Source of the DNA: Corallium rubrum
Lineage: Eukaryota; Cnidaria; Anthozoa; Scleralcyonacea; Coralliidae
NCBI GenBank assembly: GCA_964035015.1
Contig: CAXIUP010000120.1
Coordinates: forward strand, 1,506,001-1,570,000
Reading direction: 5' to 3'
DNA length: 64,000 bases
The notes under the pieces are model-generated. The model was not told where the DNA came from. It saw only the letters and a list, made by a program, of their open reading frames with translations, and made no database searches. How positions within the stretch are numbered: position 1 is the stretch's first letter; every line of letters starts with the position of its first letter. The position numbers and the translations under genes were made by a program. Positions 1 to 64,000 of this stretch are shown here, piece after piece.

Positions 1-554
1 TAAGGGTTGGTTCTTGGTCCAGGACCGCATTTTGTAAATAATTAAAGATTTACACAAAGAATGACCGCCATCAAGCATTTTTCATTCACTTCTTCTACAT
101 ATGGCCGAGTAGCATACAGAAAGAGCCTTGTGAATTTTTATTCAATTTCCAACAAAATTTAACCAAAATTTAATGGATTAATCCTTTGTCCATTCCCAGC
201 ACGTCCACAGACTTTGATTACAATCTGTACGATCCTTTTTGTGATATTTTGTACAGAGACAAATAGACAATCAAACAGAGCTGAAAATATAGACCTGTTG
301 GAGGAAAAAACAAACTATATATTCAGCAAACAGATGTGAAAACGTAACGTTCTCCAGACTAAGGTAAGAACAGGAAAGTTTATAAGAAATCAAGATCGTT
401 TTTAAAGCAGAAAAACCCGAAAATGTGGTAATGGCAGTGATAATAAGAGAAAACATGGAAAGGCAAATGGTTTTGTAAGAATAAGAGTTAATATTTACAA
501 TTTTGCTTTGTTATCAAAATTTGCCAAATCAGCTCGATGCAATCGTCGGTGTTC
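1..554. other. Unassigned AT-rich intron sequence
   Basis: This is MED12 intron sequence downstream of exon 16. I see no exon-like block, repeat array or recognisable element; short open frames here match nothing I know. Confidence 0.5.
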
Positions 555-1030
555 CTTACAACAACAACTGTTGCCCAAGAAATTTTAAAAATATAGAATG
601 TTATACTGTTGATTTTTGGATAAGTTGTAGGTAATTGGACTTTCACTGGGGTTACTATTTAGTAGATGAACGTAATATTGTAAATTATGCGGTATTTGAC
701 CCCAATTCCGGGCAAAAACGCGCATTTTGTCATTTTTGTAAGTCTGTACATCCATGTGGTTTTGGATAAGTTGTATGTAAATAAACGTAATTTCGTAAAG
801 TAAACGGCGCTTAGCCCTAGTGTGGGACCTTCTTGGAAGATTTTTTCGAGTCCTTTTACGAAATTGGGATGTTTAGAAACAGGAAATAGATTGTTATCGT
901 AACATTCTTACGCACTGATTCAGATTTAAGCAAGGTAACGAAATACTCGCCATTTTGTTTTCGTCGTTAAACTCTCGGGACACGCCCCCGTGCTCTTTTA
1001 TAGTCCGGGATAGCGTTCAAAGTTGGACAT
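555..1030 (+). repeat. Dispersed repeat, copy 1 (second copy near 40735-41035)
   Basis: From the aacaactgttgccc motif through a block containing gccattttg and agcgttcaa, this stretch lines up with 40315-41035 at clear but imperfect identity, including the shared gaatgttatactgtt motif. No protein is visible. It is probably a degenerate DNA transposon or MITE-like family. Confidence 0.7.
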
Positions 1031-1095
1031 GATCATCGAAGTTAACCAAAAGAAACCTGGAAACCAGGCCAATTCCATCTTACGAGATAAACCAA

Positions 1096-1734
1096 GGTCA
1101 TTTCGCTAAAGCGCTCTCAATTCGTCAGAATTTATGCTACAAAAATACAATAGATATCTTTAGAAAGCTATTAGTTTGTAGAATACAATGTTGTATTTAA
1201 CTTTGCGATAAACACAAGTCAATAATAGTTATGAACTTTTTAAGTAAAACCAGTAAAATCTCGTGGCGACTCAAGCACAAAGCGTTTTAATTTGTTCAAA
1301 AAAATTTTTGCAGAACGATTCCGAGATAAATTTCCAGGAAAACGATGTCAGCGTTTTTTATCTACTGCCTAGTTTCAATTTTATGACATTTTTTTCCGAA
1401 TGTTAGTCGAAAAACAGCATTATCAACTTTGGCCGTCAGTAAAATCAGCAAAAGTCGACATCTCAAAAAAACCGCTAACATCGTTTTGCCGGAAATTTAT
1501 CTCGGAATCGAACTGCAAAAAATTTTTGGAACAAAATAGAACGCTTTGTATTTGAATCCCTCGGAGTGAAGTCCTCTGGATTTACTTAAAAGATTAACAA
1601 TTATTATTGGCTTGTATTTATCGTAAAATCAAATACAACATTGTACTCTACAAATTTAATAGCTTTCTAACGATATCTATTATATTTTTGTGGCATACCT
1701 TCTGACGAATTGAGAGCGCTTTACTAAAATGACC
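1096..1734. mobile_element. Foldback (long-TIR) element
   Basis: Two arms of about 270 bp (1096-1365 and 1465-1734) are inverted copies of each other, with about 100 bp between. The outer ends read GGTCATTT and AAATGACC. Arm identity looks like 80-85 % by eye. It is non-coding and best described as a foldback or long-TIR MITE. Confidence 0.85.
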
Positions 1735-1814
1735 ATGCAAACCTTAATGAAGAGCTTAAGACGTCTCTTTTTCCAATAAGCTAAGTTTTGCCATGACGAA
1801 AATCAACATGTAAC

Positions 1815-2019
1815 CGCGCGAGCATAGATAGCTACCAAAAGCGTATACAACAGCTTGTGAACTTTAGGACTTACGTCAACTTCATCCATAAGTTCCATGT
1901 AACTGTTACCATTGCTGCCTGGAGCAAAACACAGAGCTTTGAGAACCGTTATCCACTCAGAGGTTAGCGCTTTGTAATGTGCAGTTACTTCAGAACACAG
2001 TACTCCAATATCATATAGT
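1815..2019 (-). CDS. MED12: MED12 exon 16 of window (last visible)
   Basis: This exon is 205 nt (one base plus 68 codons). The segment YDIGVLCSEVTAHYKALTSE continuing WITVLKALC matches vertebrate [20 protein letters not shown] and WLGVLKALC. The C-terminal end LLVAIYARA matches the VAILIAR segment. The donor I place at GCGCG followed by gttacat is weak and could be a few bases off. The next exon is not visible in 1-1814. Confidence 0.92.
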
Positions 2020-2244
2020 CTATAAAATGTACACATGAGTGTTTGTTAAAAAGCCATCAATTTCATATTAAATAGAATGGAATAGGATGGAGTGGAGTAG
2101 AGTGTATAAGCATAGGCAAAAGCATAACTTTAGGGTATCCAAATTCAAAACTAATGAAATACACTGTGTTTGTCGTTCCGACGACAGCTGTAGATCCAAC
2201 ATTGACATAACATGTGACCAATATACTGTAGTTTATTTTGGATT

Positions 2245-2264
2245 TTACTATTATGATTATGATT

Positions 2265-2336
<72 letters not shown>

Positions 2337-2384
2337 ACGATTACGATTACGATTACGATTACGATTATTACGATTACGATTACG

Positions 2385-2420
<36 letters not shown>
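2245..2420. repeat. Compound microsatellite (GAT)n-(GATTAC)n-(ATT)n
   Basis: Uninterrupted GAT triplets (about 25 copies) grade into GATTAC hexamers and then ATT triplets. Long acidic or Met/Ile-only ORFs through it are artefacts of the triplet period. Confidence 0.97.
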
Positions 2421-2992
2421 CCATGATCGCCTCGGATTATTTTGTTCTCCGAGGGAATGTAAACCTCATATTTCCATCATCGCTCATGCAAGAGGGAAAT
2501 TCTTCCTTTGTCTTCTTATTTTCTCGTGCATGTTGATGAGGAAAAAGTAAACAAAGAAATCCTTTGTCTTCTTCCAAATTTCCCGCTTGCATGTAGAGCG
2601 TTTTCACTCACGTGATCGGTGGCCCACTGGGGTGGTGAAACAATACGAAATATTTGAAAAAGAAAGAGCTAATTCCCATACCGTACATTTCATTGTCTTG
2701 GTACACCAATACGGCCGCCGTGACGTAAGATGAAAACGCTCTATATTTTCCCTCATCAACGTGCACGGGAAAATTAGATGCAACTTCTCTGATCAACCGT
2801 GTAAATTTCCTGTCGGTAAGATTCTCAAAGTTTTCCTCGGCGATCATAATATTACAAACTAATAACATGACTTTTCGGGAAATTAACCATTAAATTTCCC
2901 CTTTGCCTCGGGACGATTTGTTTTTCACAAACCTTCCCTCGGTTGCGCGAAATTTAATCGCTATTCGCTACTTTCCCTCAAGTCATGGTATT
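2421..2992. mobile_element. Short element bounded by microsatellites on both sides, hosting a MITE
   Basis: The segment starts with accatgatcgcc and ends with agtcatggtat, a short inverted match, and has opposed ctcggga/ccgaggga-type motifs inside. Simple (ATT)n tracts directly abut both ends. That suggests a small element inserted in, or seeding, the simple repeats. It contains the MITE at 2594-2743. Confidence 0.5.
2594..2743. mobile_element. 150-bp MITE with TA target duplication
   Basis: The terminal inverted repeats read TAGAGCGTTTTCA and TGAAAACGCTCTA, about 20 bp with few mismatches, and both ends carry TA. Ends and TA duplication suit an IS630/Tc1/mariner-mobilised MITE. There is no coding capacity. 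Confidence 0.75.
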
Positions 2993-2999
2993 ACCTATA

Positions 3000-3468
3000 A
3001 TTATTATCATTATTATTATTATTATTATTATTACTATTACTATTACTATTACTATTACTATTACTATTACTATTACTATTACGATTACTATTACTATTAC
3101 TATTACTATTACTATTACTATTACTATTACTATTACTATTACTATTACTATTACTATTACTATTACTATTACTATTACTATTACTATTACTATTACTATT
3201 ACTATTACTATTACTATTACTATTACTATTACTATTACTATTACTATTACTATTACTATTACTATTACTATTACTATTACTATTACTATTACTATTACTA
3301 TTACTATTACTATTACTATTACTATTACTATTACTATTACTATTACTATTACTATTACTATTACTATTACTATTACTATTACTATTACTATTACTATTAC
3401 TATTACTATTACTATTACTATTATTATTGTTATTGTTATTGTTATTGTTATTGTTATTGTTATTGTTA

Positions 3469-3526
<58 letters not shown>
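3000..3526. repeat. Long compound microsatellite dominated by (TTACTA)n
   Basis: An (ATT)n start is followed by about 65 copies of the hexamer TTACTA (3033-3420, with one visible C-to-G interruption near 3083), then (TTATTG)n, then (ATT)n to 3526. The array is nearly perfect over almost 400 bp. The long Tyr-only and Ile/Thr-only ORFs are artefacts. Confidence 0.98.
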
Positions 3527-3539
3527 CGCCATTAGAACA

Positions 3540-3733
3540 ACATACTATATTTTTTGTTGTAGAAACAAGGATTGGTCAAATCCAGACTTAATGAACATTT
3601 GAAGATACATTTTAAATTCAAATTTTTCTATATAGTTGTAAACAATAAATAGGCTCAAGTAGTCAATTATAAATTACCTTAATTAGTGAGATTTATAATT
3701 GTATATATATATAAAGTATTTCAATAAAGTTTC

Positions 3734-3804
<71 letters not shown>
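3540..3804 (+). repeat. Probable LINE 3' tail ending in (ATT)n
   Basis: AT-rich sequence containing aataaag is followed directly by about 23 ATT triplets (3734-3804). Several LINE clades end in such a polyadenylation-like motif plus a short tandem tail. No reverse transcriptase sequence remains upstream. Confidence 0.5.
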
Positions 3805-3810
<6 letters not shown>

Positions 3811-4063
3811 ATTGACGTTTATGGTCAATAGAGTGTATCATGGTTGACATTTTTTACTTTCAAAAATTAAGATTAAAACGGTATTTGCGATATTAGACAG
3901 AATTCAGTTACACCTAAACAATATTAATTTTAAAGTGCCTATGAAGCAAAAATTAAGTTGTTCTTGTTTGAAAGAATTCCTAAATTAATGAAATAACAAT
4001 TTAGGGTTCTTCCATATCTCACTTCGTTCTTGAGATATTGAGATTTGTTCAATATTAAAGACT

Positions 4064-4616
4064 AATTAACCGAGTGCGAGGTCTGTACGGGAAAGTATTT
4101 GCCTGAGGTTTTCGTACAGACCGAGCGACGAAGGAGCGAGGTGTGTGCGATAAAACCGAGGGCAAATACTTTCCAGTACAGACCGAGCAAACGAGGTTAA
4201 TAAGGAATTTATTATATGGCTATTGGTTCATTCTATTTTTAAGCTTCGAGCGTTCTTTTCGTCTTCGGAGTATGCGGTTTACCTTACCTGTTGACTTTTT
4301 CGTGTCGCTTCTTGACCTTCTTTGTTTACACCAGTTCGCCTTTTATTTGTCGTGTTTTTAGATAAAACAGCTTTAAAGAAAACCAGCAGTGATGTTCCAA
4401 CACATTTTATTGTTCAGAATATTTTAATAAAGATATCTATTTCTCTTTTATTTGTATTTAAATCAACTCAGAAATGTTCCCGCCAAAACTTACAGGGCCG
4501 AGAAAAAAGCGTATTGACCGGTCGGTCAATATCGTAAAATCCCGACCTCTCAGGAACCAATCAGCGTGCGTAGTTTTGCGTACGGACCGGAAATCAAACC
4601 CAGCCATATAATAAAA
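4064..4616. mobile_element. Hairpin-ended element, family F1
   Basis: Positions 4064-4203 form an imperfect hairpin: ggtctgtacgggaaagtattt at the left is mirrored by aaatactttccagtacagacc at the right. A 410 bp body follows, with a short inverted repeat at its ends (ttattatatggc and gccatataataa). The far end carries atcgtaaaatcccg, ccaatcagcgtgcg and ggaccggaaat, resembling the far end of the Crypton element at 16200-16290. Confidence 0.65.
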
Positions 4617-4836
4617 AGTTATATATCTTTGCAATTATCAAACGAAATCACGTGAAGAAGTCTTGTACGTGGGTGTCTCTTACAAAAAAAAGCAAACGAT
4701 TTTACTCTGATGTAGGGCTCCGCTCGAAAAACACTCGTTATCAAAACTATAATCTCGGCAGTTTAGCACCTTTTCACTTTACTCTATCCAAAACACTGCC
4801 TACGCAGCACTTACTTTTTTACACTTAAAGTGCCTA

Positions 4837-5872
4837 CTAGAAATACATGAATGCAACAACCCCTCGCCCACTTTTATTAAATGGTTTTTTGAAACACCCC
4901 CCACCCACCCACCCTGATTTAAAATAAGCACTCCTGATATACAATCAATATAAAAACAAACAGATTTAAAGCAAATGATAATCCTCGAGATAATTATAGA
5001 ATTTACGGATAGGATAACTAACTGATTTAATGAAAGTTTAACATATCAAAGCAAAATTTAGCTCTGGTTGTAAAAAATATATTGTTTTTATAGGAGGATT
5101 CAAAAGGGATTATTTTTAGCAAGCACTTAATGGCTTATGGCTTCCCTATGTGGCTTTGTATACATGTTTTGTAAAGGCAGAATTAACAGTTAACAGCTCA
5201 AAATTACATTTATAATAGAGTCTGAGATAAAAACAATTCAGTAGAATCGGATCCCAGAAAGAAGTATTAAACAGCCCACGTTTCAGTCGAAAATTTGGAA
5301 ATACAGCAAAAAAAATCGCCAAAGCCCATGCAAAGTCAATGAATAACATAAACATAAGCTTATAAAGGAAGTGTTTTAAGTTAGCTTTAGTTAAGCTGAC
5401 TTATGGTTTGGACGAGCAAAGGGAAAGCACGAAAACGTGAAGCTGTATATTGTTTAGGTATAAGACAACAACAATCCTACCGTTTATAACTTTAAAATAA
5501 TTTGACCACTGAGTGACCACATCCAATGCAATTCAGCGTCTGGTTTCTTCAGGTTCTCTGGTTTCACTTCAAGATATATTAAACCGGCTGTTTGTATCCT
5601 TTTCGTCGTTGTTCTCTTTTATTATTTAAGTAGAACAGGCTCCATAAAGCCGAAATACTGACAGATTTATTAGTTTTCTTCGTCGCTAGTCACCAGTGTC
5701 CAACTATTCTTACCGCGTGACACCGTACCAAACATATATATATACAAATAAACTATTTCACAGATTTCGTCTCCCTCGCTTTTTCTACACGCGTGTAAAA
5801 TGGACTCCACGCGTGTCGAGATTAGCACCCTCACCGGGCTCCGGGCCTTCGGCCCGTCGCCCGGCTCGGGGA
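4837..5872 (-). mobile_element. Helitron-like non-autonomous element, copy A1
   Basis: Read on the minus strand it begins TCCCCGAG next to a GC-rich hairpin and ends CTAG. The flanks are A at the 5' end and T at the 3' end, the Helitron signature (5'-TC, CTRR-3', insertion between A and T). Four more copies lie in the window, all sharing the same two termini where present. It is 1,036 bp with no Rep/helicase ORF. Confidence 0.75.
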
Positions 5873-5877
5873 TGAAA

Positions 5878-6661
5878 TGAAATTTTTTATTGCTTCATTT
5901 GAAAGAGCATCAAAACGTAAGACAATATGCAGTTTACCGTTCCTTGATATCTTTTGTAGTTCCAGAGTTATAAACATTTAAAGATGTCAAAATGAAGAAA
6001 AAATATGGCACAAACAAATTGCTGATTCAGCACAAATTGTGACGTCATGTGGTTTGCATGTTAATTTGGTGAATGTTTAAATGAACTATATATAGCTCAG
6101 TTACTATGTCTCAGAATCAAATGAACCTTTGCACACGTATAGTGCAAGATGAAACACAGTTGATAATCTCACCAATTTTGTTGTCAAGGTAACACTGTTG
6201 TACCCAGGCCTCTTGCACGGATTTTACATATAAACCACCTTCTCTGTCCTAATAAGGATAAAATAATTTCAGACATGTACCTGCAATACCTAAATACGTT
6301 TATACTATAATAATTTGAAAATTATGCCCACAGAGATAAATACATGGTGTTTTATAAAATCCGTGCAGGGGGCCTGGGTACAACAGTGTTACATTGACAA
6401 CAAAATTGGTGATATTATCAACTGTGTTTCATCTTGCACTACATGTGTGCAAAGGTTTATTTGATCCTGACACATAGTAACTGAGCTATATCTAGTTAAT
6501 TTAAACATTCACCAAATTAAAATGCAAACCACATGACGTCACAATTTGTGCTTAAATCTTTATAACTCTGGAACTATAAATGATATCAAGGAACGGTAAA
6601 CTGCATATTGTCCTACTTTTTGATGCTCTTTCAAATGAAGCAATACAAAATTTAATTTCAT
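5878..6661. mobile_element. Foldback element with ~385-bp arms
   Basis: The two halves are inverted copies of each other about a centre near 6275. Both carry cttcatttgaaagagcatcaa (or its complement), gtgacgtcatgtggtttgcat and gcaccgtgcaggcctgggta-type blocks. It abuts the outer end of Helitron copy A1 and lies about 100 bp from MED12 exon 15. Confidence 0.85.
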
Positions 6662-6757
6662 AGGCACTTTAAAGATCGGGTGTCGGAACTAGAACGACAA
6701 CAAATAAAATGTTGCAACCTTTTTATGTCGCGGGATCAAAAACTTATCATAATTTAC

Positions 6758-6874
6758 CTTTCTCTCTCTTGGCAATTATACACGCTTATAATAGCATTGC
6801 AAATAAAACTGTACATGTGATCCATCCTTTCTGGTACCATTACTTGTTTCCAAATAACGTCAAGTTTTTCTTTT
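6758..6874 (-). CDS. MED12: MED12 exon 15 of window
   Basis: This exon is 117 nt (one base, 38 codons, AG). It encodes a KEKLDVIWKQV start and then YSFICNAIISVYNCQERE, matching vertebrate [20 protein letters not shown]. The acceptor is ttattag and the donor is GAAAG followed by gtaaatta. The phase joins exons 14 and 16, giving arginine codons at both junctions. Confidence 0.92.
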
Positions 6875-6907
6875 CTAATAATAATAAATAAAAGCATATT
6901 AATATTT

Positions 6908-7394
6908 AGCATATAACTTGCGAGCGAATAGTTAACAATTATTCACTGAAGTGGAGGTGAATAAGTTCTGAATATTACTACAGTAATATCCTACAATACT
7001 ACAGTATTCACGGACTATTCACCAGCATATACCTCATAAATGAAGTAACAAGTATAACATTCTTATGGTTTTTTGTTTGTATTTTCATACGAGACACGGC
7101 CGCTAGCACCCGATATTTTTCGACAAAACAAGTTTTACAACTTTTGAATATATAAATGGCTAGAAAATTGTAAAGAAGCATACCTGTGGACATTCTTCTA
7201 CTTAATTTTATTGACTTTTCTCGTTATTCTACAACATCAACCTAGTTTACCAACAAAATCTCCTGCTTCGACGGTAAACAAAGCAAAACTGGCCACCTTT
7301 TTGTTTTGCCCGCAGGTGAATAGTGCAGTATATCCCGAGCTAGAGGAAGCAATCAGATTGCGTGAAAAGCACTATTCATCTGCATGATATATGC
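6908..7394 (-). mobile_element. Hairpin-ended element, family F7, copy 2
   Basis: This is an inverted copy of the repeat at 31261-31718. It has the hairpin motif aacaattattcactgaagtg near 6930, catatacctcataaatgaag, and an end with gcaatcagattgcgtgaaaag. A matching 3' piece of the same family follows immediately in the other orientation. Confidence 0.75.
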
Positions 7395-7788
7395 TAATGC
7401 TTATTACGCAATGTGAATGGCTCTTGAATCTCGGAATATCCTGCAATAGCATAAACCCAGCAGGCGAATGGTGCTCTTTACGGAAGCTGACTGGCTCTTC
7501 AATCTGGGGATATCATGCACTATTCACCTGTATAATGGCAAACAAAATGGCGGCCAGTTTTGCTTTGTTTACTGAAGCACGGGTTTTTGTTGATAAACAA
7601 GGCTGATGTAGTAGGATACCGAGAAAAGTCAATGAAATTAAGTATAAAAAAAATGTTCGTTTATTTAAAATTTTCTGGCCAATAATAAATCCAAAAGTTG
7701 TAAAAACTGTTTTGGGTACGCCAATATCGAGTACGCCAAGTTGCTAGTGGATCTGTCTTGCATGAAAATACCGAAAAATATAAGAATG
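7395..7788 (+). mobile_element. Hairpin-ended element, family F7, copy 3 (truncated)
   Basis: From tcaatctggggatatc through gttgtaaaaactgttttg and gtaccgaaaaatataag-like sequence it follows the 31300-31620 copy. The hairpin end is missing. Together with copy 2 it forms a head-to-head pair. Confidence 0.7.
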
Positions 7789-8016
7789 TTAAGCCCTAAT
7801 CAAACGAGAACGCAAGTCATCGCAAGTTGGCATGCTATCTCAGTCAGCCTCTCTGAATAATTTCCCGAAAATATCATGTACCGTGACAAAGTTAAAACTT
7901 GTTTACAACATTCATGAAACCTTTATTTTGTTAATTTGGGTATTCGAGCGACCGCCACAGAACTTTGTGACTGCCAACTTGCAATGAAATGCGTTCTCGT
8001 TTGATCACGGCTTTAA
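7789..8016. mobile_element. MITE with ATCAAACGAGAACGCA inverted ends
   Basis: Left ATCAAACGAGAACGCAAGTC is inverted at the right as atgcgttctcgtttgat, and both arms also share the GCAAGTTGGCA segment. It is about 228 bp and non-coding. The transposase family is not determined. Confidence 0.7.
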
Positions 8017-8438
8017 AGTTGTTATTTATGGGTAATTGGCAGCCATTTTGAAACGTCATTTTTGCCATAGCAAGAACTGTTGCTATTTATTTGGTAACAG
8101 TTTTTGATTGTCAGACTGTTTAACTACGCATAACATTTAGTTTTATTCTTTTTCCAAATTGTTTAATCACGTGTTTTGGTCTCTCAATCTTGTATTTTCC
8201 ATTTTTCAAGAAACTATATGGAGCCACCTTAAGTGATGCTCAAATGTGCCTTAAATTTAAAGCGCTTATAAACCCATATACAATATTACTGACATGGATC
8301 CTAAATAATGTGAATAGTTGAATTCCAAAATATTTTTTGATCTGAACTTTTATTTTTTGACTAAAACTAGTTGCGAAAAACTAACTAAGCTTGACTAAAA
8401 CTAGTTGCCTTGTTTATCAACAAATTAATTTTTTGACT
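8017..8438. other. Unassigned intron sequence
   Basis: AT-rich intron. It includes a block near 8195-8240 (tatggagccacc) related to one end of the small element at 59152-59254, and repeated ttttgact..aactagttgcgaaaaa motifs at 8350-8460. No coding signal. Confidence 0.45.
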
Positions 8439-8556
8439 TTAACTAGTTGCGAAAAATGCAACATTAAGGCCTGGCTCAGTGGTCAGAGCACTGCACTGGC
8501 ATCGCGGGTTCAATTCCTAGCTGGAAGGCCTTGATGTTGCATTTTTCGCAATTGGT
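8439..8556 (+). repeat. tRNA-derived SINE-like unit inside an inverted repeat
   Basis: The segment ggctcagtggtcagagc looks like a Pol III A box/D arm and gggttcaattc like a B box/T arm; AAGGCCT and AGGCCTT could pair as an acceptor stem. The unit is flanked by about 30 bp inverted sequence (gttgcgaaaaatgcaacat and its complement). A second copy with the same downstream text (tggtcccggtttggtcttat) is at 11357. It is a SINE head or tRNA pseudogene, not a functional tRNA: the T stem is broken. Confidence 0.65.
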
Positions 8557-9477
8557 CCCGGTTTGGTCTTATAATGTATATGTTTTACACTCGAAGTTTT
8601 CATTCACCAAACATCAACTTGGTCTAATGATGACTTTGTAATAGAGTAGAAATATTGTTGTTTCACTTGTTGTTTTGTTTTAACTCATGTTTCTTCTTTT
8701 TTTAATACAAACATACATCCAAAATTTACGCATTTGCTGCCACACGCTTATTAGTTTCTCAGATTTAAACGAATGTTAATTTCTTCCATTTGTTTGAATT
8801 ACTGACTGTAAAACTTTCATATTTTATTTTGTTATATTTCTTCACTGCTGATAACGAAGAACCTTCACGATTCACAAAACTTAAAACAGACTATGAAATC
8901 TACGAAGAATTTAATTTTAAGTCTTAAATTGTACCTTGAATAGTAATTTTAAACTCTTACCAATATCTCGTTTGTTGCATTTGCCATCTTTTCACTAAGA
9001 CCCTTTTAATGAGTATAGAATACGTAATTCTCACCTTTTGAGGTCAATTTCTTCTCAATTTTTCTTTTAAATTCTTTTCAACTTCGTTGAAACCTAAGAC
9101 AGCTTTTGTATATTTTCAATAGAATTCAAAAGGCTGAAAATGACGTACTCGGCACTTATTAAAAGGGCGTTGGACTGTGAAAACTAAACCGGTATCTATC
9201 TCTTGTCTGCTTTATGGCTTTTACTGTTTTACATCTCTCCGGTTACAGGATTACTTAATATTCTCTGACCCCGGTTAATCTGACCGTGCTGAAGTCAAGA
9301 TTGCTTTTGCCAGTCAACTTTGGGATTGAATACAAGTTTTAAGGCCGCAGTGCGTCATATGTTGCAGTACGTAAGATGGCGGCGGCTGGCACGAAATGTT
9401 TGACTGCTGGCCACAGGGAACGTCCCACCAGTTTATATAGAGATGAGTAGACTGGTTACGAGAATGATTACTCATAC
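8557..9477. other. Unassigned intron sequence upstream of exon 14 donor
   Basis: Contains a degenerate hammerhead-like string near 8617-8650 (taatgatgacttt..agaaat) and otherwise anonymous AT-rich sequence. Two short minus-strand blocks with splice-like borders (8957-8993 and 9034-9094) contain stops or match nothing in MED12, so I do not call them exons. Confidence 0.4.
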
Positions 9478-9617
9478 CTTGAATTCTCAAAGTAAATACT
9501 CAGGAACGACGAATCCCACTGTAAGCTTGACGTCGTGAAGATCGTTGAATTGCTGAAACAAATTATACTTTCTTTGATCTTGTTGCAAGCTGTATCAAAA
9601 CTGTCGATGGATTTACT
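9478..9617 (-). CDS. MED12: MED12 exon 14 of window
   Basis: This exon is 140 nt (46 codons plus AG), too short to show up as an ORF. It follows exon 13 in phase 0: FDTACNKIKESIICF then LQWDSSFLSIYFENS, paralleling vertebrate FSDFCSKVKNTIYCN and MRWAPEFMIDTLENP. The acceptor is ttttgtag before AGTAAA and the donor is TCAAG followed by gtatgag. The plus-strand ORF over the same bases is an accidental shadow. Confidence 0.88.
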
Positions 9618-10219
9618 CTACAAAAAAGAAAAAAAAATTGAGCAGTTTTTCTTGCTACCGACTAAATACTCCCAACTGCTACGGAGAAGCAGACGTCAGG
9701 TATCTCACTGTGACGGCTGCCACTTTGTTAGGTTAGGTTGACTTGGGCAAGTTCTTTGTGTGTTTTCTTAAATCAATAGCTTCCTTCTACAATTCAAGAT
9801 TTGATAAACTTTAAACATACGAGAATATTTTGAATTGTATAGACAAAACTTGTTCCGGCAAAACTTATGTTATCTTTATTACGAGAGCTAAACCCGGTGC
9901 TAGGGTAACCCTACTTCCTTGTAAACAGGCCCTTATGCTAATTCGCTTGTAATGGGTTTTGGCGCAGATACATGTACGCATAGCGTACCTCTTGTTTATA
10001 TAAATTGACACCTGTATGTAACTCTAAATTAGTTAACGCCGGGAGTAGAACTGGGAATATTACAAATAATATTTGGCATTTCACTCGATTAAACTGGATA
10101 TACTAGGTAATTTTGGTAAAAGAAAATTTCGAGTGTAGAGTAAATACATTATAAGACTACAAGTAATATTACAAGTAATATTTGGCATTTCACTCGACTA
10201 AACTGGATATACTACATTA

Positions 10220-11327
10220 TCCCCGAGCCGGGCGTAGGGTCGAAGGCCCGGAGCCCGGTGAGGGTGCTAATCTCGACATGCGTGGAGTCCACTTTACACT
10301 CGTGTAGAAAAAGCGACGGAGACGAAATCTGTAAATAGTTTATATATTTATATATATGTTTGGTACGGTGTCACGCGGTAAGAATAGTTGGACACTGGTG
10401 ACTAGCTATGAAGAAAACTAAATCTCCATATTTTGCGAAACAAAATGGTTTGGTTTAACGAAACGAAATGAAGCCGGAGCTACTTAGCTTAAAAGGGAAC
10501 AGCGAAGAAAAGAAGAAGACAAACAGCCGGTTTAATATATGTTGAAGAGAACCAGAGAACCTGAAGAAACCAAACACCAACATCAGTGGTCTCAAAATCA
10601 AGTTAACGGTAGGGTATTTGTATTTATTTATTTTGCTGATTGGAATCAGTATTTATATATTCTGTAAACGCCAAGATCAGTTTAAAGTTTCAGTATGCCT
10701 TGGGCTTGTCCTTTGACCTTTATATGTTGTTTTCAAGTTTTCGCTTACCTAAACAATATACAGGTTCACGTTTTCGTGCTCGTCCAAACCATATGTCAGC
10801 TTAACTAAAGCTAACTTAAAACACTACCTTAAGCTTAAGTGGACGTGAGGTTTTTCATTGACTTTGCATGCACTATTATTAAAAATAATCATGGGCTTTG
10901 CCGATTTTCTTGGCGGTATTTCCAAATTTTCGACTGAAACGTTGTCTGTTCAATACTTCTTTCTGGAATCCGATTCTACTGACTCTGTTAAAAATGTTAT
11001 TTTTGAGCTATTAACCTTTAATTCTGCCTTTGCAAAAGTACAAAAAATATATGGATATGGAAGCCATTTAAAGGCTTGCTAAAAATATTAAACCCTTTTG
11101 AAACCTCCTAAAAACAATATATTTTTTACAACAAGAATTTAATGAAATCTAAGTTTTGCTTTGATATCCTGTCTATAAATGTTATAATTATCCTGAGGTT
11201 TATATCTGTTTGTTTTTATATTGGTTGTATATCAAGGGTGCTTATTTCAATCAGGGGGTGAGTGGGTGGGTGTTTGGGGGGTGTTTAAAAAAGTGGGCGA
11301 GGGGTTGTTGCGTTGATGTATTTCTAG
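10220..11327 (+). mobile_element. Helitron-like non-autonomous element, copy A2
   Basis: It begins TCCCCGAGCCGGGCG after an A and ends CTAG before a T. At 1,108 bp it is an inverted relative of A1, which lies 4.3 kb away. The GC-rich hairpin near the 5' end (gggccttcggccc-type) and the g-rich stretch before ttgttgcgtt at the 3' end are shared. No ORF of its own. Confidence 0.78.
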
Positions 11328-11356
11328 TATATACATAACTCGTGGCCAAGCTCTTG

Positions 11357-11460
11357 GCAACGGCTTCCATAGCTCAGTGGTCAGAGCACTGCATTAGCAT
11401 CGCAGGGTAATTCCTAGCCGGAATTTGTCCCGGTTTGGTCTTATAATGTATATACTCAAC
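11357..11460 (+). repeat. tRNA-derived SINE-like unit, copy 2
   Basis: It contains catagctcagtggtcagagc and an eroded B box (gcagggtaattcc), followed by the tggtcttataatgtatat tail motif also seen at 8560. It lies in the 150 bp between two Helitron copies. Confidence 0.6.
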
Positions 11461-11713
11461 ACTCGAGATTTTCCTTATTTTTGAAACACACACCCCCTGA
11501 TTAAAATAAGCACTCCTGGTTTACAGCAAAAACAACAAATAATCCTTTGGATAATTACAGGACATTCAACTATATGCATTTATAGGGCGACTGTTTACTT
11601 TCAGATTTCTGATTTGAAAATTGAACATACTTAGATTTTATATTAAACTCTAGCGGTAAAAAATATATTGTTATTGGAGGTTTCCAAGGAAATTATTTTT
11701 AGCAAGTCTTTAA

Positions 11714-12738
11714 AGGGGGTCTACAGTCCGTTCTGCGCATGACCGGCGTAGAGTCCCCAAAACATGACATTCGTAGATAATTACATGAAGTACTCAGCTC
11801 AATGTCATCATCATCATCATCATACTTTATTTATCCACGTAACACTTAGGAGTACAAGACTCGTTAAAACATGCACGTGCCATTAAATAAGTAAGGTTAG
11901 CCTAATATAATACAAAAGTTAAAATATGTGTATAAATAATATGTAAGTATATAATCAGTTATATATTAAAATGTTAAATGAATATAAGAACTAAAATTTA
12001 TGTCCTTGCAATCATGCAACATAAACATCAATATTAAGGTCAATGTTGTTTAAAATCTTCTTAAAATGCGCGACATTATACGCGTTGCGAGCTGTATCTG
12101 GGAGATTATTCCATAGGCGACTAATTATGCAGCTAAAAGAATTCTTGGACCATGAAGAGTTAAATATTGGTTGTTCGAGCTTTGTGCCGGATCCGCGTAG
12201 GTTGTACGGTACTACCCTGGTCTTAAAGAATTCTTGAATGTAAATAGGTCCTTGCTCTTTAATACACTTATAAAGTAACACCAACGAATGGAACCGTCTT
12301 CGGTGAGTTAAAGTCTTCATGTTAACATGTCGGAGAACCTGTTCATACGTGTTGCTCTTTGCTAAATTCAACAGTGTTCTAAGCATATAATAGTTTGCTT
12401 CTTCAAGCTTGTTACTTTGCATTTTTCCAATACCAATTAGAACTGGGCTGCAGTATTCCAGATGTGGTAGGATATATGCTTTATACAGTCTTATCATTAT
12501 TTCAGGACTGAAATAATGTAAACCGTTGGGAGCAACATGGCAGAAAACCAAGCGATTCGGCGAAGATATCTCTTCGGATTTCTTCTGTTTCTTTCGAAAG
12601 TGTTTTATTTGGGGTACAAGTGATGAAGACTGAGGAAGCAAGAAGAACTTACAATCTTGAATAAGGTATCAGTATTTTTTCGGTAAATAAAGATGTAAAC
12701 ATTAGTTTCCTACATACGCAGAACGGACTGTAGACCCT
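11714..12738. mobile_element. Nested piggyBac-like TIR element (TTAA target site)
   Basis: Ends AGGGGGTCTACAGTCCG and CGGACTGTAGACCCT are inverted and extend for about 22 bp (..TTCTGCG). TTAA flanks both sides, and removing it joins the two halves of Helitron A3. TTAA duplication suits piggyBac-type transposition. No transposase is present; the interior is a LINE fragment. Confidence 0.75.
12012..12641 (-). pseudogene. LINE reverse-transcriptase C-terminal fragment
   Basis: A 209-residue open frame contains LYKAYILPHLEYCSPV, a RRFHSLVLLYK stretch and SFSCIISRLWNNLPDTAR. This is the typical C-terminal tail after the RT domain in CR1/L2/jockey-group non-LTR retrotransposons. The catalytic RT core and endonuclease are absent, so it is a 5'-truncated copy. 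On the minus strand it runs to a 3' end with an (ATG/ATC)n-like tail near 11805-11825. Confidence 0.8.
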
Positions 12739-13480
12739 TTAAATGGCTTCCCTCTGCATACATGTTTTACAAAGGCAGAATTAAAAGTTAACAGCTCAAC
12801 ATTCATAATATAAAGTCTGAGATAAAAACAATTCAGTAGAATCGGATTCCGAAAAGAAGAATTCATAAACAGACGTTTCAGTCGAAAATTTGGATATACA
12901 GCCTAGAAAAGCGGAAAAGCCGGCGCATGGGTATTAATAAGAAGTGCATATACATAGTCAATGAAAAACACCACGTCCAGATAAGCTTTAAAAGTTAGTG
13001 TAAAATTAATATTGACTTATACGGTTAGCACGAGCAAACGGAAAGCACGAATAAGTGGAGCTGTATATCAATTAGGTTAAAGCGAAAAAAGGAAAACAAC
13101 ACAAGGTATAAAACTTTATATAATAGTTGCTAGATTAAGTTTAATTGACGAGTGACTATAAAAGGGATTTTATTTAAACGTATTGCCGGTCTCGGCGCTT
13201 AAAATGATTCCAATCAGCAACATAAATATACAAATCGTCAAATCCCCTACCTGAGTGACCACAAACACTGCCAATTCAGATCGAGTTTTTGTTTACCATA
13301 CGGCGTTTAGTTTCTTCAGGTTTTCTGGTTTCTCTTCAAGATAGTATATTAAACCGGCTGTTTTTTGTTTTTTTCTTTTAGTAGAGCGGGCTCCATTTCG
13401 TTTATTTAAACGAAACCATTTCGTTTCGCAAAATATAGCCATAGATTTAGTTTAAAATTTAGTGGTTGCTTCATTGTTAA
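12739..13480 (-). other. Remainder of Helitron A3
   Basis: No gene. The sequence follows the A1/A2 consensus (tgtttacaaaggcagaatt, gtttcagtcgaaaatttgga, accacaaacactgcc and related blocks). Confidence 0.6.
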
Positions 13481-14168
13481 TCACCAGTGCCCAACAATTC
13501 TTAACACATGACACCCTACGACGCATATATATAAACTATTTCCAGATTTTCGTCTCCCTTGCTTTTTCTACACGCGTGTAAAATGGAATCCACGCATGTC
13601 GAGATTAGCACCCTCACCGGGCTCCGGGCCTTCGGCCCTACGCTCGAGCTCGGGGAGAAGCTACGAAACAACATAGCAAGAGGAAAGAGTGAAAAGAAAT
13701 TATAAGCTAAATATATTGTTCAAGTGTTGGACTTGAATATTGAGTTCAGGATTTATTTTCTTATTGTACAAAGCTTCAGGTCAAAAAATATATATGAAGT
13801 TTAATATAACTTTAGTGCCCGTTAGAATATATCGAAATTAACGGCAGTGCACCAGCTTCCAGCGTTTCCCAAACCAATTATAAAGAATTCGTGAAACCTT
13901 TACAAGACAATACTTGCCTATACAGGGTGTATCAAAAAAAAGGCTACCCTTAGAAAATATAATTAACATTCTTTTCAAATAACCTATTGTAGATTGACAG
14001 CCCTGTGGTCAGTTGAACCATTTTTAATCGAACTGATATGAATATAATTAACATTTCTATTTCAGTTATGCTCTTTCATACGTTTAGAAGTTATCGTAAT
14101 TTCCAAGGTGTATACGACCATTTGTTTTTTACGCATCCGTGACTTCAGAGGTGTCCAGGGCTGTCAAT

Positions 14169-14330
14169 ATACATATATGTTATTTACTGGGTGGGAGGGC
14201 CGTACTGGAAAAATATTTTCCCAAGGTCTCAAAAACTGCCCGAGGCCGCAGGCCGAGGGTCGTTTTTGAGACCGTGGAAAATTTTTTTCCAGTACGGCCC
14301 GACCTAAACGGTAAATAACGTATTTATTTT
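14169..14330. repeat. Terminal hairpin of the Crypton-type element
   Basis: Arms of about 70 bp: gttattta, gggccgtactggaaaaat and aggtctcaaaaa on the left are mirrored by tttttgagacc, ttccagtacggccc and taaataac on the right. The loop is a small GC-rich palindrome, gaggccgcaggccgag. The same structure with a diverged sequence is at 43195-43345. Confidence 0.8.
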
Positions 14331-16312
14331 TTTCGACATGATTGGAACTATTTAATGAGATAATTATGAGATGAATGGCTAACAAATTCGTGACGAAAAA
14401 ATTAATATCTGCCATAAATAAAAAAACAGTTGAAAATTCATTTATTCATTTTAACAAATTTATAGTACATTTTGAATATTTATCATAATTAGAATTAAAA
14501 TTTGCATGTATAATAAATTAGCAACCAGCTCACGTGATTTAAAAAGTTCAACTGTCAATAAAACGTTTCAAAAACGGATCTGCCATGAGCACGCGAAAAC
14601 ACGAGTGCATTGGCGATAAAAAATAGTTCAAAAGAGGAGTAAAAGATTGTTCAAATGTTTTAATCGGAATCAGAGTCATCGCTTATCATGATTCTTCGCC
14701 TTTTGCTTGTTGTTGGCTGGCTGTTGCTACAATCTTTGTCGCTTTTTACATATTGGATGTTGAAAGTACAACCTTCGAACTTGCCGATGGAAGCGCCAGA
14801 AAACAGCCCAGTATCCTGTGAATGCACAGGTGCAGTGGCATTAAACTTCGTAGCATGATAGCTGATGGTAGAACTCGACGATTGTGATTCTATGTGATTT
14901 CTCACGGGAACGTCGTCGTTGTTTTGTTGATACGATGTAGATGACCTGCTCAACACATTTGACATTTTTCGCTGATGGACGCGAGAAGCCGTTTTATACG
15001 AATCGAGACTCTTCAGATTCCTATGACCGCTTAACTGGGCTACAAAGTTGGCTGGTATATCTGCATCCATCAACCGGGAAATGCAGGTTTTTCTCACGCT
15101 GTGGTTAGTGATGTTGCCTTCGATGTGTGCATTTTTTGCTGCTTTCGAGAGGAATTTGCTAATCTCGTTTTTTCCCAACGGAGCTCTCCGATACCATACG
15201 GGATTTTCAGGTCTTCTCTGGTGGTTAATTGCGAGAAAAAACGGGGCTTCTGGAACTATCATTTCATCGGGTCGATGTTTCGTGAATTCTTTGTAGACTC
15301 GGACGGGACAACGCTCGCCATTTGATGCCTCTGCAACCGGGCTAAATGCTCGTTGTTGACCATTTCCGTCGCGTGTTTTTGATCTTCGTTCCGACTGCCA
15401 AACTAAAAACTCGCCGCCGTTTGCTTCGTCTCCACACAATTTGACATCACCCCACTTCAGACGTCTACTTTCATCCCTGGCACGAAAACCAAAATGGAGG
15501 GAAAGAAGCCACCATACGGTACGCTGAAGAGCTTCGGGATTGCCGTAACCAAACTCGCCAATACGAAAAAGTTCATCTTCTTCGTCTGCTGTTAACTCGC
15601 GAGCAGCTTGTGATCGATTTCCCTTGGCGTTTTCCCGCACGACTTCTTTTCGCTTGGCGGACAAAACTTCTCTGGCTTTGTTGAATGCTTGGCCTTTGTA
15701 AATGTTTATCATGGAATTTTGGTCGTTCAGATAGCGCTGAAGACTTCTCACGAAACAGGTCAAAGTGTTTGGTTCATACGCTGTGCCATCTTTCTTTTTT
15801 GCTTGCATCAAAAATCGACAAACGTATACGTTCAACTCTTCAGGAGGTATGTTTTCAATATTTCGTTGTTCGTTCTCAGATTCAAAGTATCTTCCCCAGC
15901 CATTCATGTCATATCTTGTTTTTTTCACTGTGTTTTCAGGGCGCTTTGATAAAATAAAATCTTGAATATCGCTCGCAATTTCGTCGTTGTTGACATTTTC
16001 AATGTTTTTGTAACTCGTTGAAGCTGAAATTGGCTCGTTTTCCAGAGAGTTTAAATCGTCTGGGTAGTAAAATTCGCTCTCACTATGATAGATATCATCG
16101 GAGAACATTTTTTTTCACTAGTTTGAACAATTTACATTCTCATTAAATCAATTTTCAAAATTAAAGGCCACTTTGTAAAAACTTTGTAAACAAAAAAATA
16201 ACTCTCCTGCCCGCGGCTAAATATCGTAAAAAGCCGCCCGCTCGCGTGGCCAATCAAATTGCAGGAAATCACAAAATAACACTTCCGGACCGGAAATAAA
16301 AAAATAAAATAG
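14179..16312 (-). mobile_element. Crypton-type tyrosine-recombinase element (family F2)
   Basis: The element runs from a hairpin end (14169-14330) through the recombinase gene to an end with cgtaaaaagccgcccgctcg and ccaatcaaattgcaggaaat. Both ends recur in the deletion derivative at 42205-43342, which is how I set the limits. GTTATTT is present at both candidate borders (14179 and 16313) and could be the short recombination site Cryptons use; this is inference. The right border coincides with the inner edge of the outer TIR. Confidence 0.7.
14660..16108 (-). CDS. Crypton-type tyrosine recombinase (DUF3504-like)
   Basis: The protein has 482 residues with no internal stop. The N-terminal 50 residues are acidic; residues about 50-160 look like the SAM-like DNA-binding domain; residues about 170-385 are the catalytic domain. 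Visible active-site residues are R209 (in HFGFRARDE), a lysine in the beta-hairpin near 244, H336 and R339 (NHSVRKT), H362 (LSGHRN) and nucleophile Y371 (DSYK). The C-terminus has a basic KRRR cluster followed by an acidic tail. Family: the recombinase domain of Cryptons and of domesticated vertebrate ZMYM/QRICH1/KIAA1958 proteins. It would cut and rejoin DNA through a 3'-phosphotyrosine. The start is the first ATG after an in-frame stop, and a derivative at 42430 keeps the same MF start and EFYYP motif. It looks intact and possibly active. Confidence 0.88.
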   Translation of the reverse strand: MFSDDIYHSESEFYYPDDLNSLENEPISASTSYKNIENVNNDEIASDIQDFILSKRPENTVKKTRYDMNGWGRYFESENEQRNIENIPPEELNVYVCRFLMQAKKKDGTAYEPNTLTCFVRSLQRYLNDQNSMINIYKGQAFNKAREVLSAKRKEVVRENAKGNRSQAARELTADEEDELFRIGEFGYGNPEALQRTVWWLLSLHFGFRARDESRRLKWGDVKLCGDEANGGEFLVWQSERRSKTRDGNGQQRAFSPVAEASNGERCPVRVYKEFTKHRPDEMIVPEAPFFLAINHQRRPENPVWYRRAPLGKNEISKFLSKAAKNAHIEGNITNHSVRKTCISRLMDADIPANFVAQLSGHRNLKSLDSYKTASRVHQRKMSNVLSRSSTSYQQNNDDVPVRNHIESQSSSSTISYHATKFNATAPVHSQDTGLFSGASIGKFEGCTFNIQYVKSDKDCSNSQPTTSKRRRIMISDDSDSD

Positions 16313-16387
16313 GTTATTTGAAAAGAATGTTAATTATATTTTCTAAGGGTAGCCTTTTTTTTGATACACCCTGTAGTTCATACTTAC

Positions 16388-16496
16388 CTTCACATATGTA
16401 CAGCTAGTGTATAAATAATAAAGATATGCCAAAATGCATCGCTCAGTAGAAGAACAAACGGCGGGATCTGATATATTCTCAACTGTCCGAAGAAAT
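16388..16496 (-). CDS. MED12: MED12 exon 13 of window
   Basis: This exon is 109 nt (one base plus 36 codons, phase 0 at the end). It encodes SSTERCILAYLYYLYTSC followed by TYVK, matching vertebrate SSAERCILAYLYDLYTSC. The acceptor is tttttag and the donor is GTGAAG followed by gtaagta. A 2.45 kb TIR element lies 14 bp past the donor, so the 5' splice site sits between coding sequence and a transposon end. The +1 to +7 donor bases are intact. Confidence 0.96.
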
Positions 16497-17099
16497 CTAA
16501 AAATATTCGCAACAGTCACTACATTAGAATAAAGTAAAAAAATAACAAAGAAACCAAAAGATAATAAAAAGTAAATGAGCGACAACTGCCAGCGACCCGC
16601 CACCGACTAAATGAAACCAGGTATACCGCTTATAGCTTTTACGCAAATTTCACCCACTAGCGAGTTTAACGACTAGCCTTTACGCTAACCTGGACCACTA
16701 TACGTTTCGCAATGGCGTCATCTGCAACCGGTTATTTGCATGCATTATCACGACCAACAAACGTTTTAGGCCTCGACCAAAAAAGCGAAAAATTGTTATT
16801 CCGCAATTGGAAGAGTACCACACGTTTTCTGCAAATTTTAAGAAAACTGAAATTTCACCGTTCGTACTCGATGTAAAGGTGCATTATTGATATCTTAATA
16901 TACTCGGCCCTTTTGTAATTTCCATGGCTTTAAAAGTTTACTGAACGCAACTAAAAAAGTTACTGCTCATGACGCAACGATTCAATACTCCAATCTTAGT
17001 GTCTTCGTCAGAAGGTGTCATACTAAAATCTAATAACATTTCAATCAATTTTCCTCATTCCTGATTGGCTAATGACATCTGTATTAAATTTAAATTGTT
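16497..17099. other. Unassigned intron sequence
   Basis: It contains a block near 16935-17010 (agttactgctcatgacgcaacg) that recurs with variation at 50580-50610 and 59125-59150. These look like fragments of a shared terminal repeat, possibly Penelope-like. No coding signal. Confidence 0.4.
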
Positions 17100-17340
17100 T
17101 TACTAAGGCGTAATACCACATGTGGTTGGTTTTTTAAATACCATACATCCGGGTGTTTGCAGTAAATACTTGTTTCCATCTGATTTGATACGGCAACGTT
17201 TGATACGACATAAAATGACGTCATGTCAGTTTGGCACATGGAAACAATTGCTGACAGTAAACAAGTTAGTTCCACACGAGTCCTGGTTTATTTGCCTTTG
17301 CCGAGCGTTCAAGAAGTTAGTCACGAAGAAAGTTAAGTAA
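17100..17340 (+). repeat. Dispersed repeat family C, copy 1
   Basis: Shares aatacttgtttccat, tgatacgaca, gacgtcatgtcagtttggca, atggaaacaattgctga and agcgttcaagaagttagtca with 53975-54325. The ORFs over it are incidental. Confidence 0.75.
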
Positions 17341-17371
17341 CGGTCACTTAAAACAGTTTTAACCAAAACGT

Positions 17372-18080
17372 TAGATTATTATACACTATTGATACAATGT
17401 TAATTTTGATTGGCTAAAAGCGTATTGCTAATTCCAAATGTTACTGTATTTATTCATTCCTACTGCTCGTCTTGCTAGCGCGAAAACATGGCGGTAGCAG
17501 AACCACGAAACTTTAGAAGTGAATTTTATCGCCACTTTGGAAATATTTATCACACTTTTACTTTGACTTTAATATTGAAACGTTTCTGACAATGTAAAAC
17601 TTTAATTTTCTGCTGTTTTAACTTTCGTTTTGTTATTTACGAACAAATTAGCTCTTTGTTGCTAGGAAATACACACCTTTGTATTATAAAACTCGGTTAT
17701 CGCATATCTAGAATTGCCCGTACCGAAAAAGATGGCGGCGGTACATTTAACTACAATGGTTTGCGACCTCAAATCAGCTCAAGTAATAACTAAACGTTGT
17801 TTACCATGTCAACATGGATTAAGTAAGCAAGAACTTCATTCCTACCAAAGTCCATCTTTTTAAAGACCTATCTTTCGATAATTCTACAAGAAACAATATT
17901 TACTATGGGCAAAGGATTGTGGTTAATGTACAAGTCGCCATCTTTTTCGGTACGGTCAATTAGCAACACTTCAGTTTAATTATCCGCCTCAGCCTTAACT
18001 CAAACCTCGACCTTGATAATTCTATGGATAATTCTTGATATCATGCATGCTCAACCTCGTCCAATAATCAATTATAAAAG
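17372..18080. mobile_element. Possible hairpin-type element, family F8, copy 1
   Basis: One end has ttattatacactattgatacaatg and gattggctaaaa; the other has aaacctcgaccttgataatt, aacctcgtccaataatcaatta. The two ends are partly inverted. A second, shorter copy is at 37932-38110. No protein is visible; a related inverted pair containing agatggcggcggtac/gtacggtcaat lies inside. Confidence 0.5.
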
Positions 18081-18185
18081 TTTAAACTTTAAGTTTTAGA
18101 AACCTTAAAATAGAGACGATAGAGTCTAATCTCATGCACACAAAAATACTTCTTAACAATTTCGAAATCACTGTTAAAAATGTGA

Positions 18186-18602
18186 TATATAAGGGTCTTA
18201 AAACTTAAGGTGACCCTACAATATAAATCATGAGAAATTGCGTATTTTCTTCCTGAAAAGTTTTGCACAGGTCTCATGGGCTTCATTTTAGTTCACTGCA
18301 CAGCTCTAGCGGTGGTATATGGTCTTGATTATTGAAAAAAGTTATACTTGTAGCGTTTATCTAGAGAAATTGTGTTTATGGTAAAGCGACAGATTTTCTG
18401 CAAATTAGGTTTTCAGCATTTACTGGAAACACGATTTCTTCATTTAGGCAAACTTTGAAGGTATAAAACTTTTCAATAATCAAGACCACCACTAGAGCTA
18501 TGCATTGAAGCTGATGAGACATGTGAAAAGCTTTTTATGCGGGAACACGATAATTTGTTGTGATTTAGACTGTCGAGCCACCTTTTAAGATCCTTATATT
18601 TG
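18186..18602. mobile_element. Foldback element with ~200-bp arms
   Basis: Left ataagggtcttaaaacttaa and ctctagcggtggtat..ggtcttgattattgaaaa are mirrored on the right by ttttcaataatcaagaccaccactagag and cttttaagatccttat. Non-coding. Confidence 0.8.
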
Positions 18603-18924
18603 GCTCAAAAGTGCCCTCAACATGCAGGAAATGCCATTTCGGAGGCCCAAAATTCAAAAGTTGTCCGGGAGGACATGACCCGGACTTCCTACAAATGAAT
18701 CGTCGCAAAATGTAGGGATCCGTGAATATCATAAAGACGTCCCGAGGGGCCCTCAGATAAAAACCACTGAATTAACCACTGAATTAAACACTGATTTAAC
18801 CGCTGAATCAGACAACTGAATCAATATATCGCGAACGGCTCACTGGTAGTCAAAAGTGCATGTATAATATTTGTAGTCCCCTGATTTTCATACTAAATGT
18901 AAAAAAGGAGAAAATAGATATTAC

Positions 18925-19287
18925 CTGAAAAATGTCATTAAAGCTAGCCCAGAATAAAGCAAGAGGATCGACTGATGTTTTCGCAAAGTCCCCAAGACAA
19001 GTAAAGACTTCGTGGGAAGAGTTCCATAAACTGACGTTTCTTGAGGTACGTTGGGATTAAACTTCAACTTCCCACGAACCTCGAGTAAGTCAACAAGGAA
19101 TTCCAACAGATCATGGATATCGTTACACATTTCAAACAGATCTACGATAAATGAAAGTTGCCCAAATGTAGGGTACATTCCAGTTATTCCGTAATTTTCC
19201 GAGCTAGTGGAAGCCATTTCTTTTAACGTAGCAACGCATTTATTTACCCAGCAATACTGGTCAAACGTCGGAAATGAGCAGAATTTC
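18925..19287 (-). CDS. MED12: MED12 exon 12 of window
   Basis: This exon is 363 nt (one base, 120 codons, AG). It starts with CSFPTFDQY, comparable to vertebrate AFPTAEDIFAKF. The segment SFIVDLFEMCNDIHDLLEFL corresponds to [20 protein letters not shown], and a helical LLVLGTLRKHQSILLLYSG stretch corresponds to the CIVAVLRHYHACLIL helix. The vertebrate region is all-helical. The acceptor is tttttag and the donor is TTCAG followed by gtaatatc. Confidence 0.92.
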
Positions 19288-19850
19288 CTAAAAACCAAAA
19301 ACAATAAACACTATAGTGGCCTGTATCGAACATTGAAACCACAGAAGGCACTCCCTATAAGACCTAAGTAAGTAAAAAATAAAAACACAACGTCTCAAAT
19401 TACTTCATTCAATCAAATTCTCCAATTTTCTCTCTCACCCTATCTGGACTGGGCTTTTTTTTGTCTTCTGGAGTTGGGGGTTGGCGGGGGGGGAGTGCCC
19501 GAGGTTAATAAATGTTACGTATCTATGACGTCACTGGTGACATCATTGGTGACGTCATACCTAAAAATACAACAAATTGAAATACAGCCAAATAATAGCC
19601 AAGAAAAACTCTGAAATCATATTTTGTTTGATTACTACTGTAGTTAGACTACAAAACTTAAAAATTTACGAAGAATTTGGTTTATTTTTTGCTTTATGGC
19701 CATTGAGTTAGTTGGGTCAATATATTTTTTTTAAAAGCTCCATTAACCTCTTGAGAGAGTTCTCTCATTGACAAGTAAAAACCAAAGTTTCCGCGGCTCC
19801 AAAAAAGAACATTCAGGAAGGAATTACAGTAAAAACACCCTATGGCATTT
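19288..19850. other. Unassigned intron sequence
   Basis: A T-rich stretch with a short g-run near 19480 and direct gacgtcac/gacatca repeats at 19525-19560. No gene or recognised element. Confidence 0.45.
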
Positions 19851-20233
19851 TTGTTGTTTAATGAACAGAGTAGCGAAGAAAGTAGCTCGAAGAAAATTTT
19901 GAGAGAATCTGATGTATAGTCTTTACGTTATTAACTATCAAATTTTGCCATGGCTAGTTCGTTTTTGGATAGACTTGGGCTCTCGCATGATAAAAATGCC
20001 TTATGACATGCGCAACATGACAATTGTGCATAAAAACGGATTTTAGACGCTTTATGACGTACGAAAATGCACGTCATAAAGCGTTGTTGTCGAAAGCAAA
20101 ATTTCAAACGAACTACACATGGAAAATTTTGAAAGTTTAACAGCTCGAAGAATATACATCAGATTCTCTCGAAATTTTCACTAAGTGCTTTTACCATGCT
20201 CCTTTGATTATTAAAACAACAAAAATGCCAACT
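19851..20233. mobile_element. Foldback element with ~170-bp arms
   Basis: Left tggcatttttgttgttta, gtagctcgaagaaaatttt and gagagaatctgatgtat are mirrored at the right by atacatcagattctctc and aaacaacaaaaatgcca. The centre is near 20040. It is non-coding and lies about 130 bp downstream of exon 11 in the direction of transcription. Confidence 0.8.
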
Positions 20234-20360
20234 TCACTTCATAGACACTTTAACCAATACCATCTACTGCGCTTTTCGGCTAAGTTTGTAAGCAAAATGT
20301 TTTGCTAAAATAATTACAACACTATAAAAATAAATAAAACATCAATTCCAGATACTAAAC

Positions 20361-20694
20361 CTGTAGAGGGACCTCTTTTTCTCAACAATGGTTTTCATCT
20401 TGTCATCATCGATTTCGCTGCCTGCAAATTCACCAAGCTTTGTTAAGAAGTTAATCAGTTCCTTCCCGAATTCCTTTATTGCCTTCATGGCCGTCGCTCG
20501 AGGTTTACCCACACCGTAAAGAACAACTAGTCGTTGATTCAGTTCATGAGTGTTTTCCTCTTTGGGAATAGGAAAGTGTTTAACATATAGGTCATGCTGT
20601 GACTTTTCTTTCGCCTTCGGGACAATTTCTGCGGAGACGCTGACGCAGCTGGGTTTTTCACTCCTGAACTCGTCGAATTTAAATCCTGAAGACC
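20361..20694 (-). CDS. MED12: MED12 exon 11 of window
   Basis: This exon is 334 nt: two bases, 110 codons and a trailing AG. The segment KHFPIPKEENTHELNQRLVV followed by LYGVGKPRATAMKAIKE matches vertebrate [20 protein letters not shown] and LFGVGKQRDDARHAIKK. The longest open frame here, beginning at 20787, is a different frame and is not the coding one. The acceptor is aacacag and the donor is CTACAG followed by gtttag. Confidence 0.95.
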
Positions 20695-21038
20695 CTGTGT
20701 TAAAAAATGAAGAAAAACGTTGGTTATAAAAAGCGTGGGAATATTGTCACGAACGATTCCCAACGCAGCAAAATAGCCCAAGAGCATGTTCTCGACAAGG
20801 TTAGTGATTTGAATTGACTCGGATTTTTTTCTTATTTGAATCAGATCTTTTTTATTTTTTTTTAGATTTCAGTAAAACATTTAAAACATTTTGAATTTTT
20901 CACAATCGAATTAATATAATGTACAGTACTAATTTCGAAGTTTCAACGTAAAACAATTAAGGTTAAACATAGCGTGATACAGCCCCTTTAAAGCCTCAAT
21001 CAACTGGTCGAAAGCAATAAATAATAAACGAAGTGTTT
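20695..21038. other. Unassigned intron sequence
   Basis: AT-rich intron upstream of exon 11, with a T-run near 20850-20870. No features. Confidence 0.4.
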
Positions 21039-21155
21039 AACCCCTTGGCGCCTGAGAACTCTCCCCTTGACGAGTAAAATACTCTGGCGTTAGCCAGACT
21101 AAAATACTAAAGACTGTATGGTTCTAAAAGAAACGATACAGGCGCGAAAGGGTTA
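21039..21155. mobile_element. Short MITE, family M, copy without insertion
   Basis: It starts aaccccttggcgcctgagaa and ends gcgcgaaagggttaa. It is colinear with 22321-22588 except that it lacks the 157-bp inner MITE, which makes it a natural empty site. The outer ends are weakly inverted (AACCCTT-type). Confidence 0.75.
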
Positions 21156-21178
21156 ATGAGATAGAGTTTGAATTGTTA

Positions 21179-22171
21179 CTAGAAATACATGAACGCAACA
21201 ACCCCTCGCTCGCTTTATATGCATTTTTAACCACCCCCTCCCCTACTTTTTGTTTTTTGTTATATTAATGAACACAGATCAGAAAACATCAAGAAAATTA
21301 GTTAGCAAAGTTCATCTGTAGTCGTGTATTGACACACCGAAAGAACATGCAATGTTAATATTAAAAAAAACAAAACGAGATGAACTAAATGACAAATTTT
21401 CATTCAAAAATATATATAAACAGTGGCCAAGAAAATACGGAAATCACACAATGTCAGCGTCCTACCGTTGAAAGACAATTCTAGACAATGTATTATTTAT
21501 ATCAATTTTCAAGATTTTCTGTTTTAACGCAGCTAAACTGTTAAATACGAATCTCCTACCGTTAAACTTTCTTCTGATTTTGTGACCACAAACACTGCCA
21601 ATTCAGTCTAGTCTTTTCGGATTGTTTTTCTCGTTCGCGGTTTCTTACTTTTTTCGTTGTTGACACATAAATATGACAAGGCATCATTGAGTTCTCTTCA
21701 TGATCTAAAAAGCAGTTTGTTTCAAAATTTCTTCATCGTTCCCTCTCGAGTTATGTAGAATACACCAGAGCAAAATTCTTTACCGGCTTTGAACAGTTTC
21801 AGGACACATCCTTCTTAGCTTCAGTGACATTTCGGTCGGCATCGTTTTCGGTCTTTATCGTATTAATTTTTAGGCTTTTTCCAGTGGTTTTAAGTCGTAT
21901 TTATTGTTGTCTTTTTCTCGCTGCCACATCTCTTGTTAGCCTTCTTTCTTTGGTCTTTTTCCATAGTAATATTAATGTACATTTTCGCTGACACCATTTT
22001 TTCTGGCAAAGATTTCTTTCGTCATGATCGTTGAAAAACTATTTCGTAATCCAACCGAACTTATAAATTGTAATTTGCTGACGTAAATTTAAATAATTTG
22101 AATAATTTAACAGGTTAGTTACCAGTACCCTGCTATTCGAACTGCGCAAGTTGCGGATTTGATAACATATA

Positions 22172-22203
<32 letters not shown>

Positions 22204-22320
22204 AACATCTCTCAGAATTTCTTTCCCACTTGCGTGTAATTTCGCGTGTACTCCACGCATGTTGAGATTAGCACCCTCACCCGGGCTCCGGGCCTTCGGC
22301 CCTACGCCCGGGCTCGGAGA
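21179..22320 (-). mobile_element. Helitron-like non-autonomous element, copy A4
   Basis: On the minus strand it runs from TCTCCGAGCCCGGG (preceded by A) to CTAG (followed by T), 1,142 bp. It shares the ggctccgggccttcggccct hairpin and the ctctcgagttatgtagaatac segment with copy A5. An (AT)n tract of about 38 bp is inside (22165-22202). It lies directly between two family-M MITE copies. Confidence 0.78.
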
Positions 22321-22588
22321 TTAACCCCTTGGTGCCCGATAACTCTCCCCTTGACGAGCAAAATCGCCTGGCGTTAGCCAGAATAAAATACTAAAGCCGG
22401 TTTTCCACTAGGCGACTTTTTTCGCGCAAAGCGACTTTTTCTTTTGTCTCATGAGCTCTGAGCTGGAACTAATCAGAAATCTATTGAATCCGAACAAAAG
22501 AAAGTCGCTTCGCGCGAAAAAAATCGCCTAGTGGAAAACCGGCTTAAAGGCTACATCGTTCAAAAAAAAATACAGGTGCGAAAGGGTT
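22321..22588. mobile_element. MITE family M, copy split by a nested MITE
   Basis: It starts ttaaccccttggtgcccgat and ends aggtgcgaaagggtta. Comparison with 21039-21155 shows that an extra 157 bp was gained in the middle. Confidence 0.78.
22393..22549. mobile_element. Nested 157-bp MITE with TAA target duplication
   Basis: Ends AGCCGGTTTTCCACTAGGCG and its exact complement are near-perfect 35-bp inverted repeats (..GACTTTTTTCGCGC). TAA flanks both sides and occurs once in the empty sister copy. A 3-bp TWA duplication is typical of PIF/Harbinger. Confidence 0.85.
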
Positions 22589-22627
22589 AGATTCACGATT
22601 TTTTCGTCTTAGTGACACTTTAGTATT

Positions 22628-23302
22628 CATACGAGTAAACTATAATTTCCAAATGAGGAATACAGGCGTTTTCAGTTTTTCAAAATATTGTCTCGTTCTC
22701 GAGATATTTAAGTTTCTGAAACATGTAAATTAGGTGCCTCGTCATTTTCTCACACAGGCAAAATAAGATTTACAAAATGACTAATATCTCAGAAACTAAG
22801 AGGTAAAAATTATCCAAACTTTGCGCAAGAATAGTTATCATAAAAGTACACTCCACTGTGCGCATCATGTTGTTGCTACGGAAACCGTTTAGAACCAACG
22901 GACATTTTTACTAAAAAATTAAAGTATTAATTTTATGTGTCTTTTCAAAAGAATGTGATGATTGAAACATTCAAAATACAATATCTGTGTGTTTACAAAT
23001 ATCCATGTCAATGTATGCAGTAAAAGTTGTTTTATGGAGAAAAAAGAAACATTTTTGTTTTACAAATGGAAGGCGCCTGTTTGCAAACGGTATCATGGAA
23101 ACAACATAATGTGAACGTTGGAGTGTATTTTCCCCATAACTATTCTTGTGCAAAGTTTGAATTATTTTTACCTCTTAGTTTCAGAGATATTAGTCATTTT
23201 GTAAATCTTATTTTTACCTGTATGAGAAAATATTTTCAATATTTTGTGAAACTGAAACGCCGGTATTTCTCATTTGGAAATTATAGTTTACTCGTATCAA
23301 TA
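22628..23302. mobile_element. Foldback element flanked by a 21-bp direct repeat
   Basis: Arms of about 240-290 bp: cgagtaaactataatttcca and aaaatgactaatatctcaga are both repeated in inverted form on the other side. The string attcacgattttttcgtctta occurs at both borders (about 22591 and 23306) in direct orientation. That is long for a target duplication. Confidence 0.8.
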
Positions 23303-23379
23303 CACGATTCACGATTTTTTCGTCTTACTGCATGACACTAAACGTCTCTAGAAGACCTTAGCAATGTGCTTGGTTTTAC

Positions 23380-23527
23380 CTGCAAATGGTGAAACGAAAC
23401 CATCATCCGGTGGTTCGCTGTCTTGATACAGCAGTTTTTGTAACTGCTCTTGGTGAAGCATCAGTTCTTGGTCAAGCTCCAGTTGTTTATTTAGCTCGCT
23501 GGTACTGTCTGTCGAACGATGGCTCTC
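23380..23527 (-). CDS. MED12: MED12 exon 10 of window (linker)
   Basis: This exon is 148 nt (49 codons plus G). It encodes a glutamine/leucine-rich, probably helical stretch QLELDQELMLHQEQLQKLLY, then DSEPPDDGFVSPFA. Sequence identity to vertebrates is weak in this linker. The call rests on clean splice sites (tttag before GAGAGC, CAG before gtaaaacc), a phase that fits both neighbours, and the acidic character of the corresponding vertebrate segment. Confidence 0.8.
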
Positions 23528-24819
23528 CTAAATAAAACAAATATTTAACAGTTATACTATGAGTTCGATATACTATGAGCTCGTATGAGCTATATTATGA
23601 GCTCGTATACAAGAACTGTAGAAGAGACAAAATTACAGCGAAATGTTTGAAACAACAAACTTCCGGCATAGGCAACTAATGCAGAAATTGACAATATTTG
23701 CATGTCGTCGCCGCAATGAAATTAGTAGCGTAGACATGTCAAACTTTATTGTAAGATCTGAGTGAGACAAAAAAACTGATTATATATTTCTATGTACGAA
23801 CGGAATTATTCAAAAATTTAGTACAACATTGTGGCAGTTGCTCGACATAAGACAGAATCTGCGTAGTTTTTAAAGACAGCACCAACTAGTAAACAAGTCG
23901 TCGGATGAAAGGAATAAATACATAATTTACCCACTTTCTACAATTTTCCCATTACAAAATACCTCTCAGATATCAAAAGCAGTAACGGAATAAAAGGGAA
24001 CCAACATTTAAATTTGGGGAAGAAGGCAAATTTTGACTTTATAGTAGATCAAACATTCGCTGTCAATGTGACTCCAATGCGGCTTCTTCGTGCCATCACT
24101 TCGTCTTCGATATTTATACACCTTCCTGGCTAAAATGTCTTCTTTCACCTATCATATTTGTCGTATATGAAAGACTGATACTGGTGTTTCACATTTTCAC
24201 TGGTTTTAGCCTTTCAACTACGACAAGTATGTATGTCGTTAAACCGGGTAACTTTACCCCACCCACCCCCGGAAAGTTTACACTATTCATCTATCGTGTG
24301 AATTTTCGCCACTCATCACAATACTGCAAAGTTTCTGTGAAACGAAACTTTGCAATAATAAACGGTTATACAGTAAAGTTCATTGAAGACACATGCAAAC
24401 CGAGAGATAAAGTTCCAACGAAATAGAATCCAAAAGGTTTCGCATGCATCCTGTACATCACGGGAGTCTGAACAACTAAAAACGAACTTTAAATCACGTT
24501 GGAATTAGAACAGCATATAGACGCATGTCAACCTTGGCCGATGTTTTCTGTAAGCCAAAATACAGGCCAACGGACTCTCAAGTCAAAGGCATTATTAACA
24601 AATTTAAATGCCGATCCTGTTCGTTAACCAACGTCGGAGAGAGCAAGAGAGCAAGAGATCCGGGAACTCGCGTTGGGCCGAACATAAACCAGGAGTAAGT
24701 CAGCAATTTAAGAACACGCAGAAAGGACAGGCCACGAAGTTTTTCCTGACGACGCCAACATCGTAGAGAAGAGGGTACCAGATTACCATAAAAGAGTTTT
24801 CCTTGAGTCAGTATATTTA
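23528..24819. other. Unassigned intron sequence
   Basis: I see no repeat structure or exon. Short motifs such as tactatgagctcgtatgagct (23560-23600) are locally repeated. The ORFs are short and match nothing. Confidence 0.4.
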
Positions 24820-25195
24820 ACAAATAAAACATGAAGCTCCGTGCGTATGTACTCTTATAAAGGCACGTTTGACGTCATTTGAACACGAAAGAAGTTGAGT
24901 AGAGGCACGAGGCGATAGCCGAGTGCCTTTACACTTCTTTCGTGTTCAAATGACGTAAAACGTACCTTTATAAGTGTACAGGAGCGGTATGTTTTATTTG
25001 TTTTATAAAATAAGAAGAAGAAAAATCAAATTAAAAGTGAGGTAGTTTCAGAATTTGGCGGGCTTTCCGGCCAGCTGACGCCATTCTACGCCATTTTACG
25101 TCATTCATGATCTATCTTCTCTTATAAATGCACGGAGCCCAACCAATCAGAGCGTGCGTAGAGGGCACCTTATTTTATAATCTATTTTAGACAAA
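24820..25195. mobile_element. Hairpin-ended element, family F4
   Basis: The hairpin 24821-25000 has aggcacgtttgacgtcattt and gaacacgaaagaagt on one arm, complemented by acttctttcgtgttc, aaatgacgtaaaacgt and acctttataagt on the other. About 195 bp of body then ends with ccaaccaatcagagcgtgcg and ttattttataatc. It has the same layout as F1 with different sequence. Confidence 0.65.
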
Positions 25196-25417
25196 GAGGC
25201 TATGAATGAACACAAACAACCGCAGGCATATAATTTCCCTGTTAAAGTCTCTTGAGACTAAAAACAAGTATTTAAGAAATCCTTCCGCATCGCTGAAAGA
25301 TTACTCGGATGAATATCGCAGTCATCGATCGATTTAAAAATAAATTTAGTTGCTTTTTAATGTTTTATAACGTTTTTAATAAAAATATTTTAAATACCAG
25401 ATCAGGTTCAACTCATT

Positions 25418-25424
<7 letters not shown>
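25196..25424. other. Unassigned intron sequence
   Basis: Short anonymous AT-rich stretch before an (AT)n run. Nothing coding. Confidence 0.4.

Positions 25425-25489
<65 letters not shown>
25425..25489. repeat. (AT)n microsatellite
   Basis: About 33 perfect AT copies. Confidence 0.97.
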
Positions 25490-25492
<3 letters not shown>

Positions 25493-25564
25493 CATGATAA
25501 GGACTGTCGTTGGAATGTCGTTGATATATTAGATACAGTGCCCAATACCTATATAGGTAGAGCG

Positions 25565-26150
25565 AGTTATACTTATAGTAATACAGTCCTGAAATGAAAT
25601 AATGTTGCTACTCCGAGTTTCATGCATTGGAGTGATCTTCAGGCAATTAAAGTGTTCCGTTTCAACTATTCCTTTCATAGTGTCAATTCGACCTGTTTAA
25701 AAATAACGGTCAAATTTAAAAATTTAAAAAATAACAGGCAATTGATGGCGGCATTTTGAAATAAGTTCGGTTCATTTGTTTAGGAGGGATTCTTTGTTCG
25801 CTTTCAGAATGTGTAGCTTCTCATCTAAGCAAATAAGTAGTACTTTGCTTAGATGAGAAGCTACACATTCTGAAAGCAAACAAAGAATCCCTCCTAAACA
25901 AAAGAACTGAACTTATTTCAAAATGCCGCCATCAAAATAAATTTGACTTAAAGAACATTTGCCGCGCAGGATCACTTGACATGAACGTTATTTTTAAACG
26001 CTAATCTTAAACGTTAATTTTTTTTAAACATATCAGATTGACACTATAAAAGGCATAGTTGAAACGGAGCACTTTAAGTGCCTGAAGATTGCTCCAATGC
26101 GTGAAACTCGGAGTAGCAACATTATTTCATTTTAGGCCTCGTATTACTAT
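25565..26150. mobile_element. Inverted pair of Penelope-like terminal repeats
   Basis: Arms of about 270-290 bp: aataatgttgctactccgag, ctgaagattgctccaatgc and gtgtagcttctcatctaagc occur in opposite orientation on each side of a centre near 25840. The inner 40 bp are perfect. The CTGAAGAT..TGAAAC string resembles a decayed hammerhead core, and Penelope-like elements often end in inverted terminal repeats bearing such motifs. Confidence 0.6.
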
Positions 26151-26289
26151 AAGTATATAATAATAAGTTTAATCTAAGGGTGAATGTGGTGCATACTTCA
26201 CACGGGTGAACATATTTACGACAAAGAGAGTTGTCAGCTGTTAATTAAACTACAAAGTCAGTCAGTCACTTTCGAAATCTACCAACAAC

Positions 26290-26640
26290 GTGCAAGAATA
26301 CCTTGATCAAAAGGCAAAGCTGTTCAACTTTTTGTCCAAATCCAAAAGCGAAAAGACCAAAGAACTTACAACATGCCTCACGGCCTCACTCAGTCACAGC
26401 GGAAGTAAAAAGTGGAAAATGCAAGATCGTGATACCAAAAAAGAAAAGAAAAAAAACAGAGCCGAAACCTCGACTACCACAGGTAGCCAAGTAATTAGCG
26501 ATGGGGTTGTTGACATAAACCACTCATATTACTTAGTTAGAATAAAACATATTCCAAAGAATAACGCCATCCTGTAAACTCAAGATATGAGTCAAACAAG
26601 TAAGAAAACCTAACATTGCAAATTAAGTTTAATAAACCCG
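26290..26640 (+). other. Possible retroelement 3' end with a basic-tail ORF
   Basis: Two overlapping ORFs lie here; one ends in a lysine-rich IPKKKRKKTEPKP stretch resembling a nuclear localisation signal. The string acagagccgaaacct recurs at the very end of the window (about 63984-64000). The segment 26535-26605 (aataaaacatattcc, gccatcctgtaaactcaaga) returns in inverted form at 30765-30825. I cannot assign a protein family. Confidence 0.4.
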
Positions 26641-26867
26641 AGCTAAACTCGGGCCTGAAGGCTAGCAAAGAACTGTCACTTTTTGCCTAACCTGATAAGC
26701 AATTAGAGTTTCAGTTCTGTAAATAGTAATATATCCTCACTGAATACCAATTATCACACCGCGGTAATTAAGTTATGGGCGAGATCCGTTCCTGTCCCTC
26801 CCCAACGGCACAAGACAGCAGACTCATGATCCCCTAAACCTGGGGCTCCCCAAACCTGTCTATCACT

Positions 26868-26947
26868 CAAATACCATCACTCAAACGCCATCATCCAAAC
26901 TCCATCACTCAAGTCCCACCACTCAAATTCTGCCACTCAAGCTACGC
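26868..26947. repeat. Short minisatellite, ~17-bp unit
   Basis: About five imperfect copies of a unit like ccatcactcaaa(n)5, lying next to the 3' end of the DIRS-like fragment. Confidence 0.7.
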
Positions 26948-27170
26948 TTCACCTCGAGGGCGCATTACTGTAAGACTCGTGTAAGATGTGATTATAGCAT
27001 ATGCGCATCAAAACCACTACTCAATAAGGCGAGCCAACCCAAATAATACATATCATGGGTCGTACTGTAAAGACAAAGAAGTAATGTGACATTCGGGTAC
27101 AAGCAAGCCTCACATCGGCGAGCGGCTTTCCAAGGACGTAAAATCTGAAAGCGATACAACGAAGTAAGGC

Positions 27171-28440
27171 CTAGCAATCAATCGCAAATGCAGCGAAACG
27201 CCCACAAATCCCATTAAAGAGGCTTGGGGTAAAACCCAGGAGAGTGACGTAACGGGAAAAGCAATGTCGTTGTAGACCCTCGAAGGCCAATGCAATATCG
27301 GTCGACTGAAACACACTGGAGCAACGCCCACCATTAATGTCGGGGCGAAGATCGGGAACGATCATCGTAAAGCGGACATGCCTTTGCTGATCCATGAAGA
27401 AGCGCAACAAGGGGCCGACCAATACAAAAGGCGGGAAAACGTAGATATTTTCCGCAGCGGGTACAGGCTGGGGAAACACATTCACACCCGAGGTACGAGG
27501 GGACGGCCACGGAGAGAAATGAGGCAGAGGAATTCCCTTATGGTCTCTACGGCAATTGCTGTCCAAGGCCATAAGGGCAAAGGTGTGTGGACCGAACAAT
27601 CGCTCGACTAGCACCCAGGCGGACGCGGACAAAGTGCAATCTAAGTCGGAACACTCACGCGAAGGGTAGTCAGCGGGGTTGCCCCGAGAAGGAACGTAAG
27701 CCATCCGAATTGAAAAGTTAAAGGCTCTCGAGCAACGAAGAACATCTTTAAAAATGCTGTTGATTTGGGAATTCTTACACCCTTCATTCGCCCATGAAGC
27801 TAGGAGGACTTTGCTGTCCGTGAAAACGTCGACTCGCGAATTTTTGATACTCTCTTTGAAGGAATCTAAGACCCGCCACAGCGCTTGAGCCTCAAGAACG
27901 TTGACGTGAGCAGACGAGGGGACGAAAAATAGTGGTAGAAACGAATTGGTGAAATTCAACGCACGATGGAGAGTTTTCGAGACACAGCGGAGGTGGAAGC
28001 GCAGAATCGTATTCCGTTCCCTTGAAACCTCCTTTGAATGGCCTGAAGAAATGCTCAACTCTGACACCCTCGCGTATTATCTGATGGAAATCCACTAGGC
28101 CGTGGGTATTACCACAAGCATCGATCATACGATCCCAAACGTCGGCGTGGGCATGTAAGCTGCCAGCGGTAAAATAATTGGGGTCTCGAAAGCGGAGCGT
28201 TTTAAAATCAGCCAATGAAGGGTTTTGCGCGACCATCTCCGGTGGGACTAAGGGGCCAACGAAAGGCTGGGGCCCCCCAAAGATATTGCACCACTTAGTT
28301 CCAGGGTCTCTCTTGGTGTGCGCAAGGTAGGAGAAGAAATCCCGAGATGCACCCTGGTGAAAAGAAAAAACAAAACGCATTAAAGAAAGCGCATGGGTAT
28401 GAGGGCCCCCAGCCTCCCGTTGACCCCAGGCTCCAATCAT
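27171..28440 (-). pseudogene. DIRS-like retroelement fragment, RT core deleted
   Basis: The upstream frame (28440-27892) carries IIREGVRVEHFFRPFKG and YDSALPPPLCLENSPSCVEF, the region preceding the RT core in cnidarian DIRS/Ngaro-type polyproteins. The second frame (to 27171) carries an RNase H-like block: HVNVLEAQALWRVL, RVDVFTDSKVLLASW, YVPSRGNPADYPSR, then FALMALDSN and YVFPPFVLVGPLLRF. The RT palm motifs expected between are missing, and the frame changes near 27925, so an internal deletion removed them. A second frame change near 27334 precedes WALLQ and the LLFP..GFYPKPL end. No tyrosine recombinase ORF follows. Confidence 0.78.
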
Positions 28441-28578
28441 TAGACCAGAATTGAGGCACTGAGAAGGCCCCCTGGAGTCAACAAGGAGCGCGCGTAAGAC
28501 AGGAAACGTTCACTCATAAACAAGAGACAAGGTGAAACAGTGCACACAACTTTATTACGGCACTCGGGTGCTCACAAA

Positions 28579-29106
28579 TTAGTACTCAAAAATCGGAGTT
28601 AGGGCCGCGAAGAGGCCCGCCACGTCCACGGCGCCAATTTCGTGCATAGTGGCCAATTTGATAGCCCGACAACATCGAGCAGACGCTTCGCCAAACGGGC
28701 CATTTCGAGGAGGATGAGGACGTGAGCGGCCCGCGTTTGCTGATGGAACCGGCGCCTTGCTGAGATTCTTAAGAATTGTGGCCTTGTCTCGTGTAACCTT
28801 AGCGCTGACTGGGTCGCCCAATAAGCCTAATAATAGACGATGGAGAGAAGCAGGAGGGAGAGAAGAACTACGAGGTTTAACTTCATCCAACACGGCAGCA
28901 AACTCGTTCGCTTTCTCGTTGGCCAATTGTCGAGCGATTCTCACTAAGGCTTCCAGGAGTTCGATGGCTTCGAAGGGATCGAAGAGTGAGCTTGGCCTGT
29001 TAATGTAGCGGCGTGCGGATGCTAGGACAGAAGCGACGGTCTCGTCTATCTGACGGGCTTCAAGTACTCTCATCTTGCCCTCCAATTGTGCAATCCTATC
29101 TTGCGG
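28579..29106 (-). CDS. Possible Gag-like ORF of the DIRS-like element, main exon
   Basis: A 175-codon frame, from acceptor ttcag before CCGCAAGAT to a stop at 28579, encodes PQDRIAQLEGKMRVLEARQI, a probable coiled coil, then a helical region and an NAGRSRPHPPRNGPFGEA stretch. It has no zinc knuckle. It lies just upstream of the RT/RNase H fragment on the same strand, the usual gag position. An AATAAA (minus strand) follows near 28553. I do not recognise the protein; the Gag call is from position only. Confidence 0.45.
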   Translation of the reverse strand, partial: PQDRIAQLEGKMRVLEARQIDETVASVLASARRYINRPSSLFDPFEAIELLEALVRIARQLANEKANEFAAVLDEVKPRSSSLPPASLHRLLLGLLGDPVSAKVTRDKATILKNLSKAPVPSANAGRSRPHPPRNGPFGEASARCCRAIKLATMHEIGAVDVAGLFAALTPIFEY

Positions 29107-29439
29107 CTGAATAAAGCCGAAGGAAAACGAATTAATTAGGCCGACTTAAACAACGCGTGAATTAGGGTGTGGTAGTAGAAACAAAGGGCTTTATAATTAC
29201 CCTTTAAACAACAAAATCCCCAAAGCTAACCCACTTGGGAAATGTACTGTTAGCAAACACCCATAGGAAACGAAGAAACAAGGTTCAGACGATAGGTGAA
29301 TACACCCGGACCATGCAGTGTGACTGTCAATTATGCAAACCGATTCGGTATTAGTTAAATCGGTAGTACAATCAGAAAACGACGATAAACTGTCTGTTTT
29401 AAAACGACTGGCAGAAAGCCTAGCCGAAACCACGAGAAA

Positions 29440-29879
29440 CGGTCATAACTGTGGCTCCCAGAGCCAGCGCTATGTCGTCATAGCCATAGAACACCGCTCC
29501 CGAGCTCCCGGAGCTCTCATCGTGGGTCGAACCAAATAGCGGAGCTCCCAGAGCTCGAGAAAAGAAGTATACACAACGAGCTGTCGTCAAGATAATACCG
29601 CTCATTACGCCTCGCAAGGCTATAATTGAAGCTCCCGGAGTCATACTGTACTCGTACCCACACTCTGTGGTACACTCTATATAAATAACGCCTCTCGAGC
29701 GCCCGGCGCTCCCGACGAGAGAACTTCACGTACTTGCTTTGGCGTATGCCCGAGGCGAACAACCGAAATCGACAAGCTCGACAACGAGTGTACATTACAC
29801 TAGCCGTATCGTATCACCACTCCCCGAGTGTTAGGACACATACATCGCTCATGCACCGCGTAGCGACAGGCCACAACGA

Positions 29880-29912
<33 letters not shown>

Positions 29913-30160
29913 CGAGGCTCGGAGCTCTAGGAAACAACAACTGTACGACACGAGCGTTCGAAATAATTATACCGGTCACAAAGGGCCTTTAAAAGCGATA
30001 GTCAGCTCCCAGAGCCATAACGAGACTATGTGTTATGCCGTAAAACGATTCCCAAGCATCGTGTCCACCGAAATTCAAAAAGCCCTAAATAACTGACCTA
30101 CGCTCGAGCGAAACGGCCGAGCTCTCGAAGCGCCATAATCAATGGCAAATCGGCACTCCC
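29440..30160. repeat. Region of scattered CTCCCRGAG palindromes
   Basis: At least ten copies of gctcccagagc, gctcccggagc, ctccccgagtg and close variants lie at irregular spacing, with many CpGs, and one (AT)n tract at 29880-29910. Base composition differs sharply from neighbouring intron. It sits in the putative intron or leader of the DIRS-like element. Confidence 0.7.
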
Positions 30161-30316
30161 CGAGTGTCAATAGATATCGCTCACATCATGGCCAAAGTTA
30201 TTACTCGTTGCTCCCGAAACTGTACGAACCGTACAAATGTAAAATGACGAAGAACAACAATCGGTAGGACGTACCGAGAAAGACATAAAGCAAATCTCAA
30301 CAAGTCGAAACGTTAC

Positions 30317-30463
30317 CTCTATCGCAGGGTTCTGAACTATTGCTTCTGCCGGAGGCGCTTCTGCCTGGCGCTGGTGCGCTGGAATGGCTTGTATGGCTGG
30401 CTCCGCCGGTGGTGCCGGTTCCTCAGGAACTGGCGCTGGTGGTAACTGTAAAGGAGCGGCCAT
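30317..30463 (-). CDS. Possible 5' coding exon of the Gag-like ORF
   Basis: From ATG at 30463, 49 codons rich in Pro and Ala (MAAPLQLPPAPVPEEPAPPA onward) end at GAG followed by gtaacg. Splicing to 29106 would join in frame and give a 224-residue protein. Introns inside retroelement ORFs are uncommon, so this is tentative. Confidence 0.3.
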
Positions 30464-30689
30464 GAGTCTATCCAAGAAGAAAGTCGAAGCTGGTGGCGGT
30501 GGCGAACGGACGAAAAACGTAACCCTCCAACGTCGTGCGAGGTAATGTGACAAAGAAGGCGTGACGAGTTAATTTATACCGCTCTGAGCTAATTAATTAT
30601 TCAGTGAGAATACTGTTAGGTTTTCTTCCCCTTTGTTGCCGATGATGTCATCGATCTTTTGACTTGTATATAAGACCTGGCATGTTTTT

Positions 30690-30860
30690 GTATTTTCACT
30701 TGTCTGATGATGACTTTGAAATAGTCGAAATATTACAATTTTCAACATAGTTCCACTTCTTTGACTCATATCTTGAGTTTACAGGATGGCATTATACTTC
30801 GGAATATGTTTTATTCTGTACTTTTTCAAGTTGTCGGCTGGTCTTGGTTTTTACTTAGTT
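30690..30860 (-). repeat. Penelope-like terminal repeat remnant with hammerhead-like core
   Basis: Positions 30702-30735 read tctgatgatgacttt..aatagtcgaaat: CTGATGA, a GACT/AGTC stem and GAAA. A 60-bp segment following it is the inverse of 26540-26605, so the DIRS-like block lies between inverted ends of another element. Confidence 0.55.
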
Positions 30861-30967
30861 AGCTTGGTAGTTTATTAATCCGAACGTCAAAAATTGAAAG
30901 ATTCGATTTTTTTTTGTCATTGCCTTACGATATAGGACTGGTATAGTTGAAAGACATGTTAATATAC

Positions 30968-31200
30968 CTCTGTACTTGAGTCGTGCAACATTTCCTGATG
31001 CACCTTGCCTGTTCCTTCGTGAGATGACAAGACACTTTCGGAAACGCCTGACGCTGAACGGCCAACTGGCGTTGTATTGAGATCACCACGCGATATCAGT
31101 GTACAAAGATAAGCATTGTGGGAAAAGACGTCCAGGCGAATAAGTTCTCCATATAACATAACCAACTGACAGAAACGACTGTCGCTTCTTTCGTCATCCT
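30968..31200 (-). CDS. MED12: MED12 exon 9 of window
   Basis: This exon is 233 nt (two bases plus 77 codons), ending SSTE in phase 0. It carries [20 protein letters not shown] followed by GDL, almost the same as vertebrate [20 protein letters not shown] followed by GDL. After this block comes a polar, poorly conserved linker. The acceptor is ttaacag before AGGATG and the donor is GAG followed by gtatatt. Confidence 0.96.
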
Positions 31201-31260
31201 CTGTTAAGAAAAAAAACAACAAACTAAACGTGGTACATCGAATTGCCCATAAGTATAACC

Positions 31261-31718
31261 ATTTTTAGCATATACCTCGCAGGTGAATAGTGCTTTTCAC
31301 GCAATCTGATTGGTTTCTCTAGCTCGGGATATCCTGCACTGTTCACCTGCGGGCAAAACAAAATGGCGGCCAGTCTTGCTTTGTTTACCGAAGCAAGGAG
31401 ATTTTGTTGATATACAAGGCTGATGTAGTAGAATAATGAGAAAAGACAACAAAACTAAGTAGAAGAGTGTCCACAGGTATGTTTCTTTACAATTTTCTAG
31501 CCATTAATATATTCAAAAGTTGTAAAAACTATTTTGTCGACAAATATCGAGTACGCCAAGATAATCGAGGCTGCGACAGTGCCTTGTATGAAAGTACCGA
31601 AAAATATAAGAATGTTAAACTTGTTATTTCATTTATGAGGTATATGCTAAAACAATTATTCACCTCAGTGTCAGTGAATAATGTGGATATTCACCTCCAC
31701 TTCGGTGAATAATTGTTA
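31261..31718 (+). mobile_element. Hairpin-ended element, family F7, copy 1
   Basis: It begins tagcatatacctcgcaggtg and caatctgattgg. An inverted gaggtatatgcta follows at 31637, then a 68-bp hairpin 31650-31717 made of aacaattattcacct, tgaataatgt/atattcacc and ggtgaataattgtt. Its left end is only about 60 bp from the exon 9 acceptor. Copies 2 and 3 are at 6908-7788. Confidence 0.75.
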
Positions 31719-32393
31719 AATAATTGTAAAAGGTCTTCCATTATGATTTCACAATAGTTCACATTGTCAATGACTTTTAAAGTGCCCATCACCCCCATGC
31801 AAATACAATATTACTGATACGGATTCTATGTAAAGTGAATAATTGAATGCCAAAATTATTTTTTTTGTTACAGCAAGCATTGTACGAAGTAAAATCAAGT
31901 TCTATTTTTCGCAACAACTCCGGTATCCTCTGTTTATTATCACTAGAAGACTGGCAAAGCATTCTGGTAGTTGTAGTCACTGAACGCCATAGCACGTCAT
32001 CGTGTAAATGATATATTGGTACATGTGCGAGCTCAGTGTATCGTGACAGACGTTCGTCGATCGTCAAGTTCAAATGCCGAAAAATGTTTCTGAGTCAAAA
32101 ACAGGAAATTAAAGCTGCAATCTTTCCAGTTAATTAATTACCGATTGCACACTCCAACTACGGGCTATTGCGGCCAGATAGAGAGCTTAGCTAGGTTGCA
32201 AATTCATAGTCATATGTGCAACCTAAGAGGTAGCCTTAGCATAGGAAATCTAGTTAAAGTGTTATTAAAAGTGATTGTCTGGGGCTCACAAACATTTTCA
32301 TTTGAACTTGACGAGCGTCAACTAGACATCCGTTACACCAAGCCCGCACATCAGCACCACATCCAAAATCCTCCCGGTGTATGTTGTATATTT
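31719..32393. other. Unassigned intron sequence
   Basis: Contains aacaacatacaccgggagg-like and cctaggttgcacatatg-like stretches without an identified family. No exon signal; ORFs here are short. Confidence 0.4.
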
Positions 32394-33012
32394 AACAATT
32401 AGACAACGAGACCGAGTTTTCTATGAGCTGATAGTCAAGGAGGTGAAGCCGAGTTGACTATCTGCTCGTAGAAAACGAGGACGAGTTGTCTAATTGTTTT
32501 AGTATCAACCATAAACAACTTTTCTTTAACGTAAATAAGTCTTATTAAACATTGTTCCAAATTTTCAGATAGTTTTACGTTTTTGTTTGCAGTAGTCTCC
32601 CCATTCAAAATGTAGAGTAGTTCGATGGCACATGATAAACAATCGCTCACAAAAAACGAGATTGTAATTACTTTGCTTTAAATTTGGTGTTGATATACTC
32701 CATAGACATAAACGAATTCATTTTCTTATTCGAAAATGTCAAACTGAACACGTACTTTCCATTACTTTCGGGCCAATGTTTTCATGATTTCCTCACTCGT
32801 ATATAAATTTTAGCGGACGCCATGTTTGGCCTAGTTTCCAGGTTTTGCTCGGAGCGTGAATATGCCGTGGCTTCTGATTGGTCAGAATAGGAGTACTCCA
32901 GGTATAAGAAGGTTTATCATTGGATAACGCTGCTATGGTCTATCACCAATAGACCACTAGTAGCTCAGCCAATCAGAAAGCCGGATTTGTAATAGAGCAC
33001 GAGTTGGTTGAT
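32394..33012. mobile_element. Hairpin-ended element, family F5
   Basis: The hairpin 32395-32498 has acaattagacaacgag, gttttctatgag and atagtcaa on one arm, mirrored by ttgactatc, tcgtagaaaac and gttgtctaattgt on the other. The body is bounded by tagtatcaacc and ggttgatacta, with cttctgattggtcag and cagccaatcagaaag near the far end. The hairpin is nearly identical to that of F6 at 55314. Confidence 0.72.
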
Positions 33013-33500
33013 ACTAATACTCATTAATCTTAATCCTTATCTCCAATATTGTATCGCTGTCTGGAACTCAACACGCAAGCATACACCTCAAATCTTAAAC
33101 AAAGAAATCATTGGCTTGACAATAAAAATTTTATTACTTTCTCCCTACCACTTAGCGTACTCGCATTATCTCAGATTTTTTAATTATGTGAAGATCATGC
33201 GGACAGGCACGGAGAGAGGGGGTTTATCAATTTAAACGTTAAGACCTCTTATAGCATTTTCTTACTACACGAGGTCAGCCAGCTTTGCACTTGGACGAGC
33301 ACAAGAAATCAATTACCTGATCAGCCCTCCTCCTCCCCGCATCTGTACGGCAGGTGATAGGCACAGGAATTTTATTATTGGGCGCTTAAAAATTCCCCAT
33401 CTTTCCTGTGCAAAAATTTTACTAATTTTCATATATGCTGTAATTTGAATTATATATATGCTGTAACTTGATTTTATACAGCTAATAAAGCGGCTTTGTG
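33013..33500 (+). pseudogene. Decayed LINE RT C-terminal fragment plus 3' UTR
   Basis: LINLNPYLQYCIAVWNSTRK is the conserved post-RT block (Y.PYL.Y...VW) of CR1/jockey-group LINEs. The frame decays by 33235. The downstream stretch looks like an eroded 3' UTR ending near a ctgtaacttgatttt..aataaagcgg segment. Confidence 0.6.
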
Positions 33501-33524
33501 CTGAGGTACATAACCATAATTATA

Positions 33525-34094
33525 CAGTCGAACCCTTCTTAACGGACACACCTATGAAAGGTCCCGGCCATTTCTTCAATAAAACCCTATCGTTACAACC
33601 CCTATTAAGCGGACACCCCTATTAAGCGGAAGCGGACACCTATCTTGGGTCCCAATGAACAGAATAACCTCTATTAAGCGGACACATGGAGTTCAAGGTT
33701 AATGTTTTCCTTTGACAGTAACATTCAACACTTAAGATTTTACAAGACATACCGACAGTGCTCTTTTGAACGTTTTGAGAGACTTGCGGCTACGCGAACC
33801 TCGCAAGCAAACACTTATAGATTCTTTCTTTATTTATTTAATAATTTAACTTATCTAATGTATTTCATAATTTTCAGTTTGGTTAATGTTTTGTTATATT
33901 TTGAACTATTAAAGAAATATTTGGACTTATTTTAAGTCAAGTAGTGCTGTATTAATTGTTTTACAGTAAAATATAATAAAACCTGGTAACCCCATGCGCA
34001 CCCCTTACTGTGCCAACCCCTATTAAGATGACACCCCTATTAAGCGGACACCTGACGAGGTCCCAAAGGTGTCCGCTTAATAGGGGTTCGACTG
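33525..34094. mobile_element. pogo/Tigger-like MITE with TA duplication
   Basis: Ends CAGTCGAACCC and GGGTTCGACTG are flanked by TA. Subterminal copies of ctattaagcggacacc (four or more) are mirrored by ggtgtccgcttaatagggg at the right. This motif is typical of pogo/Tigger ends in animals. No transposase. Confidence 0.8.
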
Positions 34095-34097
34095 TAC

Positions 34098-35105
34098 CCT
34101 CAAATGGTTTTGTGTAATAGCCTGCCCAGGAAACTGAGCTCAACAAGACAGCCAATCAATTTTATATTATTTAGAAGAAAGAAGGGAGAAAGGGATAAAT
34201 CATTTTGCTACAAAAGCGTGCAGTGCGATTTATCAATAAGAAAGCATATAATGCACATACTGACCCGATATTTAAGGAATGAAAAATCTTGAAATTCAAT
34301 ATTTTTTTACTACATTTAGGCAAATTAATGTACTCTTACGCTAATGGTTTACTTCCCACTAGTTTTGATGACTTTTTTGGTCGAGTCCGTACACCATTAT
34401 AACACATGAAGTTCTAAATTATCTTATACTCCTTTTGCAGAACTAAAATTTGACAGTTCTCGATGAGTTCTTGATAAATTCTTTAATATGTTGAGCTCAG
34501 ATATTCGTGAGGCCTATTTCCTTCTCTCATTTCAAAATAAGTTAAAACAATATTTATTCCCAATTTTTTGATTCTTTGACTTTTATTTTGACTGATCAAA
34601 TGACTTTTTGAACTTTCTTTTTTTGATACTGTTACCGTTTTTCTATTTTTTTCTGATATTTTTCGTGTTTTATGTATTGAGAATTGTGTTTTCGGTGAAA
34701 GAATAAGATTGTGTTTTGATTCCTGTTTGTGACCAATGCATTAAGATGAATAACACTTCAGTACTTTTTACCCAAATAAAACGTGCTCACTGAGGCCAAA
34801 AAGGTCATTTAATTGCACATAAAAATATTTCAAGTGTTGGCATAATGAAAGTGTTCTTCTGTGTTTATTCTTCCACATTGAGGATATTTGACGATCCAAA
34901 GGAATGTAGCGGGTTTAGGTCATAGTCACTAGAAATATACATACTGTAGTCTGGAAGCCCGACACGAGTCATTATTCCATGTTTTTGTTCAGTTTGTGCT
35001 CTTTCACGGTTACTATAAACGCGTTGTACTTTCTGTATAATAAAGCAGTAATCCATGCATAGCAATCTTTGGGTTTAATGTTTTGGGGCTAAACGCAATC
35101 GCGTT
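34098..35105. other. Unassigned intron sequence
   Basis: AT-rich, with T-runs around 34560-34660. I see no repeat boundary, exon or recognised protein. Confidence 0.4.
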
Positions 35106-35108
35106 TTA

Positions 35109-35554
35109 AGGCCTGGTCAAACGCTTTCAACATCGCATTCAACATCATTCAACATTGTTGAACGATGTTGAATAATGTTGAAAGCACGAGTGGCCAAATT
35201 AATTCAACATCGTTCAACATTCATGAATGACAATTAATTGAACGCGGGCTATCACAAAAGCTGGAATCGACAATATCGGGCCCGCATGGCGCATCTCTGT
35301 TCAACAAAATTGAATGAAATGTGGCCAAATGCGTTCAACACCTTTCAACATTTTGAGAACAATAGAAATGTTGAACGCGTGTTGAACGAAAATTTGAACA
35401 TATTCAACTTTCGTTCAACATCATTCAACACCATTCAACAACGTTCAACATCATTCAACATCATTCAACAAGGGTGGCCAAACGCTTTCAACATGTTGAA
35501 TTCAACAATGTTGAACGATGTTGAATGAAATGTTGAAAGCGTTTGGCCAGGCCT
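35109..35554. mobile_element. Harbinger-type MITE built from CAACAT reiterations
   Basis: Termini AGGCCTGGTCAAACGCTTTC and its near complement are flanked by TTA on both sides. Inside, ttcaacat/atgttgaa motifs recur more than 25 times in both orientations, with 11-12 bp periodicity around 35410-35470. Non-coding, 446 bp. The TTA duplication points to PIF/Harbinger. Confidence 0.85.
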
Positions 35555-35718
35555 TTACTCAAAAACTCGCGTTTGGGGAACCGTGATTAGAATCGCGGCG
35601 CGATCGCGTTTACCGAGCGTGACAAACTTTTCGTCTGTACCGTATAAACACCGTGAACATATGAACATTGATACCAAACAGCGTCTGAACCTTTCTACTT
35701 CTTAATATATGTACTTAC

Positions 35719-35842
35719 CCCATACTGGTGCATAATGATCCAAAAAATTTAAAGCGACATTTTGGAAATACGGGCTACTTGATGCACCGGTAGAAGTCTT
35801 TGATGATGTTTCGTCCTCTTCTTCTCCGTCTAGTTTTTCCAA
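35719..35842 (-). CDS. MED12: MED12 exon 8 of window
   Basis: This exon is 124 nt (41 codons plus G). An acidic, serine/threonine-rich start is followed by SPYFQNVALNFLDHYAPVW, matching vertebrate APIFQDVLLQFLDTQAPML. The acceptor is tgccag before TTGGAA and the donor is TATGGG followed by gtaagtac. The trailing G forms glutamate with AG of exon 9. Confidence 0.93.
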
Positions 35843-35902
35843 CTGGCAAAATAAGAGAAACAATATTATCGCAATCATACACCACTGCCAAATACATACA
35901 GA

Positions 35903-37651
<1,749 letters not shown>

Positions 37652-37931
37652 ACGCAGGCTAGGGTAGCCTGCGTTCCGTTTGACGCGACAAGCGAAAAGG
37701 ATACCTGTCATAGTCCTATTCATAAAAGCGAATGCAAAATCATTAGTATAACTGATGTCATATTTACTTAACAAGTCGTAAAAATCTAAATTCAAAATCG
37801 TGCCTTATTTCAACATCTTCTCGGAAATCATTTTGACAAAACAGTCAAGACATCAGGACCATTCAAATTAACGGTTTATTTCCACTGCTCGATTTATAAA
37901 CGCTCAAAGGCCTTGCATCACGCAAAGCTCA

Positions 37932-38110
37932 TCTTGCCAAGAAATTTAATTATTATACAATACTGATGCAATCTCAACTGTGATTGGCTAAAAACCTACA
38001 GATAATTCTTGATGTGTTATCAGCTTTCGGCTTAGGCAGATAACACAAACCTCGGCCTTGATAATCATGTTCAACCTCATCCAATATTTGTATATTAGCA
38101 ACCATGACTA
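37932..38110. repeat. Family F8 copy 2 (short)
   Basis: Shares ttattatacaatactgatg, tgattggctaaaa, ataattcttgat, aaacctcggccttgataat and aacctcatccaatat with the ends of 17372-18080, with most of the interior missing. Confidence 0.55.
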
Positions 38111-38170
38111 CATGAACGATTCTATCGTTATGCTTGATGAGATGACACTTTGTTTACATTAAGAGTCGAT

Positions 38171-38243
38171 TGAACATTGGGAAATTAAGCGGACACCTCA
38201 GCGAGGTCCCAAAGGTGTCCGCTTAATAGGAGCTCGACTGTAT
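38171..38243. mobile_element. pogo-like MITE end fragment
   Basis: Contains attaagcggacacctc and ggtgtccgcttaatagg..ctcgactgta, which is the right end of the family at 33525-34094. It is a solo end or internally deleted copy. Confidence 0.75.
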
Positions 38244-38264
38244 TTTGCTAAGGCATGTCTATTT

Positions 38265-38470
38265 TATTACCTCCGCCAGGAGGTTATGTTTTCACCTATG
38301 TTTGTCTGTCTGTAGTTTTGTCTACCGCCAAGGTATCTCACAAAGTACTGCAAAGATTTTCATGAAAGTTGTGAAAAGATTGATCATAGACCAAAGACCA
38401 ACACATTAAATTTTGGTTGACTGGGATGAAAAAGTTAATAAAAATCTGACCACAAGATTCTCCGCGTAGA
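38265..38470. repeat. CCTCCGCCAGGAGGTTATG-type dispersed repeat
   Basis: The string acctccgccaggaggttatg followed by tttgtctgtctgt and a conserved downstream text is a repeat I have seen in many unrelated marine invertebrates. The function and mobilising enzyme are not known to me. Non-coding. Confidence 0.55.
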
Positions 38471-39075
38471 AGAAATGCTTAATTGCGCTCAATATCGTTA
38501 TATTTTTGCAAACATTGTGTATAAAATCAAGCACGTTATTCGTTCATACTTGTGTAGGTTCTCGGGAGCTAGTCTAGTTAGCGGAATGACAGGATTCCCA
38601 TTTAATCATCGCTAATAACAACACACTGGCGGAAGTATGCAGTATCTGAGTGCCCTCTTGTTTAGTGTGTCTATCTTTCTTTACTTGAGGGGGGGGGGGG
38701 GGTACTTCTTGGAAGCTGCGTTATTTTTCATCAGTTTTGACCATTTTACCTTCGACCCCCGACACTTTACCCTCGAAAGTTTCAGAGCTATAATTAACAA
38801 GACGCCTGCTCTGGCGTTCACTCGGGCTACTAATTTTTGCAAGTGGCGTAGCCTGTGCACATCTAGAGAACCTGAGGAACAGCGTGTGTAGTTATCTAGA
38901 ACACCTCTGAGACTGATTTCACGGTTGGAAATTACGACAGCACAGTACGCACTCTAGCAAGACTACCATACCGTCCCATGAAGGGTATGCTGATCTGCCC
39001 TAGAGAAGGGAAAATATTCTAGGAAATTCGCCCCTTCAAACTGCAAACACACAGTCAAGATAATATGTTCCTTAC
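38471..39075. other. Unassigned intron sequence
   Basis: A 13-base G run at 38690-38702. The segment acaagacgcctgctctggcg..tcactcgggctact (38799-38830) recurs at 62617-62645. No exon signal beyond MED12 exon 7. Confidence 0.45.
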
Positions 39076-39207
39076 CTGATCCCGTAATTCAGACTGTCTC
39101 CTCTTTAACAAATTGGCCACAATTATAGCTCTGTGTTTACCCATACGGTGTGCACTTATAGCCCACTGTATTAAAAGGATGCTTATCGCTTCATCCACAG
39201 GAGAGAT
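39076..39207 (-). CDS. MED12: MED12 exon 7 of window (LCEWAV-type motif)
   Basis: This exon is 132 nt (44 codons), phase 0 to 0. It encodes LIQWAISAHRMGKHRAIIVA followed by NLLKRRQSEL. Vertebrates have [20 protein letters not shown] followed by AKLLEKRQ. This is the motif that names the Med12 LCEWAV domain; here it reads LIQWAI, keeping only L, W and A of the signature while the flanks stay conserved. The acceptor is tgtcag and the donor is CAG followed by gtaagg. Confidence 0.95.
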
Positions 39208-39364
39208 CTGACAAAACAAGAAGTAACTGATATTAAAGGCATAATGTCAACTATAAAATTACAGTAGGACAGCGAACTCAGGTGGAGAATAATGATATTG
39301 GAGGTGCTATACTCCGAGTGACAACCACACCGGGTAAGTAGAGAAAAACTCTATACTCGAAGGC

Positions 39365-39430
39365 GGTTGGGATTCGAATGCGCGACCTTTGCTTTACTAG
39401 TCCGACGCTATACCGACCAAGCTACATAGT
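39365..39430 (-). repeat. tRNA-derived SINE fragment
   Basis: On the minus strand it reads tgtagcttggtcggtatagc (A box/D arm-like) and gcgcattcgaatccca (B box/T arm-like). The anticodon arm is poor, so I treat it as a SINE head rather than a tRNA gene. Confidence 0.5.
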
Positions 39431-39471
39431 CAAGTTGAGAGCAGGTGGTGGAATCATGGTACTTATACTTA

Positions 39472-40313
39472 CTAGAAAAAACATGAACACAACAACCCCT
39501 CGCCCGCTTTATATGCATTTTTTAACCCCACTCCCCCTCCCCTAATTTCTGTTTTTTGTGGTATTAATGGCACACAGATCAGAAAACATCCCAGAAAATT
39601 AGTTAGCAAGGTTCATCTGTTATGTAGTCATGTATTGACACACCGAAAGAACATGTAAAGTCAGTATTAAAAAAAATCCCGAGATGAACCAAATGACAAA
39701 TTTTCATTCAAAGACGTATTATTTATATTTTACATTAATTTTCATTTTCAAGACTTCTTCCGTTTTAACTCAGCTAAACTGGTAAATACGAATCTCCTAC
39801 CGTTAAACTTTCTTCTGCTTTTGTCACCACAAACACTGCCAATTCAGTCTAGTCTTTTCGCATTGTTTTTCTCGTTCGACGTTCGCGGTTTCTTACTTTT
39901 TTCGTTGTTGACACATAAATATGGCAAGGCATCATTCAGTTCTCTTCATGATCTAAAAAGCCGCTTGTTTCAAAATTTCATCGTTCCCTCTCGAGTTATG
40001 TAGAATACACCAGAGCAAAATTATTTACCGGCTTTGAACAGTTTCAGAACACATCCTTCTTTCAGTTACATTTCGGTCGGCATCGTATTTGGTCTTTATT
40101 AATTTTTAGGCTTTTTTCAGTGGTTTTAAGTCGTATTTATTGTTGTCTTTTTCTCGCTGCCACATCTCTTCTTAGCCTTCTTTCTTTGGTCTTTTTCCAT
40201 AGTACATTTTAGCTGAAACCATTTTTTCTGGCAAAGATTTCTTTCGTCTTGATCGTTGAAAAACTATTTCGTAATCCAACCGAACTTATAAATTATAATT
40301 TGCTCACGTAAAT
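39472..40313 (-). mobile_element. Helitron-like element, copy A5, truncated
   Basis: Starts (plus strand) ctag next to aaaaaacatgaacacaacaa, with T on its 3' side, and follows copy A4 closely up to about 40313. The TC/GC-rich end is missing and another repeat begins there. Confidence 0.72.
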
Positions 40314-41035
40314 GTCTCTTAACAACAACTGTTGCCCTATCCTGCGAGTCAGACCCACTTTCCCCCGAAGCCTGGGTAGGTCGGAAAGAGGCTCAGCCAA
40401 ACACCGCTGCCAAGCGTTTTGCGCATGTGCGACATCCGAGCTCGTCCTCGGAAGAAGAGCGGGAAAACACCTAAATATTTGAACTGGTCCGAGAGTCCGA
40501 CATAAGCATACTACCAAAAAGATAAGGTAGGTAATTTGTGCATGGCTTCCTTGTCAATATTGTAACATATTATGAATTTACCCCTTTGTAATTTTCTTTA
40601 CCCTTTTTTTAAAACACAAATGAATAGTCGAGTCGTACTTAATCTTCACTGTCTGGTTGTTGTCGCCACGGCTAGTTCCCACTTCTCTTGCAATGTTTAC
40701 TCAGCGAATTCACGCATGCGCAAACGTTTGGCAGCAGTGTTGCTCTGCCAACAAACTTAATATTTCTTTTTGAGATTTTTAAAAATATGGAATGTCATAC
40801 TGTTAAACCTTATACGGGAACCTTGTTGAAAGATTTTTTCAAGTTTTTTTAGGAAATTAAGGTGTTTAAAAAAACAACAAATGGTTTGTTCTCGCAACAT
40901 CCAAACGCACTGCTAATTAAGATTGCAGCGAGATAACGAAATGACCGCCATTTTGTTTTTCGTCGGAAAGTTATCGGAACACGCTCGTGCTTTTTATTGT
41001 CTGGAATAGCGTTCAACATTACGAATATTAAATAA
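40314..41035 (+). repeat. Dispersed repeat copy 2, with an internal MITE
   Basis: The outer parts match 555-1030 (acaacaactgttgccc; gaatgtcatactgtt; gccattttgtttttcgtcgg). Between them, 40395-40750 has inverted ends (ccaaacaccgctgccaagcg and cgtttggcagcagtgttg) absent from the first copy, so an insertion is likely. Confidence 0.65.
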
Positions 41036-41213
41036 AAGTATAAAATCAGTGTGCTGCAAGCTGTGCCCTCATCTGGCTGCAATATATTCAATAATGCCGT
41101 CGGCCTCGGTAAATATCTATTAAGTATTAAGTATTAAGTTAGAGTAACAATGAGTAGATTCCTAGTCAGGCAGCGTTAGAAATTTGTTTGTTAAAGTGGT
41201 GAACGTTTCTTAC

Positions 41214-41338
41214 CTTCGTACAATCTTTTGGTAAACTGCCAAAAATCTTGGCGTAGAGATCAATATTTCCTTCAACCTTGTTGAAATTTTGCTTGTCGAG
41301 AAAATCCAAAATTTCCAGAATTTTATTAACTTCCATAA
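41214..41338 (-). CDS. MED12: MED12 exon 6 of window
   Basis: This exon is 125 nt: two bases finishing a valine codon, then 41 codons ending KDCTK in phase 0. The segment KILEILDFLDKQNF followed by LYAKIFGSLPK parallels vertebrate VLHTLEVLDSHSFERSDF and LCNRIFGLGPSK. The acceptor is gtttag before TTATGG; the donor is AAG followed by gtaagaaa. Confidence 0.92.
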
Positions 41339-42204
41339 CTAAACAACCAATACAAAGAATAACCAATTATTAATTAACCCATGACTTGTCATGTCCGGGG
41401 ATTTCTGCTAATGACGCGTAACATCGCCTGGCGGTATAGACACACTAAAATAGTCAATCTGTGTACACTCAATCAGTATTTGATCTTAAGAAAATCAATG
41501 CGACATGAAGATATATGAAAAACCGAAAACAGACTTAACCATGGCGAGAAATGAATGACCGCGCACGCGCGTTGGGCAAGTAGACTTAGAAAAAACTCCA
41601 ACACAAATCTCACGCGAACCCAATAGTAATTACATAAGGGGAATAACGAAATGTCTTAATATGTCTCCAGATATTTGAAAAAACTTGTATTATTAGGCCT
41701 TTCTCCAGAATCTGAGCATAATTTTGAGTACAATTCATCGTCTACTAGACAGCATATTTCCATTTCTTGTCTTCAGTGTATTGATCGTAGTTTAGATACA
41801 TTGGCCGCCATTTGTTTAGGTACCAGTCTCTTAAACTGTAAATAAACACTCGGCTTTGAAATCTACGCGGAAAATGGCTGTATTTTTGAATACACTGTAT
41901 ATGAATATGGATGAAGGCGAAGATGAGGCCACTATTTTGATAAATGGACGAAGTCCACTCAACAAACAGTGTTATATATCAAACAAGCAAACAGACGAAG
42001 GAAACCAATTTATTTGTCATACTTCCTTAAAGAATAAAAAATGTATTGTTGGTAGTCTGGGTACTAGTATAGTGCTACACCCACCCCGCCCCCTAAATGT
42101 CTTTCGTTTCCCCCCATGTTTGAATGCGTTTTCGCGGACTTATCGCTCTTTGAATACCCAATTAATTCAAAATTGCATCACCAAAATTTGTTGAAACCGC
42201 GCAG
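41339..42204. other. Intron sequence with an unrecognised ORF
   Basis: A plus-strand ORF (41856-42194, 112 codons) starts MKSTRKMAVFLNTLYMNMDE. It matches no family I know and ends directly at the border of the Crypton derivative. Unclear whether real. Confidence 0.35.
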
Positions 42205-43342
42205 ATAATTATTTTTATTTTTTATCAATCGTGAGCGGGCAGAATCCTAGGTAATGCTGCAATTTGATTGGCTGCGTGAGCGGGCAGTTTTTTACGATAT
42301 CTGACCACGGTCACGGAATCCTAAATTTCCGTAAAATTTTTAACCAAAAAGTTATTTTTTTGCATTCTGTCATTTAAAATTGATCGATTTTCATAACTAG
42401 TTCGCTTGCCACAGAAAAAATATGTTCAACAGAGAGCCTCGGGGATGCAAATGAGTTTTATTATCCAAATGGTTTTGACAACTTCATGTGTAAACAGCGA
42501 ATTTTAAAAGAAACGCTGGGAAAACTGTGACAAAACAAAATTTACGAGCGATATTTATAAAGAAAACAGTTTAAAACGGTAGGGAAAACATACATAAACT
42601 TGTGAACACAGTATTTTGAATCACTAAATGAAACTATATAGAAGTATATATAAAAAATCATACCAAAAGATTAAGATAGAAAAGCTGAAACCTTTTGACA
42701 CTAAACTGTCTTTCTTCTGTTATCCAACTGCTACAAGTCTTTACCTTTTCGTCAAATATTTTCCACACGCCAACCACATTGTCTCATGTCCTTGAAACTT
42801 GAAATTACAAATGGCTTACTACAAGCATTTTCGTCTTCAAACTCGAGGACCACACTTTCAATTTTCATGCAGTCAGCCAAATATTGAAAGCGACTTTCCA
42901 AGCGAACAGCCAAAAACGAGCAAGCGATGAAGAAGAACGACGACGAATCGTTATCAACTAAACTTTAAAAACACTTGGACTGCATCTTGACTTCCCTTCG
43001 TAACTAGATCTTCAAGTTTTGAATGTTTTTTTATCACAAAAAAGGTTCCAAGCTTCCCTGTAAGACTGCCCGTCGGCAGTTGTTTACTGTCGAACGATAA
43101 ACTTTGGACTTTTGAATATCACGTGAACGTCATCTCGATTACGCAACTTAATTCAATTATAATTAAATAATTAATATAATTATGTAACAAAAAAATAAAT
43201 ACGTTATTTACCGTTTTGGTTGGTCCGTATAGAAAAATGTTTGCCCTCGGTCTCAAAAATGTCCCTCGGCCTACGGCCTCGGGCCTTTTTTAAAACCTCG
43301 GGCAAATATTTTTCTATACGGACCTCCCAGCCGGTGAATAAC
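42205..43342 (+). mobile_element. Deleted derivative of the Crypton-type element (F3)
   Basis: The left end (42206-42300) matches the complement of 16195-16310: ttattttttat, gcaatttgattggc, gagcgggc and ttttttacgatat. At 42425-42475 the start of the recombinase gene remains: an ATG with MF, then EFYYPNGFDNF, against EFYYPDDLNS in the intact gene, but shifted and broken. The catalytic region is gone. The right end is a hairpin (43195-43345) of the same design as 14169-14330. Confidence 0.75.
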
Positions 43343-43345
43343 ATA

Positions 43346-44279
43346 TATATACTTTAGAGAATACTATACGTCATACTGGAAAGTCAATTTCCTACACTTA
43401 ACGTCTCTCGAAGGTTTTACTCGTAAGCATTTGTACACACAGTAGTCTCATTGTATTGAAGTCAGTTGTACGAAGCCTGTAGTAGTACGATAGCCTATCC
43501 GGTGGATAAGTCCCAGCGAGTGCTATCAATGCTGTGAAAAACCAAACTTAAAATATTATCGGCTGAATAGCACTATCAGATACATATACGTTGCTATTAA
43601 GTGAATAAACTTTAAATTAGGTTGGTCAAAGCATGGCTAGTGTGGTCCTCTAGCTAAAACTTGCCCACCGAATAAGCTGTACAGACTCACTAGTCTTACT
43701 GTCTTATTGCGTGTTGTTGATTTCCACTCGAATAAGTTCCCAGTATTCACAATCATAGATTCGTTTCCAATCTCTTTTCACAGATTTAATTGTTCTTTCA
43801 GGAATAAATGGTATTCAAAGAACGATAACTCAAATTTAACTCTCGAATTATAAAGATAAGAACCCACCACCAATACCAAGAAAATCCTGACATTTTAAAG
43901 ATTTGAAATTCAAATTTATGCGATCCGTCGACAGAAATGTTAACAAAATAGCCACTCTCAGCGTGCATGTATCTACTGCGCTACGGCAGATGTTGTAATA
44001 CCATTGTTATCATCATGGCGAAAAAAACCCATTGCTAACAAGATTTTCCATGCTGTTCAAGCTTGTTCAACAGTCAAACTGTAACCATGCTGTCCATGCA
44101 TGTCCACCATTAACTAGATTAATGACTATTAATTATCAATTAGCCTATCACTAACTAATAAACCAGTAATGCCCATGGCAAAAATAAATTTAAAGTGCAT
44201 TTTTCTGAGGTTTAAGCCGAAAGTACAAAAAAGTTGGTGCGTTGTCTAATTGTTACAATTAAGCAGCTCTAGTAATAAA
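43346..44279. other. Unassigned intron sequence
   Basis: No repeat boundary, exon or protein match. Short inverted words occur near 44090-44150. Nothing further can be said. Confidence 0.4.
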
Positions 44280-44950
44280 GTATTTTGGTAAAGTTTAGAA
44301 AGCCAGCAAGTAAGATGGATAACAAGTGAAAAAAACTTGACAATTATTTAAAAGACTTTGTTACAACATTGTCAAAGTACAGGTAATAATGCAATCCAGT
44401 TAGTACTGTAGGTGAAAACAATCGGTTAAGATTACAACTAGCTTCAGTTGTAATCTCCACTGTTGTAAAGTAAGGGCGAAGAAGAGGATGTGCAGCAATG
44501 TCGTCAAAATAATGAGTAACCATACAATAATTATATGAGCGATATCAAAGTATCTAGTTGCGCATACGCAAAGAGGAAACAAAAACCATCAAGGCAACAG
44601 AAGAGCACCAATAAACTCTACTCATACATGTATGAGTTCCAAGTTTCGACAGATGGTCACCCATCAAAGTACAGCACTAACCCTATCTAACCGAGATTAA
44701 TTTCGGTCCTCAATGATGAGGCAGTGTCCTGATGGCTAGAGTATAACGCTATGGTAGCAAAAGCTTAGAAGGCCAATAAGCAACAAAAACAACTCAGAAA
44801 ATTTGATAATTATTTAAAGGCCTTTGTTACAATGTCGAAGTACAGGTGATAATGCAATGGTGAAGGACATAGGTTCAGATAACAAGTATCTCAAGTACCA
44901 CTGCTGTAAAGTATCAGTGTCGTCAAAATCATAAGAGCAACCATACAAGC
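44280..44950. repeat. Direct duplication of ~200 bp interrupted by a SINE
   Basis: 44290-44530 and 44765-44950 share tagaaagccagcaa/tagaaggccaataag, gataattatttaaa, cctttgttacaa, agtacaggtgataatgcaat and cgtcaaaat blocks at roughly 75-80 %. The 5S-like SINE at 44600 lies between them. Confidence 0.65.
44600..44765 (-). repeat. 5S rRNA-derived SINE, copy 1 (eroded)
   Basis: The minus strand reads ggttagatagggttagtgct then ttgatgggtgacca, the 5S internal promoter (box C region: GGTTAGTACTTGGATGGGTG), diverged. A gcgttatactctagccatca-like head follows the same layout as the better copy at 52590-52805. Confidence 0.6.
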
Positions 44951-45884
44951 GTTGCACTTCAAGACACATGCAGTAGTAAAAGCTAGTTTTTGAGAAATGT
45001 TTGCAAATTTATGACAACAAATTTTGCATGACATGAGTAATTACATTGTACATTGCTTGTTGTCACACTGACATGAAGACTTGCTGGTTCAGTCTCTATA
45101 TAGTCTGACATTTGACTGCCTAATTGATTTTCTTACAGTAGATCTACAGTATAATAAGCTATTTGTAAACACAAAACACATAATTTTACACTACTGTATT
45201 AGCATATTTGCTCGTGGACTACCGCAGGTTTTGCACATAAAGCTGATTTTTCGATATCCATTTCTGATCTGCAATGCAATGCACAGCCTCACTGCCAGTT
45301 TACGACGCTCAATCTGCTCAAACACATGTTGACTTCGTTGACTATTGGCTTGGTGAATATGAAATCGTCCAACGACTTTAAAAAGGCTTTCAAAAACTTT
45401 TATCATCATTTCAACATATTTGCACAACTTACAAGAACTCCAGTACATCATTCTTGAAAATTGATTACAAATTCATACTGAAAAAGTTACTAAATTTGTA
45501 AAAACTTTCTCTACTTGAATATATCAGCTCGCTCCTCTGCATGACTCTCGTAGATTGACTTATGAAATACATGGTGTACTAGTAGTGATTTTGGTTCGGT
45601 GATTTGTTGTCAGTTGTTGTTTCATTCTTATGTTTCGATTGGCTCCGAAGGCTTTCTACTGTTAGCTAACTTAACTTAACATAACAAACTTCACGTAACT
45701 CTGATCCGTCAACAAAAAGTTGGACATAAACCCGTTAAAACTTAATCCAGTTACAACAATGTAGAGTAACTGACAATATATCCAGAAATCTGGCAACAAA
45801 AATGTCGGTAACTGAAGTTATCCATGCAGAAGTCAGGTGCTCAAGTCTCAATTATGTACAGTACGCTGGCGCGTTACATTCTTA
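44951..45884. other. Unassigned intron sequence
   Basis: A minus-strand frame at 45191-45451 (86 codons, containing HVFEQIERRKLAVRLCIALQ) is open but has no match I recognise and no intron-phase fit to MED12. Otherwise anonymous. Confidence 0.35.
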
Positions 45885-46732
45885 TGGCTCGCTCACACTC
45901 CCCAACCAACGTCTGCTGAAACGAGCCACACATTCCATTCCTTTAAACCGACCAACCACAGCGAGGCTTCCAGATTCTGGCAACCTGACCCCTGACTTTG
46001 AGCTGACCGTTTTAACCACGGTTTTCACCAATATTTCGAAGACTATTGCTTATAGTTTAGTAAATATTTTGCGTAAATAGAATCAATAAGCTGATGTTGT
46101 AACTGTGAATCGAGATATGAAAACATGTGCATGCAATAAAGTTAAAAGCGTCACTGCCAGTAATATATGAAGCTCAGTAACATCATCGAGGTTGCTACCT
46201 AGACATGGCCAGACATCCCGGTAAAAAATTATTATCCGCTAGATACATTTCGCCGACACTTGTAGCTTTTTTAAAGCTTTTCGCGCAGATTTATTTACAC
46301 AACCAGCAAGAACATATTCATATACCATGAGCTATGGTAAGCGAAATATTAGCTTTCAAGTAAACTAATTCGGGCAGTCGCTTCAGACACTAAACACCTT
46401 AACTTTGGGCTTTTGTTTACAATCTTATATTTCACTTACGCTCTTACGCTCTACACTGACTTTCACGCTTATTTGTTTGCATAGGCAGCATGCAAGAACA
46501 TAGTCAAAACAATATTCTTCGTAAATTTCGTGAAGTTCTAGGCTATACTTTTCAAATATTAGCTTTCGACTAAACAAATTAAATACACATAACAACACCA
46601 GACCAGGACGGCTTTATTTAGCACGATAATGGTGTGATTTCATTGGTCCATGTACACAAAGGGAATGGAATGTGGCGCTCGTTTCAGCAGACGTTAGTTG
46701 GGGAGTGTGAGCGAGCCATAAGAACGTCTGCG
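45885..46732. mobile_element. 848-bp element with ~70-bp TIRs
   Basis: Left ttcttatggctcgctcacac, tccccaaccaacgtctgctg and gagccacacattccattcc are mirrored at 46657-46732 (gggaatggaatgtggcgctc; gcgagccataagaa). It ends about 95 bp from MED12 exon 5. No ORF with a match. Confidence 0.78.
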
Positions 46733-46826
46733 AAGGAGACTAGCTAGCGCTCGACAGCAATTAAAAAATATTTTGTTATCTATACATGACACTTTAAAAG
46801 TATCACATCTATACTACGGTCCTTAC

Positions 46827-46920
46827 CTGAAGTTTTGTTAACATCTACAGACCATCTTTTCTCAACAGCTTTGCTTCTGGTTTTGATTTCTTCCTCTTTT
46901 GATAAGAGAAGATTTTCGAT
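46827..46920 (-). CDS. MED12: MED12 exon 5 of window
   Basis: This is a small exon of 94 nt (31 codons plus one base). The acceptor is gcttag before ATCGAA and the donor is TCAG followed by gtaagg. It encodes EEEIKTRSKAVEKRWSVDV, matching vertebrate EQQIKERGQAVEVRWSFDK. The single trailing G joins TT from the next exon to make valine. Confidence 0.93.
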
Positions 46921-47149
46921 CTAAGCAAAAATAGTAATTGGTATTTCACTAAATTAATTGGAAACGAGTTGTGGTCGACTGCCTAGTGTCTATACTCTCT
47001 ACCCAGTAAACTTAGGCCGTTAATCTGTGAAGAGTGTGAGATGAAACTAATCTAATCTCAGCCAATTAGAGTAAAGCAAGGTCAAAAGTTCAATATGTAC
47101 ATGTTATACCTTTACATGCAGTGCATGTGGTACATTTGCGAGCTTGGTG

Positions 47150-47490
47150 TAATGTAACAGACGTTTGTTGGACGCTCGTCAAGCACAATTACTCAGAAAA
47201 GATTTCTGAGTCCCAGACAGGGTTTGAACCTGCAACCTTCTAATGACCGGTTAGACGCTCGAACCATTGCATTACGAATTTGCGTTCGCAAACGTACCAT
47301 ATGCACTACATGTATACGTACAATCACATTAAGTCTTTAACTACATCTCGTATGCAAACGCTACTACTTAGGAGCATATATGACTATGAATTTGCAACCT
47401 TAGCTCTCCACCTGAGCCTCAGTGGCTCAATGGTTAGAGTGTCTAACCGCTCATTAGAAGGTATCATTTCTGAGTAATTGAGCTTAGCGA
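47150..47490. repeat. Head-to-head pair of tRNA-derived SINE heads
   Basis: At 47205-47280 the minus strand reads caatggttcgagcgtctaac and gcaggttcaaaccctgt (A and B box-like). At 47405-47465 the plus strand has ctcaatggttagagtgtcta and cattagaaggtat. The words between are inverted copies, so one unit was duplicated in reverse. Confidence 0.6.
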
Positions 47491-47765
47491 ACACGGCGAT
47501 TGCCTGTATATAGTGTGTTAGGCTCAGTATGCCGGAATAAACGTTACGTTCTATTTATATAAAGGTGCGCTACCTGGCAAGTTGTAATATTTGAGATGAT
47601 TATCATCAACAAAAGTGAGATAAAGCAACAAATATAGAGAATTCATCCCGGTATGCTGAGTTACCCGGGAGAAAGTATTACCCGCCTGTCTCATATAAAC
47701 ACTGCGGTGGGAAAAACAGTGCTTGTTCTACCGACCGTGCATGGAAGTCGCCACGTGCTGAGTAA

Positions 47766-48584
47766 GGCTGGGTTTAGACGTCAAAGTTCCGTCGCATTTA
47801 ATTCGTCGAATTTCATGCGACGATTACGCGACAGAAGTGACACACAGTTCGGTTTAGACGTCGAATTTAATTTTTGTGTCGGTTGAAATTTAACGCCAAA
47901 TGGCTATGAAGTTTCACATTACCGCGCGTTGCAATTTGCATGGCACCCAGCTGTTAAGAGAAGCGCCATGTTTTCATCTTCAAGTGAGTATATCAAAAAG
48001 TATAAAACACAAAGAAGACCTTCAGAGGCTCTCTGTGTTTCAACATGTGACAAGTGTGTTGTTAAACCTTGGCGTTAGTCGCCCGTTTGTCGTTAGTGAA
48101 TATAAGCTTTTGGTTAAATCTCTCTTATTCTTAAAACTCGATTAATGCGTTGCTTTCGACTAGTTCGACAGTCTTCCTCAGTCGAAAACTCCAATACCTT
48201 TAGCAAGTAACGCTTTATTGCCACCCAACTTCATACTATAATTGTTTTCGTCCGCCACAAAAAATTCTGGACGATACAAACAAGTACTACATGCTGAAAA
48301 TGAGCTTCGTGGGGCCCACGAACTGTAAAATTGTTGGGTATTGAGGGATAGTGTAGGATAGAAAAAGTAATTATACAAATTAATGTATTTTATTCGACTG
48401 TATTTTATGCGACATCTAAATCAACGTCAAATTTCCGTCGAATTATGCGACACAGCTCGTTGCATAATGCGACAGCGTCGAATTAAGTGCGACGTGTCTG
48501 ATAAAATCAGTTTAGACGTCGCATTTCCGTCAAATAAAATAGGTTGCAGTAAATGCGACGGAACTTCGACGTCTAAACCCAGCC
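47766..48584. mobile_element. Harbinger-type MITE with reiterated GACGTC/GCGACG motifs
   Basis: Termini GGCTGGGTTTAGACGTC and GACGTCTAAACCCAGCC are flanked by TAA. Subterminal regions repeat tttagacgtcg, tgcgac and ccgtcgaatt in both orientations. 819 bp; the middle is anonymous sequence with an (87-codon or less) unrecognised ORF. Confidence 0.82.
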
Positions 48585-48854
48585 TAACTTGGCTGGCCAG
48601 GTAACTCGCCGGAAAAAAAACAGACCACGTAAATCTGACAAATTTTTAGTAAATTCTGATGCACTTGTAGTTCACTCTCGATTGAAAAGCCAAATATGAC
48701 TTGTAACATATATGCCCAACACACCTTTTCAATAATTACGTCACGCTTCATGAAAACGAGGCTCCCAGGCAAAAGTTTCACAATTTTGATTATCAGGTAA
48801 TCCCGCCATGTTTGTTTATGGAGGAAGATGGCTAATAACGTCCAAACTATATAC

Positions 48855-49240
48855 GGTAGAAATACATCGGGTACGTATGTTGTTAGGCATTTCACAAGCT
48901 TTCATTTGATGTATATTTTAAGTTTCTGTGTTGTGTGTAACTTTTTAAAATGTCCAAAATGTTCCCACCATATATTGCTCGTCAAGTAATATTAAATGGA
49001 CTTCTCACATCTGTTGTATAATTTCGGATATTGTTTTTAAAATACATAACGCACAACTTTGAAATATATATCAAACAGAAGATACTGTAAAATGCTATTT
49101 GCGGTAGAACTTTCAAGTTTCTAGCTTAAGAGAAAGTAATTTAAAACTGGGAAAACTACTATTATCTTGGTCTGAGGTGTAAACAAAACAAACTTAACAA
49201 ATATCCATCAGACCAAGATAATAGTACGTTTTCCCATTTT
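48855..49240. repeat. Partial copy of the large palindrome family
   Basis: Shares tttcatttgatgtat, aaaatgtccaaa, ggacttctcaca, atatatatcaaacagaag, aaaatgctatttg and a gggaaa end with one arm of 60091-61503, then a private inverted pair (ctattatcttggtctgaggt and catcagaccaagataatag). Confidence 0.65.
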
Positions 49241-49330
49241 TAATATATACACGATACTTTATTATTGGATCTGCGCAGCAGATATGTTGCTATCGTGTAG
49301 TGTGTGTGTTTGTCTGTTAACTTTTTTGTT

Positions 49331-52015
49331 TAACTCTAACCAATGCGTAACAATTACATCGCGGACAATCGAAGCTGAGAATTTTTTGGCGTCAACGTAC
49401 GAGCTGTCAGTTTGAACCATGGAAACAACTATTCTTTAATCCCCAATCGTGTTTAATCCCCAATTGTCGCCATATTGTACGAATTTGAAGCTAGTCGAAG
49501 ATGAAGAGCAACACTATTTTCGAAAGAAAGACAATATTGTTGCTACAAATGGCAAGTATTTTTAACATGACTAGTAAACTTGCAAGTGTGATCTACCACA
49601 GTTTTTGTACGTTATACAGAATGATGTACATACATACATGTACTTATTGCCTGCTTATTTAATAGGTTGCTGTAAGTTGTATCTAAATAGCCACTATCTG
49701 CCCCACGATATCTTCTTAATCTCAAGGGATTGACCTTGGATTAATAGACACTTCCCGAATTTCCTTCAATATATATGGAGTAATATCTGCTGGTCATTGA
49801 CCGGGCAAAGATTGAAGTCAAACATGGCGGACATATAGGCCTAAAGAACGTATAGTTCCAGTCTTCCATGCGGTCTTTTCACCAGATCAGACTTGACCAG
49901 ACCGCGTAGAAGACTGGAACTACACGTACTTCAAGCCTGCATGCCCAGCATGTTGTCCGCCACAAAGATATCACTCCAGTTATACATAGAGCACACTGGG
50001 TTACCCTAGCACCCAGGTTACTCTAGCGTCCTTGTAAACAAGACAAACCAAAAAACAAGAAATGTTTGCGAGCTAGGGTAACCCGGGTGCAAGAGTAACC
50101 TGGGTGCTAGGGTAACCCTACCCCCTTGTAAACAGGCCCTTAGGCTAATTTTGGCGCAGATACATGTACGCATAGCTTACCTTTTGTTTTAGTCTGCTCT
50201 TGGCTTGCTGCCTGCTGGTGTTCGTTTTTGCTATATTTATACCTCTCTCTGAGGCTTCGTAAGTGATTAGCGAATATAGTCAAGTTAGTTGTCACGAGTA
50301 TTGCTGAATTGAAAAAAATCGGGAATAAACTATAGAACTGATGCACAAACGGCGCCTTCTTTTCCGCTCGGGCATCTGTGACGCAGGCTATGGTCATTAC
50401 GGAAAATATCAGACCTCGGTCTTTTATGTATACTGACTGTCAAGACATTGGTCTAAGGTTTCCAGGAATGACCGCACTCTCGGTTAATAAAATAAATCCC
50501 CAACGTAGTACATGTAAGTGTGGAGTCAGACATAGTTTAACGCTACTGTGGCTTAAAAAGGTTTTTGAACGTAACTTAAAAGGTTACTACTCATGACCCA
50601 ACGTTTTATCAGGGGTGATCGTTGTGAAGTAAGGTCCTATATTTATAGAACCGATGACGTTATCTATCAACAAGATGCAAATAGGCTTCTGAGGTCTCTG
50701 ATAAACAAAAGGTACGCATAGCGTACATGTATCTGCGCCAAACACATTAGAAGAGAATTTACAGCCTATAAATAGTGCCTATGAAACAAAGGCACGAACT
50801 CGAGGTTGACATGAAATCGTAATGCATTCACTATCATCCCTGATATTCAACTTTGATTTCAAACCATTGTTCATGCCCATTGAAGCAAATTTGGGAAGTG
50901 TCTAAAGCACTTGTATTACACTAGCTATCATACATTTCTTGCATTTTTTGTTTGTCGTGTTTACAAGGCCGCTATGGTAACCTGGCTGCCAGGGTTACCC
51001 TAGTAGCCAGGTTATGTTTTGTCCTTGTAAATGCATTTGGTAGGGATAACGCGCCTACCTGCTACTTGTTATTAATGCTTGGTAGGATGACCCTAACTTT
51101 GACCTGTGTGCTGGGGTAACCCTACGTCCTTGTAAACAGGCCAGTTCAGTGAACGTAATAACTAATAAGTGAATGAGATGACAAGCCAATCCCTTGATAT
51201 TAAAGAAAATAAATCGTGGGGCAGATCGTGGTTGATTAGATACAACTTTGTCAACTTTAAGTTGACAAAGTTGTATATAATGTTGTAATACAACAACGTT
51301 GTATCAATGTTGTAATACAACCTAATATTTAAATATAGGCACTGCTAATAAACTTGATTGCTTTAAAAATGTAAAAGAATGCTACCTGTACATGTTGTGA
51401 AATATATACTTGTTATTCTTATTAATAAGGCAGTGAGGTTGTTTACCTGACATGTATGGCAATAAGCTAAATAGAAAAATCTAGTTCGAAGTCTTGGATT
51501 GTTTATTAGATACAACTTTATACAGCTAGCAGTCAATGAGTACATGTGTGTATTGCTAATAAACTTGATTGTGAAATATATATTACTTGTAAGTTTCCTC
51601 CAAAGACAATTGTTTGTCTTCCGAAAAGTAATGTTTGTCACTTGAAGACCACGGTCCTAATTCATAAACAGTTAAAATACACGTGTTGGCCTGAGTCGCC
51701 TGACTCGATATAATCGCCCAACGAGTTGAAAACCTTTTGTCAACTCTTCAATCGTTCTGTATAACGCACATGCAAAAACTGTGGTAGATCACACTTGCAA
51801 GTTTACTATAAGTCACGTTAAAAATACTTGCCATTTGTATCAGCAATAGTCTTTCTTCGAAAATAGTGTTGCTCTTTTGATATGGCGACGAAATAAACAC
51901 GATCGGGATTAAAGAATACTTGTTTCTATCGTTCAACCTGACACCTCGTACGTTGACGCCACAAAATTCTGAGCTTCGGTTGTCCCCGATTTAATTGTCG
52001 CGCATTGGTTAGAGT
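49331..52015. mobile_element. 2.7-kb element with long, nested inverted arms
   Basis: Outer arms (49331-49627 and 51752-52015) share aaccaatgcg, tgtggtagatcacacttgca and caacactattttcgaaagaa in opposite orientation. An inner pair (49670-49740 and 51188-51255; agttgtatctaa, cgatatcttcttaatctcaa) continues the fold. Inside are a 215-bp inverted unit at 49770-49985 (tccagtcttccatgcggtct), a TIR unit at 50151-50742 (gcagatacatgtacgcatag) and ctagggtaaccct/ttgtaaacaggcc repeats at 49995-50145 and 50960-51145. No transposase recognised. Confidence 0.65.
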
Positions 52016-52589
52016 TTACACCACAGCACGCACTACAGGTCAGCCGTCATCCCGGTTTAATAGGGACCTTAAGATGCTAGGACGACGACGGCGGTTAAAA
52101 AGCAATTCAAATTTTAGCATTAAAAAGAAGTCACGGTTAACTGCATGACTACTGTATTCAATACTTGAAGCTTGTTTTACAATTTTCAAAGTGTTAAAAC
52201 CATTGCAGTGTCTGTGTTAAGGCAATCTCAGACAACAGTTCTCGTCACCCCACGAGTCAACGTCGTCCTGAAGACGTGAAAATGCTCGGAGTGGCGTTGT
52301 ATACAGAGCGAGGACGGTGTTCAGATTACTCTTGGGACTAAAAATTATTCATTATCTTTGTTTTGCAAGAAGAATGGCTTTGTTTGAAGGACGTCGTCCT
52401 CGAAGTTGCCGTCGTAGATCTTAAGGTCCCTAATGAAACATAAAGGACTGGGAGCTAATCACCCTTGGTTGTAGCTAGTGGCTGAATTACGAAGGACGCA
52501 GATCAACATCACCGTGTTGACGCATACCAAAGGCGCTCCAGACAGCCGCCATACGACACAGTTCTGACAACGGATCACAGCTAAGATGA
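52016..52589. other. Unassigned intron sequence with an inverted pair
   Basis: tagggaccttaagatgctag and gacgacggcg (52061-52092) are mirrored by gacgtcgtcctcga..gtagatcttaaggtccct (52390-52432), so 52060-52433 is probably another MITE of about 370 bp. No coding signal. Confidence 0.55.
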
Positions 52590-52805
52590 AGGTGTTGGTT
52601 TTACGTTGGGGGAACCGGAGAACCCGGGGAAAACCCTCGAAGCACAAGAAAGATCAACTACAACTCTACTCACATGAGTTCCAAGCCACACAACGGGGTC
52701 ATCCCCAAGTGGTCACCCATCCAAGTACTAACCCCGTCTAACCGGGCTTAACTTTTTGGTAAGAGGCAGTGCGCTAACAACACACGCCACCCGTGCTCCC
52801 CAAGC
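52590..52805 (-). repeat. 5S rRNA-derived SINE, copy 2
   Basis: On the minus strand: a tRNA-like head (ggggagcacgggtggcgtgt), then aagcccggttagacggggtt and agtacttggatgggtgacca, which is the 5S rRNA internal promoter and box C. A body with cgagggttttccccgggttc and tccggttccccc follows. SINE bodies of this wording are common in coral genomes in my memory. It is not a functional 5S gene: the 5' third of 5S is absent. Confidence 0.78.
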
Positions 52806-53010
52806 TATTAATATGCCAAACCTCCAAACAACATTTGGATGATACCGTGGACAGGGGGGTGTCATCCCACGCGATCTCATGACTAGTTTTTTCTATAAAC
52901 ATACTTTAATAAATGCATTTGCCCCAAGAACGAAACGCTCATCTAGGGGGCTCATGACTAGTTTGGCACGCATCACCAGGCAAGCATTCAAATAATTAAT
53001 ATGTGATTAC

Positions 53011-53260
53011 CTGTCTGCTAAAAGTCGATGCAGCCAAATTAGTAGGTAACTGTAGTTCAGCTGGGGATAAAGCCAATCTATCAAGAGCGGAACCTGATGC
53101 TATCTTTTTGGAAGATTGTTCGCTCGAGGTTCCAGACTTCGACGATCCCGAAGCGGTAGAATTCCAAATTAAAGATCCTGGACAACAAATTGTGATTACT
53201 TGCAAAATACACGAAAGACCGTTGACCAAAGATTGGTGATGGGAACACGTTTTGTATTGA
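53011..53260 (-). CDS. MED12: MED12 exon 4 of window
   Basis: This exon is 250 nt: one base completing the serine codon from exon 3, then 83 codons ending FSRQ in phase 0. The segment SLVNGLSCILQVITICCPG matches vertebrate PLVFGLSCILQTILLCCPS. It continues into a serine-rich linker and then an LDRLALSPAELQLP stretch that parallels LDHLPIAPSNLPMP. The donor is CAG followed by gtaatcac. A degenerate minisatellite starts only about 50 bp upstream of the acceptor. Confidence 0.95.
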
Positions 53261-53311
53261 CTAAACAATGTCACTGCACTCTTTTCGCTAGAAAAACACA
53301 CACACACAAAA

Positions 53312-53625
53312 CATCGTTGTTACACGAAACATCGTGTTATTAATTATACAAAGCATCGTGTTATTGTACGAAACATCGTGTTGTTATGCAAAACATAGTG
53401 ATATTATGCAAAATATCGTGCTATTATAGAAAACATCGTGTTGTTATACAAAAAATGGTTTTATTGCACAAAAAATCATTTTATTAGAAGGACAAAACAT
53501 CGTGTTTTTGTTTTATTGAACGAAACGTCGTTTTTATTACACGAAACGTCGTTTTTATTACACGAAACATCGTTTTATTGTATGAAACGTCGTGTTATTA
53601 TACAAAACATCGTGATATTATAGAA
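53312..53625. repeat. Degenerate minisatellite, ~20-bp unit cgaaacatcgtgttattat
   Basis: About 15 imperfect copies of acgaaacatcgtgttattat with cgtttttatt variants. It starts about 50 bp upstream (transcription sense) of the MED12 exon 4 acceptor, so it occupies the place of the branch point and beyond. The 61-codon ORF is incidental. Confidence 0.85.
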
Positions 53626-53974
53626 GTACTGAGATTTTGGCGCAATTACGAGCGTTCTTATTCCCTATCGAAATATAGTGAGGTTAGATATACTGCCGAA
53701 ACAGAGAACGTAGGAGTAAGAATACTTTTATTCTTATTCCTTATACTGGCTAATGACATCAGTATTAAATTAAAAAGCTTAAAACTTAGAACAGCTTGAA
53801 AGTTTCTGCACAACCTACCTATTATTTCCATAGATATTCCTCCTTTACTTATTTGCATTTTTAAAACCCAAAATATATTTGGAAAAAGATAAGAAATTGA
53901 ACAAGCGCAGAGGCTATTCTTCTGTATTTTAAGAACACTTCTAAATAGAATCAAACTTGGGATAAAGATTTTTG
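53626..53974. other. Unassigned intron sequence
   Basis: AT-rich intron between the minisatellite and a family C copy. Nothing recognised. Confidence 0.4.
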
Positions 53975-54325
53975 GCGTCGTTTGGCCCCTTTGCAGTAAT
54001 TACTTGTTTCCATATGCGGGCCAAACTAACTTGATGTCGGAAGTTTTGATACGACACTCAAAAAATTACGTCACGTCAGTTTGGCAGATGGAAACAATTG
54101 CTGAGAGTCAACAACTCAGTTCATCCTGGTTCATTCGCTATTACTTAGCCTCGTAGCCAACGTTCCGCTCTGAGGGCGAGAAGATTTTGTCCTTGGTGGA
54201 AGAGTGGCGCAGCGGAAAAAGCTCTAACTCCACTCAACACCTCCCTCCAAAAACACAAAACACCTGCGGCAGGCTAGCTATTACCGAGCGTTCATTAAGT
54301 TAGTCATGAAGAAAGGTAAGTGAAG
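53975..54325 (+). repeat. Dispersed repeat family C, copy 2
   Basis: Aligns with 17100-17340 (tacttgtttccat, gatacgacac, acgtcacgtcagtttggcag, tggaaacaattgctga, gagcgttcattaagttagtca). It has an extra stretch at about 54145-54285 with no counterpart in the first copy. Confidence 0.75.
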
Positions 54326-54780
54326 TTTACTAAAAATGGTTAAGACATTGGATATCTTACTCAAAGATGCTAATATCAAAAACTCAACGTCCTTTTGATA
54401 TGTGAAGTTTGGTGGTAGTTTCGCTGTTTCGTCAGTTTTTCAGTTCTCAATTTTTGATTACTTAAAGTGCCTATAAAACGATAATTATGTTTACCCTATT
54501 TGAAAGAACACTTAAAATGACAAAGAAACATCTTTTGCAGTTTTTCATTTCCTTGCTTCGTCATTGAGATATTTCAGTTTGTTTGATATGCAAATTAAAT
54601 ATTTTGACGTCACACGTGCATAAAGACTTATCGGAAAAGTTTATATATTTTTGCCATTATCAAACATAATCACTACAAAATTCTACATGTTTAGTGTTGT
54701 GAGAGAAACACGCTCACGCGCTGCCTCTGAATTAATTTGGTTTGATAATAGTAACGATATATATATATATATATATATAT
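54326..54780. other. Unassigned intron sequence ending in (AT)n
   Basis: Contains agtgcctataaaacgata and a ttgatatgcaaattaaatat stretch that recalls the edges of other elements at 4620 and 56200. (AT)n at 54756-54780. Confidence 0.4.
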
Positions 54781-55250
54781 CTTGTTATAAAAATTATTGC
54801 CCAGCAAATAATTCGTAACAAAGCCATAATAAAATCAAAAGTCGTAAGTAAGCATGATAAAAAATTTTTTAATGAAGAACTAACGTTTCGTCACTAACCA
54901 GCGACATCATCAGAGTGATAAATATTTACAAAAATTTAAAATAAATCCATCACTTAATGCTAATATTAGATCCTTTCCTTTAATGTTATTCTGACTTCTC
55001 ACCTTCGCGGGTGACTCTTCACTTCTGACGTCTCCCTCATCTATTATTCTCCTATCCCATCTATTTTTGTAATTGCGTAGGTATAAAGCTGAGACATTTT
55101 TGTAAATATTTATCACTCTGATGATGTCGCTGGTTAGTGACGAAACGTTAGTTCTTCATTAAAAAATTTTTTATCATGCTTACTTACGACTTTTGATTTT
55201 ATTATGGCTTTGTTACGAATTATTTGCTGGGCAATAATTTTTATAACAAG
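54781..55250. mobile_element. Inverted pair of terminal repeats with hammerhead-like motifs
   Basis: The 157-bp arms (54781-54937 and 55094-55250) are near-perfect inverted copies around a 156-bp spacer. In each arm the strand reading ctctgatgatgtcgctggtt then agtgacgaaacgttag gives CTGATGA, a GTC/GAC stem and GAAAC, the hammerhead core with one extra U before stem II. Penelope-like elements and retrozymes carry such ribozymes in their terminal repeats. Confidence 0.65.
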
Positions 55251-55311
55251 ATTACGATTCCCGCCTGGTACCTCGATCGCTACAATTTTGACAAAAATAT
55301 ATATATATATT

Positions 55312-56107
55312 TGACAATTAGACAACGAGCCCGAGTTTTCTATGAGCGAATAGTCAACGAGGCGAAGCCGAGTTGACTATCGCTCATAGAAAACGACGGC
55401 GAGTTGTCTAATTGTTTTAGTATAAATTTACCAACAAACGTTAAATAAATTCTCGACCATAACATATTCTTTGAGGCTCGTTTAATACATTTTTTAACTG
55501 CCAACAACAAACGTTCAACAGTCATTTCGGACATCTCCTTGGCCCGTTCAGTAACTGATGGAAAAGTAAGTTTTCTTGCATAATTTAGCATGGATTTTCA
55601 TGTACAATATTGAAACAATATATATCCACTCATTTGATTTGTAAAAATGACAAAAAGTTGAAAGAAACATTCAATTTAGCGTATAGTTTACATCACGAAA
55701 TCTTGTCAACAGCAAGCGTAATTTTGAAATGTGTTTTGTTTGCAGTTATTTCGTTTTAAACGAACACTGATAAACGAATTAACGGTCTTACCATTAAGAA
55801 TTTCCATTCTAAAAATTTTGTAGCCGGTTTTGTTTTCTGTAGAATGTATTGCTTCGCCTAAATGTTCAATTTCTTCTTTCATTTGCATACTCCGTTATAA
55901 TTTCGGCGCCATTGTTGCTTAACAGAACAACCGCTGGCTCTAATGATCATTGTTCGTGCTATACTACGCATTTTGTCATTGGTCATTTTTTTTTAAAAGA
56001 ATGACTTTCATTGGCTTATCCCAGAGGTTTATATCACCAATTATAAACTACTGCAATAGCCAATGAAATTCGAGGATTTGCATTATAAACTTGTAAATTT
56101 ATACTAA
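55312..56107. mobile_element. Hairpin-ended element, family F6
   Basis: The hairpin 55314-55418 is nearly the same as that of F5 (acaattagacaacgag .. gagttgtctaattgt). The body is bounded by tttagtataaattta and taaatttatactaaa, with agccaatgaaattcg near the far end. F5 and F6 share the hairpin while their bodies differ. Confidence 0.72.
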
Positions 56108-56519
56108 ATATATATATAGCCTTCTGTGATAAGTCGTTCTGCATATACGACGTCAAAAGGTTTAACTTGCAATCAAACAACGTGAAATATATTAAAAAGA
56201 AGCAAGGAAACGAAAAACTGCAAAAGGTGTTACCTTGTTATTCTACGTAGTCTTTCAAATAAGACAGACTTATAATTATGCACTTAAAGGGCGAAAAGTC
56301 AAAACTGAAGACATTCCGCTCAGGTTCTCATTCTCTGTTTTGTGAGCCTGCAAGGAGTTTCAGTTCTTTTCTATTACATTCGATTTCATTTCATTTCTTT
56401 CTTTCCTTTTCCTTTTCCTTTCCTCTCCTTTGCTTTGCTTTGCTTTCCCTTTCAACTATAATTTGAGCCTTTATTGTGTTCTATCGGTAACACCGCGAAA
56501 AAATGAAATTTAAGATTAC
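56108..56519. other. Intron with a pyrimidine-rich run
   Basis: 56376-56455 is almost pure C/T on the plus strand (ctttcctttt, tttgctttgc and similar). Otherwise anonymous. Confidence 0.6.
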
Positions 56520-56704
56520 CTTTCAGAAGCAGGAGTTTTCGTTGCCTGGCCTGCAGTTGCAGATAATGAACATTCTGTGTTTGAAGCACTCGATTGATTC
56601 TGTTTCTGTTCATCCCGCATTTGTTCGGCAGCTGAGAGAAGAGAAGAGAGCTTCCTTGCGCAGCATAAAGCAAGACTTCTCGAAAGAACCTGGGAATGCA
56701 CGAT
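56520..56704 (-). CDS. MED12: MED12 exon 3 of window
   Basis: This exon is 185 nt, starts in phase 0 and ends with two bases (AG) of a split serine codon. The segment SQVLSRSLALCCARKLSSLL matches vertebrate [21 protein letters not shown]. The remainder is a serine/threonine-rich linker (ending near ATKTPASE) that is low complexity in other species too. I chose the acceptor cag before ATCGTG over a nearby upstream tag because only it keeps the phase. Confidence 0.9.
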
Positions 56705-57277
56705 CTGATCTAAATACTAAAAAATAAACAAGACAGACTCAATTCACAACAGAATTCATAGCCGCCAATATAAATTTTGTAATCTTATTAATAATTAAAC
56801 TTTGTAATAAACGTGGTTTTGGTTACCTTGACTCCAGAGCAAGTTTTTCCGGACTCACAACCAAAAAAAGAGAGCTGTAATTACTATGTTGTCCCATCAG
56901 TGTTCTTCCGATATACAAATTAATTCCGGACAATTTCGGCCAAAGTGACCACGCTTTTAGTGGTAAAAATATTTTAAATTTAGTGTCTCTGAAATGGCAT
57001 TTCCTGCACGTTTTGGGCACTTTTGATCAAAATTTAAGACCTTAAATCACGTCTTGGTAGTATATCCCATTGTTTTTAACATTATTGAGGAATGTAGTAA
57101 CTATTTTAACGGCAGTACACCGTTAATAAAAAGAGAGACCTGACTGATAAATAATTGCTTATGATATTTTGTCATTCAATTTAAATATATTATTTAATGT
57201 GGTGCAGACGACAATAGCGGGGACGAAAAGGTGGGGACGAGAATGCTTAAAATTCTGATAAACAAAAGTATACTTAC
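56705..57277. other. Short intron between exons 2 and 3
   Basis: 573 bp, the shortest intron here; no mobile element recognised in it. Confidence 0.5.
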
Positions 57278-57385
57278 CCTCATCACCACAGGAAGAATTA
57301 ACTTTAAAACCATGTCATCGCTTTTGACTTTTTCCATCAGTTCAACGACCCAGTGAAAAAATTCTTGACGATCGAGCAGGTTTTC
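57278..57385 (-). CDS. MED12: MED12 exon 2 of window
   Basis: This exon is 108 nt (36 codons), phase 0 to 0. The acceptor is ttattaag before GAAAAC and the donor is AGG followed by gtaagta. It encodes LLDRQEFFHWVVELMEK followed by LKLILPVVMR, matching vertebrate LDRHEFLTWVLECFEK and LLKLLLPLLLR. This is one of the best conserved blocks of the family. Confidence 0.95.
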
Positions 57386-57519
57386 CTTAATAAAAATCAT
57401 TAAAATTGCAATCGGTAAGACATATTATAAAATGACTTTGCATGCACTTTGTACATAACTGTCTAATTACTGGTTTTAAAGACAGGAGTTCATTTTCCAA
57501 AAATGCCGAACTACACCTT

Positions 57520-57640
57520 TTTCAGGTCAAATTCAGAAATTTCCAAACGAATTTCAGACACTTCCAAATGATATGCAGATTTTCCAAATGATATTCAGAT
57601 TTTCCAAATGATATTCAGACATTCGCAAATGAATTTCTCA
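57520..57640. repeat. Tandem ~22-bp repeat (ttccaaatgatattcagat)
   Basis: Five imperfect copies of ttccaaatgatattcagat; three further copies (acatttccaaatgaatttcag) lie at 57878-57935, after an unrelated 240 bp. The two clusters may have been one array. Confidence 0.8.
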
Positions 57641-58032
57641 AATCATTAATAATTCATGAACCAAAAACAAAAGAAATTAATGTTTAATTAGTGTTTTGAA
57701 ACCGGAGGAAGATCCATCTAGCTGATCACGTTTTGAAATATTTCAAGGTCCTAGCACTTTGAAATTTTTTTCAAAGTCCTAGGACTTTGAAATATGTAAA
57801 TTCGGCTCGCATTTTCAATAGGCACTCGGACTTTGAAATCCCGGTAAAGTCCTCCGTCTCGTATTTGAACTATTACTTCAGACATTTCCAAATGATATTC
57901 AGACATTTCCAAATGAATTTCAGACATTTCCAAAATGAAGTGAGAGGCGAATTTTCGCTTGAACAGTAAATAGTTCGGATTAGCTGAGGGAACACATACT
58001 CCTTTTGCCCTTATTACTCAATAAAAAAAAAC

Positions 58033-58163
58033 ATTCAATTGCACTCATTGAAATAAAAATAGCACTTTATGTAATAAATGATATCGATGTTACAGAAGCG
58101 TTACTGAATGTCGTTTCGCGCTAATGAATAAAGTGCTATTGTTATTTCAACGAGTGCAATTGA
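58033..58163. mobile_element. 131-bp MITE
   Basis: caattgcactcattgaaata and aaaatagcactttat are mirrored exactly by ataaagtgctattgttattt and caacgagtgcaattg. It sits directly upstream of the transposase remnant. Confidence 0.75.
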
Positions 58164-58398
<235 letters not shown>

Positions 58399-59151
58399 CG
58401 AAATATTAATTGATGAATCCATGGGGCAAATTACTTTGTAAATTCGTGCCAGCATGCCCACGGGTTTTTTCAGCGTGCGCTTAACTTGGAGGACATGGAA
58501 GTAGGAGCATAAATTTGTGAAATTGTATTGTATGCTTCTCATGCAGTACAGCTGGTTTCGGTTGTTTTGTTGTGGTTATTTGTTTCGTATTGTCGCCTGC
58601 GGAATTTTGTGCATGATATGTAATAAAATGAAAAATCCTAAAATTAATTTGTACTATTCTGAAATGCAGTTGGCAATTTCTTTGGCAAATGCACTTGGCA
58701 GCTTCGGTGTTGTTTATTTTGCGGGTCCTATCAATCAAAGTTCTGATTAGTTTGGTTATAATTGAGAGATGTGAAACTGAAAAAATTCATAAGAAGCCCG
58801 GTATATGTTTTCTTGTGAAATATGGAGGTAGTGCATGTGTTTGATGATTTGGTGAGCAATATATCAAGAAAAGGTAGTTTCCCATATTTTTCTTCAAAAG
58901 TGAAATTTGATATTAGGATATTGTGAGTTTAGGTAGGTGAAAAACAAAATAACATCATTTTCATTATGAAACACACAAAAAAAAGTGTCATCTACACATC
59001 TGCGATAAAATAAAACATTGGGGCCGTCATAATCATCGTCAGTTCTATTTTAGTATAAATATGGGACCTTTCTACACAACGATCACCTCTGCATGATAAA
59101 GGCTACTAGATCAGAGTGCCCTAACGTTGGCTCATGAACAGTAACTTTTTA
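58399..59151. other. Unassigned intron sequence
   Basis: Both strands have an open frame of about 80 codons over 58481-58750, with no match on either. 59060-59150 (cacctctgcatgataaaggc; aacgttggctcatgaacagt) resembles terminal-repeat fragments at 16950 and 50590. Confidence 0.4.
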
Positions 59152-59254
59152 AGGTGGTTCCATAGAATACATTCTTCTAACAAAATATCATTGTACAAGA
59201 TTTCGGGTCTGAAACGTGTGTTTTCCACTTTTCAAAAAACTGTATGGAGCCACC
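59152..59254. mobile_element. Small ~100-bp MITE
   Basis: aaggtggttccata and tatggagccaccctt are inverted ends. Related text is at 8195-8240. Confidence 0.55.
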
Positions 59255-59384
59255 CTTGAGTTGCGTTCAAAAAGCTTTTTAAGCCAGAGTACCGTTAAAT
59301 GAATAGAGATAAAGTGTCGGATTCTTCATCTGGCTGCGTTGGAAATTTATTTCTTAATGTTAGATTATTTCAATTACTACTCAC

Positions 59385-59657
59385 CTCATACAACCAGTCA
59401 GTAAGTCGAATTGTATAATGCCACTGCTTTTGAGCCAGCTCGGCATCCGCTGACAGCCTCGTGTACGACTGGTGGTAAAAATCGGAAAGCTTATTCAATT
59501 GATCTTTCAAGTACTTCGTTATAGTAGAAGTCCATTCTAAAAAAGCAAGAAGTGATTTGTGAAACACGTACATCGTGCGCCTTGTACTACAACAGCCCTC
59601 GAAAACAAGGTCGGCATTCGGCAATGCCAACTTAGGGTGATTCTTCAGTAATTCTTC
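59385..59657 (-). CDS. MED12: MED12 exon 1 of window
   Basis: This exon is 273 nt (91 codons) and begins and ends in phase 0. The acceptor is tttcag before GAAGAA and the donor is GAG followed by gtgagt. The segment LEWTSTITKYLKDQL followed by a QWHYTIRLTDWLYE stretch matches the vertebrate region with MEWTQIITKYLWEQL and QWDYTEKL. The preceding exon should encode the conserved block before this one; I could not find it in 59658-64000, so it is probably upstream of the window. Confidence 0.93.
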
Positions 59658-60090
59658 CTGAAATAAAAATTTGCAAAAAGTTTTTTATAGACTATTATTA
59701 AAAAAAATAAAAAGTTGGGTTCACCAAACTTGTTAAAAAAATACAGCTGCTTTTTTTTTAATTTGTTACTATTTTGCCTAACTTTCGATTCCGTATTATC
59801 TTGAAAAATCCTTCATAAAATTTCACATTTTCGATATTTTAGATCCACCTATATATCAACTATTTAGTAGAAACAAACAATAGAAGAAAGTTTGACAAAA
59901 ATAACAATTGACAAACATTTTTGCGACATAAGTTCGTAAGCACATGTTCGTTTCTTTTTGAAGCCGGAAAAACGAAAGACGTACGATATTTGAAATTCTT
60001 TCACATATGCTGTAGAACTGGTGGAAGAAATTAATAATTGAACAAAAGGTGGAGGCCATCGAGTGTCTCGCAACAGAGCTAGCCTGCGAA
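59658..60090. other. Unassigned intron sequence
   Basis: AT-rich intron upstream of exon 1, with a polypyrimidine tract at the acceptor. The ORFs at 59856-60073 match nothing. Confidence 0.4.
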
Positions 60091-61503
60091 GCAGGCTCTC
60101 TGGGAGGCGCGGGCGCGGAGTGGGCGGAGTTGAAAGAGAGCCTGCTACTGAAGCAGTAACTTTTTGGACTTATGCGTACAGAATGTACGCAAAAGTCCCA
60201 TGGGCAAATCCCTTTTAATTAGTAACTTAGTCCTGGTGTTTCTGCAAAATATCGCATCAGACGCTCTCAACTTGGTATTTTTATGGCTTTTATATAGTTA
60301 TTTAATGCAGGGCTGTGATATTTTGAACACCGATGCCGATGGACTTTCATGTTGAGGACTTTTGAATGATTCCGAGGAGAAAAGAGGTGAGTGTGAAGTG
60401 GCATGGCATAATATGTGCACACGGCATCTTGTCAGTTGTGGAACAAGATGGCTAGTAATTTCAGAATTACTCATCACTAACATATATTGTGTATGTATGT
60501 TATCATATGTTGAATGAGCTTCATTTGATGTATAGTTCAACTTTCTCCGTTAAGTAAAACGCGTTAAAATGTCCAAACTCTGCGAACCGCTGTTCGAAAT
60601 ATAAAATATTACAAATAAACAGGAAGTTGACTTCTCACAAGTGTTAATAGAGAATTTTAGAATTTTTTAAATGATATAACAAATGAGATATATATCAAAC
60701 AGAAGCTATTGAAAAATGCTATTTGGAGTAGAAATTTCTAGGGAAATATTCTTAAAATGGGGAAACGTTGGTCATTTGATTCATTGTGTGAATGTGTTTA
60801 TATAAATCAGCCATATAAACACATTCACGTAATGAATCAAATGACCGACGTTTCCCCATTTTAAAAATATTTCCCGTTTAGCTAAAGACTAGAAATTTCT
60901 ACTCCAAATAGCATTTTTCAATAGCTTCTGTTTGATATATATCTCATTTGTTATATCATTTACAAAATTCTAAAATTCTCTATTAACACTTGTGAGAAGT
61001 CAACTTCATGTTTATTTGTAATATTTTATATTTCGAACAGCGGTTCGCACATCAAATGAAAGCTCATTCAACATGTGATAACATACGTACACACTATATT
61101 TTAGTGATGAGTAATTCTGACATTACTAGCCATCTTGTTCCACAACTGATAAGATGCCGTGTGCAAATATTATGCCATGCCACCTCACACTCACCTCTTT
61201 TCTCCTCGGAATCATTCAAAAGTCGTCAACATGAAAGCCCATCGGCATCGTAGTTCAAAATATCACAGCCCTGCATTAAATAACTATATAAAAGCCATAA
61301 AAATACAAAGTTGAGAGCGTCTGATGCGATATTTTGCAGAAACACCAGGACTAAGTTACTAATTAAAAGGGATTAGCCGATGGGACCTTTTGCGTACATT
61401 CTTGCGTACATACGCATACATGTAAGTCCAAAAAGTTACTGCTTCAGTAACAGGCTCTCTTTCAACTCCGCCCACTCCGCGCCCGCGCCTCCCAAGAGAG
61501 CCT
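60091..61503. mobile_element. 1.4-kb palindromic foldback element
   Basis: Two arms of about 700 bp meet near 60808 and are highly similar. Outer ends are gcaggctctctgggaggcgc and gcctcccaagagagcct; inner sequence includes aacacattcac/gtgaatgtgtt. Every ORF in one arm has a mirror in the other. A decayed half-copy is at 48855-49240. No protein. Confidence 0.85.
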
Positions 61504-62574
61504 ATTTTCAGCGCGGGGTCCCTTAAACACCCCCCCCTCCCTCCCTCCCCCAGGCCAAACGCTTTCTAGAAAGGAAGTGCAGAACAAAAAAATGCGCAAT
61601 CAGAAAGCGCATGCCGCTTTTGCCATATGGTTAATCCGGCACTGTTCGCATATACTTGGCGTGAAAGGCAAACAGACAAACAATTACGAGAGTAGGTGAT
61701 TGTCGTGGGTTGTGGGTAAAATGTCGTGTGTCTTGGGTAAAATGTCGTGTAAAATGACGTGCCTTGGGTAAAATGAGGTGGGTCGTGCCTTTCTCAACAA
61801 AAAACTATATGAAATACTTTTTTAGCTACAAACTGACCACAATTACAAGCATCTAATAGTAAAAAATAAAGAAAACTTAACCGCATCATCTCTCCTCTTT
61901 CTTAAACAAACCCGTCTTGAAGCGTCAGTAGGCAGTTACTGTACCACCTTCTCGGCGCTCTTCTTTTTTGAAACAAACAGGAGTAGGAGGCGGGAGATTA
62001 CAGAAGGACAATCCCCCACCCCGCCCCAATTATTCAAACAGAAATGCGGAAATTTCGAGGTCCTGGGATTCCCTCTTTCCCCCGGACCACGTATCGGCGT
62101 ACAACGATCAAGAAAAATTTCACAATAGATACACTCCGAATCGAACTACGATTAGTAGAGTCTCAACAAAAAGCTTTATTTTGCACTCTGATCACTACTT
62201 ACTGTATTTTACCTCACGATGATAATGTTGCACGATGCGGTGAACCGTTGGTTCTATTTCTTAATAAATAGTATATTTATTTATGACTTTATTTCGTGTT
62301 CTATGCTAGACATTAATATTCTTGTTACGATTACGTCTCCCGCGTGGTTCCTCACCGGTTACAGATCGAGAAACGTTGCAGATTTGTCAAAAAGGTATCG
62401 GTCCTTTCAGGATTACTGATGCTAAGTAACAAAGCGAGCAATCACATGCAAGTAATTTTGGCCTGAATTAAAAATGACCCCTATTATCCAATCATATTCG
62501 AGTAATTTTGCCCGCTGTATTATTAGATTGATTATTGATTTATGATATATTACTTCTCAAACTCATTAATAATT
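61504..62574. other. Unassigned intron sequence with a short tandem stretch
   Basis: 61695-61790 repeats ttgggtaaaatgtcgtg with variation, about five times. 62305-62370 (ttacgattacgtctcccgcg) recalls the outer edge of the terminal repeat at 55250. No exon is visible. Confidence 0.45.
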
Positions 62575-62575
62575 C

Positions 62576-62606
<31 letters not shown>
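62575..62606. repeat. (AAT)n microsatellite
   Basis: About ten copies, followed by the acaagacgcctgc..cactcgggctact segment also at 38799. Confidence 0.9.
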
Positions 62607-62609
<3 letters not shown>

Positions 62610-62701
62610 TAACAAGACGCCTGCTTAGGCGTTCACTCGGGCTACTTATAGCAATGCAGCTTGGCATACATATTAAGCATTTGTTAAAAAGTACAAAATA
62701 G

Positions 62702-63398
62702 CCTAGCATTGAAACGGTGGCCATACTGGCGTACCAAAACAATGAAATGGTGGCCATACTACTGTAGCAAAACAATGAAATGGTGGCCATACTGGTGTAC
62801 CAAAACAATGAAATGGTGGCCGTACTGGCATACCAAAACAATGAAATGGTGGCCATACTGGTGTACCAAAACAATGAAATGGTGGCCATACTGGTGTGCC
62901 AAAACATTGAAATGGTGGCCATACTGGTGTACCAAAACAATGAAATGGTGGCCATACTGGTGTACCAAAACTATGAAATTGTGGCCATACTGGTGTACCA
63001 AAACATTGAAATGGTGGCCATACTGGTGTACCAAAAGAATGAAATGGTGGCCATAGTGGTGTACTAAAACATTGAAATGGTGGCCATACTGGTGTAGCAA
63101 AATATTGAGATGGTGGCCACACTGGTGTGCCAAAACATTGAAATGGTAGCCATACGGATGCAGCAAAACAATGAAATGGTGGCCATACTAGTGTAGCAAA
63201 ACATTGAAATGGTGACCATACTAGTGTAGCAAAACATTGAAATGGTGGCCATACTGGTGTGCCATAACAATGCAATGGTGGCCATACTCGTGTACCAAAA
63301 CATTGAAATGGTGGCCATACTGGTGTACCAAAACATTGAAATGGTGGCCATACTGGTGTACCAAAACATTGAAATGGTGGCCGTAATGGTGTACCCAA
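62702..63398. repeat. 33-bp minisatellite, ~21 copies
   Basis: The unit is aaatggtggccatactggtg then taccaaaacaatg, with substitutions and few indels. Because 33 is a multiple of three, long frames without stops occur on both strands (up to 262 codons). I regard them as by-products: no start context, no homology, and repeat variation shows no bias toward silent changes by eye. Confidence 0.93.
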
Positions 63399-64000
63399 AC
63401 AATAATATACACTTGATGAAAGTAATGTATAAAGTGTTTTATTACAATAATAAACAATACAAGCAAAAATAAAGGAAACCACATACAGCATTCACAGACA
63501 AGTCAGTTCAGTTAAATGTCAACCTCGATGAAGATGTAAAACACAGCATGTTTACCTTTCACTTCCAAGTTGGCTTTATCGACTTTCTTTGTTCTTTGAT
63601 TTACAGCACTTGAGCAACATTTTCAGGACAATTTAATTAATATTAACACATGTAAGATCATGTAAGTTGATCGAGAACACATTGGTCGAGAATTTTCGTA
63701 TAAAGTTTGATCGAGTACTGCACATTTTCAGCGTACGGTTATCGAGATCACCAACCAACCCAGGTCTACTATAGTCTATTGTAAGCATTGTGAGCGTGTT
63801 TATCATTAAAACACAAATTCACTTCGAACAACACAACCAAAGGCCGTCGGGAGAGAAAAAATGCATCACTCCTGCACGCTCCTGCATGAAAATCATCGGC
63901 CATTAAAAATACACCGGCGTGGTTTCGCAAAGCCTATCGGGATGATGCAATAATTGCAATTTGTCGACACAAAAAAAAAAAAATAACAGAGCCGAAACCT
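63399..64000. other. Unassigned intron sequence to the window end
   Basis: Contains tgatcgagaacacattggtcgagaa-type short repeats at 63660-63715. The last 17 bases (acagagccgaaacct) match 26455-26472, so another copy of that unassigned element begins here. No MED12 exon found. Confidence 0.4.

Follow-up and report, generated by a model that had tools for sequence, protein, structure and literature searches.

In the sections of Kojima and Jurka (2011, PMC3212892) consulted here, no terminal repeats were found in animal Cryptons, direct repeats of 4-6 bp are given for fungal and oomycete Cryptons, and a circular intermediate is inferred by analogy. Typical tyrosine recombinase sites are described in the same sections as inverted arms of 11-13 bp around a segment of 6-8 bp. 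To that extent the mechanism of animal Cryptons is left open by this source, which offers a circle by analogy and no terminal structure.

Folded or single-stranded recombination sites have been described for other tyrosine recombinase systems. The attC strand that is read by the integron integrase has extrahelical bases, an unpaired spacer and a variable terminal structure, according to the portion of PMC2727003 used here. For DIRS1, the corresponding portion of PMC3266345 describes internal complementary regions that are complementary to both ends and meet in a circular junction, and no target duplication. Strand-biased circularizing elements (SEs) of Vibrio have a tyrosine recombinase and provide evidence of one-strand recombination, and the passages of PMC9345347 on which we draw report no inverted structure of the attC kind in the att sites of SEs. 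For Cryptons, no foldback or folded att site was reported in the titles and abstract openings that we surveyed, a scope that lay outside Repbase reports and most subscription papers.

We analyzed a stretch of 64,000 nucleotides from Corallium rubrum (contig CAXIUP010000120.1, positions 1,506,001 to 1,570,000), referred to below as the window, whose own numbering is used throughout. It contains a Crypton-type element with defined ends, seamless insertion sites, a target preference, a terminal foldback, an inverted copy of the joined ends that is found in six families, and tandem copies elsewhere in the genome. Our preferred reading, to which we give not quite an even chance, is that this is a recently mobile Crypton of the animal type whose recombinase uses a folded single-strand att site in the manner of integrons. 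The features of the locus are as follows.

13921-14172, plus strand: left part (252 nt) of a 320-bp MITE with terminal inverted repeats (TIRs), the insertion target; 18 whole units read elsewhere in the genome
14173-16307, minus strand: Crypton-type element, 2135 bp, no target duplication; placed from 25 left and 28 right flanks and from empty sites of four target sequences
14173-14179, plus strand: terminal spacer ATATATG (7 nt), retained by the element on insertion
14175-14323, no strand assigned: terminal foldback, 149 nt, its foot being the element's left end
14180-14187, plus strand: L box of the recombination site, TTATTTAC, common to the copies, with an inverted copy at 14311-14318
14309-14333, minus strand: inverted inner copy of the joined ends (L' 14309-14318, 5-nt spacer 14319-14323, R' 14324-14333)
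14660-16108, minus strand: tyrosine recombinase gene, 482 codons from ATG plus stop, from the open reading frame list, Pfam and alignment
16230-16262, minus strand: probable recombinase gene promoter with GATTGG (CCAAT-box-like) and GGGCGG (GC-box-like), its function inferred
16298-16307, plus strand: R box at the right end, AAAAAAATAA
16308-16375, plus strand: right part (68 nt) of the same 320-bp MITE, equal to its positions 253-320 with no gap or duplication

The original prediction had described an intact, Crypton-type recombinase gene of 482 codons with all catalytic residues and a basic C-terminal cluster, and each of these points was borne out. The minus-strand frame has no internal stop, the cluster is present as KRRR, and R209, H336, R339, H362 and Y371 were all found at these positions in the window protein. 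The same five residues, and also K244, are invariant across ten aligned proteins (the window protein and nine from related elements, all of one genome); the catalytic residues are kept. Pfam returned DUF3504 (6.8e-22), Phage_integrase (3.8e-11) and QRICH1 (4.7e-11), and a profile of the ten proteins matched the solved QRICH1 in the PDB at 1.5e-12. None of the four Pfam families with an E of 1 or better was GCR1_C, the C-terminal DNA-binding domain. Within the element there is no other stop-to-stop frame of at least 150 aa, leaving the recombinase as the sole encoded enzyme, and Pfam found no reverse transcriptase or RNase H domain in this single frame. An R-H-R-Y recombinase as the only enzyme, kinship to DUF3504 and QRICH1 and the lack of GCR1_C point to the CryptonA type.

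The recombinase is not an integron integrase, as its sequence match to IntI4 was not significant (E = 0.14) and its targets are scattered over the genome. Scans of IMG/VR (with the protein and with the ten-protein alignment) and of GTDB matched peptide patterns (4, 12 and 24 stretches) and confirmed no relative. An AlphaFold2 model built from the ten sequences was poor, with a mean pLDDT of 46.9.

The whole insert is surrounded by an inverted repeat of 71 bp, 99% complementary (13921-13991 and 16305-16375). The left flank was searched against the same genome (474 Mb, 312 contigs; 40 of 873 candidates scored), and at least 39 loci besides the window matched its first 265 bases at 98%. Nineteen of the MITE loci were read, and 18 of them hold the full 320-bp unit without the gene, 16 being identical to the majority sequence and two having one difference. 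As the 320-bp MITE is present without the insert, the 71-bp TIRs are those of the MITE, and the uninterrupted MITE serves as the empty site. The same observation rules out a recombinase captured by a TIR transposon. The order in the window is MITE bases 1-252, the insert and MITE bases 253-320, and the left flank follows the MITE majority, with four differences, up to 14172-14173. Bases 16305-16307 are the element's, though they lie inside the listed inverted repeat, and MITE sequence starts again at 16308. Another copy of the element, L054, occupies the matching site in the other arm of such a MITE.

The element therefore reads ATATATG-TTATTTAC at its left end and AAAAAAATAA at its right end, and its joined ends give AAATAA-ATATATG-TTATTT. 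Its first base is the A at 14173, as set by the empty sites; a 1-bp target duplication (A) at the MITE was ruled out, since three other empty sites have T at that place. The span first proposed, 14179-16312, had thus captured the element with coordinates that are corrected here to 14173-16307, and nesting inside a MITE had been missed. The large hairpin said to bound one side does so: its foot is the element's left end, and its fold has z = -12.2, with 0 of 200 shuffles folding as well. The GATTGG/GCGGGC-rich end proposed for the other side is a real block but not a terminal structure, as in the minus-strand reading it lies about 45-77 bp inside the right end and 120-155 bp upstream of the ATG. 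We take its GATTGG and GGGCGG to be the minus-strand counterparts of a CCAAT box and a GC box; judged by these motifs, the block looks like a promoter of the recombinase gene and not like recombination sequence. It is present in a deletion derivative of the element (L068) too.

The MITE itself (loci L002-L020) has long TIRs starting TACAGGGTGTAT, with TA at both sides in the 18 copies read. It has undergone a very recent burst, with 16 of 18 units identical to the majority. A paper on coral MITEs (PMC2872659) was considered as a possible match and rejected, as the TIRs in the portion consulted differ.

A search with the right end scored 40 places of 141 candidates. Of these matches, 34 (counting the window) span 193-204 bases at 95-100%; a single short one has 71 bases, and the remaining five are weaker, at 76-86%. 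Twenty other loci, chosen by their right-end match, were read whole. By BLAST start, 19 of the 20 share the same left base, hairpin end included (L065 is without the left part), and the right end, by which the loci were picked, is common to all 20. Fifteen are full-length, one of which (L069) has a gap inside the foldback, giving 16 full-length copies with the window. The reading frame is kept in 10 of the 16, once with four additional codons, and is broken in six by a stop, frameshift or insertion.

Most copies are about 99% identical. Indels not counted, 14 of the 15 other full-length copies have 0-15 mutual differences in about 2135 bases, and 15 full-length copies including the window, with L069 left out, have 0-18; two copies on different contigs (L054 and L061) show no mismatch. 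The window copy is a slightly drifted member of the family: it departs from the majority at 10 bases, including four amino-acid changes, and the coding changes comprise 4 nonsynonymous and 1 synonymous, a count too small to show the selection that had been suggested. The original prediction had held that the copy may be recent, had proposed an alignment of full-length copies and had named unshared ends as the result that would speak against it. The alignment gave many near-identical copies with the same two ends, in agreement with a recent origin.

Four of the loci are deletion derivatives of 497-498 bp that join 166-167 nt of the left end (the foldback) to 333-334 nt of the right, and seven further derivatives of 480-498 bp are present among the shorter right-end matches. 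When the genome was searched with the protein, 91 matches were obtained, with 88 of 900 candidates scored; among the matches listed, many have open frames, and identity extends down to 40%. Five further families (40-57% protein identity to the window) were examined, with two copies of each read.

Insertion was assessed from the joined flanks of ten sites (39 of 5008 candidates scored), and empty copies were found for three of them. At the junction, three empty copies of the L056 site are identical to its joined flanks. The same match was seen at L063, where three empty copies were aligned and a fourth was read by eye, and the single empty copy of L064 is exact at the junction and has three mismatches away from it. 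With the MITE, this amounts to four target sequences and five insertions, with neither duplication nor loss. The L056 copy has inserted into tandemly repeated DNA whose unit is about 935 bp long; the empty copies lie at C1:10907697-10921832.

The left flanks of the window's family terminate in AATAYA (16, 22, 23, 23, 23 and 25 of 25 at the successive positions), its right flanks have TATT at +8 to +11 (27, 21, 22 and 19 of 28), and the target motif is AATAY^N6-TTATT. Tandem rows were left out of these counts; some rows share a repeated target and not all are independent, with L053 and L060 (same repeat) and two MITE insertions counted separately. In a test of the motif from which L052 and L060 were dropped as duplicates, ATAY at the left and TAT at +8 occurred together at 13 of 22 sites of the window's family, which is the motif's own source. 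The background per position in the window is 0.0148 for the left half, 0.0267 for the right half and 0.00121 for both. At eight sites from four other families, the left half was present at two, the right half at five and both at none.

A head-to-tail tandem on contig C37 has an R/ATATATG/L junction and 0 mismatches between its two copies. Elsewhere, a family-4 element abuts an older element of another family, having inserted precisely at the latter's left end so that no base separates the two (L079, C20:2363258-2367953). Such a tandem within one family and a head-to-tail pair of two families are what insertion of a circle would be expected to produce. In the whole genome, the tandem is the one place where ATATATG follows the exact right end; with the tandem excluded, 0 of 28 right flanks begin with ATATATG. 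As the left-flank pattern required a TATATG-like start, the unbiased evidence for the left end is the BLAST start at 19 of 20 loci together with the right flanks. Only one class of crossover was observed, in which the element keeps (A)TATATG at the left and the target keeps its own bases at the right.

These junctions bear on a competing explanation, that a circle integrates by ordinary double-stranded exchange, with the inner site and foldback providing accessory binding sites or arising as a side effect of inversion that keeps the arms alike. We consider this unlikely, while taking it as a serious candidate. The joined ends have the general form of a tyrosine recombinase site, with shorter perfect arms, and an inversion between attL and the inner site would presumably leave the structure unchanged. 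A two-strand exchange across a non-identical overlap of 6-8 nt would, however, be expected to leave two product classes, and the one-sided crossover argues against it, although one-sided mismatch repair could explain this pattern.

The foldback is not confined to the window's family. All six families (the window's and five others) have a palindrome, roughly 143-193 nt long, positioned at the left end or no more than a few bases from it. In each of them the joined ends recur in inverted form at the palindrome's inner foot, there with a spacer of 5 nt. The spacer of the ends themselves measures 7 nt, a length set by empty sites in the window's family only; in families 2-5 it was placed by likeness, and in family 6, where it reads TTAGATC and not ATATATG, it was placed from two copies that share the flank AAATAT. 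A spacer of 5 inside against 7 at the ends would hinder the exchange of two duplexes. When the families were scanned blind, the opposite-strand sequence most like the joined ends fell 133-157 nt from the left end, with a spacer of 5, in all six families. It scored 19 of 24 in the window and 24, 23, 24, 22 and 23 in the others, against maxima of 16-19 in 12 shuffled-arm controls each; the window's inner copy is the weakest of the six and equals the best of its 12 controls (19).

The R box is family-specific and is repeated inside the element (GCCATATAATAA in family 4, GGGAAAAATAA in family 2 and TTGTATAATAA in family 6). Its exact match to the inner copy is longest within its own family in four of five families, the window's being tied. 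For the L box this holds in three of five: that of the window's family ties with the inner copies of three others, and that of family 5 fits the inner copy of family 3 better (12 vs 10). The 7-nt spacer is certain for one family, the window's, and the family 5 L box fits another family's inner copy better; on both counts the reading in which a folded strand is used becomes less firm and ordinary duplex integration firmer. One sixth-family Crypton (L089, C1:64672827-64675558) seemingly lies inside the foldback of another Crypton element.

The foldback lies about 340 bp downstream of the recombinase stop codon, and long hairpins often feed small-RNA pathways. It might accordingly serve transcription or silencing, as the 3' end of a minus-strand transcript or as a hairpin RNA, with its terminal position incidental. 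This seems very improbable to us: in all six families the recombination boxes fall at the foot, the R box of the other end recurs within the inner foot, and the foldback is retained by the non-coding derivatives.

Pairing within the stem was compared among ten sequences (eight distinct rows, five families). Both sides had changed in 29 of 52 stem pairs (18.5 in shuffles), and 94.6% of stem cells were paired, compared with 78.7% when shuffled and 33-42% with slid partners. No excess of further pair types was found in the stem (36 vs 34.6 shuffled; 187 of 500 shuffles as high). A tandem G.A mismatch was kept in all ten rows. Inversion by the recombinase, or gene conversion, can also keep the arms of a palindrome alike and would then look like covariation. 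The window foldback is less well paired than those of five other full-length copies folded alongside it, and Rfam returned nothing in the window at gathering scores. For the strand that spans the circle junction, the predicted fold in five of five families is a single long stem, interrupted at the spacer by 2-3 unpaired bases and running in the order R-R', unpaired bases (two single ones in family 2), L-L' and a long terminal stem; in the sixth family the spacer bases are predicted to form a side hairpin.

Under our preferred reading, the tyrosine recombinase would join the two ends in a circle, bringing together R box AAATAA, the 7-nt spacer ATATATG and L box TTATTT, and the circle would then insert at a similar host sequence (AATAY^N6-TTATT for the window's family). 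Crossover would occur at one point only, so that the target is neither duplicated nor lost. Because the inner foot is an inverted R-spacer-L, a single strand across the circle junction can fold into a duplex recombination site, which would hold 2-3 unpaired bases. The recombinase most likely acts on this folded strand and a double-stranded target, as the integron integrase does with attC, and host replication would complete the exchange. We infer the circular intermediate, the folding of a single strand in vivo and the exchange of one strand.

The sole recombinase gene, kinship to DUF3504, deletion derivatives and circle model are shared with CryptonA as described in the consulted sections of PMC3212892. 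The terminal foldback, the inverted inner copy of the junction, the defined target and the lack of a direct repeat set the element apart from that description. We read it as a variant of Crypton, since the absence of terminal repeats in those sections of PMC3212892 describes the set studied there and is not a definition of the group.

The target of integron recombination is attI or attC, whereas here the targets are scattered genomic AATAY-N6-TTATT sites. Integron cassettes insert seamlessly at one point and form arrays, as the present element appears to do; unlike it they are bacterial, their recombinase is encoded outside the cassette and their boxes are unrelated. In its predicted folds the element resembles attC, as portrayed in the portion of PMC2727003 used here: the folded strand would have R and L boxes, unpaired bases and a terminal stem that varies, a form that suits five of five families and the sixth less well. 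Vibrio SEs carry 6 bp of the old flank into the circle and on to the new site, as stated in the passages of PMC9345347 drawn upon, whereas no flank base was carried along at the empty sites that we read.

A tyrosine recombinase, an inner region complementary to both ends and the lack of target duplication are also found in DIRS1-like retrotransposons (PMC3266345, same portion). Unlike them, the coral element has no reverse transcriptase and no inverted terminal repeats, and it is about a third to half of the 4.0-6.3 kb given there. The DIRS model is the nearest eukaryotic anatomy and, by analogy, may share the same logic. One could picture the inner copy as a splint that keeps the two ends of a linear single-stranded intermediate together while the circle closes, a device inherited from tyrosine recombinase retrotransposons or common to both kinds of element. 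The complementarity of the inner copy to both ends, as in the DIRS1 internal complementary regions, fits such a role. We nevertheless judge it improbable, given a single open reading frame without reverse transcriptase, no inverted repeat of at least 14 bp listed between the two ends, and no known source of a linear single strand.

Taken further, the folded-strand reading would describe a family of eukaryotic DNA transposons that move as a folded single strand, with a hairpin att site and strand-selecting unpaired bases, as a counterpart of integron cassettes with its own recombinase and possibly as the ancestral condition that connects Cryptons with the internal complementary regions of DIRS. 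We regard this wider proposal as possible and put it at somewhat less than an even chance. If single-strand recombination does take place, integron-like recombination extends to eukaryotic mobile DNA, and the element forms a structural bridge to DIRS retrotransposons. With the ends, target, joined junction and conserved foldback defined, and with open frames and near-identical copies at hand, excision and insertion are directly testable. The combination of a foldback and an inverted junction copy also supplies a simple rule for seeking Crypton ends in other genomes.

Other features were noted in the window. A GC-richer stretch at 27171-29145 (minus strand) has three open frames of 188-301 aa, the first of which resembles by eye an RNase H or DIRS-like region, with nothing in Pfam at E 0.01. 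At 62703-63491, also on the minus strand, a 262-codon frame contains a repeated unit like CFGTPVWPPFQ and likewise gave no Pfam match at E 0.01. Five other frames of the window were submitted to Pfam in all, and nothing was returned at that threshold. To the right of the element, further inverted-repeat pairs are present at 17154-17263 and 17712-17961.
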